A DNA stretch of 64,000 nucleotides, taken from the NCBI GenBank assembly GCA_937916515.1, contig CALFSX010000038.1, forward strand, positions 1 through 64,000. Direction: 5' to 3'. The stretch is from an uncultured Planctomycetaceae bacterium. Its GTDB lineage: Bacteria > Planctomycetota > Planctomycetia > Planctomycetales > Planctomycetaceae. The notes beneath the pieces are model-generated. The model did no database searches. It had not been told where the DNA came from and was given only the letters and a program-made list of their open reading frames with translations. Made by a program: the position numbers and the translations under genes. Positions 1 to 64,000 of the stretch are shown piece after piece; the first letter of the stretch is position 1, and each line of letters starts with the position of its first letter.

Positions 1-2
1 GA

Positions 3-1388
3 AACACGTCGCCTTTTTCAACTGCCCATCAAACACAACTTTCTACAGTAACTCTTTCGCTGACCGTGTTGAATCTGCTTGCGGCAGCCTCACTTAACGT
101 GGCGGCAGCGCAGGATGGGGCCAGCATTTATGCACCTGCAGGTACGAACTCCAGCGGATATTCAATGGGATCCGAGTCCCCCCTGTACAACGGTTTGCCG
201 GCTGAATACAACAACGCGCCGTACGTACCTCCATCCGGGTTCATTCCAGCGATCAGGCTCAATGCAGGTTTAACGCAATCGTTGTTGGACTTTCAGAATC
301 GACAGGCTGACAAAGAGTTGCTGTTGATCGATCCAGCGTTCCATGGTGGAACCGAAGGTGTGGGGCTAACGCTGGGAGGTCAGTTGCGTGCGTCGGCAAT
401 GGTTGGTCGAACAAATACGACAGACAAGTTTTCTTACCTTGGGCGTTTTCCGACGGACTTTACCGGCAATACGGTGACTGATGCTCGCCTGTTGCAGGCG
501 AATCAGGCCTTTGTTGCTCGCTTTTCTCCGTGGGCTCATGGTTACATGGAGACGTTGTTTTCAGACGTATTTACCTTTCCAGCGCCGAAGCAAGGCAGCT
601 TTCAAATGCGTCAGGCCTATGTTGTGTTTGGAAATCTGGAGCAATCTCCGTGGTACGCTTTCATGGGTAAAAAGACGGTGTCGTTTGGAGATATGGGGAC
701 GCTTAGTCCGTTTAGCCAGTCAATGATCTGGCATTATTTTTCACCGCTTGCCGAAGGCATTGGTGGCGGCTATGCGGCTGGCGGTTTCAACCTGTCAGCC
801 ACAGCATTGAATGGCAGTCGTGGTATTCGTGTTGCTGACAGCGAAGAAAAAGGCCACCTGAATAATTTCGCTGTGAATGCTCGATACGACGTACCGTTCG
901 GCGACGATGCAGGACTGGCGATCGGCGCAGGGTATCTGCACGGAAGTATTTATGATGGTCCCACTGCTGAACATCTGGATCCGACAGTGGTTGGCCCCAT
1001 GAATGGACTTTGGGATGTCAATGCTTCGATTTTTTGGGGCAGTTGGCAGTTTGAAGGTGAAGTTGTTCAAACAATGAATGAATGGCCAACCACGTCGCAC
1101 AAAGTAACGGCTTATCGGCTGGAATCAGCTTTGGATCTGCTGTGGCTTGGGAAAGACATGAGATTGTCCGGAAGTTGGAGTGAAGGGATTCAGGGGCCGA
1201 GGTCGGCGGAATACGAATTCAATCAGCAGTTTGTACTTGGTCTGCAATGCGACCTTTCGCCGAACGTGATTATGTCTTTCGAATACATTCGCAGTATGGG
1301 GTTTGCGCCATTGATCAACGTAACAACGGTCAGCGATAAAAGTGTGGTGCAGAACTCATTTGTGTTCGGACTTACTCTGACGCTGTAA
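3..1388 (+). CDS. Outer-membrane beta-barrel porin-like protein (LbtU-like), 5' partial
   Basis: The protein looks like an outer-membrane beta-barrel: alternating polar/hydrophobic strands throughout, many Gly/aromatic residues, and a C-terminus FVFGLTLTL ending in a hydrophobic residue as barrels do. The segment with RQAYVVFGNLEQSPWYAFMG and KKTVSFGDMG resembles the LbtU family of siderophore/nutrient porins (family assignment from memory). A GTG at 66 could start the gene, but the frame is open to base 3 and the residues before 66 (TVTLSLTV) extend the hydrophobic core of the signal peptide that ends near NVAAAQDG. The true start is therefore probably upstream of the window. It converges on the next gene with only 14 bases between stops. 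The substrate cannot be told from sequence. Confidence 0.6.
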   Translation, partial: NTSPFSTAHQTQLSTVTLSLTVLNLLAAASLNVAAAQDGASIYAPAGTNSSGYSMGSESPLYNGLPAEYNNAPYVPPSGFIPAIRLNAGLTQSLLDFQNRQADKELLLIDPAFHGGTEGVGLTLGGQLRASAMVGRTNTTDKFSYLGRFPTDFTGNTVTDARLLQANQAFVARFSPWAHGYMETLFSDVFTFPAPKQGSFQMRQAYVVFGNLEQSPWYAFMGKKTVSFGDMGTLSPFSQSMIWHYFSPLAEGIGGGYAAGGFNLSATALNGSRGIRVADSEEKGHLNNFAVNARYDVPFGDDAGLAIGAGYLHGSIYDGPTAEHLDPTVVGPMNGLWDVNASIFWGSWQFEGEVVQTMNEWPTTSHKVTAYRLESALDLLWLGKDMRLSGSWSEGIQGPRSAEYEFNQQFVLGLQCDLSPNVIMSFEYIRSMGFAPLINVTTVSDKSVVQNSFVFGLTLTL

Positions 1389-1402
1389 GTCCAGCGGCGC
1401 AA

Positions 1403-2737
1403 TTAAGATTCTGACTGTTCCTGAACATCCGTGGATGACGTTGGTGAACTAATACCGAACTCCCCTGTCTCATCCTGTGCTTCAGCTATAGGGCACAATT
1501 GGCCGACGAACCTGCCGAATACCAATGCGGCCAACATCATGGCGGCGGTCGTCATGATCCAGTCGATCTGCCAGCTTAGGGAACTGAACTTCCAGCCGTC
1601 GATGCCTATCATCCACGAGGCAAGTGCCAGCCTGCTCCAAACAAGAAGAAACGTCAGCAACATTGCAAAAAATGCCGGTGCGATCGCACGCTCTTCGAAT
1701 CGTGTGATTCCTTGGCGGATTGCGAATACGATTACCGCCAGCGTGGGAAGGGTAATCACTGCCAGCATCCCGCACGCTTGCCAACCAAGGAATGCTCCTG
1801 TTACCAGAAACGAGTTGTGAATCGCGGCGATATGTGGCCATGTCAACGACGAAGTTTGTTTCGGCTGACTCAACGGCCACGTCACGATTCTGCCAAACAC
1901 TGCTCCACCCAGCAGCCCGAGGATTCCATCCAGAAAACCGACAAGAGTGACGCCCGTCCAATAGCGTCCACCCGGATTCAGTATGGTATCGGTCCATTCA
2001 AATCCGGCGCCGATAGACTGGAAAGTTTTGGAATACATGAACCATCCGGGCACCGGACGAAGTTCCGGCCACATAGTACCGCATACCAGGCCCACGATTA
2101 GAGCAAAGACCGTAAGTCGTTTTTGGGGTGGGTGTTGATCAAAGCCGATCATTGCCACGGCAAGTACCACAATCAGCAAGCAGCAGTGATAAAGATAAAT
2201 TCCCAACAGGTCCCATTTCGCAAACCAGACCAGCCAAAAGCCGGGATTGACGTGAAAGTGGTCGGGGTGACGCAATGGCAGGTTTGTCGCGCCGGTCAGT
2301 AGTTCGCCAAACAACAATGCCAGAAATATTCCGCCACAAACGGATTCAATGATGGGGTATCTGGCAGCAATCGGTAATTGGCAATAGCGACATTTACCCT
2401 TTAAGAAAATCCAGCCGAATACGGGGATGTTGTCACGAGCTGCCAGTGGAGTTTCGCATCTGGGACAACGAGATTTCGGTTTACCAAGCGACATTCCAGC
2501 AGGCAGGCGATAGATGACAACGTTCAGGAAGCTTCCGAAACACGCTCCCAGAACAAAGATCCATGCCGCGATGATGAACTGCATGCCGATCATCGGCAGG
2601 TTCGTGTCAGCATTATATTTGGCGAATATCAACGCCGCGTTCATGCCAGTTTCGGCGCAACAGATCGGTTGAAATGCAACTGTCATTGCTGACAGGCACG
2701 CCGCGCAAGCAAAGTATGTTTTAATTGATCGCCGCAA
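1403..2737 (-). CDS. Prepilin peptidase-like (A24) membrane protein, catalytic C-half degenerate
   Basis: The N-terminal half is a clear type IV prepilin peptidase/N-methylase domain: GACFGSFLNVVIYRLP near residues 64-79, then two zinc-type Cys pairs, CPRC (91-94) and CRYC (116-119), then RYPIIE. The rest is several hydrophobic segments. The usual second catalytic motif GxGDxK, normally just before GAxLGWQ, is missing: the sequence there is HNSFLVTGAFLGWQ with no acidic residue in the preceding two dozen positions. The first Asp may survive in GFDQHPPQ, without the usual LPD. So the methylase half looks intact but peptidase activity is doubtful. The first 45 residues are a poor match and the real start could be an internal ATG (residue 32 or 49). 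No pilin genes are seen beside it. Confidence 0.75.
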   Translation of the reverse strand: MRRSIKTYFACAACLSAMTVAFQPICCAETGMNAALIFAKYNADTNLPMIGMQFIIAAWIFVLGACFGSFLNVVIYRLPAGMSLGKPKSRCPRCETPLAARDNIPVFGWIFLKGKCRYCQLPIAARYPIIESVCGGIFLALLFGELLTGATNLPLRHPDHFHVNPGFWLVWFAKWDLLGIYLYHCCLLIVVLAVAMIGFDQHPPQKRLTVFALIVGLVCGTMWPELRPVPGWFMYSKTFQSIGAGFEWTDTILNPGGRYWTGVTLVGFLDGILGLLGGAVFGRIVTWPLSQPKQTSSLTWPHIAAIHNSFLVTGAFLGWQACGMLAVITLPTLAVIVFAIRQGITRFEERAIAPAFFAMLLTFLLVWSRLALASWMIGIDGWKFSSLSWQIDWIMTTAAMMLAALVFGRFVGQLCPIAEAQDETGEFGISSPTSSTDVQEQSES

Positions 2738-2819
2738 AGTACGGAGCTTGAAAAATTCAGTTTTGTACGATTTCGGGTTTGTTGGTCGTCGTTACGCCGG
2801 CCGGTTGTGCAGGCCTTGT

Positions 2820-3410
2820 TTATCGTTCTTTCAGCACCATATCAATGCACATGACGGCTCCCATGATGAGCTGTCTTAGAGGGTTGCCGGTTGGGACTTC
2901 GTCGGATATTTCAAGGACATAGTTGTCAGCGGATGTGAACATTTCTTTTCCAAGTCCGGCCCACTTTTTTGAAACATGTGCCAGTTCCACATTTCCGGAC
3001 ATGAACTTAAAATCCCAGCCGGTCCACTTCCCTTTTAACTGACAAAGCTCGCGATCGTCAGGGCCAAGCACTCGAAACGCCCCGCCAACGGAAAAGAACT
3101 TCTGTTTGAAGCCTCCGATTCGAACGTCGTTTTCGTCAAGCACATTGACCGTTGACAGGAATAACGAGATGCCTCGCTGGACGCTTAGAATTGGTTCTCC
3201 AGACGGTGTTCTTAAGTCGACATGAAACGGGGTCATCGTTTTGTAGTCGGTGAATCTTAGCATCTTTGTAAACATACCCAGACGCTCTTCGCGGCAATGG
3301 ATGAGCTCTTCACCTGTTTCCGGATCGAAGATGTCGTAGTTGCTGGCCGCCTTAAACATCCCGACTTTCTCTTTGACAAGATACAGGTTGCGGTTCAGCA
3401 CAGGATGCAT
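2820..3410 (-). CDS. Phospholipid scramblase / LURP-one-related protein
   Basis: A 196-residue soluble protein with the beta-rich pattern of the scramblase/LURP-one (Tubby-like) fold: MHPVLNRNLYLVKEKVGMFK at the start, paired blocks such as PFHVDLRTPSGEPILSVQRG and RVLGPDDRELCQLKGKW, and a hydrophobic C-terminal helix PLRQLIMGAVMCIDMVL. Family members of this size are usual in bacteria and have no settled function; lipid scrambling has not been shown for them. It lies on the same strand as the prepilin-peptidase-like gene, 82 bases upstream of it, so they might be co-transcribed. The assignment rests on pattern recognition of the repeated beta blocks and on length. Confidence 0.6.
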   Translation of the reverse strand: MHPVLNRNLYLVKEKVGMFKAASNYDIFDPETGEELIHCREERLGMFTKMLRFTDYKTMTPFHVDLRTPSGEPILSVQRGISLFLSTVNVLDENDVRIGGFKQKFFSVGGAFRVLGPDDRELCQLKGKWTGWDFKFMSGNVELAHVSKKWAGLGKEMFTSADNYVLEISDEVPTGNPLRQLIMGAVMCIDMVLKER

Positions 3411-3903
3411 GGCGTTTTTCCGGCAGGAATGTGAATGTTGAGCGTCTTTGACTTACTCCAAATTGGCGTCGCCTGCATGATCGTTGATGAACCTGCCGTT
3501 TGCAATGTATTGATGATTGGGCAGTCTTTCGTCTCACATACGCGACTATAATTCTGGTTCGAAACTGTGGTCCGAAAGCGTTCAATCTGCTGTTTTCGTC
3601 ACCGCGTCGTGTTCGGGCGGCAACATTCCGCTGTGTTGATTTCTGTCCTGAAAAGATCATCAGTACCTGATGCATTTTGGAGCTGCACGGCGAAACGAAG
3701 AAATTTCATGCCGGCAGCGAATTTTGCCGACTCGATAAGTGAATAGCAAAAATTCCTGACAAGGGGTTCGCCCTTGATCCAGTGGTGTGGCATTTAGAAA
3801 GACGTAGGACGTTCCAATCGCCGAGCCGCTCCGTTGTCGCTACGACCAACATGCGCGCACCATGCGCATCATTTTAAGTAAGACTCTAAATGAGGTTTCA
3901 TTG
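3411..3903. other. Spacer between divergent genes, holding a dispersed repeat copy
   Basis: No convincing gene. The right part (about 3754-3861) is a reverse-oriented copy of the dispersed intergenic repeat described separately. The rest, 3411-3750, shows nothing I can name; it must hold the promoter of the scramblase-like gene. Confidence 0.6.
3754..3861 (-). repeat. Dispersed intergenic repeat, copy A
   Basis: Read on the minus strand it contains GTAGCGACAACGGAGCGG, then CTCGGCGATTGGAACGTC, GCCACACCACTGGATC and the terminal AAGGGCGAACCCCTTGTCAGG. These blocks match copies at 4647, 37075 and 54838 in the same order. Confidence 0.8.
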
Positions 3904-4617
3904 ATGTTAAGGCTTGCCACAAAATTTCTGCCGGAACGATCCGCATTTCAGCAAGCGCACGACGCAGGATTTCGACACGCAGAATTTTTTCTGAATCGCG
4001 ACTTGCTGGAGCGAGTTGACGACATTTTGGCGCTGGCTCGGCAGTTTGACATGCGTTATGCCCTGCACTTCCCCAATAAAGCTGACTTGCAGGAAGTTCA
4101 TCTGCAGGAGTGTGTGCGTTTATTTCACGAAGTGAATGCCTCGGCAATTGTGATTCATCCTCCACTGCTGAAAAAGTACGCCGATCAACTGCGGGCGATT
4201 GATTCCGGTGTGGTACTGGCGATTGAAACCATGCGAGTTCCAGCGGATGAGTTGCTGGCGTGGGTGGAGCAGCATCAGGCTGTTACTCTGGACATGGAAC
4301 ACATCTGGATGTTTACGTTACCGGAGGCTTCGCTTGATGAATTTCTGAAACTGGTTCGGTCTGTGTTTCAGCACCATGCACATTGCGTAAAGCACGTACA
4401 CATGCCCGGGCAATTGCCGGGCCATGGAGAGCATCGTCCTATGTACACGTCTCGCGAATTCTGCCTGGGTGTTTTCGATATTCTGGCGGATTTTTCCTTC
4501 GACGGATTGGTTGTGTCGGAAGTTGATATGCCGTACCAGAATCCATTCGACTTACGAATGGACGCGTTGCTGTATGAAGGCTGGCTGCACAAGCGAACGG
4601 CTGAGCAGCAAGCATGA
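3904..4617 (+). CDS. Sugar phosphate isomerase/epimerase-like TIM-barrel protein
   Basis: A 237-residue TIM-barrel of the xylose-isomerase-like/AP-endonuclease-2 superfamily. The order of metal- and sugar-binding type positions fits: AIVIHPPLL, VLAIETMR (Glu in strand), VTLDMEHIW (Asp and His), KHVHMPGQ (HxH), and a final VVSEVDMP. Enzymes of this superfamily isomerise or epimerise sugars or cleave DNA at abasic sites; the short length and lack of an Nfo-type motif favour sugar chemistry, but the substrate is unknown. I chose the ATG at 3904 because the fold starts right after it (MLRLATKFLPE); the 14 residues upstream are not barrel-like. It stands alone, flanked on both sides by copies of the same dispersed repeat. 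Confidence 0.65.
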   Translation: MLRLATKFLPERSAFQQAHDAGFRHAEFFLNRDLLERVDDILALARQFDMRYALHFPNKADLQEVHLQECVRLFHEVNASAIVIHPPLLKKYADQLRAIDSGVVLAIETMRVPADELLAWVEQHQAVTLDMEHIWMFTLPEASLDEFLKLVRSVFQHHAHCVKHVHMPGQLPGHGEHRPMYTSREFCLGVFDILADFSFDGLVVSEVDMPYQNPFDLRMDALLYEGWLHKRTAEQQA

Positions 4618-4646
4618 TTAGAGACTGGGGGCTTACAAAAACTGAT

Positions 4647-4762
4647 GCGCGCACGGCGTGCGTCATTACTCGTGGCCACAACGCAGCAGCTTGGCGATTA
4701 GAACGGCCCACGTCCTGTCGCGATCCACGCCACCGGGGCAAGGGCGAAGCCGTTGTTCGGAT
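4647..4762 (+). repeat. Dispersed intergenic repeat, copy B
   Basis: Contains GCGCGCA at its left end, then CTTGGCGATTAGAACGGCC, CACGTCCTGTCGCGATCCAC, and the terminal GGGGCAAGGGCGAAGCCG. Same block order as copies A, C and D. It fills most of the gap between the TIM-barrel gene and the DUF4432 gene. Confidence 0.8.
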
Positions 4763-4830
4763 TCAGTTGTCGTGGTTAGCATTCTTAGACGCTCTACGGT
4801 TTTGCTATTGAAGTTGTATGTCGCCCAACA

Positions 4831-6108
4831 TTATTGGCGTGGTTTCAGGCGATCAATTTTGGGAACTTCAATCGGCGGTGAATCAATGGCTTCCCCTGAT
4901 AGTGTCAGGGAGTTGACCGCGGTCAGTGCATTCTTCACTTCTGCTAAACCATCGTATAGTCCAAAGGTCAGTGTGATGTGTCGGCTTTCTCCGGCTGCAA
5001 GCTTTGGTACTCGACCAGCAGCTCGTTCGACGCTGCGATTGTTGGGGAAGTTTGTGCCAGGTTCGATGCCTGTTACATAGCCATCCTCAGACGCTCCCGT
5101 GTTTTTCCAGACGGTCAGGTACGGCAGTTGATTCAGTGACCAGCTGATCGATGCCGCTGTGTTGAAAGCTTTGTCGTGAATCAGGGCTGTGGTGTGATTG
5201 TTCTGGTCGCCTTTGGGTGTCAGCAGGTAGACCTGTTCCACAAAGCCAGCTTGTGGAGCGTCGAACGTGTGCCAGCGATCCAGGTCTTTGGCCGCATGGT
5301 CGTTGAATGGTTGAACGTCTGTTGCCGGAGCGACAACGCGAGCGCCTTCTTGCAGAATTGGGCTGCCAAAGTTGGCGTGGTAGATAATCTGGAACTCCTG
5401 TTCCTGCGATCCTGTGTTGCGGATTTCGTCCTTCAGCTGAAAAGTATTCTCACCCGGTACCACGATCAGTTCTGTGTGAAGTTCCAGCTTGGGGCCAAAC
5501 AGAAATCGTTCGTTGACTAAACCTTTGATGTGAATTGCATATGGTGCAGTCCTATCAACCGCAACTTCCACATGGCTGGCCGGTATGTTGGAGATTTTGC
5601 CGTGCAGCGTGAGTTCCATTTCTGATTCTTCGCCAACATTGTTCACGAATTTGTCGGTTCCGGGGTGGCCGTTGTTTTCCAGCCCGCAGCGGCACATAAA
5701 TTCGTTGAAGCCTTCAAGCCATCCCAGTCCTCCTCGACTTGCAAGGTTGATGTACTGTGGGTGGACCACCTCTTTTACGGGGCTGTCCCACTTCAGGTGC
5801 ACGTTGCCCATGCGTACGGACATGATTCCCATGCCGCGTGTTGGGCACAGTACAATTTCCATTCTGCCGTTATTGATAACAATCTGTTCGACGCCTTCCT
5901 GTCGCCCCCCATGCAGAGTGCTTTTTTGAATCCACCAGTGATGGTCGCAGTGAGGCGTTACATTTTCGGACGAGGTTCTCCATTCGACGTCGTTTCGCGA
6001 CGGTGAGGTTGACGAAATGACGTGTCGAAACGGCTCATCACAAAGCCCGGCAGCAGGGAAGATTAAAAGGGAATTAAGTAGCAGAATGAATTTAGAGCTT
6101 GGTTTCAC
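4831..6108 (-). CDS. Secreted DUF4432 (aldose 1-epimerase-like) protein
   Basis: A 425-residue exported protein: basic start MKPSSK, hydrophobic core FILLLNSLLIFPAAGL, and likely cleavage near LCDEP. The body matches DUF4432, which has a galactose-mutarotase-like beta-sandwich fold: GRMEIVLCPTRGMGIMSVRM, SRGGLGWLEGFNEFMCRCGL, ENNGHPG, IIYHANFG and GIEPGTNFPNNRSVE. The family is thought to bind sugars through the mutarotase-like groove, but its reaction is not established. The signal peptide puts it in the periplasm or outside the cell, where it may act on polysaccharide breakdown products. It is a single gene on the minus strand with no clear partner. Confidence 0.75.
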   Translation of the reverse strand: MKPSSKFILLLNSLLIFPAAGLCDEPFRHVISSTSPSRNDVEWRTSSENVTPHCDHHWWIQKSTLHGGRQEGVEQIVINNGRMEIVLCPTRGMGIMSVRMGNVHLKWDSPVKEVVHPQYINLASRGGLGWLEGFNEFMCRCGLENNGHPGTDKFVNNVGEESEMELTLHGKISNIPASHVEVAVDRTAPYAIHIKGLVNERFLFGPKLELHTELIVVPGENTFQLKDEIRNTGSQEQEFQIIYHANFGSPILQEGARVVAPATDVQPFNDHAAKDLDRWHTFDAPQAGFVEQVYLLTPKGDQNNHTTALIHDKAFNTAASISWSLNQLPYLTVWKNTGASEDGYVTGIEPGTNFPNNRSVERAAGRVPKLAAGESRHITLTFGLYDGLAEVKNALTAVNSLTLSGEAIDSPPIEVPKIDRLKPRQ

Positions 6109-6630
6109 AGGTCAGCCTCTGGTGTTTTGGGATTCAGTGGATGTTGCGTGCTGGTGACGCGTGTTGCTGAATGTTTTTGAGTGGATGTTTGGCTTTGATT
6201 CGTATGTTGTTTGATGTGGAGGAGCGTTCGTGTAGCCCGGCGGAACGGCGCAAGTTCTGCTAACTTGCGCTAAGCGGGCGCCGTCGGCAAAGTCCCCAGG
6301 TGTTTCTGGCTGAGTTTCACAGCGTCAGGAATTTTCGGGGCGTTGCGACAGTAAGGATTGTCTGGCGATGTTCAGATTTGCCAACCCTTCGTCAAATTAC
6401 GAATAGGAATACTTATCGTGGAGACCGATTGTATGTTCAATGATCAGCACAATCTGTGTTGAGACGTCCTGGTTTGTTGACAATTCCTCAGGAAAACGGC
6501 TAGCATCGCATTCCTTTCTAACTGAATTTTTCGTTTAAATCGTATCAATTCTGGTTTTGCTCATTCTTGAGCACGCTCCAACAATGAGTTTGGAGTGCTT
6601 CTCGACTACTCCTTTGTCTCAGGGCTATTT
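6109..6630. other. Long spacer with a hairpin element
   Basis: About 520 bases between divergent genes. It holds the hairpin element at 6231-6290 and must contain promoters for both neighbours. I see no other gene in it. Confidence 0.6.
6231..6290. repeat. Hairpin-forming intergenic element
   Basis: A perfect 9-bp inverted repeat, GCGCAAGTT (6248-6256) and AACTTGCGC (6262-6270), sits inside GC-rich flanks (GCCCGGCGGAACG on the left, GCGGGCGCCGTCGG on the right) that can extend the stem imperfectly. There is no T-run, so it is not an obvious terminator. It may be one copy of a dispersed palindromic element; no second copy is in this window. Confidence 0.5.
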
Positions 6631-7536
6631 ATGTCATCCAGCGTCCCGGACCGAAAATCCCGGCATGTGACGGGTCGCGTTCCAGTCATGTCTGAGACGA
6701 AGTATGACGTGGCCACAGCCGCTCAGATTGCCGTTTTTCTGGGGCTGCTGGGTTTTGTTGGAATCCTGATTGCGATCTGGCTTAGTAATCTGCTGCCGGA
6801 ACATCAGGCGATTCCGATGATTATGGAATCTGGCGATGGCGGCTGGGAAGATGGTTCGCCAGACGAAACTCTGAACGTGGAATCTCCCGAAGATCCTTCA
6901 GACGATCCGTCTTTGTCGAATGATCAAAGCGAAAGTCAGCTGGAACAAATCACTGAGCAGATGGTGTCGTTGTCTGATACGGCGGCCACTTTAACCAATC
7001 CCAATGACTTTTCTGACGCATCTGGCGGTGGAAACCCCGGCAGTGCCAGCGGTACGGGCGGTCGGCCACTTGGCACCGGCGGAGGCGGAAGCGGCGGAAC
7101 AAAGCGAGAACAACGCTGGTTGATTCAATTTGCTGAACAGGGCAATTTGAAGTCGTACGCAAAGCAGTTGGATTTCTTTAAAATCGAACTGGGTTGTGCG
7201 TTTAAGGATGGGCGAATTTACTATCTCAAAAACATGTCGACCAATCCAACGTTACGCGAACAGCGGATGAGCGCCGATGATAAGCGTTTGTTTATGAGTT
7301 GGACGGGCGGGGATCGAGTTAAAGCGGATATTGAATTGTTGGTGAATGCGGGAGTCAAGGATGCCGCTGCGGGTGTTCCTCTGCATTTTTACGACCCGGC
7401 AACCGAACAAATGCTGGCTCGATTGGAGCTGGATTATGGTGGTCGAACGGCGGATCAAATTCGCAGAACATATTTTCAGGTTAAGAAGTCTGGCAGCGGT
7501 TTTGAGTTTACCGTGACCAGTCAAAAGTTACGCTAA
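6631..7536 (+). CDS. TonB/TolA-like single-pass membrane protein, first gene of ExbB/ExbD-kinase block
   Basis: Architecture is that of a TonB/TolA-type transducer: a short cytoplasmic N-terminus, one membrane helix (AAQIAVFLGLLGFVGILIAIW, near residues 26-46), an acidic stretch, a flexible Gly/Ser-rich linker (GGGNPGSASGTGGRPLGTGG), and a C-terminal globular domain of about 140 residues starting near KREQRWLIQF. No TonB or TolA sequence signature is recognisable, so the likeness is architectural. I prefer the ATG at 6631, which has AGGG eight bases upstream; GTG 6595 and ATG 6688 are alternatives. It is followed by exbB (77 bases away), exbD and a kinase-ExbD fusion on the same strand, which suggests it is the moving periplasmic part of that motor. 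Confidence 0.6.
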   Translation: MSSSVPDRKSRHVTGRVPVMSETKYDVATAAQIAVFLGLLGFVGILIAIWLSNLLPEHQAIPMIMESGDGGWEDGSPDETLNVESPEDPSDDPSLSNDQSESQLEQITEQMVSLSDTAATLTNPNDFSDASGGGNPGSASGTGGRPLGTGGGGSGGTKREQRWLIQFAEQGNLKSYAKQLDFFKIELGCAFKDGRIYYLKNMSTNPTLREQRMSADDKRLFMSWTGGDRVKADIELLVNAGVKDAAAGVPLHFYDPATEQMLARLELDYGGRTADQIRRTYFQVKKSGSGFEFTVTSQKLR

Positions 7537-7613
7537 CTGTTGAATCCATTGTTTGCTGTTACTCACACGATCATTAAGTGTACTTGGGGTCGTATTAGAT
7601 CCGGGAAGTTCTT

Positions 7614-8327
7614 ATGCAATACTTGAGTCTGTCGAAACACTCGTCTGCATTGACGTCATTTGCGCAGGTTGATCTTTCGTCAATCCTGTACTGGTTTGGC
7701 CAGGGGATCTATCTGGCCATGGCCGTTGCTGCGATATACGGCCTGTATTGTATTGTGATGTTGATGCGTCGAGTGAAAGAAAAAAGCTTTCCGGGGCGTG
7801 AGGCGGCTGACGCATTTCTGGATGATGTTGGCGAACTTCTGGAAAAGAACGACTTTGAAGGTGTAACGGAAGCCTGTGATACTCCTGAATTGTGGTCGCG
7901 AGCCGTTCCCCAGCTTGTGCATGTGGCCGTTGAGAACCGCAACAAGCCGATTAAGAAAATTAAGGGGATTGTTGGTGAATTTTTCTCCCGCGAAATCCTG
8001 TCCGACTTTGATGCTCGCACTTCCTGGGTGAACACGATTATCAAATCGGCTCCGATGTTGGGGCTGTTAGGTACAGTGTCAGGGATGATTATGGCGTTCG
8101 GTAAGATCGCCGGCACAGGTGAGTCCGGTGTTAAGCCTTCAGAGCTTGCGGAAGACATTAGTTTCGCTCTGTTTACCACGGCGGCCGGGCTTAGTATTGC
8201 GATTCCACTGGTTGTATTTGTGGCGATGACTCAAACCAGAATCGCACGATTGCAGGATTCTGTGCAGGAAAATATGGGTACGTTTTTCGACGATCTGGAG
8301 GCTGCTCAGGTACGCGGCGACGCCTAA
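7614..8327 (+). CDS. exbB: MotA/TolQ/ExbB proton channel family protein
   Basis: A 237-residue member of the ExbB/TolQ family, which forms the pentameric proton channel of Ton/Tol-type motors in the inner membrane. Three membrane helices are visible: near residues 24-52 (GQGIYLAMAVAAIYGLYCIVMLM), at SAPMLGLLGTVSGMIMAF, and at ALFTTAAGLSIAIPLVVFVAM. The last two carry the family's conserved signatures, and the cytoplasmic domain lies between helices 1 and 2 as expected. Length is normal. It precedes exbD by 43 bases. Whether it serves TonB-dependent uptake or a Tol-like envelope task cannot be told; the symbol only names the family. Confidence 0.9.
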   Translation: MQYLSLSKHSSALTSFAQVDLSSILYWFGQGIYLAMAVAAIYGLYCIVMLMRRVKEKSFPGREAADAFLDDVGELLEKNDFEGVTEACDTPELWSRAVPQLVHVAVENRNKPIKKIKGIVGEFFSREILSDFDARTSWVNTIIKSAPMLGLLGTVSGMIMAFGKIAGTGESGVKPSELAEDISFALFTTAAGLSIAIPLVVFVAMTQTRIARLQDSVQENMGTFFDDLEAAQVRGDA

Positions 8328-8370
8328 GTTTGGTGTCGTGGTTTGAGTTACACCTTTAGGAGATGTTCGA

Positions 8371-8820
8371 GTGTTCGAAGACGGTGGCATTGGCAGCAAG
8401 AAAAAGAAGAAGGACGAAGCCGAACTGGACATTACGCCCATGATCGACGTCGTTTTCCTTTTGCTGATTTTCTTCATGGTCACATCCACCATGCAGGGAA
8501 CGCCCGACAAGGACATTCCGCCAGCAGCTTCCGGAACAAACGCCAACGCCGCCGGTTTTATAAATGTGACCATCTTTGCTCCGGAATCTTCAACTTCGAC
8601 CGGACGTATTACGCTGGACGATGTTCCGGTCACACTGGATCAGGTGAAGGCGGAACTTATTCAACGCACGACGCTGGGCGAAGAAGTGAAGGTGATGATC
8701 TACGCCGAACGCGATGTGCGATCAGGAACTGTCGGAGAGGTTGAACAAATTATTGGCGAGGTGGCCAGCGAAACAGAGAAGGAGATTCTGATGAACTTTG
8801 CCGTCCGAGACCAACGCTGA
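8371..8820 (+). CDS. exbD: ExbD/TolR biopolymer transport protein
   Basis: A 149-residue ExbD/TolR protein: a basic cytoplasmic N-terminus (KKKKKDE), then LDITPMIDVVFLLLIFFMV, where the first Asp of the membrane helix (D26, in MIDV) is the conserved proton-carrying residue, then a periplasmic domain. It starts with GTG, placed behind an AGGAG-type site (TTAGGAGATGTTCGAGTG). It pairs with the ExbB upstream as the stator/dimer of the channel. The gene ends 19 bases before the start of the next, which encodes a kinase carrying a second ExbD domain; the two ExbD copies could form a heterodimer in one channel. Confidence 0.9.
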   Translation: MFEDGGIGSKKKKKDEAELDITPMIDVVFLLLIFFMVTSTMQGTPDKDIPPAASGTNANAAGFINVTIFAPESSTSTGRITLDDVPVTLDQVKAELIQRTTLGEEVKVMIYAERDVRSGTVGEVEQIIGEVASETEKEILMNFAVRDQR

Positions 8821-8839
8821 GATTCAGCAGAAAGTTGTT

Positions 8840-10438
8840 ATGTCTGATCTGGTAGATAAAACGCTTGGCGAGTTTCGCCTGCTGAGACCGCTCGGCAGTG
8901 GCGGCATGGCCGACGTTTACCTTGCTGAACAGGTCACCCTGCAAAGAATGGTCGCAGTTAAGGTGCTGAAACCCGCCTTGATGGCGGCGTCTGGTGAAAC
9001 CATGCTGGCCCGCTTCAAACAGGAAGCCATGATGGCCGCCGGTTTGAATCATCCAAACATCGTGCAGGTTTACACCATTGGTGAGGACGAAGGGTATCAC
9101 TTTATTGCTCAGGAGTTTGTGCAGGGGAAAGACCTTGCCAGCATTCTGAAGACAAAAGGTGTACCTGATATCGGTTCGTGTCTGCACGTCATCCGTCAGG
9201 TGGCATCGGCGCTAAAGGCTTCTGGCCAGGCCGGGATCGTCCATCGCGATATCAAGCCGGAAAACATACTTGTCACCAAAAAGGGCGAAGTGAAGGTTGC
9301 CGACTTTGGATTGGCCCAACTGCATGATAACCCCAATTCGGGCAATATCACTCGCGAAGGAATGACCCTCGGCACGCCACTGTACATGAGCCCCGAACAG
9401 GTCAGCGGTAAGGAGCTTGACCCGCGATCTGACGTTTATTCCTTTGGTGTCACGTGCTACCAGATCCTGTGCGGAAAGACTCCGTTCAAGGGAAACAATG
9501 CGTTGGGGATCGCAGTTCAGCATTTGAACACTGCCCCGCCACCGTTGAAGGAACAAAATCCGAAGCTTCCGGATGTGATTTGCCGCATGGTTCATCGGAT
9601 GATGGCTAAGCGGCGTGCTCTTCGCTATCAATCTGCTGCTGACGTCTATTCAGATCTGAAGGTTCTGGTAGCCGCTTATAAGCAGGGGCGAGATATCGCT
9701 CTGGTTAAGCTGCCCATTCTTGACCAATTGGACGCGGCGGCGAAGAAGGCGAAACAGGAAACTCCAGGAATGCCGGCTGCGAGTTCGCAAAACGCCGGAA
9801 CGTCGTCTGGCAGTTACGACGACGTTGATACATTTCTGATGTCGGACGATGACGACTATTCTGCAGCCACGGTTGCCACTGCGTCTGTCTCAACGCGAGA
9901 TGCGTTTGATGCAGGTTCTGCCAAGAAGAAAGTTTCGGCGACCACAAAGGCAGGCAAAACCAAGTCGATTGTTACTGTGGTTTTGCCGTCGTGGATTGAA
10001 GAGGACGAAGAAGACCAGCCGATGGGGCGACCCGCCCCGGAGTTTGAGGAAATGGACCTCACGCCGATGGTTGACGTAACGTTTCTGTTGTTGATCTTCT
10101 TTATGATTACAGCTGCCTTTAACCTGCAAAAGAAGATTGACGTGCCGCCGGCGAAGACAGACGAAAGCTCTACGACAGTCAATCAGGATCCCGAAGACAG
10201 CGCGACTGTTGAAGCTGAAATTGACGCTCAAAACACCATTTTTATTGATGATGCCAGAGCTGAAAACTTTGCTGAAGTGCTGCAATTTCTGAAGACTGCG
10301 AAAGCGTCGTCTGACAGTGTTGAACTGAAATTGACAATTGATCCCGAATCAACCCACGAAAAGCGAATTCAAGTGGCCGACGCTGCCGCGCAGGCAGGCT
10401 TTACCAAAATCAATTCTCGTATATCTGAGGTTAATTAG
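8840..10438 (+). CDS. Hanks-type Ser/Thr protein kinase fused to a C-terminal ExbD/TolR domain
   Basis: A 532-residue fusion. Residues 10-280 are a complete protein kinase: glycine loop GSGGMADV (19-26), VAVK with K41, helix-C E62, HRDIKPEN (135-142, catalytic D137), DFG (155-157), LYMSPE (181-186). All catalytic residues are present. A linker with poly-Asp and Ser/Thr stretches (about 300-400) leads to an ExbD domain: LTPMVDVTFLLLIFFMITAAF, with the conserved Asp at 412, then a periplasmic domain of about 100 residues. The topology is sensible: kinase in the cytoplasm, ExbD helix in the membrane. I use ATG 8840 rather than TTG 8798, which overlaps exbD and adds non-kinase residues. The fusion suggests that phosphorylation and proton flow are coupled in one complex; this is inference. 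Confidence 0.92.
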   Translation: MSDLVDKTLGEFRLLRPLGSGGMADVYLAEQVTLQRMVAVKVLKPALMAASGETMLARFKQEAMMAAGLNHPNIVQVYTIGEDEGYHFIAQEFVQGKDLASILKTKGVPDIGSCLHVIRQVASALKASGQAGIVHRDIKPENILVTKKGEVKVADFGLAQLHDNPNSGNITREGMTLGTPLYMSPEQVSGKELDPRSDVYSFGVTCYQILCGKTPFKGNNALGIAVQHLNTAPPPLKEQNPKLPDVICRMVHRMMAKRRALRYQSAADVYSDLKVLVAAYKQGRDIALVKLPILDQLDAAAKKAKQETPGMPAASSQNAGTSSGSYDDVDTFLMSDDDDYSAATVATASVSTRDAFDAGSAKKKVSATTKAGKTKSIVTVVLPSWIEEDEEDQPMGRPAPEFEEMDLTPMVDVTFLLLIFFMITAAFNLQKKIDVPPAKTDESSTTVNQDPEDSATVEAEIDAQNTIFIDDARAENFAEVLQFLKTAKASSDSVELKLTIDPESTHEKRIQVADAAAQAGFTKINSRISEVN

Positions 10439-10734
10439 AGCTGTTTTCCGGAATGAAGTTAGCCGCGTTGCTGTGGCGAATTTGAACTTAATTATTAACG
10501 ACAAGTCAGGGCCTGCTGCCTGCATAAGGCAACAAGGAAACGCAAAAGCATGACGACGTCGCGATTGCGTATGGATATGTAACGAAACGTTTCTGCAAAA
10601 ATTTATTTTGGCGAGGCGCTGCCTCAAATTATTCGAGCTATCGCTCAGAAACGCGACTTTGTCGCACTGACAAACTTGAATCAATGTGAACAAGTTGCCT
10701 GCAACAACAAGTCCAATAGAAGCTGGGTGCACAA

Positions 10735-13700
10735 GTGCCGACGGAAGACTACGACGAATACGACGACGTCGATGAAATCGAAGAAATTGACGAGTTCGAT
10801 GACGTTGATGAAGTCGACGACATTGAAGAAGTTGATGACATCGAGGAAGTTGATGAGATCGAAGAGCTTGAGGAAGTCGAAGAAGTCGAGGACCTTGATG
10901 GAAAATCGATCGACAAGGGGCGTCGTCAACTTCAGCGGGGCAAGTTGTCTGAATTCAGTGACAGGCTGACCGGCGGAGCGGCACGTCCAGGTCAACAGGA
11001 AATCAAACGCTCGCCATTTGTAATGGTAATGGCTGGAGCAATTCTGGGCCTTGTGTTGCTGGCGGTTGTGTTCGGCGTGATGATCGTGTCTGCCAGTGAG
11101 CAGCGAAGCTTCGACACGGCGATGGCCAAGCTGAAGGAAAAGTCTTATCCGGAAGCTGAAAAACGCTTCGAAGGATTCCTGCAGGCATATCCCAGCGGCG
11201 AATACTCAGAACAGGCTCGCATCGGTTTGCATAAGTCTCGTGTTCTGAAATACACGGCCGCCGAATCTTATTCTGTAGCCGCAGTTGGCGAAGCCCTGAA
11301 AGAGATCGATGAATTCATCCGCGTTTGTCGCGACTTTGAAGGCTTCAAAGACGAACGCGATGATATCCGCCGCTACGCCCAGCGGATTGCTCGCGTCGGA
11401 GCGATTGTCGCCAGAGATCAGCGACGTCAGGAACCACTCGACAACAGTGTTGCTGCCGCCAAAGTAATGGAACAATACGCGGGCGCAGATGGGATTCCCA
11501 TTTCTGTGTCTGACGACATTAAAAGACTTCAGGAAGAAGCGGAAGCGTCGATTCTGAAGCAAACAATTCTGACAGGTGCGCTCGCTGAAATTAAAGGACA
11601 CCTTGATGCTGGCGACACGTTTGCCGCATTGGAATCGCGACAGGCGTTGATCGACCGGTATCCGGTTTTGAATGCCGACAAAGACGTTGGCAAAATGCTG
11701 GGTGACATTCTGGCACGCGAAAAGGAACTGACCAAAGTTGAAGACGTCGGCGTTGACGCGTCACTGGACGAGAATCAAGTTACTGGCCGCAAAGCCGCTT
11801 CGCTGACTTTGCGAACGCAGGCGACGGTGGATCAGATTTCTCAGGGCCGTCGCGTTTTCGCAGTTGGTGTCGATAGCTGCTATGGATTGGATTCCGAGAC
11901 GGGCGAGCCAATCTGGAAACGCAATGTCGGCGTGAATCCACCGTTTCTGCCGGTCCAGGTAAGTGCCGCCAAACCAGCTTTGCTGGTCTTCCAGAGTCTG
12001 ACAAATGAATTGGTGATGCTTGATCAGGCAGATGGAAGTTTGATGTGGCGGCAAAGTATCCCATCGCGTCCAACGGGTGAGCCGATTGTGTTTCAGCAGC
12101 AGATTTATCTGACAACTGCGGCAGGCGAGCTTTGGAAGATTTCAGTAGACACTGGTAAAGCGATTTCACGCGTTGTGTTTAATCAGCCTGTGGTTGGTCC
12201 GCCCGCCATTTCTCGCGACGAAAAGTTTATGGTGATTACCGGTGATCAGTCGGTTGTTTATACCTTGTCTGTTAATCCACTGGAGTGTGCGGCTGTTTCT
12301 TACATCGAGCATCGTTTGGGCAGTGTTGAGGCTCCGATTTTGACCACTGGCAAAATCATGCTGCTGTGCGATAACGATACCGCCGACAAGGCAAGGCTTC
12401 GTGTGTTGGATGTGAATTCAAGTACAGGTGCAGTCACGGTTCGTTATACGGATTCTGTTGACGGCCAAGTACGCGACCAGTGTCGAATTCGCGGTGCGGA
12501 ATTGTTTGTGCCGTCAACTCCGCAGCGAATTACTGCGTTTAGCGTTAACGATGAGCCGGATGCCAATCCTCCGATTTCACGAATTGGTGCCAACCAACTG
12601 GAAAATGCCACGAACGCGCCCGTTCACCTGTTGGCAGGTCCTGGCGGTCAGCTATGGATGGCAAGTCAGGCACTTCGAAAGTTTCGACTGCGAACCAATG
12701 CTCTGGAACTTTCTGCCGAGTCCGCAGCTGAAGGTCTTCATCTAAGACCAATTCAAATGATGGATCAGAACGTGTTTGTGACAACCAACGAAGCGTATTC
12801 CGCGTCTGTGTTTTTCACAAAGGTCGATCCCCAAAACATGCAGGGACTGTGGCGAACAGTTGTCGGAACAAACGTTGTTGCGGCGGCTCCGTCGGACAAT
12901 AATACTTCAATGATCGTTGTTGGTGACTTCGGTGAAGTTTTTCGAGTTCCTGTTGAGACGATTAAGGCCGGTGAATTTGTTCTGGAACGAATCAGTCGCT
13001 ACGACATCCCCGATAAACTTGAACAGCGAGTTGGCGGGCTGAATTTGAAAGATGGTCGAGTAGCCGCGTTTTGTGGCGGCGATGAGCCGTCGCTTTGGAC
13101 TTTTACGTCATCTGGTCAGCTGGAACAAAAGTGGCCTCGGTTGCCGGGACCTCCATCGTTGCAGCCTGTGGCATTGGACGTCGGTGTTGTGTTGGCAGTT
13201 CCGGGCCGTCTGCACATGACAGCCAATCGTCGCGGAGTTGTTCAGGACTATCGTGCCGCAGAAGCTGTGGGGCAGCAGGCAGCGTGGAAGAGCATAGTCG
13301 CACTTACCGGAAATCAGGTGCTGGCAATCGATTCGCAGAATACCGCAATTCGAATTGAATACAGAGAAAGTCCCAATCCGCACTTGTTTGAAGTCAGCAA
13401 GACTCCTTTACAACAGGCTGTGGAAGTCACGCCAGTCGTTTCAGGAGATCTGCTGTTTGTCGCCACGGCAGAAGGAAATCTTCAGGCTCTGGCCACGTCA
13501 ACTCTTGAACAACTGGGTGAGGTTAAATTGGGAGGCGTTGCCAACGAAGCACCGCTTGCAGCCGGAGACAGGGTCTTCGTTCAGGTGGCCCGCAAAGACC
13601 TGAAGGTGTTTGACAGGTCTCCCACTTTGAATCAAACCGGAAGTCTAAATCTGAACGGCAGCTTTCTTGTGGGGGCTCCCATTCCGGTTAACGGTGGTGG

Positions 13701-13878
13701 TTTTGTGGCGTGTTTTTCCGATGGTCGCGTCGTGTTGCTCGATCAGGATGGCAACGAAACAGGAAAGCAGATTTTGCTTGGCCAGGCGGCTCAAAAGGGG
13801 CCATTCATCATCGGTAGCAGTCTGATTGTAATCGGTGTTGATGGAAGCCTTTACAGCATTGAGGACATTCTTGATTAG
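10735..13878 (+). CDS. Membrane-anchored PQQ-like beta-propeller protein with acidic repeat tail
   Basis: A 1047-residue protein in four parts. Residues 4-55 are almost only Asp/Glu with a Val/Ile/Leu about every third place (DDVDEIEEIDEFDDVDEV and so on), an acidic tripeptide repeat. Residues 94-119 are one membrane helix (FVMVMAGAILGLVLLAVVFG). Residues 120-350 are helical and TPR-like (AEKRFEGFLQAYPSGEY). From about 370 to the end are PQQ/WD-type blades (YGLDSETGEPIWKRNV, LVMLDQADGSLMWRQ, YSIEDILD). The acidic tail would be cytoplasmic, the propeller periplasmic. The start is GTG, the first start codon after an in-frame stop at 10717, with only a weak ribosome site. It follows the kinase-ExbD gene by 296 bases on the same strand. 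Confidence 0.8.
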   Translation: MPTEDYDEYDDVDEIEEIDEFDDVDEVDDIEEVDDIEEVDEIEELEEVEEVEDLDGKSIDKGRRQLQRGKLSEFSDRLTGGAARPGQQEIKRSPFVMVMAGAILGLVLLAVVFGVMIVSASEQRSFDTAMAKLKEKSYPEAEKRFEGFLQAYPSGEYSEQARIGLHKSRVLKYTAAESYSVAAVGEALKEIDEFIRVCRDFEGFKDERDDIRRYAQRIARVGAIVARDQRRQEPLDNSVAAAKVMEQYAGADGIPISVSDDIKRLQEEAEASILKQTILTGALAEIKGHLDAGDTFAALESRQALIDRYPVLNADKDVGKMLGDILAREKELTKVEDVGVDASLDENQVTGRKAASLTLRTQATVDQISQGRRVFAVGVDSCYGLDSETGEPIWKRNVGVNPPFLPVQVSAAKPALLVFQSLTNELVMLDQADGSLMWRQSIPSRPTGEPIVFQQQIYLTTAAGELWKISVDTGKAISRVVFNQPVVGPPAISRDEKFMVITGDQSVVYTLSVNPLECAAVSYIEHRLGSVEAPILTTGKIMLLCDNDTADKARLRVLDVNSSTGAVTVRYTDSVDGQVRDQCRIRGAELFVPSTPQRITAFSVNDEPDANPPISRIGANQLENATNAPVHLLAGPGGQLWMASQALRKFRLRTNALELSAESAAEGLHLRPIQMMDQNVFVTTNEAYSASVFFTKVDPQNMQGLWRTVVGTNVVAAAPSDNNTSMIVVGDFGEVFRVPVETIKAGEFVLERISRYDIPDKLEQRVGGLNLKDGRVAAFCGGDEPSLWTFTSSGQLEQKWPRLPGPPSLQPVALDVGVVLAVPGRLHMTANRRGVVQDYRAAEAVGQQAAWKSIVALTGNQVLAIDSQNTAIRIEYRESPNPHLFEVSKTPLQQAVEVTPVVSGDLLFVATAEGNLQALATSTLEQLGEVKLGGVANEAPLAAGDRVFVQVARKDLKVFDRSPTLNQTGSLNLNGSFLVGAPIPVNGGGFVACFSDGRVVLLDQDGNETGKQILLGQAAQKGPFIIGSSLIVIGVDGSLYSIEDILD

Positions 13879-13999
13879 CGTTGTTCCACGGAAGCTGCGG
13901 TTTGCTCGCAGCTTAATCCGGCGGCTGACTGCTTGTCGGGTGTTGTTCATTCCGAAAGCTGTTTGCGTTACTCAACTGAAAATAGATAAGACATGTCGC

Positions 14000-16537
14000 A
14001 TGACTTGTGAATTCAAAAGTTTGATTTCCAATTCTCCGCTGGCGAATGCCGTGCGGGTTGTCGTTGCGCTGATCGTTTGCGTCTGTCCAGCGGCGCAGGA
14101 GGCAAAAGCTCAGGACGAGCTGCCCACGTTGGAGCAGATGTGGGAGACGCTGCCGAGTGCTGACGAATTGGTAACGATCGACCCCTACGATTGGATCGTG
14201 CTGAAAACTGGTGGTGTTCTGAAAGTTGAACCCGTTTCGCCGCGACCGGATACTTTAAAGAAGATGGCCGAAGAAAAAGCTCGGCTTGAATCAACAAAAG
14301 GCGCCAATAAGCAGGAACGCGACGCAATTCGAGATCGACTGGATCGCCTGAAGAAGGTTGAGATTGTGCTGCCGGACAATCAGGCCGAAGACTACCTGCT
14401 TCCCCTTGGCCAGATTGAACAAATTATTGCGTTTGAAGACCTTATGCTTCGACGCGTGGATATGTTGTTGGAAGCGAAGGAAATTCGGAAGGCGTATGAG
14501 TTGCTGATTGAAGTCGATCGACGTGCTCCAGGATGGTCTGAAACAGTGCCGCGTTTTGACGCGCTGCTGCTGCGTGAAGCAAGTTTGAAACTGGGATCGA
14601 ACGAACCGTATGCTGCCCTGGCGTTGATGGACGAGCTGGCTGATCGAAATATCGCCAATGCAGAGTTGCCTGGTTTGATGAGCGGTACGCTGGACGGGTT
14701 GATTAAAGCTGCCGTTCAGGAAGGTGACTTCCCCAAGGCTCGATATCTTAACAACCGGCTGATGAAGTATTTTCCAAAGCATCCTGTTGCGACCGGCTGG
14801 ATTGCCAAACTACAGCGAATGATGAGTGACAAACTTGCCGAAGCGAGGCAGCTTTCGCAGAAAGGTGAGCATTCTCAGGCAGCCTTGGTTGCTCAGGAGG
14901 CGGACTATATTTGGAGGACTGATGGAAATCAGAGGTCCGAATATTCTCGATACGTTTCTCGTTACCAACGACTGCGCGTGCCTGTTCGACGATTTCTGGA
15001 TGAGGAAATTGTATCGCCGGTTGAGCTTTCTGCGGCTGGCCGACATCGCGAACTCACGACTGTGCAGTTGTTTGAACCCACATCTGCTGATGATCTTACC
15101 TATTATCAATCCAGCTTTTTTGAACAATGGGATCCGCAGGATCTGGGGCGTGAAGTTGTATTTTCACTTCGCCAGACTCGCCCATATTGGCAGTCTCAAC
15201 CAGTGCTCACTGCAAATCAGGTTGCCGACTCTTTGGCGCTGCAGCTTGATCCACAGAGCACAACTTTCAACCCGCGACTGGCGTCGTTTATTCGTGAATT
15301 TTCCGTGCGTTCGCCAACCGAACTGCAAATCAGCTTTACTCGAGTTCCTTTGAATCTGGAAGCGTTGTTTCGCTTTCCTGTGACTGCCGTCAGTTCTGAT
15401 GATGCGTCAAGCCTGGAAATTCTGTCGAAGCGATTTGAGCTTGTTGAAAAAAGTGCGGATCGTCGAACCTATCGACGCACCATTCCGGAGCCTGATGGAT
15501 TGATTCCATCGCAGTACCATGTTGCTGAAATTGAAGAACTGAGATTTGCTGATCGTGAGTCTGAGATTCGTGCTTTTCAACGCAAACAGATCGATGTTTT
15601 GCCGTATCTTTTCCCTTGGGAAGTTGACATTTTTAAGGGCGCTGATCGAGCATTCGTTCAGCAATATGCCATACCAACTTCGCACGTTATCGTGTTTAAC
15701 CCAATGTCTCCTGCCGTGTCGAGCGCTCAATTACGACGCGGATTATCTTTTGGCGTTGATCGCGAAAACCTGCTGAAGAAGGTGATCCTGCGGGACCCTG
15801 CCATGAAGCATGGACGTGTGACGTCCGCTCCGTGGAATTCCGAAAGCTACGCGAACAGCCCGCTGGTGGACGCTCCGGAGTATGATCATTATCTGTCGTA
15901 CCTGTTGCGGCTTGCCGCTTTGGAGCAGCTTAGGATTCCAGACAAACAAAAGTTTGTAGCGGATGCCAAAGCCAAAACGCTTGAAGCAAAACAAGAGTGG
16001 GATGAAGAAAACTATCGCAAAGACCACGTGGCGGAAATTAAGGCGGCTGCAGCTCATATCGAACTGCCGGTACTGCGAATGGTGTGCGACCCCGATGAAG
16101 TTGCCATGCTGGCAGCAGAGCAAATGGTTAAGCGTTGGGAAGCGCTGGGATACAAAATCAAATTGATTCCGGGCGACACCAAGGGGCCTCAGTTTGGCGA
16201 TGACGATTGGGACCTGATGTATCGACGATCGACCATGCAGGAGCCCTTGTTCGATCTTTGGGAACTGCTGCTGACCGATGGTTCCTTCGATGTCAATCGA
16301 CTGTCATCGTATCCGGACTGGATGAGGCAGGAGTTAATCAATCTCGACTACGCAACCAGTTTTCTTGATGCTCAGGAACGACTGTTTTTGATTCACAGAC
16401 ACATGACGGCTCAGGGGTTTCTGGTTCCGCTGTGGGAGATCGATGAATTTATCGCGTTGCAAAAGAACATCGCTGGCTTTGAGCCGCGTCCTGTTACTAC
16501 CTATCACGGCGTAGAACGCTGGCTGGTGAAGCCATGA
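14000..16537 (+). CDS. Family 5 extracellular solute-binding (OppA/DppA-like) protein with helical N-terminal domain
   Basis: An 845-residue exported protein. The ATG at 14000 gives a good signal peptide (NAVRVVVALIVCVCPAAQEAKAQ); longer in-frame starts only add non-signal residues. The first 300 residues or so are helical and TPR-like (KAYELLIEVDRRAPGWSE, DFPKARYLNNRLMKYFP). The rest resembles the SBP_bac_5 fold of peptide-binding ABC proteins: REVVFSLRQTRPYW, NQVADSLALQL, QLRRGLSFGVDRENLLKKVIL, and KRWEALGYKIKLIPGD. No ABC permease or ATPase gene is in the window, and the neighbours are propeller and Exb-type genes, so it is probably a periplasmic peptide-sensing or scaffold part of that complex instead of an importer. 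It overlaps the next gene by four bases (ATGA). Confidence 0.75.
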   Translation: MTCEFKSLISNSPLANAVRVVVALIVCVCPAAQEAKAQDELPTLEQMWETLPSADELVTIDPYDWIVLKTGGVLKVEPVSPRPDTLKKMAEEKARLESTKGANKQERDAIRDRLDRLKKVEIVLPDNQAEDYLLPLGQIEQIIAFEDLMLRRVDMLLEAKEIRKAYELLIEVDRRAPGWSETVPRFDALLLREASLKLGSNEPYAALALMDELADRNIANAELPGLMSGTLDGLIKAAVQEGDFPKARYLNNRLMKYFPKHPVATGWIAKLQRMMSDKLAEARQLSQKGEHSQAALVAQEADYIWRTDGNQRSEYSRYVSRYQRLRVPVRRFLDEEIVSPVELSAAGRHRELTTVQLFEPTSADDLTYYQSSFFEQWDPQDLGREVVFSLRQTRPYWQSQPVLTANQVADSLALQLDPQSTTFNPRLASFIREFSVRSPTELQISFTRVPLNLEALFRFPVTAVSSDDASSLEILSKRFELVEKSADRRTYRRTIPEPDGLIPSQYHVAEIEELRFADRESEIRAFQRKQIDVLPYLFPWEVDIFKGADRAFVQQYAIPTSHVIVFNPMSPAVSSAQLRRGLSFGVDRENLLKKVILRDPAMKHGRVTSAPWNSESYANSPLVDAPEYDHYLSYLLRLAALEQLRIPDKQKFVADAKAKTLEAKQEWDEENYRKDHVAEIKAAAAHIELPVLRMVCDPDEVAMLAAEQMVKRWEALGYKIKLIPGDTKGPQFGDDDWDLMYRRSTMQEPLFDLWELLLTDGSFDVNRLSSYPDWMRQELINLDYATSFLDAQERLFLIHRHMTAQGFLVPLWEIDEFIALQKNIAGFEPRPVTTYHGVERWLVKP

Positions 16538-18276
16538 AACGTAACTTGATATCGAATTCAGAAGCGATGCGAAAAACAATTGTCGTCTTCTGCCTGGTTT
16601 GCGGAGTCTGTTGTTCTGCTGGTTCTGTCGTAGGACAGGATACACCCGAAGCATCCCCTGCCGAAGTTTCTGCGCCACCTGTTGCGGAAGCGGCGTCTGA
16701 ATCAGCAGTAACTGCTCAGTCCGCAGCTGTTCCAGCGGCCAAACCAGTTCCGGTTGTTGTGGAAGTTGAGGTTCCGTTTTCTTTGCAGCCATACATTGTC
16801 GATGTTCAGGTTTCGTTTGAAAGCGGTTGTCTGAACGATGCGTCGCAGCGAAATCTGTTGGTGGAAGACATTCAGAAAGCGGTTGAGCGTATGTTCGGAC
16901 GCATGTGGCAACCGCAGATCGCCGAAAGTGATTGGTTTGTTTCGGGTGATTCCGGTGGATTGGGACGAATTCAGCTGTCGGATATGCTTGAACGTTACCC
17001 AGAAGATCGCGTTCATAAGGCATTCATTGTTACCATTGAACAACAGGGGTCTGGTTACCAGGTTTCCTGCCGTGAGTACGATTCGCGTGTTCAGGAACTG
17101 ACCCCCGTCTATTCTGCCAGCTTACTGGACGTTCGCGGTATTGGTTCGACCGCGGTGGAGTTGATTCGAGATGCGTTTCGTCCCTGTGTTCTGTTTGTCC
17201 GCAATTTTACAACAGAAGACGGCCAGGCTTTGATGGAACTGCATGTGCAGGCTGGCGAAATTTTGCCTCCGGATCCTTCAGCGGAACAGGTTGTTGAGGG
17301 CGATGTGTTGCGTCCGTTCATCCGGCAGATGGACCGCCGAAATCCGAAGAAGCTAAGCCAATTGCGGGCGATGACATTGTCGTACGTTAAAGTGTTGCGG
17401 ATGGGACCAACCGAGGTTCCTTCTGAGCCGGGTAATCAAAGCGAAGATGAATTTCCAGCATTCACTGTTTTGAATGACGACGGCACAGTCGCAGAAGCTG
17501 ACGTTCCAATTGACAGCGAATTAGGCCGCAGCATCGTAACTGGAATTTATTTGACCCACATGTCGTACTCGCCGTTTGGAGGCAAAGGGCGTCGTATGCA
17601 GCACTTGGCGCTTCGGCAACGACCGACTGCCAGTGAAAGTCGCGTGAAGCTGGTGCTACAAAGCCGCCCGGATAAACCGTTGATTTCACACCGCATGGCT
17701 CTGGCCTATCAGTTAGGGTACCGCGACGAAGAAGATGGGCCGCAAACTCAGCTTGTCAGCGATCGTAATGGAGAGGTCACAATTAAAGTGAAAGAGGGGC
17801 ACCCAACATTCTGGATCCGCGTTTACAGTGGAGCTTCTTTGTTGGCGCGTGTTCCCTACGCTGCCGGGCTGATTCCGTACGACGTCGTTGAGCTGCCGGA
17901 CGATTCGATTCGACTGGGAGTTGAAGGCGAAATTCAACTGTTGTCCGATAAGTTAATTGACTCCATCGCGTTGCGGGGAGTTCTTCTGGCCAGAGCCAGA
18001 AAAGCGGCCGAAGCTGGATCTACAGATGAAGTGGATCAGTTGTTGGAGAAATATGACGGGGTTCCTGCTAAAGCGTATTTTCTGGAGAAGGTTAGTAACA
18101 TCCGGAATCTTGCGGAAAAACAGGCGAAAGAACGGCGGCAAAGTGCTTCACGAATTACAAAGTTATGCACGGGGCTTTCCGATACAGTAAGCACGTTCTT
18201 TAGCGACGAAAAACGTGCTGAACGTACAGAGGAAATACTCAAAATTCGTCAATCGGCAGAGCAAAACGCCAAGTGA
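16534..18276 (+). CDS. Exported protein of unknown function, last gene of the Exb/kinase block
   Basis: A 580-residue protein with a signal peptide (KTIVVFCLVCGVCCSAGSVVG, cleavage near VGQDT), an Ala/Pro/Val-rich segment (about residues 35-70), then a large domain I do not recognise. It opens with PFSLQPYIVDVQVSFESG and includes beta-rich segments such as VLFVRNFTTEDGQALMELHVQ and GEVTIKVKEGHPTFWIRVYSG, with a charged helical C-terminus (AKERRQSASRITKL). Its start overlaps the solute-binding gene by four bases, so the two are translationally coupled and likely work together in the periplasm. It ends 37 bases before proB, which may be co-transcribed. Confidence 0.75.
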   Translation: MKRNLISNSEAMRKTIVVFCLVCGVCCSAGSVVGQDTPEASPAEVSAPPVAEAASESAVTAQSAAVPAAKPVPVVVEVEVPFSLQPYIVDVQVSFESGCLNDASQRNLLVEDIQKAVERMFGRMWQPQIAESDWFVSGDSGGLGRIQLSDMLERYPEDRVHKAFIVTIEQQGSGYQVSCREYDSRVQELTPVYSASLLDVRGIGSTAVELIRDAFRPCVLFVRNFTTEDGQALMELHVQAGEILPPDPSAEQVVEGDVLRPFIRQMDRRNPKKLSQLRAMTLSYVKVLRMGPTEVPSEPGNQSEDEFPAFTVLNDDGTVAEADVPIDSELGRSIVTGIYLTHMSYSPFGGKGRRMQHLALRQRPTASESRVKLVLQSRPDKPLISHRMALAYQLGYRDEEDGPQTQLVSDRNGEVTIKVKEGHPTFWIRVYSGASLLARVPYAAGLIPYDVVELPDDSIRLGVEGEIQLLSDKLIDSIALRGVLLARARKAAEAGSTDEVDQLLEKYDGVPAKAYFLEKVSNIRNLAEKQAKERRQSASRITKLCTGLSDTVSTFFSDEKRAERTEEILKIRQSAEQNAK

Positions 18277-18313
18277 TGATTCGTGACATTTTAAGCCCTG
18301 CCCTGTAACAAAC

Positions 18314-19447
18314 ATGTCTACCTATATCCGCAAGGAGATTTTCGACTCGTCTCAGACGCTGATTATTAAAATCGGCTCTAACGTGCTGACGCGAGGCGAT
18401 GACTCACTCGACCTGGAAATCATCCAGCAACTGGCACGTCAAATCGATGCCTTGATCAGCACAGGCCGCCGTGTTGTTGTGGTCTCCAGTGGAGCTGTCG
18501 CAGCTGGCATTGGCATTCTTGGATTGACTGAAAAGCCTCAATCATTGCCGGAATTGCAGGCATCCGCTGCGGCCGGGCAACCGCACCTGATGAGTGCCTG
18601 GGGCGACGCCTTGCGTCAGTCCGGGCATCAGGTCGGTCAGATTCTGCTGACGATGAACGACTTTCGAAGCCGACGTCGGTATTTGAATGTACGCAATACA
18701 ATTCGGACGTTGCTTAGCTTTGGTATCGTGCCGATCATTAATGAAAACGACAGCGTAAGTATTGAGGAAATTGCACTCGGCGACAACGACCAGTTGGCGT
18801 CAATGATTGCTGCATTGGTTCCAAAACCACTGCTGGTGATCCTGTCAGGTATTGATGGACTTTATGATGGATCGCCGGCCAGTGAAAACAGCAAGCTGAT
18901 TTCGATTGTTGCCAGGCCGGACGACTCGCTGCAGAAAAATGTTTCCAACGAACAGAGCTCTCGCGGTCGCGGCGGAATGGCGGCAAAACTTCGAGCGATT
19001 CTGAACGCGACGACGACAGGCGAATCCGTTATTCTGGCAAACGGGCGTTCGGTCGATGTGCTTGAAAAGGTGTCTCGCGGCGAAGATGTCGGAACGCTGT
19101 TTGTCGCCAATCGTACGACGATACCGGCGTGGAAGAAATGGATCGGATATACCGTGCCTCCGGAAGGCAAACTTGTTCTGGATGACGGTGCCACCACGGC
19201 CGTTATTCAGAATGGCAAGTCGCTATTGGCCGTTGGCATTCGTGAGGTTCATGGTGAGTTCGAACAGGGCGCTTCCGTTCAAATCGTCAGTCCGTCCTCA
19301 ACCGTGATCGGGCGAGGCTTGGTGAACTATTCATCTGAAGACATACGCCGAATTATTGGCCTGAAGTCGGATCGAATTCAGGAAGTGCTTGGTCATGTTC
19401 CCTACGGTGAGGTCATTCATCGCGACAATCTGGTTGTGACGGATTGA
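18314..19447 (+). CDS. proB: Glutamate 5-kinase
   Basis: Catalyses ATP-dependent phosphorylation of glutamate to gamma-glutamyl phosphate, the first step of proline synthesis, in the cytoplasm. The 377-residue protein shows the amino-acid kinase domain: IIKIGSNVLTRG near residue 20, VVVVSSGAVAAGIGILGL, NENDSVSIEEIALGDNDQLAS, ILSGIDGLYDG, and RGRGGMAAKLRA. A C-terminal PUA domain follows (KLVLDDGATTAVIQNGKSL onwards). Length is normal for the two-domain form. No proA is in the window. It lies 37 bases after the Exb/kinase block on the same strand. Confidence 0.95.
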   Translation: MSTYIRKEIFDSSQTLIIKIGSNVLTRGDDSLDLEIIQQLARQIDALISTGRRVVVVSSGAVAAGIGILGLTEKPQSLPELQASAAAGQPHLMSAWGDALRQSGHQVGQILLTMNDFRSRRRYLNVRNTIRTLLSFGIVPIINENDSVSIEEIALGDNDQLASMIAALVPKPLLVILSGIDGLYDGSPASENSKLISIVARPDDSLQKNVSNEQSSRGRGGMAAKLRAILNATTTGESVILANGRSVDVLEKVSRGEDVGTLFVANRTTIPAWKKWIGYTVPPEGKLVLDDGATTAVIQNGKSLLAVGIREVHGEFEQGASVQIVSPSSTVIGRGLVNYSSEDIRRIIGLKSDRIQEVLGHVPYGEVIHRDNLVVTD

Positions 19448-19858
19448 AGCTGGGGCGATTTTAGCATAACTGAAGTTGAGCACGTCGCCCACTAGTTATG
19501 TCGCCGCATTGTATTAATCGCGACCAGCAGGAAGCGGAACTGAACCTATTCCTGCTACGTTGGCTACAGCTTCATCTCCGCGAATGTATGTGGCATTGAA
19601 GTCTGTATCAGCACACGCCTGATCGGTCGGGTTCGTATTGTGCTGGATTCGACGATCGCCGGTCGTCTATGGCTGTGCCTTCATCTCATTCATTGTCAGC
19701 TTGGCTGTATGAGTTAGCTGCTATATCCGTTACATTCCGAACATTGTTGCTGCATCCGAATTACCTGAACTGTTCCCCATAGAAGTTTCAGGCCTTATGG
19801 AAAACCCTGACACATTCTCCAGTTGTAGTGATCGTTGTCACGTTTCTGGAGTCGGGCC
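19448..19858. other. Spacer after proB
   Basis: About 410 bases. I see no gene, strong hairpin with T-run, or repeat copy. It probably holds the promoter for the small membrane protein that follows. Confidence 0.5.
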
Positions 19859-20014
19859 ATGTATTATCAAGTCAAGAATGCGGTTCGCGCTTGGTCGTAT
19901 GAAATCAACCAGTACGTGCGCGACGAAGTTATGGATTTAGAACCTCACGAATACTGTGTTGGGGCTGTTTTTGTAATTGCAATTGGGTTTGTGCTGTTGT
20001 CAGGCCGCCGTTAA
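19859..20014 (+). CDS. Small membrane protein, 51 residues
   Basis: A short open frame starting MYYQVKNAVRAWSYEI. It has a polar, mixed-charge N-terminal half (NQYVRDEVMDLEPHEY) and one C-terminal membrane helix (CVGAVFVIAIGFVLLSG) ending in the basic pair RR, so the C-terminus may face the cytoplasm. A GGAG ribosome-binding site lies seven bases before the ATG, which supports real translation. Function is unknown. The arrangement, an amphipathic N-terminal part plus one helix, resembles small DUF883/YqjD-type inner-membrane proteins, but that link is weak. Confidence 0.55.
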   Translation: MYYQVKNAVRAWSYEINQYVRDEVMDLEPHEYCVGAVFVIAIGFVLLSGRR

Positions 20015-20207
20015 ATGTGCCTCAGTCTGCTGTGAGCCTCGATTAGATCGCCTGACGCGTTTCCGTTGTTCAGTCAGGTGGTTGTTGTCTGGTCGCATGC
20101 TTTGAGTGGACCTGATCTTTGACTCACAATTCCATCAGACCTGCAGCGCGCTGTAAGCAGAGTTAAGTGTTTGCTAACGGGCAATGACGAATGCTTTCCA
20201 TCTGCGG

Positions 20208-21965
20208 CTATTCGAAATTCAATTCTCTGGCAAATAACGACATCAATTTTCGTTCATCGGATGCCAGCACTGGGCCCGGAACGTTCATGATTCTCAGGTA
20301 GTCTTCCAGTGTGGTTTCTGAGAGCGGTTCGGGAACGAACCATACACCACTGGTGTGAGTCGTGATATGAGATGTCGCCTGCTCGTCTCGACCTGGCCCA
20401 TAGATGATAATTGGCGTGTTGCGTGTTCGATAATCAGCTCGCAGGTTAGCCACGGTATCTGACAGGGACCATCGGAGACAGTTGCTGTGAATCAGGATTA
20501 GTTCGCAGTTCATTTGCGTTACCGCAGCTTCAAAGCCCTGCTGTCCGGAGCCTCCGCCCGTGGTTGAGTACCGCAGCGATTTCAGCACGGCAACTTTGGT
20601 TGACTTTTCGAACGGTCGAGAATCAATCACAACAGCTTCCGGTTGACTGCTGCTTCCAGATGCGGCAGCTTGCACGGCTGAAGTACAAAGAGCATTTGCT
20701 TTGTCGTTTTTAATGGCGATTGCTGCTGTCAGCAATCGGGTTTTGGGATCATTCGACAACAAATAACTTCGCTGCAACTGAGGGCTGTTGTGGAAAGCTT
20801 TTGAAGCTTGCTCAATGTTCAACAGCATGGCGAAAGTGCTTGAAGGGTTCTTGTTGTTGATGGCAAGTTTCATTGCCAGTTCATAGTGTTCGTTGGGTGG
20901 TCCCGGTGCGGTCTGCTTGACAGCGATGTCGGCTGTCCACTTTGCCGTCCAGGCTTGTTGAGTCATTTCAGACATCAGTAATCCGGCTGCCCCGTGTGCA
21001 TCGTTTGGGGCAATCGCATTTGCGTCAGCCATCAATTTTAGTGCTCGCGCAATGGACGCGGAGCCGAATGTTGGTGATGAGTCGTCTGAAAGATAGCGTT
21101 TTTGTAGATTCCGATCATTGAGGCGTTGATCGATCGTTGGAAACGTAGTCCCGGCGATTCTGATTAGTTCAAGTGCTTCTGTCTGCAGGTGTTTTGCAGT
21201 GTCCTCTGCAGATTCCAGTGTGACGTTGCTATCAGACAGTCGTCGAATTGCCGAATCAGCGGCTTCGGCAACCTGGCCTGATTCGTCGAATCGATACACC
21301 ATTAGATCGGAGACCAGTTGAGGGTCTGCGGATGTGCCCAGTAAGTGCAGGATTCTTGTCTTCGTCGAAGTGTCGGCATCTGGCAGTGCATTCAGCAGTC
21401 CATTGCGAAATCGGCGAGAGTTCTGGCTAAGCAATTCGGCAGCCAGTTTCCCCTGTGTAGTCGTTTCATCGGCCTGCAGCAGCGGTAAGACGGCTTCGTT
21501 TTCTGCCGACAGAATTCGCAATGCCGCGTCCTTGGTTTGCTGTTTTGATTGTCCAAGCTCTGCAATCAGTAATTCTACTGAGCTTGCCGATGGTGCTACC
21601 TGAGTCGTCGCTTCGTTGACCAGTTTTAACAGGTCGCGAGACACCGGTTGTAGCTCGCGCGTACTGCTTAGTTTAAGGAACGTGCCGATGCCAAACTCTT
21701 TGCGTAAAGCCAGCAACACATCAGTGGATGGCTGAGAGTCGATGAGATCCTGCAGATAGTCCTGAGCGATTGCAGGGCGATCAAGTCGCTCTGCAATGAT
21801 GGCTCCTCTAACCTGCCGTGAGGGTGTATTGGGTTTGAATAGAAAGACATCATCGCTTTCCGCTTCTGCGTTGTTTATTTGTCCCAAAACAACTGGCGCT
21901 GAACCCACGAGAGCGAATGTGATTCCCAACCAGGTGGTCATTACCTTTTGTCGAATGGTTGCCAT
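20208..21965 (-). CDS. Exported HEAT-repeat-like protein with Rossmann-type C-terminal domain
   Basis: A 585-residue protein with a signal peptide (VMTTWLGITFALVGSAPVVLGQ). The middle is a string of helical pairs typical of HEAT-like repeats (VELLIAELGQSKQQTKDAALRIL, EAVLPLLQADETTTQGKLAAELL, NGLLNALPDADTSTKTRIL). The last 150 residues change character: AVVIDSRPF, CELILIHSNCLRWSLSDT, NTPIIIYGPG and GVWFVPEPLSETTLEDYL follow the strand-helix order of a receiver-like or Rossmann fold, without a clear phospho-acceptor site. Start chosen at ATG 21965, which gives the signal peptide; an upstream ATG at 22019 adds 18 residues. Function unknown; HEAT scaffolds usually mediate protein binding. Confidence 0.6.
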   Translation of the reverse strand: MATIRQKVMTTWLGITFALVGSAPVVLGQINNAEAESDDVFLFKPNTPSRQVRGAIIAERLDRPAIAQDYLQDLIDSQPSTDVLLALRKEFGIGTFLKLSSTRELQPVSRDLLKLVNEATTQVAPSASSVELLIAELGQSKQQTKDAALRILSAENEAVLPLLQADETTTQGKLAAELLSQNSRRFRNGLLNALPDADTSTKTRILHLLGTSADPQLVSDLMVYRFDESGQVAEAADSAIRRLSDSNVTLESAEDTAKHLQTEALELIRIAGTTFPTIDQRLNDRNLQKRYLSDDSSPTFGSASIARALKLMADANAIAPNDAHGAAGLLMSEMTQQAWTAKWTADIAVKQTAPGPPNEHYELAMKLAINNKNPSSTFAMLLNIEQASKAFHNSPQLQRSYLLSNDPKTRLLTAAIAIKNDKANALCTSAVQAAASGSSSQPEAVVIDSRPFEKSTKVAVLKSLRYSTTGGGSGQQGFEAAVTQMNCELILIHSNCLRWSLSDTVANLRADYRTRNTPIIIYGPGRDEQATSHITTHTSGVWFVPEPLSETTLEDYLRIMNVPGPVLASDERKLMSLFARELNFE

Positions 21966-22019
21966 ATTGAAGTCTTCGAAAAACAGATGCTGCAACCTGG
22001 CGGCAGTTGTGGAATTCAT

Positions 22020-22591
22020 GGGCGGTGACCGTTACATAAGTGCTCTATCTTGAAGGCAGGCAGCACTTGTGTCCACTTTTCGTCAGGGAATCAGCGAGAT
22101 TTGTGCAGGGGGCGGCCGTAGTTTGAGTTTGCAATCGTGCGATATGCCTGGATCATCGACCCAAAACGTACAGAGGCTTGATAAGCGACGAGCTGTCAGC
22201 ATTGTATGGTCGGAGTCGGTCCAGTTGTGACAACGTGGAGGTGTTGCAGGTACCGATTATCTCGATTTTTCCGACGATTCCACGCCAGGACATCGTTGTT
22301 TGCGCCATGCGGAATTGACGGTGGCAGCAGATTCGTTGTGGTTTACGCGACCGAATTGCACTGCAGCGGAGGGCGTTTTCCGCTGAAAACCACTGCTCTT
22401 GGTGTGCAGCACAGGAAGCACTGTTTGAACGAGCTGAGCTGCGGTCGGGCTGGTTGCTCTGGTTGCAACGATCTGTGGAAACGAAGCCTTGCTGACGTTG
22501 AATTGTGTGAATGGGGTGCCCAAACTGCGGAACCTGCGGTACGGACATTGCCGAAATTTAACCGACTGAACGTTTCTGGAACCTGAGTTCA
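22020..22591. other. Spacer before lysA
   Basis: About 570 bases between divergent genes. Open frames exist on both strands but look like chance (odd composition, no ribosome site). I see no repeat copy and no clear structured element. Confidence 0.5.
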
Positions 22592-23863
22592 ATGATTAAC
22601 CCTAAGCCACTTCCGTTTGACGAAGCCACAGTTCGCAAGATTGCGGAAAAGTACCCTACTCCGTTCTATCTTTACGACGAAAAAGGAATCCGCGAAACGT
22701 GTCGGCAGCTGAATGAGGCTTTTTCATGGAGTGAAGGCTTCATCAACTATTATGCAGTTAAGGCGCTGCCCAACCCTCACATTCTGGAAATCGTTAAGTC
22801 GGAAGGTCTGGGCGGAGACTGTTCAAGCATCGCCGAGCTGATGCTGTGCCAGACAGTTGGGCTGGAAGGCGAACAGATCATGTTCACGTCTAACAACACA
22901 CCGATTAACGAATACAAAGCAGCTAAGGATCTTGGAGCGGTCTTGAACCTCGACGATATTTCGCACATTGATTTCGTCGATGAGAGCATCGGCCTGCCAG
23001 AACTGGTTTCGTTCCGGTTCAATCCGGGGCCGGCTCGAACCGGAAACGTAATTATTGGAACTCCCGAAGAAGCCAAGTATGGCTTCACAGAACAGCAATT
23101 GTTTGACGGCTACAAAAAGCTGAAGGATCTTGGCGTCAAACGATTCGGTTTACACACCATGGTCGCATCGAACGAACTGGACGGCAGCTTCTTTGTGGAG
23201 ACGGCTCGAATGTTGTTTGATCTCGCGTTGCGAATTCAACAACAGGTTGGAGTTCGCATTGAATTTGTAAACCTGGGTGGCGGTATCGGTATTCCTTACC
23301 GACCTGAACAGCAGCCGGTTGACTTGAAAGTAGTCGGGAAAAACATTCAGTCGCTTTACAACGAGATGATTGTTCCGGGCGGACTGCATCCATTGCGCGT
23401 TGTGCTTGAAAACGGTCGCATGGTGACTGGCCCTCACGGTTATTTGGTAACGACCTGCATTCATCACAAACATATTTATCGTGACTATGTCGGCGTCGAT
23501 GCTTCTATGGCGAACCTGATGCGGCCGGGAATGTACGGGGCTTACCATCACATTACCGTGCTGGGCAAAGAGAATGCTGATCACGACCAGGTTGTGGATG
23601 TTGTGGGTTCGCTTTGCGAGAATAACGACAAATTTGCCATTCACCGGCCACTTCCTCGAGTTGAGAGTGGAGACGTTCTGGTGATTCACGACGCCGGTGC
23701 TCATGGCCACGCAATGGGGTTTCAGTACAATGGAAAACTTCGCAGTGCGGAATTGTTGCTGAAGGAAAACGGAGACGTTCAGTTGATTCGTCGAGCGGAA
23801 ACCTACGCCGATTACTTTGCAACTCTGGACTTCGCGCCATTCCATTCTGCGTCTGAAAAGTAG
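22592..23863 (+). CDS. lysA: Diaminopimelate decarboxylase
   Basis: PLP enzyme of the fold-III alanine-racemase type that converts meso-diaminopimelate to lysine, the last step of lysine synthesis. Visible marks: NYYAVKALPNP with the PLP lysine K57, GDCSSIAEL, FRFNPGPARTG, GLHTMVASNELDGSFF, FVNLGGGIGIPYRPEQQ (phosphate loop), VVLENGRMVTGPHGYLVT, and GSLCENNDKFAIHRPLP with the active-site Cys region. Length (423) is normal. Arginine/ornithine decarboxylases share the fold, but the GSLCENND motif and overall pattern favour LysA. It is a single gene converging on a methyltransferase gene. Confidence 0.9.
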   Translation: MINPKPLPFDEATVRKIAEKYPTPFYLYDEKGIRETCRQLNEAFSWSEGFINYYAVKALPNPHILEIVKSEGLGGDCSSIAELMLCQTVGLEGEQIMFTSNNTPINEYKAAKDLGAVLNLDDISHIDFVDESIGLPELVSFRFNPGPARTGNVIIGTPEEAKYGFTEQQLFDGYKKLKDLGVKRFGLHTMVASNELDGSFFVETARMLFDLALRIQQQVGVRIEFVNLGGGIGIPYRPEQQPVDLKVVGKNIQSLYNEMIVPGGLHPLRVVLENGRMVTGPHGYLVTTCIHHKHIYRDYVGVDASMANLMRPGMYGAYHHITVLGKENADHDQVVDVVGSLCENNDKFAIHRPLPRVESGDVLVIHDAGAHGHAMGFQYNGKLRSAELLLKENGDVQLIRRAETYADYFATLDFAPFHSASEK

Positions 23864-23896
23864 GTTCGTTTCAGATCGACCTGGCGTTGCCAACTG

Positions 23897-23922
23897 AAGC
23901 TGCAGTGATCAGGCTGCAGCTT
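23897..23922. terminator. Hairpin between convergent lysA and methyltransferase genes
   Basis: Perfect 9-bp inverted repeat AAGCTGCAG / CTGCAGCTT with an 8-base loop, 33 bases after the lysA stop. No T-run follows on either strand, so it is a candidate bidirectional terminator only. Confidence 0.4.
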
Positions 23923-24028
23923 GGTGATTACATTTCTGCGTGGCCTGGGCGAGAGCGAATCTCGCACGGTGACGTTGTTCTGAATTGGCTGGGCAGCACG
24001 TCTGTGGCTATGATCTATTTGATCGTCG

Positions 24029-24682
24029 CTACGCGTCTTCACTAAGTTGCAGGTGCTGCACCCATGCCGGTGGAATGTTCAGCCAGATATTGTCTCGTGC
24101 AATTCGATAGCTGTCGCAGTGACCCTTCATGATGTCGTCAATGCGTGTGATTCGAGTTTTCTCCACGCCACGTGTTACGACCTTGCGAATCGGGCGCACG
24201 TACATGTATTCAAAATAACTAAGCACACCACCGGGTTTCAGCAGTTGGAAATACTTTGAGGTGATTTCGGCGACTAATTCGGCGGGAAAATTATTCAGCG
24301 GAAGTCCGGAGATCACAAAGTCATACTTTTGTTCCGGATGGAATTCCTGAATCGGCAACTGGTGGATTTTCGCCATGGATGCTGCAGCAGTCCATGTTGC
24401 GTCATTTTTGAATCGGTCTTCAAGAATCTCAACGAACGACTCATTCAGTTCGACCATATCGAACACGTCTCCCGCACATAGAGCGGGGACGATTTTTTCT
24501 GTGACGGGTCCAGTGCCTGGGCCAATCTCCAGCACTCGGATTGACTCGCTTCCGCGTTTTGCCAGAAACCTTGTCATCGATTTAGCAAGAAAGCGACTGC
24601 TGGGAGCGATTGAGCCCGTTGTTTCAAAGCGTTGGCGAAACTGACGGAAGAACGCGACTTGATTCTTAAGTGACCGAAGCAT
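24029..24682 (-). CDS. Class I SAM-dependent methyltransferase, phospholipid N-methyltransferase-like
   Basis: A 217-residue soluble Rossmann methyltransferase. Motif I is VLEIGPGTGPVTEKI, motif II is DMVELNESFVEIL, and the catalytic-side motif is DFVISGLPLNNFP, followed by LLKPGGVLSYFEYMY. This set, with the SGLPLNNF segment and the N-terminal FFRQFRQRFETTGSIAPSSRFLA, resembles PmtA-type phosphatidylethanolamine N-methyltransferases and the related rRNA adenine dimethylase-like group. A lipid substrate is likely but not shown. It lies downstream of the tRNA-Leu gene on the same strand, separated by a terminator hairpin. Confidence 0.7.
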   Translation of the reverse strand: MLRSLKNQVAFFRQFRQRFETTGSIAPSSRFLAKSMTRFLAKRGSESIRVLEIGPGTGPVTEKIVPALCAGDVFDMVELNESFVEILEDRFKNDATWTAAASMAKIHQLPIQEFHPEQKYDFVISGLPLNNFPAELVAEITSKYFQLLKPGGVLSYFEYMYVRPIRKVVTRGVEKTRITRIDDIMKGHCDSYRIARDNIWLNIPPAWVQHLQLSEDA

Positions 24683-24713
24683 GATCAGTTAAATTCGATA
24701 TTCAGTGTCGCAG

Positions 24714-24754
24714 AAAAAGAATGCCCGGTCTCCTGAACCAGGAAACCGGGCATT
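24714..24754 (-). terminator. Rho-independent terminator of tRNA-Leu
   Basis: Stem AATGCCCGGT (24720-24729) pairs with ACCGGGCATT (24745-24754), with further pairing TCCTG/CAGGA inside. On the minus strand it is followed by TTCTTTTT. It lies just after the tRNA 3' end. Confidence 0.85.
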
Positions 24755-24760
24755 ATAGAG

Positions 24761-24844
24761 TCCGAGAGGGGGGAGTTGAACCCCCACGCCCTTACGAGCA
24801 CAAGATCCTAAATCTAGCGTGTCTGCCAATTCCACCACTCTCGG
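24761..24844 (-). tRNA. tRNA-Leu, anticodon UAG
   Basis: 84-base class II tRNA read on the minus strand. Acceptor stem CCGAGAG pairs with CTCTCGG, with discriminator A, the Leu identity base. Anticodon loop TTTAGGA gives anticodon TAG. It has a long variable arm (GCTCGTAAGGGC) and a T arm GGGGGTTCAACTCCCCC. The 3' CCA is not encoded. One oddity: the anticodon stem CTAGA/TCTTG has a U-U mismatch at its second pair. Confidence 0.95.
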
Positions 24845-25293
24845 AAGGCAACAACTCTTTAGTTAACAGGAGTTGCTCGGCTGGAAGTAAGCTGCATCGA
24901 AATACAGCAGACCGTATCCCAGCGACGAATCAGGATTTTAGGAGATGATTCCGCGAAAGCAAGTGCTTCGCCATCGCCAGTGTCCAAAATCTGAATTCCA
25001 GCCTAAAATCGCAGCCCAAAATTTACATTTTGCAAAGCCAGTTGACCGGATGTGCATTGGGGACAAGTGAACATGTCTGGTCGGACTTTGCCACAAATTG
25101 TCTTCGCCGTCCGCACGAAGGCAAGATGCGCCAGTGCTTCGATTTAGGTTTGGCCATCTGCACGGAATCGGGCCAATTTGCCTTAGACATCACTTCTTTG
25201 TCGTTTACGGACGGTTCAATGAAAGCCAATAACCGCCAGAATTTCAAAAGTTCCGGTTTGGACGCTGGCGGCAAGACCTGGCCGTCCATCGCA
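24845..25293. other. Spacer between tRNA-Leu and the metalloprotease gene
   Basis: About 450 bases. It must hold the tRNA promoter. Two opposed open frames near 25023-25314 mirror each other and neither looks like a protein. Nothing else recognised. Confidence 0.5.
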
Positions 25294-26721
25294 TCAGGCC
25301 CCGACGATTGTTAGCCAGTCACGAAAATCGTCGTTGGCAAATGCTAAATCGGTGATCGCTGCATCTTCAGAGAAGGGCAGTATCGGCGTTGGATCTGTGT
25401 TACTGCTGGGACTGGAGAAATCAATTTCGGCATGCACGGCTGCCAATACAGAATTGCCGCGGGCCGAACTTCGACCGGTTGGCGCATTGCTGCTTCCCAG
25501 GGCATCCACCCTGGTTCTGATTTGTGCTGCAGAAAGTACACTGGTGCCTTTGAACTGATCGATTTGAGAGTTGTCGCCAGCAAGTTTGACAAGGTGAATC
25601 AGGAATGCGTCGTTGGCATCAAATTTTCCATTGCCATCGACATCCCCGGCAGTCTGCAGACTGTTAACGGCAATGCGGATATTGTCTGCCGAAACCGGGC
25701 TGCTGCCCTTTGATTCGTCAATATGCTGGTTTGATGCCGCCAGCATCACCAGTTGAATCAGGAATGAATCGTTGCTGTCAAAGTCACTGTCGCCGTCAAC
25801 GTTGCCAGCTGCCATTTGAACGGGAGTGACGTCCCAGCCCAGATCGTCAAGTGCCCCCCAATCGATATCGGTAAGCAATTTGCGAGTCCCCGTGGTTAGC
25901 TGCGGATCCATCGCAGATTCCTGCTGAATCTGTGTGCCGGGAATTTTACCGGTCACGTTGTCCGCAAAATGGCCCTCGTCAAGATTTCCAAACTGATCTG
26001 ATTTCATGGGAATCGATCCACCAAATGCGGCGGTCGCTACGCTTCCTGTAAATCGGTTTGAAGCATTGATTTTGTTGACGAAGGAGTCTGCGGTACCGAA
26101 TCCCAGCACGTGAGCCAGTTCGTGCATTGCGACTGAGTAGAAATCGTTTTCACCGGCGGAAGGTTGATTCAGTGAGAAGTTCCAGGTGACGGCGTTGTCG
26201 AAGGTGATTGCACCTCCCCACAAAGAAAAGTCGGTGTCATTTGTGCCGCTGGAAGTAATTCCTGTTTCGCCTCGAGTCTGCAGATTGGAAATAAAAGCGG
26301 GAGTTCCAGAACCGCTAAATCCACCGGGGCCACCCACCCCTAATCCCGAAGGAAGGTCTCTGGCACCTGGAAAGACGATAATTGTGTTGGACTGTACCGC
26401 CAGATTTGGCAGCGTGACCTGTACATTTGTGGTGGGGTTAACGAAAACGGCAGACCATGAGTTGGAACCGCCAGGTGTAATGGCGGTCAGGTCATCTGTG
26501 ATGCGTTCTTCAAATACACTTGCGGCTGCTTCAAGTGCATCGCGTCGCTGTTGCGACGCAAAGAACCCACTGCTGTCGTATCGATAATCGAACACGATGT
26601 TAATTGTCAGCAGCAGACGGTTTTCCAATGTCTGAACAATCGTGCTGTTTCTGAAGGTCGTTCTTTGTTGGCGAGTTGTGGATTTCTGCAAACAATGGAA
26701 CCATTTTGAAACGATGTTCAT
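25294..26721 (-). CDS. Secreted matrixin-like zinc metalloprotease with dockerin repeats and LENRLLL sorting motif
   Basis: A 475-residue surface protein. Near the N-terminus TLENRLLLT (31-39) matches the LEPRxLL-type motif found at the start of many planctomycete extracellular proteins. A metzincin-type catalytic site follows: HELAHVLGFG (H200, E201, H204) with a later SAMDP Met-turn (near 269-273). The usual third His of HExxHxxGxxH is replaced by Thr210, so another residue, perhaps H251, must serve. Two type I dockerin calcium loops follow: VDGDSDFDSND (308-318) and VDGNGKFDAND (361-371), each with a hydrophobic helix. Dockerins bind cohesins in cellulosomes, but in planctomycetes their partner is unknown. 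The C-terminal tail (to 475) has no anchor. Confidence 0.8.
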   Translation of the reverse strand: MNIVSKWFHCLQKSTTRQQRTTFRNSTIVQTLENRLLLTINIVFDYRYDSSGFFASQQRRDALEAAASVFEERITDDLTAITPGGSNSWSAVFVNPTTNVQVTLPNLAVQSNTIIVFPGARDLPSGLGVGGPGGFSGSGTPAFISNLQTRGETGITSSGTNDTDFSLWGGAITFDNAVTWNFSLNQPSAGENDFYSVAMHELAHVLGFGTADSFVNKINASNRFTGSVATAAFGGSIPMKSDQFGNLDEGHFADNVTGKIPGTQIQQESAMDPQLTTGTRKLLTDIDWGALDDLGWDVTPVQMAAGNVDGDSDFDSNDSFLIQLVMLAASNQHIDESKGSSPVSADNIRIAVNSLQTAGDVDGNGKFDANDAFLIHLVKLAGDNSQIDQFKGTSVLSAAQIRTRVDALGSSNAPTGRSSARGNSVLAAVHAEIDFSSPSSNTDPTPILPFSEDAAITDLAFANDDFRDWLTIVGA

Positions 26722-27208
26722 AAGTTGGTGGCTTTATCCTGAAGTGGCGGAAATCTGATAGTGATTGCAAACGAGCAAGCCGGGTGCGACCGAACTTGCC
26801 GTCTTTACTTTCGTGCTTTGTTCTGCCCTACCGGGGAACGCCGGTTCTAAGGCTGGCAGCCGGGTTCGGATCGCGACTGTTTTGCGGAGAACGAATCGGC
26901 TGCGAAACCTTGCTAAGAATGGTATATGGCACGCATCGGCCGGATTTTAGGACGATGGTTTAGTCAATGTAAATCAACGTTCGCAGCCGGTGAATGAATT
27001 TTTAAGAACGTATTGCCTGGCTAAAATTCGGACAATCAATCGGCTGACGATTCTTTGCACAGTTTCACTGCCTACGGTTGCTGTGGCAGGTCGCAAAACG
27101 GGTATTGAGTGGTTTTAGGGGTTCGCTTACGATGCCGGGCAATTACCGTGCGGAGCGAGATTCGATTTTTTGTTGGAAATTGTGGCGATTTGGCCAGGGA
27201 TGGCGAAG
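26722..27208. other. Spacer with a possible structured leader
   Basis: About 490 bases between divergent genes. Read toward the metalloprotease, 26775-26880 contains several short GC-rich pairings and a weak likeness to a GEMM-type RNA (see findings). No gene seen. Confidence 0.4.
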
Positions 27209-28099
27209 ATGGATCGACAGTATCACGCTGAATTTTTGCAGCGAATTGGACACGATGTGACGGAACACAACGGCGTGTTGTGGTTCGATGTGTTTTCTCG
27301 CGCGTACACGACAATTCCGTATGACGCGCCCATCGATTGTGCTTCCTTTGATCCGTCTTCCGTACTTGGCAAAGATGGGCTGATGCTGCGGCATTCGTGC
27401 CCGGTTGATCAGGGAGTGGTCAGTTTTCAGCACGTTGTGACTGACAAGAACTATGGGATGTCGACTTTGATTAGTCGAGCTCGTAATAAGACTCGCCAGG
27501 GGCTACGGCTTTGCACAGCAGGGCAAATCGACCCGATCGAACTTGGCGAAGCGGGCATTCGATTGCATGCTGAAACAATTATTCGTCAGGGAAGAAAGCT
27601 GCCTCACGATTTTGAAGCTTATTGGAAGAAGTACTTCGAAGAAGCTTCGAAAAGTCCGTGTGTTACGGGTTGGGCAGCGTGGCATGAAGGCGAACTGGCG
27701 GCGTACCTGCTTTCGTTTCGTGTTGGATCGACGGAATATGTTTCGATTGTTCGATCAAGCCAGAAGAAGCTCGAGTACAAACCCAATAACGCAATGTTGT
27801 TTACGTTTTTGGAAGCGATGATGGCTCGCGAGGAGATCAGCGAGGTTTCCATCGGGCTGCAGTCTTTGCAACGCGAAGGCGGATCTCTGGACCTGTTCAA
27901 ACGCGGAATGGGATTTCAGGAGCGACCTATCGGGCAACGGATCGAACTTCGCTCGTCGCTATCGACCGCCCTGCCCCGCCCCGTCGCGTCGTTGGCTGCT
28001 CGCACGCTGGACTATTTGCCAGGCGGCGAAAAACAGGCTCGACTATCAGGTGCCTTAAAGTGGTATGCCAGCCAGCCAAAGCTGCGTCGTGCGGCGTAG
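27209..28099 (+). CDS. FemAB/GNAT-like acyltransferase family protein
   Basis: A soluble protein of about 296 residues with the look of the GNAT-type fold used by FemAB-like and BioF2-like proteins: SRARNKTRQGLRLC, then TGWAAWHEGELAAYLLSF (the core beta strands), YVSIVRSSQKKLEYKPNNAMLFTFLEAMM (substrate/CoA side helix) and VSIGLQSLQREGGSLDLFKRGMGFQ. The last segment, ending in a KxxMGF-type motif, is typical of such domains in surface-polymer gene clusters. The donor could be acyl-CoA or an aminoacyl-tRNA; the sequence does not decide. The start is uncertain: ATG 27209 has AGGG nine bases before it; ATG 27200 and TTG 27170 are in frame. It converges on rarA with 40 bases between stops. Confidence 0.6.
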   Translation: MDRQYHAEFLQRIGHDVTEHNGVLWFDVFSRAYTTIPYDAPIDCASFDPSSVLGKDGLMLRHSCPVDQGVVSFQHVVTDKNYGMSTLISRARNKTRQGLRLCTAGQIDPIELGEAGIRLHAETIIRQGRKLPHDFEAYWKKYFEEASKSPCVTGWAAWHEGELAAYLLSFRVGSTEYVSIVRSSQKKLEYKPNNAMLFTFLEAMMAREEISEVSIGLQSLQREGGSLDLFKRGMGFQERPIGQRIELRSSLSTALPRPVASLAARTLDYLPGGEKQARLSGALKWYASQPKLRRAA

Positions 28100-28139
28100 C
28101 TACGGCTGACGGAGTGATGGTGTGCCTGAGGTTATTGAG

Positions 28140-29480
28140 TTACTGGTCTGAATTGTGATCGTGATCTTCAGGCTGTTGCCGTGACTGTCGAAGCTGGTCG
28201 ACCCACGCTTTGAATTCTGCCTCACGACCTCGCGCAACGGGTTCGTAGTATTGGCGGTTAACGCCAAGGTAATCCTGTTGTACCCAGCCGCTTTCGGCAT
28301 CGTGGGAATAGACGTAGCCTTTGCCGTGCCCCAGTTTTTCAGCTCCTTTGTAATGTCCGTCTCGCAAATGCATGGGCACGGGCAGGATGCTTTGTGTGCG
28401 AACGTCGTGCAGAGCCGCATCGATGGCTTTGTACGATGCGTTTGATTTGGGAGCACACGCCAGATAGGTGGTTGCCTGAGCGAGGTTGATCCGACATTCG
28501 GGCATGCCGATCGATTCTGTCGCATGGAAAGCTGCGGTGGCGATCAGCAGTGCCTGCGGGTCTGCGTTGCCCACATCTTCAGACGCGGCTATGACCAGGC
28601 GCCGCGCGATAAAGCGAGGGTCTTCTCCTGATTCCAGCATACGTGCCAGCCAATACAAAGCCGCATCGGGATCACTACCTCGAATACTCTTGATGAACGC
28701 GCTGGCGACGTCGTAGTGGTCGTCGCCATTCGGGTCAAATCGAACAACTCGCTTCTGCAGCGATTCTTTGGCAACTTCCAGGTCAACAAGCCTGGTCGTT
28801 TCTGCCACGGATAACACGGCGATTTCCAACGCTGTCAACGTACGTCTGGCGTCGCCGTCTGATAGGGTGGCGATCATTTGTAACGCGTCATCATTAACAA
28901 CCACCTTTGTGTTACCAAGGCCTCGAACGCTGTCGCTCAAAGCGGATTTCATGAGGTTCAGCAGGTCGTCGTGATCGAGTTCTTTGAATTCGAAAATCTG
29001 GCTACGGCTAAGTAATGGAGCAACCAAAGAAAAGAACGGGTTTGCTGTGGTGGCTCCAATTAAAGAGATGGTTCCGCTTTCGACATCAGGCAACAGAATG
29101 TCCTGCTGGCTACGGCTGAAGCGGTGAAGTTCGTCGATAAACACGACAGTTTGCGTGCCTGATGTCGACAGTGCGTTTTCTGCTTCAACAAGTAGTTCGC
29201 GAACATCTTTGACTCCCGCCATGGTGGCGTTGAGTCGGCGGAACCGTCGTTTTGTGGCTTTTGCAATCAGTTCTGCCAGCGAAGTTTTGCCGATACCGGG
29301 CGGACCGTAGAAAATCATGGATCCAATGCGGTCAGCGTCCAGCATGCGTCGCAGCAGTTTGCCATCGCCCAGAATGTGGCGTTGACCAGTGAACTCTTCC
29401 AGCGTTCGCGGACGCATCCGCGCCGCCAGAGGACGTGATTTTTCGCGATTGTTTTCTTCTTCGGCTGCAAAAAGATTCAT
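28140..29480 (-). CDS. rarA: Replication-associated recombination protein A (AAA+ ATPase)
   Basis: A 446-residue AAA+ ATPase of the RarA/MgsA/WRNIP1 family, which acts at stalled replication forks. Marks: RPLAARMRPRTLEEFTGQ (18-32), Walker A GPPGIGKTS (59-67), Walker B VVFIDELHRF (112-121), IGATTANPFFS (sensor 1), SDGDARRTLTALE (sensor 2), then the tetramerisation/C-terminal domain with SFIKSIRGSDPDAALYWLARML, RRLVIAASEDVGNADP and the end region YKGAEKLGHGKGYVY. Length and order are normal. A single gene on the minus strand. Confidence 0.95.
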   Translation of the reverse strand: MNLFAAEEENNREKSRPLAARMRPRTLEEFTGQRHILGDGKLLRRMLDADRIGSMIFYGPPGIGKTSLAELIAKATKRRFRRLNATMAGVKDVRELLVEAENALSTSGTQTVVFIDELHRFSRSQQDILLPDVESGTISLIGATTANPFFSLVAPLLSRSQIFEFKELDHDDLLNLMKSALSDSVRGLGNTKVVVNDDALQMIATLSDGDARRTLTALEIAVLSVAETTRLVDLEVAKESLQKRVVRFDPNGDDHYDVASAFIKSIRGSDPDAALYWLARMLESGEDPRFIARRLVIAASEDVGNADPQALLIATAAFHATESIGMPECRINLAQATTYLACAPKSNASYKAIDAALHDVRTQSILPVPMHLRDGHYKGAEKLGHGKGYVYSHDAESGWVQQDYLGVNRQYYEPVARGREAEFKAWVDQLRQSRQQPEDHDHNSDQ

Positions 29481-29961
29481 GAATGTTTTCGGGCGGGTTT
29501 AAGGTGCAATGGCATGATTGTGTAGGAATTTGTCTGTTTGAAGTGCGATTATTAGCGTTCTGCCAGCAGTTGTAGAGTCATTGGAGCTTGCTGTGTCTTA
29601 ACTTTCACGTGTTTATGCATGACTTATTGTCTGGATTCCGATGAATTCGATACACCGCAGCTTCATTTTGCTGGTTCAGGCGTCGTCGTGGCGGGAGAAT
29701 TTGCAGTGTGTGGGAATAGTGTTGGCTGATTGGATCGTCTGATGACTCGTTTCAGTGGTTGTGGATGATTGTGATTGGTTTTCCCGTATTTGTCTGTCCA
29801 GACAATTTCAGTGTGATAGACCGAGTGAAATCTTTTAAACTTGTTATCGCAGCGAACCTTTTCACGTTGAGTCAGGTTATCTGAGCGACGCAGTCGCACT
29901 TCCGAGCGTAAGCTCAACTTTGAGTGAAGGGCCATGCCCTTGTTAGGGAATTTTGTTGTCC
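29481..29961. other. Spacer between rarA and the FHA gene
   Basis: About 480 bases between divergent genes. A partial copy of the dispersed repeat lies at 29883-29948, directly before the FHA gene start. Nothing else recognised. Confidence 0.5.
29883..29948 (+). repeat. Dispersed intergenic repeat, partial copy F (right end)
   Basis: Only the right end is clear: GAAGGGCCATGCCCTTGTTA, that is, the hairpin AAGGGC/GCCCTT followed by TTGTTAGGG as in copies C and D. The left part is diverged. It ends 13 bases before the FHA start codon. Confidence 0.5.
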
Positions 29962-30606
29962 ATGGTGGCTGTACTTCAACCAATCAAACCTGGAAAGCTG
30001 ATCGCGATCGACCGTGCAGTGGTATTGGTTGGGCGTGGTTCTGATTGTGATGCCATCATTTCGAACAGCCAAAAAATTTCCCGTCGTCATTGCTGTTTGG
30101 TGCAGGTTGATAATTCTTACTACCTGCGGGACCTTGGCAGCATGAATGGCGTTTGGGTCAATGGTGCTCGGGTTACCAGAGAAGCGATCATCAAGAGTGG
30201 TGATCGAATTTCGATTGGCGATGTTGAGTTCCTGTTCCACCCGAACGCTCGTATTGAACCGAAGAAAACCGTAACAAACAGTAAGCTGGCAGTGGATTCT
30301 TCGGCGAAGCAGGTTGATGCCGCTGGGAAGACGGGGGAGATCGCTGATGCCGTCGCTGAGTCTGCAGACGCGTCCGATGCTGTGGATGTTCATTTGATTC
30401 AATCCGAGTTGATCGAAGTCGTTGACGAAAAATCAGCGAAACAGGATTCGAAGAAAGACGAATTCGAAGTTATCGATGACGTCATTCCGCTGGATGATGT
30501 CGACGCTTACCTGGTTGAAACAAACGAGGTTGAGATCATCGATGAGCCGATCATTGATACAGAAGGCTTCGATGATGACGACGACCTGTTGATACTGGAA
30601 GACTGA
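29962..30606 (+). CDS. FHA domain protein with acidic C-terminal tail
   Basis: A 214-residue cytoplasmic protein. Residues 20-95 are a forkhead-associated domain, the phosphothreonine-binding module, with its key residues in place: VGRGSDCD (R25), KISRRHC (S40, H43) and GSMNGVWVNG (N62). The C-terminal 100 residues are low-complexity and rich in Asp/Glu/Val/Ile, ending EGFDDDDDLLILED. The ATG at 29962 (MVAVLQPIKPG) is preferred to the TTG at 29953. FHA proteins read Ser/Thr kinase output, so this could be a reader for the kinase-ExbD fusion or any other Hanks kinase in the genome; no direct link is visible here. Confidence 0.85.
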   Translation: MVAVLQPIKPGKLIAIDRAVVLVGRGSDCDAIISNSQKISRRHCCLVQVDNSYYLRDLGSMNGVWVNGARVTREAIIKSGDRISIGDVEFLFHPNARIEPKKTVTNSKLAVDSSAKQVDAAGKTGEIADAVAESADASDAVDVHLIQSELIEVVDEKSAKQDSKKDEFEVIDDVIPLDDVDAYLVETNEVEIIDEPIIDTEGFDDDDDLLILED

Positions 30607-30956
30607 CGTTTGCGTTCCGATGGTGGTCTTTTGCGAGGCCGACATTGGATCGACGGACGTTTCTGTACCGCAGATGTTGGTTGAATTGATATCAGGCGGC
30701 TGCTGGCCTGGTTGTGAAATTTGCAGCTGTTTGCACCTTTCAGCCCCCATTTTTGCAGGGAAATCTCAGCTGGTGTCGATTCGCCGATTGTCGCTACAAT
30801 TCCGTTCTACGACCGCATTAAGGGCGGCACGAAGGCAATTTGACAGCGAATTATAGACCTTGTTGGCCTGCGAAGCAGACGCATGGAAGTCTGAGACGCG
30901 TTGCCAGTGGCTATGAGTCAGCGACAGGCGATATGTGCAGAAGCACGGAGGACATT
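30607..30956. other. Spacer before the phosphohexomutase gene
   Basis: About 350 bases. It includes an in-frame stretch from 30840 that could extend the mutase, but the strong ribosome site at 30950 argues against that. Nothing else seen. Confidence 0.5.
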
Positions 30957-32309
30957 GTGGGAACTCGGATTTTAAGCATTTCTGGTCTGCGTGGAATTAT
31001 CGGCGACGGACTTGATCCGTTGTACGTGACGGAATTTGCGGCTGCTTTAGGAACCATGTTTAGCGGTGGGAAAATCGTCGTTACGCAGGATGGTCGAACC
31101 ACGGGGAATCTTGTCTACCATTCGGTGGTGGCCGGGTTACTGGCGACAGGCTGCGAAGTGCTGGACGGAGGCGTTTCTACAACGCCAACCTGCGGTGTGC
31201 TTGTGAAGCACTATGGAGCCGCTGGGGGCCTGCAAATAACGGCCAGTCATAACCCAATTGAATGGAATGGCTTGAAGCCGTTCGCGCCTGATGGCTCCGT
31301 ATTCAATCGTGAGCTCGGTCAGGAATTGATTCGAATTCTGGACGAAGACGCGATCGTCTGGAAGGATTGGTCGGCAACTGGCAAAGTCACGAAAATTGAA
31401 GATCCCGCCGCACCTCATATCGCGCGCGTGCTTGAACTTGTTGACGTGGAAGCAATTCGCAAGAAAAAGTTCAAAGTCGTGCTGGACTGCAATCACGGCA
31501 GCGGAGCGACTTGTGGCCCGCGACTTCTTAAGGAACTGGGCTGCGAAGTTGTTGTGCTGGGCGGCGTGGCGGACGGAAAATTTGAACACATTCCGGAACC
31601 CGTTGAAAAGAATCTGACGGAGCTTTGTGCTGCAGTTTCAGCGAACAAGGCAGACGCCGGGTTTGCTCAGGACCCTGATGCAGACCGCATGGCGATTGTT
31701 GACAATTCCGGACGTTATATTGGGGAGGAGCTGACTCTGGCTCTTGCTGCTGATCACGTTCTGGCAAAACGAAAAGGCCCATTTGTGGTCAATGGATCGA
31801 CAAGTCGTGTAACTGAAGATATCGCCAAAAAGCATGGTTGTCAGTTTCACCGTTCGTTTGTCGGAGAAGCTCACGTTTGCGCCAAGATGCGGTCTGTTCA
31901 GGCGGAACTTGGCGGCGAAGGAAATGGCGGCGTCATTGAACCACGCGTGGGTTATGTGCGTGACAGTCTGGTGTCAATGGCCTATGTTCTGGATGGCCTG
32001 GCTCAACGAAGCACCACACTGGAAAACTGGGCCGACGACCTGCCCTTTTATACAATCGTCAAAGACAAGATCACTTGCCCTGCAGAAGCCGTTACTGAAG
32101 CCTGCAAGGCTTTACGGAAGCAGTTTAAGGACGCCAAAGTAACCGAAGGCGACGGATTGCGATTAGACTGGAGTGATCGTTGGGTGCAGGTGAGGGCCAG
32201 CAATACTGAACCTATTTTGCGAGTCATTGCGGAAGCTCCGGAAACCGACGATGCCACAAACCTGTGTGAACAGGCGATGGATGTTGTTCGTGCTGCCGTT
32301 GGCAAGTAA
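30957..32309 (+). CDS. glmM: Phosphoglucosamine mutase-like phosphohexomutase
   Basis: A 450-residue alpha-D-phosphohexomutase. The phosphoserine loop is TASHNPIEWNG (Ser97 carries the phosphate), the magnesium loop is DPDADRMAIVD, the sugar loop is GEGNGG, and the phosphate-binding site lies in RASNTEPILRVIAEA. The set, with the archaeal-like IGDGLDPLYVTEFAAALG start, fits GlmM, which interconverts glucosamine 6- and 1-phosphate for UDP-GlcNAc; phosphomannomutase or phosphoglucomutase activity cannot be excluded. I place the start at GTG 30957: a GGAGG site lies six bases upstream, and homologues begin at this point (VGTRILSISGLRG). ATGs at 30933 and upstream are weaker. It is followed 9 bases later by a lipoprotein gene. 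Confidence 0.8.
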   Translation: MGTRILSISGLRGIIGDGLDPLYVTEFAAALGTMFSGGKIVVTQDGRTTGNLVYHSVVAGLLATGCEVLDGGVSTTPTCGVLVKHYGAAGGLQITASHNPIEWNGLKPFAPDGSVFNRELGQELIRILDEDAIVWKDWSATGKVTKIEDPAAPHIARVLELVDVEAIRKKKFKVVLDCNHGSGATCGPRLLKELGCEVVVLGGVADGKFEHIPEPVEKNLTELCAAVSANKADAGFAQDPDADRMAIVDNSGRYIGEELTLALAADHVLAKRKGPFVVNGSTSRVTEDIAKKHGCQFHRSFVGEAHVCAKMRSVQAELGGEGNGGVIEPRVGYVRDSLVSMAYVLDGLAQRSTTLENWADDLPFYTIVKDKITCPAEAVTEACKALRKQFKDAKVTEGDGLRLDWSDRWVQVRASNTEPILRVIAEAPETDDATNLCEQAMDVVRAAVGK

Positions 32310-32318
32310 GGTTATTCA

Positions 32319-32720
32319 ATGAGATGTTTCCATATCAGAATCTTACTGGCGTTGATGGCAACGTCGCAGTTGGTCGGTTGTGCTCAGCCAGAACAGCGGC
32401 AGCCGTCTGCGATGCAGATGGCACCGGCGGTAAACCGGCCTGCAGATCACTATGAATGGGTGAAACGCCTGCAGGCTGCTAAGCCGATTGAAGGTGTGCA
32501 GCAGGTTTCTGCAACGGCCGCCAACCGTGTAGCTTTTCCCATTCAAATGCCACCAGGCATGTCTTCACAGTATTCGCTGGTGGTTGATCCCGGAATGCAG
32601 CTTGCCTGGCTGCAGTCGTACGGCAACACGGCTGGTCCGTGGCGGCTTGATCATCCGGATGTTGATAAGTTGCTGAAATCCGTTTCGAATTTGCAAACGG
32701 GTCCGACGGCTGTACAGTAG
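32319..32720 (+). CDS. Small lipoprotein of unknown function
   Basis: A 133-residue protein with a lipoprotein signal: basic start MRCFHIR, hydrophobic core ILLALMATSQ, lipobox LVGC with the lipidated Cys at 21. The mature part has AWLQSYGNTAGPWRLDHPD and is not recognised. The start lies 9 bases after the mutase stop, so the two are probably one transcript. Confidence 0.65.
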   Translation: MRCFHIRILLALMATSQLVGCAQPEQRQPSAMQMAPAVNRPADHYEWVKRLQAAKPIEGVQQVSATAANRVAFPIQMPPGMSSQYSLVVDPGMQLAWLQSYGNTAGPWRLDHPDVDKLLKSVSNLQTGPTAVQ

Positions 32721-32893
32721 TAAAACTGGTGGCTTTATTAAGTGATTCGTTGGTGATCCGGCGATTTCGAATTTAGACTCAGGCCGCCTTTGTCGCCACT
32801 GTTCCGGCAATGTCGGAGCTCGGTTTGCGTTTCGTCTTAGCCGTGTCGTGTTTGTTCGCTCACGGCGCCGCCTGCTTCAGTTTGAGATTCGCT

Positions 32894-34222
32894 ATGCACG
32901 ATCACAAATATATCGAACGTTTCGTTAACCTGTTGGATCCTGAAGGCAACGTGCTGTTCAATTCCACTGTCGAAGATGCTGTTGAGATTCTGGGCAGCGG
33001 AGATGCGGATCGACTTCGACAGATCGACGGACAATTCGCATTGGTGCATCGCAATGGACATATTGTAAAAATGGCTCGATCGATTGGTCGACCGATGCGG
33101 TATTTTCTGGCAAAGCAGGTGGATGGCCCGTGTTTGGTTGTCGCGGAGCGCATGGATGAGATTCTGGAATGGTTGAAGGCTGAAGGGCTGGCTGATCAGT
33201 TTCACCCGTCCTATACGAGAATGGTGCCTGCTCATTATATCGTGGAAGTTGCCTTGCTGGGTTGCCCTGACCCGAGTCCTGGCTATACGCGTTTCTTTAC
33301 GCCGGAACGCAATCGACTGTCCGCAGACCTGGATGAAATTGGCTATCAGTATATTGCCGCGCTGCAGAATGAAATCGCTTGCTGGGTGGATCGAATTCCG
33401 AAGACTGAACCCATTGGTGTGTTGTTTAGCGGCGGCATTGATAGTGGAGCCGTGTTTTGTGCGACATACGACTGCCTGTTGAAGCGTGGAGAATCTCCAG
33501 CTCGCTTAAAGGCATTTACGCTTTCAATCGACGAAAACGGCAGCGACGCAAATCAGGCTCATCAGTTTTTGAGCGACCTGGATCTCGGGCTGTTTCTGGA
33601 AGTTGTTGACGTTCCCCGTTCAGCAATCGACTACAAAGAAGCTGTGCGGTTGATTGAGGATTACAAGCCACTTGACGTCCAGGCCGCAACAATGGGGATT
33701 GCGCTTTGTCGAGAAATTCGCAACCGTTATCCAGACTGGAAGTATCTGCTGGATGGCGATGGTGGTGACGAAAATCTAAAAGACTATCCGATTGAAGAGA
33801 ACAGTGAACTGACGATTCGCAGCGTGTTGAACAATCTGATGCTGTATCACGAAGGCTGGGGTGTTCAGGCTCTCAAGCATTCATTGACTTACAGTGGCGG
33901 TCAAAGTCGTGGACATGTGCGTTCTTCCGTACCAGTCAAGACGTTTGGCTTTCAGGGGTTGAGCCCGTTTGCGCTGCCGAACGTTATTGAAGTGTCGGAA
34001 GGAATTCCATACATCGAGTTGACCGATTGGCAGAACGAGAAGCTGTACTCATTAAAGGGAGAAATCGTTAAACGTGGTGTGGAACAGATTACTGGTATGA
34101 CGATGCCTGTCTTCGAGAAACGCCGATTTCAACGTGGTGCAACGGTGGATGGCACTTTTGATGAGTTGTTTCCTTCTGATGAGCAAACTTACCGTGACGT
34201 GTTTCGAACGGTCTTTCCTTAG
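32894..34222 (+). CDS. Asparagine synthetase-like amidotransferase lacking the glutaminase cysteine
   Basis: A 442-residue protein with a class II glutaminase-like N-terminal domain (to about 130; QIDGQFALVHRNGHIVKMARS) and an adenylating synthetase domain with the PP-loop LFSGGIDSGAV (178-188) and LLDGDGGDENLKDYP, the counterpart of the AsnB SGEGADE loop. The N-terminus is MHDHKY, so the nucleophilic Cys2 needed to release ammonia from glutamine is absent. Homologues of this kind, such as beta-lactam synthetase and lasso-peptide cyclase, use the adenylation chemistry to form internal amides. ATG 32894 is chosen because the domain begins there; ATG 32810 would add a stretch with no counterpart. 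Radical SAM and flavin-enzyme genes follow. Substrate unknown. Confidence 0.75.
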   Translation: MHDHKYIERFVNLLDPEGNVLFNSTVEDAVEILGSGDADRLRQIDGQFALVHRNGHIVKMARSIGRPMRYFLAKQVDGPCLVVAERMDEILEWLKAEGLADQFHPSYTRMVPAHYIVEVALLGCPDPSPGYTRFFTPERNRLSADLDEIGYQYIAALQNEIACWVDRIPKTEPIGVLFSGGIDSGAVFCATYDCLLKRGESPARLKAFTLSIDENGSDANQAHQFLSDLDLGLFLEVVDVPRSAIDYKEAVRLIEDYKPLDVQAATMGIALCREIRNRYPDWKYLLDGDGGDENLKDYPIEENSELTIRSVLNNLMLYHEGWGVQALKHSLTYSGGQSRGHVRSSVPVKTFGFQGLSPFALPNVIEVSEGIPYIELTDWQNEKLYSLKGEIVKRGVEQITGMTMPVFEKRRFQRGATVDGTFDELFPSDEQTYRDVFRTVFP

Positions 34223-34301
34223 CAACGGCATGGCCCTGGACCTAGTGGCGTGGCACCAGGCAAAACGCGGGAAGTGATTTCGCCGGACCGGTCCGTTGTC
34301 C
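34216..34301 (-). repeat. Dispersed intergenic repeat, diverged copy E
   Basis: On the minus strand: GGACAACGGACCGGTCCGGC, then TGGTGCCACGCCACTAGGTC and CAGGGCCATGCCGTTGCTAA. Block order matches copies A-D. The stop codon of the preceding synthetase gene (34220-34222) lies inside its terminal motif. Confidence 0.6.
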
Positions 34302-34580
34302 TCAGGAAGACTTCAGCTGAGGGCGCGGCGCGTAAACTTAGCTATTACTCGTGATACCTTGATTCAATGCCAATACTGTTGCGGCAATACGACCAATGTC
34401 GTTGGATTGCCGGTTCTTTCATGTCGGTACTTAGGAACTGTGTCGAATGAACTTCCCGGAGCGCGTTTAAAGCGGGGGCGGTTCCTGACGGACACTGTTC
34501 GCGGTGTCGGTCGGCAGGAACCGGTCCTACGGAAGTTATTTCAGGATTCTTTCTGAGTAGACTCAGGCGGGTTGTGGTCA
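34223..34580. other. Spacer between the synthetase-like and radical SAM genes
   Basis: About 360 bases. It holds repeat copy E (34216-34301) and the inverted repeat at 34480-34522. An 86-codon frame here (34296-34556, non-ATG start) is not convincing as a gene. Confidence 0.55.
34480..34522. repeat. Imperfect inverted repeat before the radical SAM gene
   Basis: GGTTCCTG (34480-34487) pairs with CAGGAACC (34515-34522), and GACAC (34491-34495) with GTGTC (34504-34508). No T-run follows. It may be a dispersed palindromic element or a regulatory hairpin in the leader of the next gene. Confidence 0.45.
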
Positions 34581-35519
34581 ATGTTTGGCGAGCGAATTAC
34601 AGACGCTGCAATACTGGCAGCTCGCGGTGCAAAGAACCTGGTCGATCCGTTTCGTCCTTATCACATGTTGGTGGAACCAGAGTGGAGTGCAGACAGAGTT
34701 GTGGAGGACGTGGCGACCGTCTTTCTTTCCAATCGTGAATGCCCGTTTCGTTGCCTGATGTGCGACTTGTGGAAGAATACAACCGACGAAAAGGTTCCCG
34801 TTGGAGCGATTTCTGAACAGATCCGTTTTGCGTTAGATCAGTTGCCGGTTGCTCAGCACATCAAGCTTTACAACAGCGGCAATTTTTTTGACGCTCAAGC
34901 GATTCCTCGTGATGAATTTCAATCGATCGCGCAGTTGGTTGCCGGTTTTCGAACGGTCATTGTTGAAAATCATCCGAAGCTGTGCGGTTCTGCGTGCGTT
35001 GAGTTTCAGCAGATGTGTGGGACTCAGCTGGAAATCGCGATGGGGCTGGAGACCTCGCATGAGCCGACGTTGTCGCTGCTGAACAAACAGATGACAACTG
35101 ATGATTTCGCAAGAGCCTGCGAATTTCTGTGTGCAAATGATATTCGGGTTCGAGCATTTGTACTGCTGCGTCCTCCGGGGACGTCTGAGATCGAAGGGGT
35201 TGAGCGGGCGATTGAATCGGTCCGGTTTGCTTTTAACTGTGGTGTACAGTGTTGTGCCGTTATTCCTGTTCGCGCTGGGAACGGTATCATGGAACAGCTG
35301 CAGGTTGATGAATTGTTTAGTCCGCCAACTTTGACTTCGTTGGAATGTGTGTTGGACGAAACGTTGTCCTGGAATCGTGGGCGAGTCTTTGCTGACTTAT
35401 GGGATGCAAAGCAGTTTGCCAATTGTCTGAATTGTGTCGACGAAAGAATTCAACGGTTACATCAGCAGAACCTGAAGCAGGCCTTGCTTCCTGAAGTTTG
35501 TTGCACTCACTGTTTGTAG
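34581..35519 (+). CDS. Radical SAM enzyme
   Basis: A 312-residue radical SAM protein. The iron-sulfur cluster motif is CPFRCLMC (C54, C58, C61; CxxxCxxC), preceded by VATVFLSNRE. The barrel continues with KLYNSGNFFD (GGE-equivalent), LEIAMGLETSHEP, LNKQMTTDDF and FVLLRPPGTSEIEGVERAIES. The C-terminal region has extra cysteines (CLNC, CCTHC). It resembles the Elp3/TYW/archaeosine-type radical SAM proteins in its TSHEPTL region, but the reaction is unknown. ATG 34581 is preferred to TTG 34572. The gene ends 14 bases before the flavin-enzyme gene, so the two are likely co-translated and act in one pathway, possibly with the synthetase-like enzyme upstream. Confidence 0.8.
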   Translation: MFGERITDAAILAARGAKNLVDPFRPYHMLVEPEWSADRVVEDVATVFLSNRECPFRCLMCDLWKNTTDEKVPVGAISEQIRFALDQLPVAQHIKLYNSGNFFDAQAIPRDEFQSIAQLVAGFRTVIVENHPKLCGSACVEFQQMCGTQLEIAMGLETSHEPTLSLLNKQMTTDDFARACEFLCANDIRVRAFVLLRPPGTSEIEGVERAIESVRFAFNCGVQCCAVIPVRAGNGIMEQLQVDELFSPPTLTSLECVLDETLSWNRGRVFADLWDAKQFANCLNCVDERIQRLHQQNLKQALLPEVCCTHCL

Positions 35520-35533
35520 GTTTGGTTTTTCGC

Positions 35534-37027
35534 ATGACTCGGTTGCACGTTGACGTCCTCGTTTTAGGTGCTGGGTTTGGCGGCAGTCTGCTATCGGCTG
35601 TGCTGGCGAAAAACGGAAAACGCGTGGCTGTGGTGGATCGAGGCGTTCATCCTCGATTTGCGATTGGAGAATCATCCACTCCGTTGGCCGATGCGATACT
35701 TAAGCAGATTGCGACGAGGTACGGCCTTCAGGAACTGCTGCCGCTGACCCAATATGGAAGCTGGAAGCGGTGCTATTCACAATTACGCTGCGGTGTGAAA
35801 ACCGGGTTCAGCTATTTCGGACATCGAGCTGGTGCTGCGTTTGTGCCGCGTGATCAGTTGTTGGTTGCTGCCAGCAACTCGGCAATGAAATCTGATACAC
35901 ATTGGCTGCGCAGTGACGTCGATTTGTTCCTGTGCGAGTACGCTGCAAAACAAGGCGCGTCGATTGTTCAGGGGGCAGACTATTTTCTAAGTGGATTCAA
36001 CGAAGGTTGGTGTGTTGAAGGCTCGGCGGAAGGGCGTGAGTTTGCATTTGTCAGTGAATTTATTGTCGACGCTACGGGAGGTGCTGGCGAAGTATTGCGG
36101 CATTTGGGAGTTGCGGAAAACTCGGACGCATTGAAAACGAACTCTACGGCGTTGTTTGCTCATTTTGACGGCGTGCCAACGGTGGCCGCCACGTTGGCTG
36201 AACGCGGTGTTGACTTACAACCACACCCGTTCAACTGCGATGCGGCGGCCGTTCATCATGTGCTTGAAGATGGCTGGATGTGGCAACTTCGATTCGACGA
36301 TGACACGGTGAGTGCGGGAATTCTGGTGAACGGCGACAGTTGCACGGCGATACGGCAGTCTGAAAAATCGCTGCAAGCTGTTTGGGACGATCGTTTGAAA
36401 CCATATGCGTTTGTTGCCAGTCAGTTCACAAACGCGTCTGTTGTTCGCCCGCAATCCGGACTTCAGCAGACTGGACGCTTGCAAAGAATTTGCGAGCGGG
36501 CGGCAGGAAATAACTGGGCCGCGCTGGCCAATGCAGCGGGTTTTGTTGATCCTTTGCACAGCACCGGGATTGCTCACACGATGTCCTGTGTTCAACGTCT
36601 GGCGGCGATTTTGCTGAACGAAGCCGCGAAACCACGAACGGAAAGTTTGCGACGCTATTCGGACGATCTGCTGAGTGAAATTCGACTTGTCGATGAGATG
36701 GTGGAAGGTTGCTACGCGGCTTTACCAGGCTTTCGTTTGTGGAGCGATTGGTGCATGCTGTACTTTGCAGCAGTGACATCGGCAGAACAGTCACCTGTTG
36801 GTAATGAGCCGACTTCTTTCCTGCGTGCGTCTGATTCACGCTTTCGGAGCATGTTGGCGGAAGCGCGCCAGCGTTTGCAGCGAGTGATTGACCTGGATCG
36901 CGACGAGCGTGCGATCAGCGGGTTTGAGGAGTGGTTGCGTGCTGCGATCGGTCCGTGGAATCACGTGGGGCTGATGGATGATTCGGTGAACGGCATGTAC
37001 CGATCCACGGCAGCTCCCGATCGATGA
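35534..37027 (+). CDS. FAD-dependent halogenase-like oxidoreductase
   Basis: A 497-residue flavoprotein. The FAD-binding Rossmann motif is VLGAGFGGSLLSAVLA (10-25), followed by GESSTPLAD (45-53), the position of the GEST/GEAT motif in flavin-dependent halogenases. YSQLRCGVKTGFSYFGH holds a Lys where these enzymes carry their catalytic Lys (by eye). GWMWQLRF is a variant of the halogenase WxWxIP motif, and NAAGFVDPLHSTGIAHTMS matches the second flavin-binding segment. It could be a halogenase or a related geranylgeranyl-reductase/monooxygenase. ATG 35534 is preferred since it opens directly onto the FAD motif. It is last in the synthetase/radical SAM/flavin gene group. Confidence 0.75.
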   Translation: MTRLHVDVLVLGAGFGGSLLSAVLAKNGKRVAVVDRGVHPRFAIGESSTPLADAILKQIATRYGLQELLPLTQYGSWKRCYSQLRCGVKTGFSYFGHRAGAAFVPRDQLLVAASNSAMKSDTHWLRSDVDLFLCEYAAKQGASIVQGADYFLSGFNEGWCVEGSAEGREFAFVSEFIVDATGGAGEVLRHLGVAENSDALKTNSTALFAHFDGVPTVAATLAERGVDLQPHPFNCDAAAVHHVLEDGWMWQLRFDDDTVSAGILVNGDSCTAIRQSEKSLQAVWDDRLKPYAFVASQFTNASVVRPQSGLQQTGRLQRICERAAGNNWAALANAAGFVDPLHSTGIAHTMSCVQRLAAILLNEAAKPRTESLRRYSDDLLSEIRLVDEMVEGCYAALPGFRLWSDWCMLYFAAVTSAEQSPVGNEPTSFLRASDSRFRSMLAEARQRLQRVIDLDRDERAISGFEEWLRAAIGPWNHVGLMDDSVNGMYRSTAAPDR

Positions 37028-37074
37028 TGGCTGTGTGCCGGATAGCAGCGTTTCAACCCCGTTGGCGTTCATTT

Positions 37075-37168
37075 CTTCGTAGCGACAACGTCGCGGCTCG
37101 GCGATCAAAGTTTTCCACGTCTTTCCGCGTGCCACGCCACCCGGTCAAGGGCGAAGCCCCTGTTAGGG
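37075..37168 (+). repeat. Dispersed intergenic repeat, copy C
   Basis: CGTAGCGACAACGTCGCGG, CTCGGCGATCAAAG, CACGTCTTTCCGCGTGCCAC, CCGGTCAAGGGCGAAGCCCC, TGTTAGGG. It lies between convergent genes, and its terminal TTA supplies the stop codon of the minus-strand hydrolase gene. Confidence 0.8.
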
Positions 37169-39085
37169 CACAAGCTGTGTTGTTTGCTGTTGGCTGGACG
37201 AAGTTTCGTGGTCAATTTGCCTAACGGGGTATGAGCGTTCCTTAACTTCCTGAAGGTGTTCCAACAACACTCGGCGAACTTCGGCGATGGATGCTGGGTG
37301 ACGATGCACTTCGCTGTGAGGTGCTTTGACTGTAATTTCAGAATTCACGTGTTCTCGATGAGCGCTGCGAAGTTTGACGACTCCATCCGTACCGTTCTTG
37401 ATGGACTCGTTATTTTTGAAGCCCACGATATTGTGGTGCTTCACGTCTGGCGGCGTGCTGGTTTCGCCGACAATTTTCAGGATGGCAGAATCTTTGTTCA
37501 GAGAATCCAGGCTGGTTTTGGGAGCAAACAGGCGATCCCATCTGCTTTTGTGATTCTGCCGAAATATCAGCTGGCTTAGTTCCGACGTCGTGTTCGGAAG
37601 ACTGACCAACGATCCTCCCAGCCACCGAGTGAACACGTTGGCATATCCACTTCCGTTGAATGGGCTGGCGATCGTTACGATTCTGTCGATCGATCGATCC
37701 GATTCAAAAAAGAAGACTCGCTGGATTTCAGAACGAATTTTTTCGTCTCCCTGAATCTGTTCGACCGGAATGGTGCTCATGGCGTTCCACAGACGATCTT
37801 CGCTGTCGACAGTCATCAGGTATGACATCAGGCCGCCCATGCTGTGCCCGACAACAACCATTTGATCAAGCTTTTCGTTCTGGCCGTGCGGATCGCAGCG
37901 GAGGCGCAGTTCTTTGAGGCGTTCTCTAAGTCCGGCCGCTGCAAACGTGAGCGGCTGTCCGGTTGGGTACATATAGAACCAGAATTGGTACTTTGATCTG
38001 ACTTCCGGATCGCTTTGAAGATCGTTGAACATCTCCATCCATGTGACGGGGCTGGACCAGATTCCATGCACCATCAGGACGGGGATTCTGTTCGGATCAA
38101 AGGGCTGCACCATGTACAGGCCCTCAAGTTCCTGAGCTTTATCGGTTCGGAAGAAGGCGAAGGTGTCGAGCAGTGATTTCTTGGGGTCGGTTAGAAACCA
38201 GGCCAGTGGTATGCTGATGTCGGATTCCAGCGGCAGGAATGTGTCGCTGACGCTGAAGCCGTCTGAGTTACGTGGGTCGTACAGTTCCATCGTCGCGGTG
38301 ACGTTGTCAGTGGGTGGCCCGAATCTTGCTACTACAGTCACTGGAAAGCTTAAGCCGTCTTCGTAGTAGGCTTCCAATGGGTCGTTGGTTTTTCGTCGAC
38401 GAACCATAATCGGTACGCCCATTCCGGGTTTGGTATGGCGGTTACGAAGATTCTTGAGTTCGTAGTCTGCGACAAATTCAAACTGCCCCAGTTGGTCCGT
38501 TGTAAGCCATTGTGTTGGATGAGGGATTTCCATCGACAATGTGCGGTGACTGATTGGCAGGCGAATCGATTTGCCAAGCAAATAGTCGCCTGAATCACGA
38601 GTCAGCCGCAATAGTTCCTGCAGACTGGTGTTGTAGATGTCGGTTGCGTGGCGGTGCGACGATTCGTTGGGGTTGACCAGAGTTCCATCGTTTGTAGGAG
38701 TGGTCAGATACATCCAGCTGTAATGGGTTGCGTCGAAGCATAGTTCCATTGCCAATGCGCGGTCGTTGTCTTTGGAAGCTTCAGCTGCCAGATAGCTGAT
38801 TTCCGAAATCGCGTGCAGTGTTTCCTGACGATGCTCGGTAGCCATTTTTGATCGGCAGTGCTGAATCATTCGAACAAAGTCGTCGCCGCCGGAGTAGCCG
38901 GTTTGCTTCAGGAAATTCTGGGTTCGAACAGACGGTCCCTGTCCGAATGCTGTTCTTGTAAGCCGCTGAGTGATTGGGTTTTTGGGTTTCTGACGCAGCT
39001 CCACAAACTGAACGGTCGTGCAACCACACAGCGCAATCATCAGCGTCCAGATGCATAGCAGCCGTGTGGAAGTTTGGAAGGTCAT
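37163..39085 (-). CDS. Lipoprotein alpha/beta hydrolase (lipase/esterase-like)
   Basis: A 640-residue envelope lipoprotein: signal MTFQTSTRLLCIWTLMIALCGC with lipobox ALCGC (Cys22). The N-terminal 300 residues are a helical plus beta domain of unknown role. The C-terminal half is an alpha/beta hydrolase: VLMVHGIWSSPVTW (oxyanion side), then VVVGHSMGGLMSYLM with the GxSxG nucleophile Ser, IVTIASPFNGSGYAN, and a late HREHVNS or HSEVHRHP segment for the catalytic His. This arrangement is common in lipases and PGAP1-like esterases. ATG 39085 gives the best lipoprotein signal; an ATG seven codons upstream exists. The last residues (QQTTQLVP) end at a TAA formed by the adjoining repeat copy C. Confidence 0.75.
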   Translation of the reverse strand: MTFQTSTRLLCIWTLMIALCGCTTVQFVELRQKPKNPITQRLTRTAFGQGPSVRTQNFLKQTGYSGGDDFVRMIQHCRSKMATEHRQETLHAISEISYLAAEASKDNDRALAMELCFDATHYSWMYLTTPTNDGTLVNPNESSHRHATDIYNTSLQELLRLTRDSGDYLLGKSIRLPISHRTLSMEIPHPTQWLTTDQLGQFEFVADYELKNLRNRHTKPGMGVPIMVRRRKTNDPLEAYYEDGLSFPVTVVARFGPPTDNVTATMELYDPRNSDGFSVSDTFLPLESDISIPLAWFLTDPKKSLLDTFAFFRTDKAQELEGLYMVQPFDPNRIPVLMVHGIWSSPVTWMEMFNDLQSDPEVRSKYQFWFYMYPTGQPLTFAAAGLRERLKELRLRCDPHGQNEKLDQMVVVGHSMGGLMSYLMTVDSEDRLWNAMSTIPVEQIQGDEKIRSEIQRVFFFESDRSIDRIVTIASPFNGSGYANVFTRWLGGSLVSLPNTTSELSQLIFRQNHKSRWDRLFAPKTSLDSLNKDSAILKIVGETSTPPDVKHHNIVGFKNNESIKNGTDGVVKLRSAHREHVNSEITVKAPHSEVHRHPASIAEVRRVLLEHLQEVKERSYPVRQIDHETSSSQQQTTQLVP

Positions 39086-39372
39086 CGTGAACGACGGAAT
39101 TAACAAAGAATGCGAGTGAAAAGAACGGGTTTGGCCCGCAGTAAGTCTGCAAACGCGGAAAAGTTGCCTGAGTGGCGTTTTGCCCGGAGATGGGGTAGTT
39201 TTCCGACGGAAAATGGCTGAACTGGTTGGAGCGTAAGGTCTAAAGACCTGCGGATTTGGTCAATGCCAGACTTAGAAATGCTGTTAGTTTAGGGTGTCTG
39301 CGCAAACGGCTGGTGGCTTGTTGACGTATGAAATCGTTCGCGTTCATCTTCATTGCGTTTGAATAGGAATTC

Positions 39373-41496
39373 ATGTCGCCAGATTCGACTCGGAAAACGT
39401 CGCTGTTGCTCACGTGCATTCTGTTTGCTTCATCGGCGATTGGGATGACGGCGGCTGTTTGTACGTGTTTGACGGTTCCTGAAATCAGTGGCGGCGTTTT
39501 TCCGCGAGACGTCAGTTCGGTGCTGGTGGGATGGTTGGGGGGAGTCACCACCAGAAATGCAATTGGCCAGGTGATCACCGATCTTGGCTGGGGCTCTGTG
39601 TTTGGAAGGCTAATCCTGCTGGTCTGCATTTTGGTGACTGCAGTGCGATTTGGTGCTCGCGGCGGCGATTCAGTCGGCAAACAACAGGCGTTGGTTGCGG
39701 GGCTTCGTCAAACGATTCTGGTATTTGCAGTTGGAACCATCTGGTGGTTAATGTGGCTGTTCGGCGGTTTGCTGTCTCAACCTATCGTGACTTTTACCGT
39801 TGGAATTGCACCCTTGTGGTTGCCGTTATCGCTGGCGTTTTTTGTTTGGATTTGGTGGCGTCAGATCCTGGTGTCGAGTTCGCCTGATTTGCCGCAAAGC
39901 GTGCAATCCTGGCGGCCGGTGGGAACTCTGCTGTTGGCGATGCTTGTCTGGATTGGTGTTTCCTTCTGGATGAATTGGGCGATGTATTGTCAGCTGTTTA
40001 TTCCCCATGGCGATTCTGCCATGTACGAAGAACATTTGTGGAATGTCTGGCACGGCAAGGGGTTTCGCAGCTATCTGGATCAGGGGCTGTTTCTTGGCGA
40101 GCATATTCAGGTGATTCACCTTCTGTTGCTGCCGTTGCATATGTTGTGGCCGTCCCATTTATTGCTGGAATTGGCTGAGTCAATCGCGTTGGCCAGTTGT
40201 TCGATTCCCATCTATTTGATGACCAGACGTTACACTCAAAGCAACAGAGCAGCAGCACTAATGGGGATTGCCTGGCTGTTTTATTTTCCAATGCACTTCC
40301 TGGATATTGCGATTGATCAAAAGACGTTTCGACCGATCGCGCTGGGGCTGCCCTGTCTGTTCTGGTTGATTGAGCTTGCAGAACGTCGTAGATTTGGATG
40401 GGCGTTTGTCTGCCTGATATTGGCGTTGTCTGCCAAGGAGGACATTGCACTGATTGCTGCACCGTTGCTTGCCGTGCTGGCGATTAATGCGTGGCGACAT
40501 GATTCATCCAGAGTACACAACAGGCGGGACTTCCGGGCTCTGTTTACAATGTCGCTTGGTACGGTTTTGTATCTGGTGGTTGTCGTTTTGTTTGTGATTC
40601 CGGCATTTCGCGACGGCGCAGTTGTCCACTACAGCCGCTACTTTGGTGATTTGGGAAACACGCCAGGCGATCTGGTGAAAACATTTCTGTCTCAACCTGG
40701 CAAAGTGGTCGCTCAGGCAATCAGCGTTCGAAGTTTGTTATACGTTTTCGTGTTTATGGCGCCGCTGGCTTTTCTACCGGCACGTCGCCCGCTGATTTTG
40801 TGTGCCGGAGCGGGAACTTTTGGCATGCTGTCGTTGTTGCAGTTCGGTTCACCAACCGATTTGCCTCCTGTGCCCTACCATCACTTTCATGCTCCGTTGC
40901 TGGTGGTGGTGTTTTGGGCTGCAACATCCAGTCTTGCCGCAGGTTCAGGCACACAGGCTGGCCCTGGATACTTTGGCCTTCGATTATTGGGAAGGCTGTT
41001 AAGCTGGGCGCGTCTGGGGGATTCAGGATCAGCTGCTCAGCAGGCATTCTTGGTGCTGTGCTGCTGTGTGACGACTTCCATGACTTCATCGATGATGCCG
41101 TGTGGCGTGACATTTTGGTCGCAGGATTCACCGTTTGGTTATCGAACGCTGTATTTGCCTGATAACCCAGCTCAGGTTGAACGTGTGGCGATGGTTTCTG
41201 AAGTGCTGAAAGTCGTGCCTGAGAATGCCCGCGTGGCATCGACGGATTTTATTCACACTCGGTTGACTCATTGTGAGCGGTCGTACGACTACAGCAACTA
41301 TCTGCGAGCTGTGAATAACTATGAGCCGGGTGTTCCGCCAGACACTGATTACATAGTTATTGATACCAGACACAAGTACAGCGAAGTTCGGTCGCCTGCA
41401 GATGTTCCCGAGCTTCGTGGCGGCGACGCCTGGGAATTGCTTCCCGACACAACGAACGGCGCATTTTTGATACTGAAGCGAACGCTGCCTGATTAG
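39373..41496 (+). CDS. DUF2079 multi-pass membrane protein
   Basis: A 707-residue integral membrane protein with about a dozen hydrophobic segments. The DUF2079 core is clear: PHGDSAMYEEHLWNVWHG, SYLDQGLFLGEHIQVIHLLLLP, SIPIYLMTRRYTQSNRAAALM, FHFLDIAIDQKTFRP-type and LALSAKEDIALIAAPLL. The first membrane part (HGDSAMYEEHLW, acidic loop) and a soluble C-terminus resemble GT-C type glycosyltransferases, so it may transfer sugars from a lipid carrier to a periplasmic substrate, though DUF2079 has no proven activity. It stands alone; the promoter lies in the 287-base gap shared with the divergent hydrolase gene. Confidence 0.75.
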   Translation: MSPDSTRKTSLLLTCILFASSAIGMTAAVCTCLTVPEISGGVFPRDVSSVLVGWLGGVTTRNAIGQVITDLGWGSVFGRLILLVCILVTAVRFGARGGDSVGKQQALVAGLRQTILVFAVGTIWWLMWLFGGLLSQPIVTFTVGIAPLWLPLSLAFFVWIWWRQILVSSSPDLPQSVQSWRPVGTLLLAMLVWIGVSFWMNWAMYCQLFIPHGDSAMYEEHLWNVWHGKGFRSYLDQGLFLGEHIQVIHLLLLPLHMLWPSHLLLELAESIALASCSIPIYLMTRRYTQSNRAAALMGIAWLFYFPMHFLDIAIDQKTFRPIALGLPCLFWLIELAERRRFGWAFVCLILALSAKEDIALIAAPLLAVLAINAWRHDSSRVHNRRDFRALFTMSLGTVLYLVVVVLFVIPAFRDGAVVHYSRYFGDLGNTPGDLVKTFLSQPGKVVAQAISVRSLLYVFVFMAPLAFLPARRPLILCAGAGTFGMLSLLQFGSPTDLPPVPYHHFHAPLLVVVFWAATSSLAAGSGTQAGPGYFGLRLLGRLLSWARLGDSGSAAQQAFLVLCCCVTTSMTSSMMPCGVTFWSQDSPFGYRTLYLPDNPAQVERVAMVSEVLKVVPENARVASTDFIHTRLTHCERSYDYSNYLRAVNNYEPGVPPDTDYIVIDTRHKYSEVRSPADVPELRGGDAWELLPDTTNGAFLILKRTLPD

Positions 41497-41549
41497 TTGG
41501 ATAATTCAATGTCGTTGCTTGATGTCGAGCTGAACTGCGCGGCGCGCAT

Positions 41550-41588
41550 AAAAAAAGGTCGTCACGAAACCCGCATTTCGTGACGACC
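41550..41588 (-). terminator. Strong rho-independent terminator downstream of the secretin gene
   Basis: A perfect 13-bp stem, GGTCGTCACGAAA (41557-41569) with TTTCGTGACGACC (41576-41588), loop CCCGCA. On the minus strand it is followed by a T-run (complement of AAAAAAA). It lies about 150 bases after the secretin stop; it also sits after the plus-strand DUF2079 stop. Confidence 0.85.
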
Positions 41589-41738
41589 GGACCCCATCAC
41601 TGTCATCTTTGGAAAACCAGAGATACAGCAAGGAACGACTCTAAAGTATGGCGTTGTACTCGCCCGGTCAGACCGCACCTGAACCGGACGAGACTATGTC
41701 AGCATGGACCCGCAATGCCAGTCTGACGTCGCCAGCAA

Positions 41739-44700
41739 CTACAGACCCGATGTCCCAAGGATCAACTCTTCCTCCTCTTCGTGGATGATGATTCGTGGTG
41801 TTACCATCAGCATCACGCTTTCGGTTTCACGACCAACCCCACTGTTCTTGAACAGTCGACTGACGTATGGAATCTTGTTCAGAATCGGTACGCCGGCCAT
41901 GTTTCGTCCTTCTCGAAGACGCTTGATGCCTCCCAGAAGCACGGTTCCTCCATCAGGCACACTAACAGTCGTCGAAACAGAAATCTGTTCCTGAACAGGC
42001 TGCTGAACGGTAAGAGTACCGCCACCGCCGCCAGCCTGGCCTTGTTGGCCCTGCTGTCCGCCGCCGCCGATGCCTCCACCCTGTCCGCCGCCACCGCCGC
42101 CGAAGCCACCCTGGCCACCGATGCCGCCGAAGCCGCCACCAAAGCCGCCCTGACCACCGCCGCCGCCGAAGCCGCCGCCGCCGCCACCAAAGCCGCCGCC
42201 ACCGCCGCCAAAGCCACCTTGACCGCCACCGCCCTGTCCGCCGCCGATTGCTCCACCACCCGCTCCGCCGCTGGCGAAGGAGAATGTGAACACGTCAACA
42301 ACGTTGTTGAACTGTGGTGCCAGAGAAAGCCTTACGAAGCGTCGGTCCGCTGAAATGACAGCGACAACTGTCAGAGAAATCCCGTCAGAGATAGGCTGGA
42401 TGATTGGCTGGAAGCCAACGGCACCAGTACCAACAACCGGGATCAATCCAATAACGAATGGTCGAGTTGTATTGTCTGAAATTGTTGCTGGCTGACCGTT
42501 GAACAGTGTAACCTTCGGAGCGAACAGGATGTTTGCTCGTTCATCACCTTGAGCGGCTTGAATGAAGAAGAAGGCTTCAATGTCGCTTAAGATGGCCATA
42601 CCAACCTGAATACCAGCGTCGGGATTGAAGTTACCAAAGTCTGGTACTCCAAGTTCAAACGAACCTTGACGGAATGAGATGTCGTAATCCTGCGTGAACG
42701 AATCCGGGCTGGCGAGACCAACAACCTGACCGTTGAAGTCGTCGCGAGGAGAATTGACTCGGTTAACCGGGTCGAATAGTCCACCACCACCTTGTTGGTT
42801 TTGCTGACCACCTTGACCACCCTGGCCACCGCCGTTGGTGCTACCGGCAAGGTCTCCGCCCTGTCCGCCGCCACCGCCGCCGCCTGCACCGCCACCGCCT
42901 GGGAAGGTCAGTTGGCGAGAACCAAAGGCAGGAACACCGGTTGGATCTCCCAGGTTGTCCTGGACGTTGAAGTCGAAGTCGACACCGATTCGTTCGAAGA
43001 ATCTGTCAGTCACGCTGATGAAGCGAACTTCAACTGTGACCTGAAGGTCCTGAAGCTTTCGCAGCTGTCCCAGCAATTCCACGATCTGTTCGTGAACCGC
43101 TGGAGTCTGACGAATAACAAGGCTTAACGTGTTTTCGTTGCCGTCCATTCGGCCTGCACCACCATCAATGTCCCAGGTGCCTGGTTCAATGGTTGTTGTG
43201 ATCAGGTCGATCAGTCCACTGAAGTCAACTTCATCGTCAGCCGCTTTGCGGCGACCACTTCGTGCAGGTGATCCATTGGCACCGATGCCCACAGACAGGT
43301 CGTCCTGCATTTGGAACAGACCGTTTCCGTTGGCGTATGCTCCACCGCCGTTGACGATAGAATTGTCATATGGACCCGCTGGCTTGCTAAGTCCCAGTGG
43401 TACCACAAGGTCAGCGACACCGTAAACTTCAACTTCGAATCTGGTTTCCTGTTCCAGTCGGTTGGTGATTTTCAGAACTTCGTTTTCAATGTCGTACACC
43501 AATCCGCCTGCCTGATCCAGCAGCAGGTTCAGAGCACTTCGCAGAGTAATACCGTCAACATCAATGCTGACCGCCTGGTCTGTCGTGAGTCCTTCAGTTT
43601 CGATGGCTCGCTGATCAAGTGCGATGTTGATCCCGTGAGTTGTCGCGATATGTCGGACGATGTCTGTGAGTGGTACGTCGTGGAAGTGCAAAGAAATGGT
43701 CTCACCCAGACTCTGCTCAATCTTGCGTTCGCTTTCTGTGCGAGTTCGCGATGATGCGTTTTTGTACTTCGAACGTCGGTCTGTTAATGTTGTCCATGAC
43801 TGGGCGTCCATCATGTTGTAGTCTTCAGTGGGAGCCCCCATTGCCAGGTCAACTTTGTTCAAAGCGTCCAAAGCATAGTCTGCTTTCTTTTCTTTGATTT
43901 CTTCAATCAAGGCAATCTGTCGCTGCAGCTTTGACTTTTCAACCATAATCACAGCCTGAGGCAGGTTGGGATTCAGGTCTTTGGCCTTTTTGGCGATCAA
44001 TTCCGCTTCTGCATACCGTCGTTGACGCGTCAGGTCGTTGAACTGATTTGTCAGGTCGGCAAATTCCTGTTCAATGCGAATCTGATTATTCAGTTCCGTC
44101 TGGATCTGTTCCTGAACGTTGCGATTGCGTTTTTCGTTGGCAATCATCGGAGCTCGTGCGTCCATATAGGACTGAATGCTTTTCTGAGCACGTTCAATAT
44201 GAGCAGTCAGAACTCGCGACGATTCTTCCGGAAGCTTTGCATCTTCGATGGATGCCATGGTTCGTTCCAGAATCTCCATGGCTTCTTCGCTGTTCTGTTC
44301 CTTCAGTTTCTCCGATCGATAAACTGAATTAAGAACTTCGTTGCGAAGACGCATAAAGCGAACGTCCAGTTCATTAGCGGCCGTCTTCAATGGATCTGGT
44401 TGAGCCATTGGAGAAGGAAGTGCTGGACCGTCAAACGAATCCGCTTCCTGAGCATTTGATGTTAGTGCAATGCCGTCTGTCTTGTTGACGGGGGCGTTGC
44501 CAAGGTTGACGACGCCGCCGTTGGCAAACGGGTTTGCATTGCCGGCAGACTTGGGAGTCATGTCAACCGGGCCATTTTGAGCAAAGCTTGCTGAATCGAA
44601 TGGGTTGTTGCGACTTTCTTCACCCATGGCCTGATCGATATCAGCCAGAACAAGTTCCGGACGATCTTCAAGCAGTGAGTAGGCAACGTTAAGCTGCTGT

Positions 44701-46046
44701 GCTTCAACGGCAAGTTCTTTGGCGCGAACCATCTGGCCATCAGCGAATGCCGTTCGAGCATCGTGAAGCAGTGTCTTTGCCTGAGCTTCAACACCTGAAC
44801 CAGATCGCTGAGTAACGGCCTGCTGATCAAACGCTGAAGCAGGAGCTGCTCCGGACTTTGTCAGTTGTGCAAGGTCGCGTTTCACATCAACCGGGCCATT
44901 TTGAGCAAAGCTTGCTGAATCGAATGGGTTGTTGCGACTTTCTTCACCCATGGCCTGATCGATATCAGCCAGAACAAGTTCCGGACGATCTTCAAGCAGT
45001 GAGTAGGCAACGTTAAGCTGCTGTGCTTCAACGGCAAGTTCTTTGGCGCGAACCATCTGGCCATCAGCGAATGCCGTTCGAGCATCGTGAAGCAGTGTCT
45101 TTGCCTGAGCTTCAACACCTGAACCAGATCGCTGAGTAACGGCCTGCTGATCAAACGCTGAAGCAGGAGCTGCTCCGGACTTTGTCAGTTGTGCAAGGTC
45201 GCGTTTCACAGTTTCGGGCGTGTCTTCGAACAGATCAAAAGATGCGTGCAGACCGGCAGCTTCGTCAGCAAGTTCGCTGGCGTGCTGAAGTTTGCCAGCG
45301 TTCATAGCAGCTCTGGCTTGTTGCACAAGTGCGTCTGCCAGTTGCTTGTTTTGTTCCGGGCTTGCTGGGTGAGCCTTGGAAGGCTGCGAACCGTCGGCCA
45401 TAAACGTCATTGTGCCGTCGATGCGGTCAATTTCCGTTAGCAGGTGTTCTGGTCGTTCGTCCCAAAGTCCCCAGGTGACCTTGAAGCTCCGTGCCTGCAT
45501 GGCACGAGTTCTTGCCAGTGCGACGTCGTTGTCTGCCAACGCTGCATGAGCTTCCTGCATCAGCTTCTGAGCTTTGTGCTTGTTAATCATGTCAATGCTG
45601 GCGTTGGCGGGCAGCGGATTACTTTCTACTGCGTCGCCTTTAACGGCATCGTCCGTGAAGAACGGATTAGGTTCGCTGTTGTTGTCAGCCGCAGCTGTCA
45701 AAGCTGGCCAGCCAGCCTCTTCAGCAAGACTGAACGGGTTGTCGCTGTTTGCGGCAGGTTTGCCGTCCAGCTCCGCCAGAAACTGTTGAGGCGTCTGTTC
45801 ACCTGGTTGCCAGGTGGCAGACAGCGAGGCAGCCGTCTCGGCCAGTCGCCGAGCCTGCTTTGTGTTTCCTTGCTTGGCAAGATGCCGAGCGTCGTTCATG
45901 AATCGACGAGCGACTGAGCCGTAGCTGTCGACGTTGTTCGATTCGGTTTGGGCGGACAGAACGCGAGATGGGTCGCCGCCGCTAAAAAGGTACAGCGACG
46001 CGGCCATCACCGCGATGCAAGCAATGAATCCGATGGCCTTATGCAC
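41739..46046 (-). CDS. Giant type II/III secretin-family protein with helical repeats, internal duplication and Gly-rich loops
   Basis: A 1435-residue protein. GTG 46046 is chosen because AAGGAGG (46053-46059) precedes it and it opens onto a signal/anchor helix (AIGFIACIAVMAASLYLF); an ATG at 46175 is in frame but weaker. The first 500 residues hold five copies of a helical unit ending in a W/Y..xDxPExxLxDID pattern; two of them are an exact duplication. A coiled region follows, then an N0/STN-like domain (HFHDVPLTDIVRHIATTHGI, near 785), an N-domain (VRFISVTDRFFERIGVDF), and the secretin channel domain (ANILFAPKVTLFNGQPATI; SVPDGGTVLLGGIK; VMLMVTPRIIIHEEE at the end). Two Gly-rich stretches, about 1047-1087 and 1262-1343, interrupt the channel region. 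Secretins form the outer-membrane gate of type II/IV pilus systems; no partner genes are adjacent. Confidence 0.85.
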   Translation of the reverse strand: MHKAIGFIACIAVMAASLYLFSGGDPSRVLSAQTESNNVDSYGSVARRFMNDARHLAKQGNTKQARRLAETAASLSATWQPGEQTPQQFLAELDGKPAANSDNPFSLAEEAGWPALTAAADNNSEPNPFFTDDAVKGDAVESNPLPANASIDMINKHKAQKLMQEAHAALADNDVALARTRAMQARSFKVTWGLWDERPEHLLTEIDRIDGTMTFMADGSQPSKAHPASPEQNKQLADALVQQARAAMNAGKLQHASELADEAAGLHASFDLFEDTPETVKRDLAQLTKSGAAPASAFDQQAVTQRSGSGVEAQAKTLLHDARTAFADGQMVRAKELAVEAQQLNVAYSLLEDRPELVLADIDQAMGEESRNNPFDSASFAQNGPVDVKRDLAQLTKSGAAPASAFDQQAVTQRSGSGVEAQAKTLLHDARTAFADGQMVRAKELAVEAQQLNVAYSLLEDRPELVLADIDQAMGEESRNNPFDSASFAQNGPVDMTPKSAGNANPFANGGVVNLGNAPVNKTDGIALTSNAQEADSFDGPALPSPMAQPDPLKTAANELDVRFMRLRNEVLNSVYRSEKLKEQNSEEAMEILERTMASIEDAKLPEESSRVLTAHIERAQKSIQSYMDARAPMIANEKRNRNVQEQIQTELNNQIRIEQEFADLTNQFNDLTRQRRYAEAELIAKKAKDLNPNLPQAVIMVEKSKLQRQIALIEEIKEKKADYALDALNKVDLAMGAPTEDYNMMDAQSWTTLTDRRSKYKNASSRTRTESERKIEQSLGETISLHFHDVPLTDIVRHIATTHGINIALDQRAIETEGLTTDQAVSIDVDGITLRSALNLLLDQAGGLVYDIENEVLKITNRLEQETRFEVEVYGVADLVVPLGLSKPAGPYDNSIVNGGGAYANGNGLFQMQDDLSVGIGANGSPARSGRRKAADDEVDFSGLIDLITTTIEPGTWDIDGGAGRMDGNENTLSLVIRQTPAVHEQIVELLGQLRKLQDLQVTVEVRFISVTDRFFERIGVDFDFNVQDNLGDPTGVPAFGSRQLTFPGGGGAGGGGGGGQGGDLAGSTNGGGQGGQGGQQNQQGGGGLFDPVNRVNSPRDDFNGQVVGLASPDSFTQDYDISFRQGSFELGVPDFGNFNPDAGIQVGMAILSDIEAFFFIQAAQGDERANILFAPKVTLFNGQPATISDNTTRPFVIGLIPVVGTGAVGFQPIIQPISDGISLTVVAVISADRRFVRLSLAPQFNNVVDVFTFSFASGGAGGGAIGGGQGGGGQGGFGGGGGGFGGGGGGFGGGGGQGGFGGGFGGIGGQGGFGGGGGGQGGGIGGGGQQGQQGQAGGGGGTLTVQQPVQEQISVSTTVSVPDGGTVLLGGIKRLREGRNMAGVPILNKIPYVSRLFKNSGVGRETESVMLMVTPRIIIHEEEEELILGTSGL
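44563..44886 (-). repeat. Perfect tandem duplication, unit 1 (324 bp)
   Basis: This stretch is repeated base for base at 44887-45210. It is in frame (108 codons) inside the secretin gene. The two units meet head to tail with no extra bases. Confidence 0.95.
44887..45210 (-). repeat. Perfect tandem duplication, unit 2 (324 bp)
   Basis: Identical copy of 44563-44886, checked block by block by eye. It encodes one helical repeat (ARTAFADGQMVRAKELAVEA, YSLLEDRPELVLADID) plus a linker (GEESRNNPFDSASFAQNGP). Confidence 0.95.
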
Positions 46047-46736
46047 TTGGACATCCTCCTTGAAGACAGGCACGGCAGAATCGTCCCGATTCTGCAGACT
46101 GTTGGATGTCGTCCGGGGGCGAACGACAGTTTTATGTGTAAGTAATTGACCGTAATGGTCAAGTTGGCAACTCACCTCTTTGACCGTTCACATCATCCCG
46201 CAGACGAATCGCCACGGACCCGTCGAATTGATGTGAGTTGGGGGGGTGATAACCTGACTCAACCAACGCGGTCAATACGATGAAAAGCACTATCGAGCAC
46301 TTTTTTTTGCGATTGGCAGAGGGGGGCTCTGAGATCGGCATGGGTTGCCGAAGCCAGTTGCCAGCTTTCCGGTAACCGCCGAAAATGCGGCAAGTAAGCT
46401 TGCGATAACCGCCGAATCATGTTCAACAGACTTTCGTGATTACAGCGAAGAAAACTCAGCACGGGCACAGCTGGCATCATTTTTTGATTGGCGGCGAATA
46501 TTTCACACAGTCGTGCTGATTTTTTGAAAACCGGGCTTGCAGAAGAGAGCGAACTGCAGATTTTGGGCTTGTTCCTGCTGATACGTGCCGTGTTTCAGTG
46601 AGGCATTCGATTTCTGGAACGATGGTTCAGGCCGAAAGCTTGAGACACAAGGAGGTGTGGTTTGCGTTAAACACGATCTGCTTTGGGGCGGGCTTTTCGC
46701 GGTGAAGACAGTTCTCAGCTGAAAGTTTCATGCGTG
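46047..46736. other. Long spacer upstream of the secretin gene
   Basis: About 690 bases. It has the secretin ribosome site AAGGAGG (46053-46059), the TTGACC palindrome (46146-46162) and a second TTGACCGT (46180-46187). From 46190 to 46736 I see no gene. Confidence 0.5.
46146..46162 (-). promoter_or_regulatory. TTGACC inverted repeat upstream of the secretin gene
   Basis: TTGACC-GTAAT-GGTCAA, a 6-bp palindrome with a 5-base centre, about 100 bases before the GTG start. On the minus strand TTGACC could also act as a -35 box, with TACACA 16 bases on as a poor -10. A half-site repeat TTGACCGT lies at 46180-46187. Confidence 0.3.
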
Positions 46737-47114
46737 CTAAGCGGTGGCTGGCCATTCGCTGCCGCAGTTTTTGAGTTTGTCGGTTGGCAGAAGATAGAAG
46801 TAAGCGTGACACGGAAGGTTGCTGAATGGTGGCAGCAAATCAATAATTCCGTAGCTGTAAAGTCCTTCGTCAACTCCTTCGGCATCGTGCAGTCGCTGCA
46901 GGCAGGTATTATCCACGCAGTAGACCTCGCCCGTTACGGAAATTCCGTCGAGACTGGCTGCGATAAGGCCTGGGTAGTGGCCGCAGTCATAAAGTTTGTA
47001 GATCGGTTTTGTGTTGGCCGTTCCCAGAAACTTCTGGCCAGCCAGCAACGAATGCAGCGCGTAACCACGTTTTAGCGACCCATAAACGAAGACGTTTGTT
47101 TCATCATTTTTCAT
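46737..47114 (-). CDS. Gamma-glutamylcyclotransferase-like (AIG2/GGACT) protein
   Basis: A 125-residue protein of the GGCT-like fold, which releases 5-oxoproline from gamma-glutamyl amines. The substrate loop is VFVYGSLKRGYALHSLL (YGSLxxG) near the N-terminus, and LHDAEGVDEGLYS carries the catalytic Glu in its usual LDxxEG context. TGEVYCVDNTCL matches the central strands. ATG 47114 (MKNDETNVFVYGS) is preferred to an ATG 15 codons earlier, which would overlap the divergent thioesterase. The start codons of the two divergent genes are only about 20 bases apart, so their promoters must overlap each other's genes. The exact substrate is unknown. Confidence 0.75.
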   Translation of the reverse strand: MKNDETNVFVYGSLKRGYALHSLLAGQKFLGTANTKPIYKLYDCGHYPGLIAASLDGISVTGEVYCVDNTCLQRLHDAEGVDEGLYSYGIIDLLPPFSNLPCHAYFYLLPTDKLKNCGSEWPATA

Positions 47115-47135
47115 CGCCGCGGAAAGCCCTTTCCT

Positions 47136-47540
47136 TTGTCTGAATCGATTACACGACACACCACAGAAATTCGCGTTCGTTACTCAGAGACTGACGCGAT
47201 GGGACTGTTACATCATTCCAATTTTCTGGTCTATTTTGAAATCGGTCGTACGGAGCTGTTTCGAGCTCAGGGAGGAAGCTACCGCCGGATGGAAGAACTG
47301 GGGCTGTTTTTTGTGGTGGCCAGCATCAACGTGAAATTCAAACGCCCGGCAAAATACGACGATGTTTTAACTTTGACCACCGAAATTGCGAAACAAACGC
47401 CTGCAAAACTGATTCATCAGTATCAGCTGAAGCGTGGTGAAGAATTGCTGTGTGAAGCCGAATCTGTGATTGCCTGCGTTGATACGGAAGGACTTGTCCA
47501 GAGAATTCCTGACGATTTGGTGAGCCGGACCGGGGAATGA
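47136..47540 (+). CDS. YbgC-type acyl-CoA thioesterase
   Basis: A 134-residue hot-dog fold thioesterase. RVRYSETDAMGLLHHSNFLVYFEIGRTE contains the YbgC/4-hydroxybenzoyl-CoA thioesterase motif with the catalytic Asp (SETDAMG) and His (HHSN). The rest, VVASINVKFKRPAKYDDVLTL and QLKRGEELLCEAESVIACVD, follows the expected strand order. It starts with TTG behind GGAAAG. YbgC homologues belong to tol-pal operons in many proteobacteria; here no tol gene is adjacent, though an Exb/Tol-like block lies 29 kb away. The acyl substrate is unknown. Confidence 0.85.
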   Translation: MSESITRHTTEIRVRYSETDAMGLLHHSNFLVYFEIGRTELFRAQGGSYRRMEELGLFFVVASINVKFKRPAKYDDVLTLTTEIAKQTPAKLIHQYQLKRGEELLCEAESVIACVDTEGLVQRIPDDLVSRTGE

Positions 47541-47710
47541 GAATAGCGGCAATATAGATAATATAATTGACATATTCGGGTCGCGGTGGGTAGGTTGATC
47601 AGTTCTAGGCAGATTGCGGGTCCTACGTAGCGACTTCGCAAGGGTTTTGCTGGCATTTGTTTGCCGCGAGGCTCGTTTTTCGTTCAGTGGAACAACTAAG
47701 GGTAAAATTA

Positions 47711-48076
47711 ATGCGTCAGTTCTTTCTACTTGCCATCGCTGCAGTAATCACGATGGCTCCAGCTGCAGAAGCAGGTCGTTGTCGAGTCAAGCGTTGCAAG
47801 CGAGTTAAGGTATGTTGCTGCCAGCCAACATGCTCAGCACCAGTTAGCTCATGCTCAAGCTGTGGCACATCTTCAGGTTGCAGCTCATGCGGTTCTGCTT
47901 CAGGTTGTGGCGCTGGCGGATGTCCGGTTTCTTCAGGAACTGTTGAAACTTCTGCAGCTCCAGCTCCAACTCCAGCTCCAGCACCAGAGCCTGTCGACGC
48001 TCCAGCACCTCCAGCTGCAGCGGCTCCAGCAGTCGACGCTCCAGCTCCGCCAGCAGCACCAGCCCCAAAGGCTTAA
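47711..48076 (+). CDS. Cys-rich exported protein with Pro/Ala tail
   Basis: A 121-residue protein: signal peptide MRQFFLLAIAAVITMAPAAEAG, then a segment of about 55 residues with 12 cysteines (CKRVKVCCCQPTC, SSCGTSSGCSSCGSASGCG), then a Pro/Ala-rich tail with repeats of VDAPAPPAA. Homologous function is unknown. The mature N-terminus is basic (GRCRVKRCKRVK). Such small Cys-rich exported proteins fit cross-linked planctomycete envelope proteins, which is inference. The ATG at 47711 is preferred since the 18 residues upstream are no signal peptide. A terminator lies at 48139. Confidence 0.75.
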   Translation: MRQFFLLAIAAVITMAPAAEAGRCRVKRCKRVKVCCCQPTCSAPVSSCSSCGTSSGCSSCGSASGCGAGGCPVSSGTVETSAAPAPTPAPAPEPVDAPAPPAAAAPAVDAPAPPAAPAPKA

Positions 48077-48389
48077 TGCCATTGCGGTTGACCATGCAGT
48101 CGCCATTTTAGAGATGGCGACTTGCAGGTTTGGAAAACAGGCGGCAGGGATGTCGCCTTTTTCTATGCGCCGAAAACAACTTGCCTGCCGGCCGTTGGAA
48201 ACTGAAACGTCATGCAGCTAGTCTATTCGCATTCGGTCATTTGGTAATTTGCATGACCGCTTTTCGACGCACAGCATTCGCCTGGTTGGTTTTTTTGGGG
48301 CCTTCCAGGTGATCGTCGAAGCTGTGTTTGAGGTCATTTGAACGGCTGCTACGCATTGTTTCGTTGTCGTTTGGAAAACCTCACCTAAC
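48077..48389. other. Spacer with two hairpins after the Cys-rich gene
   Basis: About 310 bases. A hairpin GTCGCCAT (48099-48106)/ATGGCGAC (48114-48121) lies just after the Cys-rich gene and the terminator at 48139 follows. Nothing else seen. Confidence 0.6.
48139..48163 (+). terminator. Rho-independent terminator of the Cys-rich gene
   Basis: Stem AGGCGGCA (48139-48146) with TGTCGCCT (48151-48158), one G-T pair, loop GGGA, followed by TTTTTCT. A second stem lies just before it at 48099-48121. Confidence 0.75.
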
Positions 48390-50303
48390 GTGAACACAAT
48401 CCTTGTAGTCAGAAGTTTAATGAGTTGCAGTGAACGCGCAAGACTGACAAGGTTGTTCAATGGACTTCGAAGCTGGCGACTGTCTACACGTGCGATATTA
48501 AAGTGGATTGCTGTCTTTGTTGTGCAACTGGCTTCTGCAGACGCTCATCCAGTGTCGCACACCGATGCGTGGGTGAAGGTTTCTGATCAAGTCAACGTTC
48601 GTCTGAACGTGTTTCTTGATGACGTGCTGCTGCATCAGGGATATCTGACAGGTGGTCTTGACTCGCCTGGACTTGAATCAATCTCATCCGTAGAAGTGGC
48701 GGCTGCTGTGCAGAAGCATTCAGAGTTGCTGCTGAAGCAGTTGCAGATTTTTGATGATCAGGGTCGTCCATTGGTTGGCACTGTTAAAAAATCAGCAGAA
48801 TGGACGGACGACGGCGTCCGTGTCGACTTACTTCGTGACGCATCGTTGAAGCTGACATGGGACCTGACTTACGTTGCTGTGTCACCCGCAACGGACCTGA
48901 ATTCATTGGTGTTTGTACACGATTTTACTCACGAAACTCTGCAGTCACCCGGCGAATTAAGGTTACATCTGCAACTGAAAAGCAACGGGCGTCGAATTGA
49001 TGCCGTGATTCCTCCATCGGTGCCATATACCGTTGTGTTGCCATCCGCGTCTGATGGCAAATCGACATCAAACGTTGACAACGCAAATGGCGCGACATCA
49101 ACGATTCAGATTGGTCCGGCTCATATCACGCATGAGTTTACGGCTCCGTTGTTGCTGCTGAATTCGGCGTGGCCGGATGTGGATAAGTTCAGTCGTTTAA
49201 GTGACAGTACCGTTGTTTCCATTGATGGATCACAGGTTTTGCAGTTGGAGCAACAACTACAGGATTGGTTTCAGCAGCATACGCAGATGCGTATCGATGG
49301 GCGAGCGTTGGCTGCAGCCAGCGTTAACGTTGAGTTTCTGACATCGGCGATGTTGGCCGAGGCAGCGGCCACAGAAAGCCCCGCCAGTTATGAAGAATTG
49401 CCACTGTTTGGGACTCAGGTTTCCGTTCGATTGTTATATCCCCGTGGCAGAAGCTTGAAGGGCGTTCAGTTGAATTGGCTGCGGTCGCCGGGGCAATTCA
49501 GCGAGGCAACCGTTCAGGTTGTGACGGCTCAGGGAAGTGTCGCAGAACTTGTTGCGTTGCCGCAGCACGTGGGCGACGACAAGTCTGCGTTGGAGTTACA
49601 TTGGGCACCATCCTTGAATCCATTGGTGTCGTCGCGTAACGCTAAGTCGAAAGAATCTGCTGAGTCGCAACTGAAACTTACGTCGCAGGCGTTTGTGTGG
49701 TCACCTCGCGTACGATTGGTTTCTGTTTTGTTCTCCTGCTGTGCGTCAATCTTTGTCGTTTTTCTGGCTGTTGCTAGTTCAGGTTTTCGTAGGCCCGTCG
49801 TGCTGTTTACTGTGTGGCTGTTCGCTGCGGTTGTGGTCTGGAAAGTCGCGTTTGCAGAAACGGTGGCGGTGAATGCTGTTCATTTGCAGGCCACGACGCA
49901 GAATCTTTTGAAATCCGCGTATCTTTCGTTTCTTGAAATTGACGAACAGGCCGTTCTTTCTGAACTGAGTTTCGCGTTGCACGACGAATTTGCGGAAGAC
50001 GTCTATCTGAATGTCGTTGGGACTTTGTCTGCTCAGGACGACCCTTTGCTGAACATCAGCGACGTTGTTCTGCAGACGTGTCAGCCGCTGCCAGCGTTGT
50101 CGACCGAATCGTTGGTGACCGCCGATTGTACGTGGATTGTGACGGGAGACGTGCAGCATTGGGGGCATTCTCATCAGCGAACGCTGGCAATGTCGGCGCG
50201 TTTGGTTGTTTCCAGAGCGGACGATGGCTGGAAAATTCAATCACTTTCGAACGCCAGTGTTGCCGAAGCACTTAGCGAAAATTCTTCCGAAATCACTCCG
50301 TGA
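48390..50303 (+). CDS. Large membrane-anchored periplasmic protein of unknown function
   Basis: A 637-residue protein. A hydrophobic segment near residues 37-52 (LKWIAVFVVQLASADA) may be a signal peptide or anchor. A long extracytoplasmic part follows, which begins HPVSHTDAWVKVSDQVNVRLNVFLDD. Two close membrane helices lie near residues 440-490 (VSVLFSCCASIFVVFLAVA, VVLFTVWLFAAVVVWKVAFA). The C-terminal part (AVLSELSFALHDEFAEDVYLNV) is beta-rich. No family recognised; the start is uncertain, with an alternative ATG at 48420. It ends 233 bases before the first of two PQQ genes, so it could share a transcript with them. Confidence 0.6.
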   Translation: MNTILVVRSLMSCSERARLTRLFNGLRSWRLSTRAILKWIAVFVVQLASADAHPVSHTDAWVKVSDQVNVRLNVFLDDVLLHQGYLTGGLDSPGLESISSVEVAAAVQKHSELLLKQLQIFDDQGRPLVGTVKKSAEWTDDGVRVDLLRDASLKLTWDLTYVAVSPATDLNSLVFVHDFTHETLQSPGELRLHLQLKSNGRRIDAVIPPSVPYTVVLPSASDGKSTSNVDNANGATSTIQIGPAHITHEFTAPLLLLNSAWPDVDKFSRLSDSTVVSIDGSQVLQLEQQLQDWFQQHTQMRIDGRALAAASVNVEFLTSAMLAEAAATESPASYEELPLFGTQVSVRLLYPRGRSLKGVQLNWLRSPGQFSEATVQVVTAQGSVAELVALPQHVGDDKSALELHWAPSLNPLVSSRNAKSKESAESQLKLTSQAFVWSPRVRLVSVLFSCCASIFVVFLAVASSGFRRPVVLFTVWLFAAVVVWKVAFAETVAVNAVHLQATTQNLLKSAYLSFLEIDEQAVLSELSFALHDEFAEDVYLNVVGTLSAQDDPLLNISDVVLQTCQPLPALSTESLVTADCTWIVTGDVQHWGHSHQRTLAMSARLVVSRADDGWKIQSLSNASVAEALSENSSEITP

Positions 50304-50536
50304 ACTGACCGATTTACCGGAAAATTCGGCTTCCATTCAGTTCTGGCGCTACGGAGTCCGGCAGTTGATTGAATTCGTTGTGGGCTCGAATACACTTTCT
50401 ATTACGAAGTGATTCGCCGAATTGGGCGAGTGCCGTGAAGATGGCCAGCTTCGCCTGCCCGCAAGCCCGTCCCCCCAGTGCTAACGATCTCACGCTCAGC
50501 GTCAAAATTTTATCGACAAGCCAGGATACAAGAAAA

Positions 50537-52747
50537 ATGCGATACTTATGTTTGTTGTTGGTTGGAATCTTTGCCAGCAGCGATGCTCTACTTGCAGCCG
50601 ATTGGCCAACTTGGCGCGGCCCGGAACACAACGGGATCAGTCGAGAACAAGGGCTTGTTGAAACCTGGGATTACGAAACAGGCAAAAATGTCCTGTGGGA
50701 ATCTCCCATTGGTGGCCGAGCGGCACCAATCATCATGAACGGTCGGATTTATCTGCAGTGCCGTACGAACCACGATGTCAGCGCTGGCAGCCCGGAGCTG
50801 ATTCATGCTCAGGAACAGGTCGTTTGCCGCGACGCAGCGACCGGCAAGGAAATCTGGACCGACAAATTCAACGTCTTCCAGACCGACATTCCCGGGCCGC
50901 GCGTTGGCTGGGCGTCTATGGTTGGTGATCCGGAAACCGGCAACGTTTACATGCATTCCGTAAGCGGTTTGTTCCGATGCTATGACGCTGACGGCAAGGT
51001 GCTGTGGGAAAAATCTTTGTTTGAAGAGTACGGCAAGATCTCTGGCTATGGTGGTCGAACTCAGGCTCCGATTATCGACGAAGACCACGTGATTGTTGGA
51101 TTCTTTGGGCTTAACTGGGGGCGCACAAAGTCTCCACCGCCATTGATGACCTACTACGCGTTTGACAAGAAGACGGGTGTTCTGCAGTGGACAGCTCCCG
51201 TTGGTGGAGCTCCTGACGATACGAACTATTCCAATCCCGTCATTGCCGTTATCGATGGTCAGCGTCTGCTGATTGGCGGTGGTGCGGATGGTGGTCTGCA
51301 TGCGATTAACGCTCGCACAGGCGAGCCTGTTTGGTCATTTGATATGTCAAAGCGAGGCTTGAACGCAACGGCGGCTGTCGATGGTAACTATGTCTACATT
51401 TCTCATGGCGAAGACAACATCGACACTCTGGAATTTGGTCGCGTTGAGTGCATTGATGCTCGTGGTAAGGGAAACATCACTAAAACAAACAGCGTTTGGC
51501 GCAAAGACGGGATCAAGGCTGGCTATACCGCTTTGGTGGTGAAAGACGGAATATTGTACGTCATTGCAGACACTGGCAAGCTGCACGCGTTTGACAGCAA
51601 AACGGGTGAAGAGCTTTGGGAATTTTCTTTGGGGACAGTCGGCAAAGGCTCACCAATTTGGGCCGATGGCAAAATTTACGCGATGGAAGTGAATGGCAAT
51701 ATTCACATCGTTAAGCCCAGCCGCGAAGGTTGTGAATCACTTTCTCGAGTCCAATTAAAGTCTCCAGATGGCAAAGGCCTTGACGAAATCTACGGTACTC
51801 CGGCAATTGCAGATGGTCGAGTATTCTTCGTTACTCGCGACCGCACGATTTGCATTGGTAACGAAAATGCAGGAAAGACGGCTGATGTTGAAATTCCACC
51901 GATGGTGGAAGGCGATGGCGGAAAGGAAGTTGTCACGATTCGTGTTAGTCCATTCGAAACACGCGTTCAGGGCGGCGGCGAAGTTGAATATCGAGTTCTG
52001 GGTTATAACAAGCTGGGCCAGCTGCTTGGCGAAGTCGATGCGGAATTGTCGCTTGCCGATGGCTGGAAGGGAGCAACTCTGGAAGGCAACAAGCTGACAA
52101 TTGCTGCTGACGCTCCAGAACAAGGTAACGAAATTATCGTCAAGCACGGTGATGCCACGACGTTTGCTCGCGTTAGAAACTTCCCGCCGCTGCCATGGAA
52201 ATGGGACTTTGAAGGTTATCAGCCGAAGCAGGTTCCACCCACATGGAACAACGCTTTTCTGAAGTTGATGGCGACTGAAATCGACGGCACAACGGCTATG
52301 AAACGTTCGCCCGGAAAAGGTAAGCCGAGCACAGAATTCTGGCTCGGAACTTCTGAAATGAAGGGCTACACCGTTCAGTCGGACGTCTATCTGACTGAGC
52401 AAAAACGTAAGATGCCCAACATGGGTGTTATTGTTCAGCGGTACTCAGTCATTCTAAAAGGCAATACCAGTAAAGTTGGAGTTCAAAGCTGGGCACCGCA
52501 TCAGCGAATGGCTCAGGAAGTGAAATTTAACGCCAAGCCCGATACCTGGTACACCATCAAAGCGACGGTGAAAATTCAGGACGATGGCGCGCACGTCTTT
52601 GGCAAAGTCTGGAAGCGTGGCGATGCAGAACCGGATGCATGGACGATCGAAGCTGTCGATCCTCATCCAAACCTGGAGGGCTCTCCTGGACTTTACATTT
52701 ACACCCTGGCTGATGGCTACTTCGACAATGTTACCGTCACTGAGTAG
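50537..52747 (+). CDS. Exported PQQ-like beta-propeller protein
   Basis: A 736-residue exported protein. The signal peptide is [24 protein letters not shown] 50537 is chosen for that reason over an in-frame ATG at 50369. The mature protein begins [19 protein letters not shown], the typical opening of outer-membrane PQQ-like propellers, and carries blades with the pattern [44 protein letters not shown]. The last third (from about 480) is a different beta-rich domain that includes a segment like a carbohydrate-binding or LamG-type fold ([17 protein letters not shown]). No cofactor or enzyme site is visible. A second PQQ gene follows 45 bases later. Confidence 0.8.
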
Positions 52748-52792
52748 TCGAGCTTTGGTTTGAAATCAGAAACATACACAAGGAATATCAAG

Positions 52793-54697
52793 ATGAAGTT
52801 TAAAGAGTTTAGCGTATTATGTTTGGCCATGATGGTTGCAGTGGCAGCAGGCTGCGGCGATCCATCAGCGTCAAATAGCTCCAATGAAACCAGTAGTGCG
52901 CCAGAGTCTGGAAGCGGCACCGGCGGTGGTGCGCCGGTGGCAATCGAACAGGAAGCTGTCATCGCCATTCCTTCGCCTGGTGAAAGCAACGAAGTGGCTC
53001 CTTCAATCGGAGATCCGTCGGCTGCTCCCAAAGGCATGGAGGCTGTCGAAAGCGTGGCTGTTGCACCTGCCGTTGTTCCCGAAGCGATTACAATTCCGGA
53101 AACGCCTGCCCCGGTAAAGACACCCGCTCCAGTGGCTGAGCCTGCCGCTGCTGCTCCTGCCTCAGTGACGCTTCCAGTGCCTGCCGCTGCTGCAACTGAG
53201 CCCGGGAAGACCGGCGACTGGACCATGTGGGGCGGCAGCCCTGATCGTAACATGGTGAGCGCGGCAACCGGTGTTGATTTGTCGTTTGAAGCTGCGGAAG
53301 ACGCAGCGGAAGGCAAGAATATTGCGTGGACGGCAACTCTGGGATCGCAAACGTATGGAAATCCGATTGTTGCAGAAGGCAAAGTGTTTGTTGGAACTAA
53401 CAACGGTGGTGAATACAGAGAAGCTCATAAAGGTGACCGCGGTTGCCTGGTCTGCTTCAATGAAGCCGATGGGAAGTTTCTGTGGCAGCTGACTCGTGAG
53501 AAGCTGCCTCAAGGCCGAGTAAACGACTGGCCGGAACAGGGGATCTGTTCAACTCCATGCGTTGAAAATGGCCGCCTGTATCTTGCCACCAATCGTTGCG
53601 AATTGATGTGCATTGATATCGAAGGCTTTCACGATGGTGAGAACGATGGCCCCTACAAAGACGAAACCGATTCAGAAGAACTTGATGCAGATATCATCTG
53701 GTCGCTGGATATGATTGAAGATCTGGGCGTGTTCCCTCACAACCTTGCGACCAGTTCACCCGTGATTCACGGCGATCTGATCTTTCTGCTGACATCCAAT
53801 GGTGTTGATGAAGCACATCTGGAAGTTCCCTCCCCTCGCGCTCCGTGTTTTATTGCAGTGAACAAGAACACTGGAGAGCTGGTTTGGGAAGACAATTCAC
53901 CAGCGTTGGATTCCAAAGCCCCTGCTCCGTTCAACAATATTCTTCATGGACAATGGGGTTCGCCAGCACTGGGTGAAGTTGACGGCAAGATGCAGGTCTT
54001 CATGCCAGGTGGCGACGGAGTGCTGTATTCATACGACGCTGCAACTGGTGAACTGGTTTGGTGGTTTGACCTGAATCCAAAAGATTCCACATGGGAATTG
54101 GGCGGTCGCGGAACTCGAAATGCAATTATTTCGACACCAGTTTTTGTTGATAACAGCGTTATCCTGGCCGTTGGACAGGACCCGGAACACGGTGAAGGTG
54201 CCGGACATCTTTACCGAATTGACGCCACAAAGAAGGGCGACGTCAGTCCTCAGATTGCTGGTGACGATGGAGCCTACGCGGACAATTCCAACAGCGGTCA
54301 GATCTGGCACGTTGGTGGAGTTGATGCGGATGGATCAATCACAGGCGAAAAGAACGGTCTGCTGTTTCGCCGAACGATTTCAACAGTGGCTGTGTCTGAT
54401 GGCTTGGTTTACGCTCCAGACTTAAGCGGTTTCCTTCACTGCATTGATCTGAAAACCGGTGAAAAGAAATGGGTGTTCGACACGTTCGCAGCTGTCTGGG
54501 GATCTCCTGTTGTTGTTGATGGAAGAATCCTGATGGGTGACGAAGATGGCGAAATGGTTGTCTTGAAGGCTGGTCCAGTGCTTGAAGAATTGGAAACCAA
54601 AACTTTCAATTCGTCGATCTACAGCACACCGACAATTGCGAACGGTCACATGTATGTGTCTGACCGGTCTCGTTTGTACGCGATCAAGATTCAGTAG
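52793..54697 (+). CDS. PQQ-like beta-propeller lipoprotein
   Basis: A 634-residue envelope lipoprotein: signal [21 protein letters not shown] with Cys21 as the lipid site, then a Pro/Ala-rich linker (to about residue 135) and a propeller opening [19 protein letters not shown]. Blades include [29 protein letters not shown] and [16 protein letters not shown]. The ATG at 52793 has an AAGGAA site. A coding stretch of 45 bases separates it from the first PQQ gene, so they are likely one transcript, ended by the terminator at 54724. The two proteins may be secreted sugar- or alcohol-related enzymes or scaffolds; PQQ binding is not shown. Confidence 0.85.
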
Positions 54698-54723
54698 TAT
54701 CGATTACCAGGTCGGAAATTATT

Positions 54724-54759
54724 AGAGCCTGCAAGACAAACGTTTTGCAGGCTCTTTTC
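54724..54759 (+). terminator. Rho-independent terminator of the PQQ gene pair
   Basis: Stem AGAGCCTGCAA (54724-54734) with TTGCAGGCTCT (54745-54755), 11 bp, followed by a short T-run (TTTT). It lies 27 bases after the stop of the second PQQ gene. Confidence 0.8.
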
Positions 54760-54837
54760 GTTGGTCGGTATGTCTTGTGCGGCGTGCTACGTATTTGGGT
54801 CAGACTCAAAAAGATGCAAGCACAGTTTACGGTTCAT

Positions 54838-54920
54838 TCTCGGAGCGGCTCGGCGGCTCGGACGTCCCACGTTTTCACGCCATCCACGCCAGAGGGGCAA
54901 GGGCGAAGCCCTTGTTGGGA
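54838..54920 (+). repeat. Dispersed intergenic repeat, copy D
   Basis: CTCGGAGCGGCTCGGCGGCT, CGGACGTCCCACGTTTTCAC, CATCCACGCCAGAGGGGC, AAGGGCGAAGCCCTTGTTGG. The end hairpin is perfect (CAAGGGC-GAA-GCCCTTG). Confidence 0.8.
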
Positions 54921-54928
54921 CCGAAAGG

Positions 54929-55147
54929 TCAGATTTCAAAGTCAGTGACAGAGTTGTTCTGTCTTTTATCCGGACGATGATTTCCCCGCAGTCGCTTGAA
55001 GACCTGGTGAACGATTACTCCCCAAATGATGGGAAGAAACAGGCACGACAACACGAACCATAGTTTGATTGATGACGGTACTGACGAGCTGTCGCTGGCC
55101 AACAGAAGTTGTTGCGTCAACCTGAATATGATGAAAGTCGTCAGCAT
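54929..55147 (-). CDS. Putative small membrane protein
   Basis: A 72-residue frame with one good membrane helix (LWFVLSCLFLPIIWGVIVHQV), a basic segment after it (FKRLRGNHRPDKRQ), and a mixed N-terminal part starting MLTTFIIFRL. The helix-plus-basic-tail layout suggests a real inner-membrane protein, but no clear ribosome site is seen and no family is recognised. It lies between repeat copy D and the downstream lipoprotein gene, on the same strand as the latter. Confidence 0.4.
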   Translation of the reverse strand: MLTTFIIFRLTQQLLLASDSSSVPSSIKLWFVLSCLFLPIIWGVIVHQVFKRLRGNHRPDKRQNNSVTDFEI

Positions 55148-55313
55148 GATTTTTGCTGGTTCGTGGGCAACTTATCTGACGAAAACGAATCCTGCGTCCT
55201 GGTTGCCGATTTACGGTGAACATCGGTGATTCGTGGCTGGGGAAAATGCGAATCTGACTTTGTATGCTGATTCCCGCGAGCCACAACCGTCCACAACGAT
55301 AGTCAAATTGCTA

Positions 55314-56012
55314 TCAGATGTCGATTCGTTCGATGAACTCAACTCGGTAGACAGGTCGCCCCTGTTGATTTCGTACTGTTTCGTCTACGTAGCCACGTAA
55401 ATCGACAGTGTCCCCTTCAGCAAGACCATTGATTTGTTGTTGAGTCACGTCGATTGGCAAAGTGCCGCCAAACTCATCTCTTGCCGCCAAGCTGTAAGTA
55501 ATCAACCAGCCGCCGGAACGAGAATCATAGTTCAGCACGCCTCGCAGCCAGCGATAGTCCTTGGTGTCGAACCCGTATTCGCTGGCACTGCTGGTGGCGG
55601 ACACAAGTTGGATGTCCGACTCGCCAGCGAATGGTGCCTTATATTGGGCGCTTGGGCCTAATTCGCTATTGAATTGGTTCAGATTGCGATCCGGCGGAAC
55701 CGGAACGCCGCCGGAATCTTCAGACTGGTAGAACGGCTCACGGTTTGGAAGGTTGAAGTCGTCCTGGCTGTTCGGCGGATCACTCTCATAGGTTCCGGTC
55801 GAACCGGAAGGAGCGTATGGCGGTGCATTGCTTTCCGGAATGTACAGAGTTCCTGGAGCCATGCCGTTTCCGATGGTCTGTGGGGGGGAATACATCGGCT
55901 GACCGTATTGGTTGCCGTAGTACGTTCCTGGCCCCATGCAGCCCGAAACCAGAATTGTTCCACAAAGGGCAGCAAATTTAGCTGGCCGAAGCAGTGTGTT
56001 AAGTTTGCACAT
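55314..56012 (-). CDS. Lipoprotein of unknown function
   Basis: A 232-residue lipoprotein: MCKLNTLLRPAKFAALCGTI, then lipobox LVSGC with the Cys at 25. The mature N-terminal half is rich in Pro, Gly, Ser, Tyr and Asn (QTIGNGMAPGTLYIPESN) and likely disordered. The C-terminal half is a small beta-rich domain: YRWLRGVLNYDSRSGGWLITY, GLAEGDTVDLRGYVDE and RPVYRVEFIERIDI. ATG 56012 is preferred, with AGGAAG upstream; a longer start at 56165 has no lipoprotein signal. The final domain may be an OB-like or barrel fold, but nothing firm can be said. Confidence 0.7.
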   Translation of the reverse strand: MCKLNTLLRPAKFAALCGTILVSGCMGPGTYYGNQYGQPMYSPPQTIGNGMAPGTLYIPESNAPPYAPSGSTGTYESDPPNSQDDFNLPNREPFYQSEDSGGVPVPPDRNLNQFNSELGPSAQYKAPFAGESDIQLVSATSSASEYGFDTKDYRWLRGVLNYDSRSGGWLITYSLAARDEFGGTLPIDVTQQQINGLAEGDTVDLRGYVDETVRNQQGRPVYRVEFIERIDI

Positions 56013-57006
56013 AATTTTAGGCTTCCTTAGAAGATGGACGCCATGTCTGGTTGGGGGAACCAGAACTGCACCAGGCTGCCAAACGTAGAAGACGCTTGAA
56101 CTTCTGTTGCAGGTTGGGTGAGTGCCGAGACGAGAAAGACGGGAATTCCTGCCGCAAATGATCATTCTTCAGCAGGATTTGCGGAGACTAGCTCAATTCG
56201 GCAAATCGTGTCTAGAGCTTTCTGCCACTACAGGCGGCGAGCGGCAGCGAATGCCGAAAATATTTTCCGTCATGGGCAATAATTGGACGAATCAACCCGG
56301 TTGTTTGGGGCATTCAAGTCGTTCACGTTTAATTTTCGCACGGCTTTCCAGGTCGGCACTGGCCACCAAAATTCAGACTCTGAGTTCAGCGATATAGTCA
56401 ATTTCGATTGAATCGGGCTTGAAATCGGGGTCATCCACCGTCTGAGGAAAAATCTGGAACATATAGGCGGATATGTCATTCCAACTAAACGGGGAGTTAC
56501 AGCCTGCTTCGCGATGTTAGCGACTTGATCCTTGATTCACTGCTTGTTCGCGGTTCTGTGGATTTGGTGTAGGTGGTGATTGTGTGACTGAATTTGTGAC
56601 ACTACCTCGGATAGTCCACCCAGAACGACGGCGAAAAGTTCACCCTCCGCAAAATCGGTGCGAGTTGTTTGGGGGCGATCCTCGCATGCCGCTGCGAACC
56701 TGGCGACCCGCACAGTCCAGCAGTTGCAGCTGGTCGCCAAGCCCGATATCAAGATATCAAGTTGTTGCTTGAGGTTTTTGATGGCATTGATTCCGAACTC
56801 GGTGGGCTCCGCAGAATTGCCATCTTTGCCTTTGCGAAGCGGACACAAGGCCTGGTACTCCGCCGCAACTTCTTAGTCCTGCCCGCAATGAAACGATGCC
56901 TGCACATACTAAGTCACGCAATGCGCAACCGGTGTCTGAGCATCCGCCAACTTATCCACCGGTTCGGTGCATGTTGTTTTGGGGACACATCAATTCGCAA
57001 CTTGCT
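56013..57006. other. Gene-poor region holding a gene remnant
   Basis: About 990 bases. A gene fragment (56373-56516) is visible on the minus strand. Between 56520 and 57000 the composition becomes more G+C-rich and frames are short and doubtful; it may be decayed sequence next to newly arrived DNA. Confidence 0.5.
56373..56516 (-). pseudogene. Remnant of the 3' end of a gene, 47 codons
   Basis: Between two in-frame stops the minus strand reads WNDISAYMFQIFPQTVDDPD and then FKPDSIEIDYIAELRV. This has the form of the last strands of a jelly-roll carbohydrate-binding domain (W..I.....P.......EIDYI..L.V). There is no start codon or upstream coding, so the rest of the gene seems lost. Confidence 0.45.
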
Positions 57007-58671
57007 TCAATCCTGGCTAATTGCCGGTTGGTTAATGAGCCGATTGTTTTCGACGAGACCTTCATTGCCCGTTAAGGACGCGACCTTGTCGTTTGGTTTT
57101 TTTGAGATCGCAACATTGTTGTAAATGTTCGCCGGAGTGGTGGGGTTCTGAACGACAATCGCGACCCCACCGAAGTTGCTGACAGTGTTGTTTGTCGCCA
57201 GAACAGTCGCCTCGCTGGCTTGCAGTCCGCTTCTCCATCCGTGAATCTTGTTGCCCGTCATCGAAATGTCGGAACCCGGCAGCGCCCAGATCGCAAAGTT
57301 CGGCGGGCCAGTGCGGCGCATCGATGTGCCAGCGAATTCGTTGTTCTCGGCGCGGACCGTGCCCATGACTCGAATTCCAGCGACTCCGCCGCCTCGGATC
57401 ACGTTGTCCGTGAACGTTGCGCTGGATCCCTGAAACACCATCACGATTGGAGGCATGCCTTCTTCGCGTGACAGCTCGTTGCCCATGACGCGGACCGTCC
57501 AACCGGGGTGGATTCCGATCGCCACCAACGCGTTATCGATCACGCGGTTATTCATCACCAGCGAACGACCCGTGTTGCCAGTTTCAAATCCGATTCCCGA
57601 TGCCTTGTTGTGATGACTATGATTGTCGATCACAACCGAATCGGTGTCAGCTTCCAGACCAATGCCCGCTTTTCCGTTTTCATAACACTCGTTGCCAATG
57701 ATCGTAGGCGTCGAATGATGGCGAGCACCGATGCCGGCAAGTTTGTTCCTGAAGCAACGGTTGCCGCGAATCAACGGCGCGGCGCCTTCGTCGGTGCCGA
57801 TGCCCGCCATGTCGTTTTCATAGCAATCGTTGTCTTCAATGATCGGCTTTGTGGTCGCTTCGGTGCGAGTGCCAATGCCTGCGCGGCGGTTCTTGTAGCA
57901 TTGATTGCCGCGAACTATTGGACACGCGCCTTCGCTGATGCCGATGCCCGCGCGAATGTTCTCGTAGCAGACATTATTAAAGACCGATGGGCTGGCGTCT
58001 TCGTGGCCGATGCCTGCATAGAAGTTTTCAAAGCAGATGTTCTGTTCGATAATCGCCGTTGATTTCCTCATCGACGCAATGCCACCGCCCATGTTGCGGT
58101 AACACACGTTGTGATGCACGTGAGGCGAACACGGCTTGCCGTCAACACCCCTGATGCCGATGCCGCTGTATCCGATGTGATGCACAATGTTGTTTCTTAT
58201 CGTGCAGTTCACGCCCGTGGCATCGATCCCCGGATCTCCAGGTGCACCGATCAGTGCGTGGTCCTGATCGTTGCCATGCGTCGCCTGGTGCTTGTTCCAT
58301 TTATCGTCGTCGTAGCGGCCGACATTCGTTATGGTAAATCCGTCGATCGTTGAGCCCGCCGCCATCGTCACGCCCCCGCCCTTGCCTCCATCGCCGCCAC
58401 CATCAATGATCGTCGCCTCAGCACGCCGAAGTCCCCGTTCGCCTTTCGCGTCATCACCTGCGCTTTTCAGAACAACGCCATCGGTCAGAACAATTCGTTC
58501 TTTGTAAGTTCCCGCGGAGACAAGAACCGTGTCCCCCGCAGAAGCCGCGTCGATCGCCGCCTGGATGGTCGCGTGGTCTTGAGGAGTCCGGATCGTATCG
58601 GCAGCGGATATTGAAACGCTATTGGTAACAATCAATGCTGATAGCGCAATGGAACCGGTGAGTATTCGCAT
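57007..58671 (-). CDS. Exported right-handed parallel beta-helix protein (NosD-like)
   Basis: A 554-residue secreted protein: signal MRILTGSIALSALIVTNSVSISAA. The mature protein starts DTIRTPQDHATIQAAIDAASAGDTV, typical of the DUF1565/NosD-like pectin-lyase fold, then many solenoid turns. A regular 23-residue motif, CYEN..AGIG....A.P.I..N, repeats at least six times (VCYRNMGGGIAS, ICFENFYAGIGH, VCYENIRAGIGI, QCYKNRRAGIGT, DCYENDMAGIGT, ECYENGKAGIGL). Cysteines and asparagines stack at fixed places of each coil. Carbohydrate binding or cleavage is usual for this fold, but no catalytic site is evident. Its base composition is richer in G+C than the genes to its left, and the gene remnant lies next to it. 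Confidence 0.85.
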   Translation of the reverse strand: MRILTGSIALSALIVTNSVSISAADTIRTPQDHATIQAAIDAASAGDTVLVSAGTYKERIVLTDGVVLKSAGDDAKGERGLRRAEATIIDGGGDGGKGGGVTMAAGSTIDGFTITNVGRYDDDKWNKHQATHGNDQDHALIGAPGDPGIDATGVNCTIRNNIVHHIGYSGIGIRGVDGKPCSPHVHHNVCYRNMGGGIASMRKSTAIIEQNICFENFYAGIGHEDASPSVFNNVCYENIRAGIGISEGACPIVRGNQCYKNRRAGIGTRTEATTKPIIEDNDCYENDMAGIGTDEGAAPLIRGNRCFRNKLAGIGARHHSTPTIIGNECYENGKAGIGLEADTDSVVIDNHSHHNKASGIGFETGNTGRSLVMNNRVIDNALVAIGIHPGWTVRVMGNELSREEGMPPIVMVFQGSSATFTDNVIRGGGVAGIRVMGTVRAENNEFAGTSMRRTGPPNFAIWALPGSDISMTGNKIHGWRSGLQASEATVLATNNTVSNFGGVAIVVQNPTTPANIYNNVAISKKPNDKVASLTGNEGLVENNRLINQPAISQD

Positions 58672-58906
58672 ATCTGTCTCTCAGGGAATAAAGCGGCGAA
58701 GGCAATCTCCGTCAAGTATAAGCGGTCTCTTGCCTCGATCCCAGGCACAAGGCGGGTGGATGGCCCACCAGGGTTTCTTGTTGTTTCACACTGGTGAAAC
58801 TTTGACGACATCGATTTCAGGATAGTTTCGCTGGCTTGCAACGACTTACGTCGAAAACCGGTATCGTTAAAGTCAGCCTATCTTCAAACAACAAGTTGCC
58901 CTGGAT

Positions 58907-58962
58907 GGCCCACGTTTTCCGCCCCACGTTTTCGCACGTTTTCCGGTCACACGTTTTCCGCC
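58907..58962. repeat. Short tandem array of CACGTTTTCC-type units
   Basis: Four near-copies of (C)CACGTTTTC(C)G in about 55 bases: GGCCCACGTTTTCCGCC, CCACGTTTTCGCACG, TTTTCCGGTCAC, ACGTTTTCCGCC. The same words occur in repeat copy D (CCCACGTTTTCAC), so it may be a rearranged part of that element. Confidence 0.5.
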
Positions 58963-58990
58963 TGAGCGAAGACAATTCGTCGAGGGCGTA

Positions 58991-60925
58991 CTATGGCACT
59001 CTGCCCAGAACGCTTCGAATCTTTCGCACCAACTCCAATGGTGAAAACGGTTTTTGAATGAATGCATGCGAGTTGGTAACCTTACCGTGCTGGAAAACAG
59101 CCTCTTCGGAATAGCCGCTCATAAACAGCACTCGGATGTCTGGTCGCCGTGAGAGAATTGCATCTGCCAATTCCCGGCCCCCCATGTCCGGCATCACGAC
59201 GTCGGAAACAAGCAGGTGGATTGGTCCCTTATGTTCGTCCGCAATAAGAAGCGCTGCGGCAGCGTTAGATGCACTCAGGACGCGATACTCATGGCGTTCA
59301 ATCGCGATCGTGGCAATCCTCTTAACCAGCTCCTCGTCCTCGACCAGGAGGATGGTCTCTGTCCCGCCGATCGGCAACTGAGTCTCCTTACTCTGGGTCG
59401 AGACGGCAGCGGTGGTTGACGGGAACAACAGTTTGAATGTCGTTCCCACCCCAGTTTTGCTTGAGGCGCTCACGTGCCCGCCCGCCTGGTTGACGATCCC
59501 ATGCACGACCGCGAGTCCCAGTCCGGTGCCAACTCCTACTCCTTTGGTTGTAAAGAAGGGTTCGAAGAGGCGGGCCTGAACCTCGTCGGTCATCCCGCAG
59601 CCGGTGTCGCTGACTGCCAACTGGATGAACCGTCCTGCCTTTAAGTCAGGGTAGTTAGCGAGATCCTCTTCCCGAAGCTGGAGATAGTGGGTTTCGATGG
59701 TCAACCGCCCGCCCCCGGGCATTGCATCGCGAGCGTTGACCGCGAGGTTGATCAAGACCTGTTCGAGTTGCCCCTGGTCAGCGGTGATCGTGTCCTTAAC
59801 AGGGGCGAGGACGAGTGCGATTTCGATGTTATCTCCGAGCAGCCGACGAAGCATCTCTGTGGTCTCAGCGACGATTGCATTCAGGTCCAGTGCCTTCGGC
59901 TCGATCATCGATCGCCTGCTGAATGCGAGTAGCTGCCGCGTGAGCCTGGCAGCCCGCTCGCCGGCGTCCTGGATCGTGACCACTGATTCCCATAGTGGAT
60001 CCTTTGTGGTCAGGCCGGAGAGCAGCAAGTTCGCATATCCGTTGATGATCGTCAGCAGGTTGTTGAAGTCGTGCGCAACACCTCCGGCGAGGCGTCCGAT
60101 CGCGTTGATCTTTGACGTTTCCTGGAGCTTCTGACGCAGTCGATCCTGTTCCGCCTCCTGCCGCCGGTGCTCGCTCAAATCCCGAAACACCAAAACCGCA
60201 CCAACGCCCTCGCCGCGGTCGTCTACGATTGGGGCGGCGCAGTCGTCAATCGGCACCTCTCCGCCGTGGCGCGCGATTAGCACAGTATGGTTTGCCAGTC
60301 CTACAACAACACCCTCGCGCAGTACTCGTTCCACCGGGTTCTCGACTGGCGCACGGGTCGATTCGTTGCAGATGCGAAAGACGTCAGCCAGTGGTGATCT
60401 CACGGCTTCGGATGCCGGCCAACCGGTAAGTTGTTCGGCAACCGGGTTGAGGAATGTGACGTTCGCGTGACGGTCGGTTGCAATCACTCCATCGCCGATG
60501 CTCGCCAGGGTGGTCGCGTACCGGCGTTCACTGGCTCGGAGGTCACGCTCCGCCCGGTGCTTGTACAGCCCCATCTCGATCACGGTCCGCAGTTCCCGCT
60601 CCTGAAATGGCTTCAGGAGATAGCCAAACGGTTCGGTCACCTGTGCCCGCTTCAGGGGCTCTTCGTCCGAGTGGGCGGTCAGGTATACGACAGGGATGAA
60701 GTAATCCCTGCGGATCCGGCCAGCCGCCTCGATGCCGTCCATCTCGCCCTGCAGCTGAATGTCCATCATGACCAGGTCGGGACGCAGTTCGTCGGCCAGA
60801 CGCACCGCGTCCAGGCCAGTGGCGACCAGGCCAACAACCTCGTAGCCAAGTGCCTGAAGCCTAAGCTCGAGGTCCTTTGCGACAATCCGCTCGTCTTCGA
60901 CAACGAGAATCCGGCTGGTGACCAT
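58991..60925 (-). CDS. Hybrid histidine kinase: receiver-PAS-kinase-receiver
   Basis: A 644-residue cytoplasmic signalling protein with no membrane helix. Order: receiver domain 1 (1-120; acidic pair E10/D11, phospho-acceptor D55, K105), a PAS domain (about 130-255), a HisKA domain with H285 (GGVAHDFNNLLT), an HATPase domain (NLAVNARDAMPGGG, DTGCGMT, FFTTKGVGVGTGLGLAVV), and a C-terminal receiver (ILLVEDEELV, SDVVMPDMGG, QKPFSP). The HDFNN-type kinase with a C-terminal receiver is a common phosphorelay arrangement. The ATG at 60925 is just downstream of the previous gene's stop (13 bases), with CCTCAGG before it. Its composition is more G+C-rich than the left 55 kb. Confidence 0.9.
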   Translation of the reverse strand: MVTSRILVVEDERIVAKDLELRLQALGYEVVGLVATGLDAVRLADELRPDLVMMDIQLQGEMDGIEAAGRIRRDYFIPVVYLTAHSDEEPLKRAQVTEPFGYLLKPFQERELRTVIEMGLYKHRAERDLRASERRYATTLASIGDGVIATDRHANVTFLNPVAEQLTGWPASEAVRSPLADVFRICNESTRAPVENPVERVLREGVVVGLANHTVLIARHGGEVPIDDCAAPIVDDRGEGVGAVLVFRDLSEHRRQEAEQDRLRQKLQETSKINAIGRLAGGVAHDFNNLLTIINGYANLLLSGLTTKDPLWESVVTIQDAGERAARLTRQLLAFSRRSMIEPKALDLNAIVAETTEMLRRLLGDNIEIALVLAPVKDTITADQGQLEQVLINLAVNARDAMPGGGRLTIETHYLQLREEDLANYPDLKAGRFIQLAVSDTGCGMTDEVQARLFEPFFTTKGVGVGTGLGLAVVHGIVNQAGGHVSASSKTGVGTTFKLLFPSTTAAVSTQSKETQLPIGGTETILLVEDEELVKRIATIAIERHEYRVLSASNAAAALLIADEHKGPIHLLVSDVVMPDMGGRELADAILSRRPDIRVLFMSGYSEEAVFQHGKVTNSHAFIQKPFSPLELVRKIRSVLGRVP

Positions 60926-60938
60926 AACGTACCTGAGG

Positions 60939-63900
60939 TTAAGGAGCGAAAGATAAATCGAACCGCGTTCCCCCGAACCGGTTGAGGGTAAGCTGACCAC
61001 CGAGTTGATCAGCAAGAATATTGACCAGTTGTAGTCCAAGAGTTGGGGTGCTGTCGATGACCAGGTCAGCCGGGAGCCCGACTCCGTCATCGGCAAGGGT
61101 TAGACTCAGGCGCCCATCGGGCTGCATGCGGGCTCGTATGCTGACTGTTCCCGACCGGGTGCCGGGGAAGGCGTACTTGAGTGAGTTAGAGACGATCTCG
61201 TTCATCAAGAGGCCGCAAGGGATCGTCTTTTCGAGCGAAACGGTAACCGACTCCACATCAATTACCAGGCTGACTCGGGCTGAGTCCACCCCGAAGGACC
61301 GGAACAGAAACCCGCACAATTCGCCAATGTAACGGGACAGATCCACACGGGCAAGGTCATCGGACCGATAGAGCGTTTCGTGAACCAGCGCCATCGCCCG
61401 CACCCGGTTTTGGCTTTCGGCAAGAACGTCTGCGGCAGCCGGATGTGTAGTAAGCTGCGCGGCCTGCAGACTCAGCAGACTGGAGATCACCTGCAGGTTA
61501 TTCTTCACCCTGTGATGAATTTCCTTGAGCATCGCCTCTTTTTCTCGAAGTGACAGCCTGATTTGTTCTTCGGCACGCACCCGGTCAGTGATCATCTCGG
61601 TCAGGAAGACCAGCCCGCCAACCGTCCCGGTCACGTTCGTCCAGGGCTGGATCTCCCAGCGGAGGTAATCGACCGTGCCGTCCGCGCGTTCGAACCGGTC
61701 CTGTTCGCACCGTTCCGATGCCCCGGTCAGGCACCGTTGGTGAATCTCCTTCCATTGGTCTGTGACTTCCGGGAATACCTCGTAGTGAGAGCGGCCGATC
61801 AGATTTTGGTCGCCGAGACCGTAGTCGGTCAGCCACCGGCGGCTGTGTGAGATGTATTTCATATCGCGGTCGAACATCGCAACGCCGACCGGGGCGTTTT
61901 CGATGAAGATCCGCAGTCGCTCTTCGCTGGCCCGGAGTGCGGCCTCGGCTTCAAGCCGGTCAGAAATATCGATTCCGAACCCCACGACGCATGGTTCTCC
62001 GCCGAGTGAGACTCGCACCCCGGTGCAAAACAGCGGGAGCTCGCCGCCGTCTTTTCGAAGGGCATGCAATTCCGTGGAGTTTTCACCCAATACAAACACG
62101 TCACGGATGACCGCCGCAATCCGCTCGCGATCCCGCGGCACGATCGTATCGAGGGCAGTGTGATGTGTCATCTCTTCGTCTGACCAGCCGAGCAGAGTGT
62201 CGTAGTTGTGGTTCCACCGGACGTATCGGCCGCTCTGGTCGAACGCGAAGGCGATGCCCGGTAAGCTTCCAAACATAGCCTGGAGAAGGCTTTTCTCCTC
62301 GACGAGAGCTTGTTCAGCAGCTTTTCTTTCGGTGACATCGATTGAGATTCCGGTTAGACACACGGGCAGGCCCGCCGGATCGCTTTCAAGGGTTCCCCAC
62401 TCCTCAAGCCACCGCGTTGTGCCGTCAGGGCGGACCACCCGGTACAGATTTCGGTAATCCGAACCATCGGCCAGACACGCTGCGATTCCGGCATCGAACT
62501 GCTCTCGATCGTCCGGGTGCACCCTTGCCCGCACTGCGGCCACCGACTCAGGGGCATGCAGGTTCATCGGCAGGGCAGGTTCGGTGCTGAAGTACCGGCT
62601 GACAGAGCCGGTCGCTGCGTCCCAAACGAACGCGACGGCAGTGGCTGCCGACAGCGCAATGCGGAGGCGAGCTTCGCTCTCACGGATCGCGTCCTCAGCC
62701 CGCTTCCGTTCGGTAATATCGCGATTGAACCCCATCACGAGCCATTCGCCACCGATCTCGACGGCAGACGCAATGACTTCCAGGGGAAAGGTCGTTCCGT
62801 CTTTGCGGCGGTGGGCCACCTCGAACGTGAGCGATTCGCCGGCCCGAAGCCGACGCATGCGGTCCGGCAGATTGGCGGCGTCGTCGGGCACATCGAGTTC
62901 CTGCATTCGCATGGAAAAAAGTTCTTCCTTCGAGTACCCGTGCATCTTGACCGCGGCCGGGTTCGCAGCCCGGATGCGGCCCGTGAGGTCCATCAGGAAG
63001 ATCGCGTCGCTGCTGGTTTCGATCAGCGTGCGGTACCGCAGCTCGCTCTCCCGCAGCGCCTGTTCGGCCCGCTTTCGCTCGGTGATGTCGGTGATGAATC
63101 CCATGGACCGGTTGCCGGTGAGGCGGACCGCCGCGATCGAGATCTGACGCAACTCACCCGACTTCTGCCTGAGCAACCAGTCGACCTCGATCGCACCGTC
63201 CTGCTTGATGCGGTCGAACGAGGGCCGGGACTCGGCCTTCGCCTCGGGGGTGGTCAGGTCGCCGACGCCCATCCGGAGCAGCTCCTCCCGGTCGTACCCG
63301 GAGATGCGGCACGAGGCCGGGTTGACGTCGACGTAGCGGCCGTTCTCATCCAGTACGACGAGCCCGGTCGGGGCATACTCGATGTACGCCCGGAACCGCT
63401 CCTCGCTCTCCCGCAGAGCCTGCTCGGACCGCTTCTGTTCGGTAATATCCGTGGCGATGTTTGAATAGCCAAAAACCGTGCCGTCGGGATCGCGGAGCAG
63501 GACCACGGTGTTGATGATCGGCACCCGCTTCCCTGTCAGTGTCAACAGGTCGAACTCCCCTGACCAGGTGCCGGTTTCCCGGGTTTGCGTCAAAACGCTC
63601 TCGGCCAGAAACTGGTGGTTCTCCGAGGGGACGAGTTCCCAGAACGCGCGCCGGGTGACATCGTCGCCATCGGGAAATTCGAGGAGCGTGCGGAAAGCCG
63701 GGTTCATGTATGTGAGGGTCCCGTCCAGGCGCGAGATCCCGATGTCCTGGCCCGCGGCTTCGCAAAGGCGATAGAACTGCTCGGCCCGCGCGGATGCGAC
63801 GCTCAGGTCGGCAAGAGCCCGTTCAGCTTCATCTCGTGCCCGGCCAACTGCATCCTCGGCCTGTTTGCGCTCTGTGACATCGAGAACGGCCCCGACGGTT

Positions 63901-64000
63901 CGTATGGGTTGACGAGCGGTGCCTTCGCCCTCGAAGTATGTCTGCGACCGCGTGTCCAGCCACCGGAGCGAGCCATCGGGGCGAATAATTCGGTGCTCAA
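60939..64000 (-). CDS. Multi-PAS sensor histidine kinase (HisKA_2 type), 5' truncated by window end
   Basis: The frame is open to the window edge: upstream of an internal Met at 63707 the sequence still encodes PAS-type protein (RPDGSLRWLDTRSQTYFEGE, then VLDVTERKQAEDAV). At least six full PAS units and part of a seventh are visible, each ending in an ITERKRAE-type linker. They are followed by a HisKA_2 kinase (EIHHRVKNNLQVISSLLSLQA) and an HATPase domain (LMNEIVSNSLKYAFPG; ADDGVGLPADL; GLQLVNILADQLGG). No membrane helix or receiver is seen in this part. The next gene starts 13 bases after its stop, so the hybrid kinase probably accepts or shares its signal. Codons are strongly G+C-rich. Confidence 0.9.
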   Translation of the reverse strand, partial: EHRIIRPDGSLRWLDTRSQTYFEGEGTARQPIRTVGAVLDVTERKQAEDAVGRARDEAERALADLSVASARAEQFYRLCEAAGQDIGISRLDGTLTYMNPAFRTLLEFPDGDDVTRRAFWELVPSENHQFLAESVLTQTRETGTWSGEFDLLTLTGKRVPIINTVVLLRDPDGTVFGYSNIATDITEQKRSEQALRESEERFRAYIEYAPTGLVVLDENGRYVDVNPASCRISGYDREELLRMGVGDLTTPEAKAESRPSFDRIKQDGAIEVDWLLRQKSGELRQISIAAVRLTGNRSMGFITDITERKRAEQALRESELRYRTLIETSSDAIFLMDLTGRIRAANPAAVKMHGYSKEELFSMRMQELDVPDDAANLPDRMRRLRAGESLTFEVAHRRKDGTTFPLEVIASAVEIGGEWLVMGFNRDITERKRAEDAIRESEARLRIALSAATAVAFVWDAATGSVSRYFSTEPALPMNLHAPESVAAVRARVHPDDREQFDAGIAACLADGSDYRNLYRVVRPDGTTRWLEEWGTLESDPAGLPVCLTGISIDVTERKAAEQALVEEKSLLQAMFGSLPGIAFAFDQSGRYVRWNHNYDTLLGWSDEEMTHHTALDTIVPRDRERIAAVIRDVFVLGENSTELHALRKDGGELPLFCTGVRVSLGGEPCVVGFGIDISDRLEAEAALRASEERLRIFIENAPVGVAMFDRDMKYISHSRRWLTDYGLGDQNLIGRSHYEVFPEVTDQWKEIHQRCLTGASERCEQDRFERADGTVDYLRWEIQPWTNVTGTVGGLVFLTEMITDRVRAEEQIRLSLREKEAMLKEIHHRVKNNLQVISSLLSLQAAQLTTHPAAADVLAESQNRVRAMALVHETLYRSDDLARVDLSRYIGELCGFLFRSFGVDSARVSLVIDVESVTVSLEKTIPCGLLMNEIVSNSLKYAFPGTRSGTVSIRARMQPDGRLSLTLADDGVGLPADLVIDSTPTLGLQLVNILADQLGGQLTLNRFGGTRFDLSFAP

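Follow-up and report, generated by a model that had tools for sequence, protein, structure and literature searches.

The window analysed here, a stretch of 64,000 nucleotides from an uncultured Planctomycetaceae bacterium, encodes a Hanks-type Ser/Thr kinase and a second ExbD motor subunit (ExbD2) as one protein, which with modest confidence we take to be a receptor-type kinase that uses the ExbD subunit as its membrane helix and extracytoplasmic part. The gene (8840-10438, + strand) is a single uninterrupted frame of 532 amino acids that starts with ATG at 8840 and stops at 10436-10438.

Results

Domain structure of the kinase-ExbD2 protein

Two Pfam domains were found in the 532-residue protein, both far above cut-off, Pkinase (PF00069, 167 bits) at residues 13-259 (8876-9616, + strand) and ExbD (PF02472, 74 bits) at residues 403-525; besides cross-matches between kinase folds these were the only Pfam matches, and PASTA repeats were absent. 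The kinase part carries the G-loop LGSGGMADV, K41, E62, H135-R136-D137, K139, N142, D155-F156-G157 and SPE at residues 184-186. The full Hanks-type set of catalytic Lys, Glu, HRD, Asn and DFG is present, as an earlier note on this DNA had stated, and the nearest solved structures are those of M. tuberculosis PknA and PknB. From the known biology of this family, the domain would be expected to catalyse phosphotransfer.

In the AlphaFold2 model the kinase is mostly confident, residues 309-408 are disordered (pLDDT about 30-45), residues 408-431 form the transmembrane helix (10061-10132, + strand) and residues 457-528, which overlap the PF02472 match, form a confident periplasmic domain (10208-10423, + strand; pLDDT about 85-91). 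The counterpart of Asp412 in the helix (10073-10075) is residue 25 in the solved ExbD structures of E. coli and Serratia when the sequences are aligned, in agreement with the earlier assignment, and the C-terminal part combines PF02472 with a transmembrane Asp equivalent to ExbD Asp25, as is typical of ExbD/TolR. ExbD proteins have a cytoplasmic N-terminus and a periplasmic ExbD domain. Since the kinase is N-terminal to the helix, it is expected on the cytoplasmic side, where it had been placed before; both this topology and membership of an ExbB-ExbD1-ExbD2 motor are what known family biology would predict. The two domains had also been described as fused directly. They do share a single frame, but they are separated by a disordered, fast-evolving cytoplasmic linker of about 110 residues (residues 291-402; 9710-10045, + strand), so that the fusion is not direct; given a tether this long and disordered, it is neither obvious nor implied that the helix gates the kinase mechanically.

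Conservation of the fusion in related genomes

The closest named loci to that of the window were from Fuerstiella and Planctomycetaceae MAGs. In a search of 58 genomes, that of the window and those of relatives, a full-length single-frame match came from each of the eight members of the genus, the source genome of the window being one of these, and from a single genome of a second genus. The fused proteins of these relatives were 65-72% identical to the window protein. When 150 genomes of the family were searched with the ExbD part, kinase-bearing frames of 501-576 amino acids were found in 23 genomes from five genera (g1, g6, g48, g65 and g71), one of them a closed genome of 8.9 Mb. Given that the same single frame recurs in 23 genomes and five genera, the fusion is more than chance. 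The catalytic residues of the kinase were invariant in an alignment of these 23 genomes. Classification of the g48 kinases as pseudokinases was rejected, as the motif pattern used was too strict and every catalytic residue was seen in the alignment.

Four fused cases beyond the 23 were imperfect. The fusions of G139 and G164 are cut off by contig ends, that of G021, from a sixth genus, is interrupted by a frame break close to the kinase G-loop, and in the G146 MAG a frame break within the linker leaves kinase and ExbD2 in different frames (L143:3490-5054). The latter two breaks could be read as signs that an assembly error or a strain-specific frameshift had joined two genes, but with 23 single frames at hand, one from a closed genome, and with an ExbD2 frame in G146 that has no ATG, GTG or TTG ahead of the helix while the fusion is intact in its close relatives G160 and G168, an indel in G146 is likelier than two genes and such an artefact is exceedingly improbable in general. 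For the window itself it is ruled out by the single frames in relatives; the outcome that the earlier note had named as damaging, two separate genes in related genomes or a frameshift link found only here, did not materialize.

The dN/dS values, calculated according to Nei-Gojobori for unsaturated pairs only, lay between 0.02 and 0.06 in the kinase and between 0.02 and 0.04 in ExbD, compared with 0.26-0.66 in the linker. Purifying selection is strong on the kinase and on ExbD and much weaker on the linker, the length of which ranged from 84 to 163 amino acids among the fused relatives. The helix core TPMVDVTFLLL was invariant in 36 aligned relatives, fused and unfused, and as the core is the same in both groups the motor role of the fused ExbD2 has probably been kept.

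A seven-gene planctomycete operon

The fusion gene lies in an operon of seven genes (6595-18276, + strand for all genes) that is conserved over planctomycetes and for which the open literature searched yielded no description. The order, which recurs over the fetched planctomycete loci, is single-TM protein, ExbB, ExbD1, kinase-ExbD2, PQQ propeller, SBP_bac_5 protein and secreted protein. The first gene (6595-7536, likely start ATG 6631) adjoins exbB in most loci, and its product has one transmembrane segment (residues 36-66), an acidic and Gly-rich periplasmic linker and a C-terminal domain that is confident in the model; the layout is TonB-like, with no Pfam match (TonB included) and no fold match in the PDB. 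A few genomes with the fusion have a second, tandem copy of this gene at the start of the operon (L066:3761-5623, L068:3332-5440 and L180:2986-4939). The ExbB/TolQ-like channel subunit (7614-8327; PF01618, 78.6 bits) aligns with TolQ/ExbB of known structure and retains the channel Thr positions. It is followed by ExbD1 (8371-8820; PF02472, 72.5 bits), a conserved operon partner and the separate exbD just upstream to which the earlier note had drawn attention. With exbB and exbD1 directly upstream of the fusion and conserved there, the fusion gene shows the linkage to ExbB/TolQ that is characteristic of ExbD/TolR.

Downstream of the fusion are a conserved PQQ/BamB-like beta-propeller protein (10735-13878; PF13360, 62.7 bits), a conserved SBP_bac_5 periplasmic binding protein (13835-16537, likely start ATG 14000; PF00496, 50.5 bits) and a secreted protein with no Pfam match (16483-18276, likely start ATG 16534), whose homologues come after the SBP gene in most operon loci. 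The PQQ protein of the window has an acidic cytoplasmic N-terminus, a transmembrane segment and a TPR-like part. A very acidic DEVDDIEEV-like repeat was observed at this N-terminus (10735-10910).

The Pfam scan revealed no TolA, TolB or Pal among the operon neighbours, the PQQ propeller and SBP_bac_5 proteins being found instead of Tol-Pal components; the operon proteins scanned were also free of vWA domains. The vWA-transducer motor loci of the PVC group combine a TolQ-like gene, two dissimilar TolR/ExbD genes and a putative force transducer (PMC12204202). The window operon resembles these loci in its TolQ-like gene, two different TolR/ExbD genes and candidate transducer, but differs in having PQQ and SBP genes and no vWA domain by Pfam. 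Kinases are not mentioned in the text of PMC12204202.

In sister lineages the PQQ protein may carry an N-terminal FHA-like domain, which was present in 15 of about 58 unfused loci (L070, L074, L079, L105, L129 and others) and in 0 of 24 fused loci. The phosphothreonine-contact Arg was found in 4 of the 15 domains and the usual Ser in none; these two we take to be the canonical phosphothreonine-binding residues of FHA domains. The domain had at first suggested a reader of phosphothreonine located at the complex. Since the binding residues are mostly missing (11/15 without Arg, all without Ser), the FHA-like domain, considered as proof of phospho-control, was downgraded to a hint. PQQ proteins of the Pirellulales type have a different, probably helical stretch at the same place (L121:8580-9479, L128:8519-9418 and L113:5595-6494), with no clear Pfam match for those of L121 and L128.

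The N-terminal position of ExbD2

Of 74 frames counted as unfused, 46 have a CxxC-CxxC zinc ribbon at the N-terminus of ExbD2, compared with 0 of 24 fused frames; the 74 include two fused cases (L143 and L144) that a frame break or contig end interrupts. Given that the ribbon is present in most unfused ExbD2 proteins and in no fused one, the kinase takes the position that the ribbon has in relatives. In L080 and L128, ExbD2 lacks an N-terminal domain altogether. At the cytoplasmic N-terminus of ExbD2, one module has been swapped for another (nothing, zinc ribbon, kinase). The ribbon-bearing ExbD2 proteins (e.g. Gimesia, L079) are similar to the fusion with regard to operon, position, helix and acidic juxtamembrane stretch, and differ from it in having the CxxC-CxxC ribbon where the fusion has the kinase. 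No kinase gene was seen beside exbD2 as a member of the unfused operons.

Genomes of the class (297) and of the phylum (343), which are overlapping samples, were searched with this ExbD, and apart from the known fused genera the best matches included no other kinase-ExbD fusion, the reach of these searches being relatives of this ExbD only. The few other long ExbD frames that were examined (G029, G061, G015, G090 and G091) contained a zinc ribbon or a disordered stretch and no kinase. A frame of 2326 amino acids at L140:3174-10151 ends in an ExbD domain and also contains a zinc ribbon as well as a long acidic stretch of repetitive sequence.

Origin of the fusion

All fused kinases formed one clade in a tree of the kinase domain (98/84), and this clade fell among kinases that have their own transmembrane segment and extracytoplasmic part. 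The nearest unfused relatives, Planctomycetaceae proteins such as G000:C306, were about 50-57% identical to the fused ones in the kinase domain; they have their own membrane segment and extracytoplasmic part and no ExbD, and the fusion therefore has the same layout with another sensor. As judged from these sequences, the fused kinase is derived from a family of kinase-TM-receptor proteins. In a tree built from six operon proteins, with the kinase domain left out, eleven fused operons formed one clade (100/100), which G021 adjoined with weak support (98.8/50). A single fusion event, being the simplest reading of the trees, is most likely, with a separate second origin in G021 as the less probable alternative.

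Discussion

The reading of the fusion as a kinase of the receptor type, with a motor subunit as its membrane and sensor part, is favoured by its PknB-like layout together with the invariant core of the ExbD2 helix. As in PknA, PknB and StkP, a cytoplasmic kinase, about 38% identical in its domain to the PknA/PknB structures, is followed by a linker, one transmembrane segment and an extracytoplasmic part; unlike these kinases, the fusion has no PASTA repeats and its transmembrane and extracytoplasmic parts are those of an ExbD motor subunit. With ExbD/TolR of the ExbBD/TolQR 5:2 motors it shares the helix with the Asp25 equivalent, the periplasmic domain and the exbB neighbour, and it differs from them by a 30-kDa N-terminal kinase and a long linker, the N-terminus of E. 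coli and Serratia ExbD being short. In such an apparatus, ExbD2 and ExbD1 would sit inside an ExbB pentamer, the kinase would be flexibly tethered at the cytoplasmic opening of the motor, and the planctomycete complex would also hold the membrane-anchored periplasmic protein, the PQQ propeller, the solute-binding protein and the secreted protein. The kinase would most likely work in a PknB/StkP-like manner: its proximity or conformation would alter with the periplasmic state of the complex or with its energisation, and its substrates would be members of the complex to which it belongs or envelope proteins in the vicinity.

The fusion suggests a direct coupling of motor and phosphorylation, and both proposals of the earlier note, a proton-channel subunit with phosphorylating activity and a kinase under the control of proton flow, are plausible. 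The more specific version in which one inner subunit of a 5:2 motor carries the kinase and the rotary or conducting state is read out as phosphorylation, which is counted as part of the receptor-type explanation, we consider unlikely. Dimerization is the usual mode of activation for PknB-type kinases. Pairing of ExbD1 with ExbD2 as a heterodimer would leave one kinase per motor, which would fit poorly with this mode.

The long, hypervariable and disordered tether, the unrelated zinc ribbon in the same slot in relatives and the ExbD2 proteins of L080 and L128 would also be explained if ExbD2 merely places an independent kinase at the motor, where it would phosphorylate ordinary substrates nearby and would not be controlled by the motor. 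We regard this as somewhat unlikely, given that five genera have retained the linkage with both halves under strong purifying selection, a pattern that points to a role for the linkage itself, even if selection could also favour an anchor. The control might also run in the opposite direction, the kinase sensing cytoplasmic signals and switching the apparatus by phosphorylating ExbB, ExbD1, the PQQ protein or its own linker. The covalent link, which would give a high local concentration, and the FHA-like domain on the neighbouring PQQ protein in some sister lineages are in line with such a role, but as those domains largely lack the binding residues and no substrate site was identified, we find it quite doubtful. 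The receptor-type kinase with an ExbD subunit as its sensor part is therefore retained as the best explanation.

Receptor kinases and ExbD motors are both known; the genomes searched for their combination were those of Planctomycetota. No description pairing ExbD with a kinase was found in the main texts of the open papers searched, and ExbD is unmentioned in the main text of a 2024 survey of planctomycete kinases. The fusion physically joins Hanks-kinase signalling and proton-driven ExbBD motors, which are normally studied apart, and it exposes a seven-gene planctomycete operon undescribed in the papers searched, together with a module-exchange slot on the second ExbD. As a natural fusion it also tells to which motor subunit the kinase belongs, and a report of motor state to the cytoplasm therefore becomes testable with point mutants of D137 and D412 in one protein.
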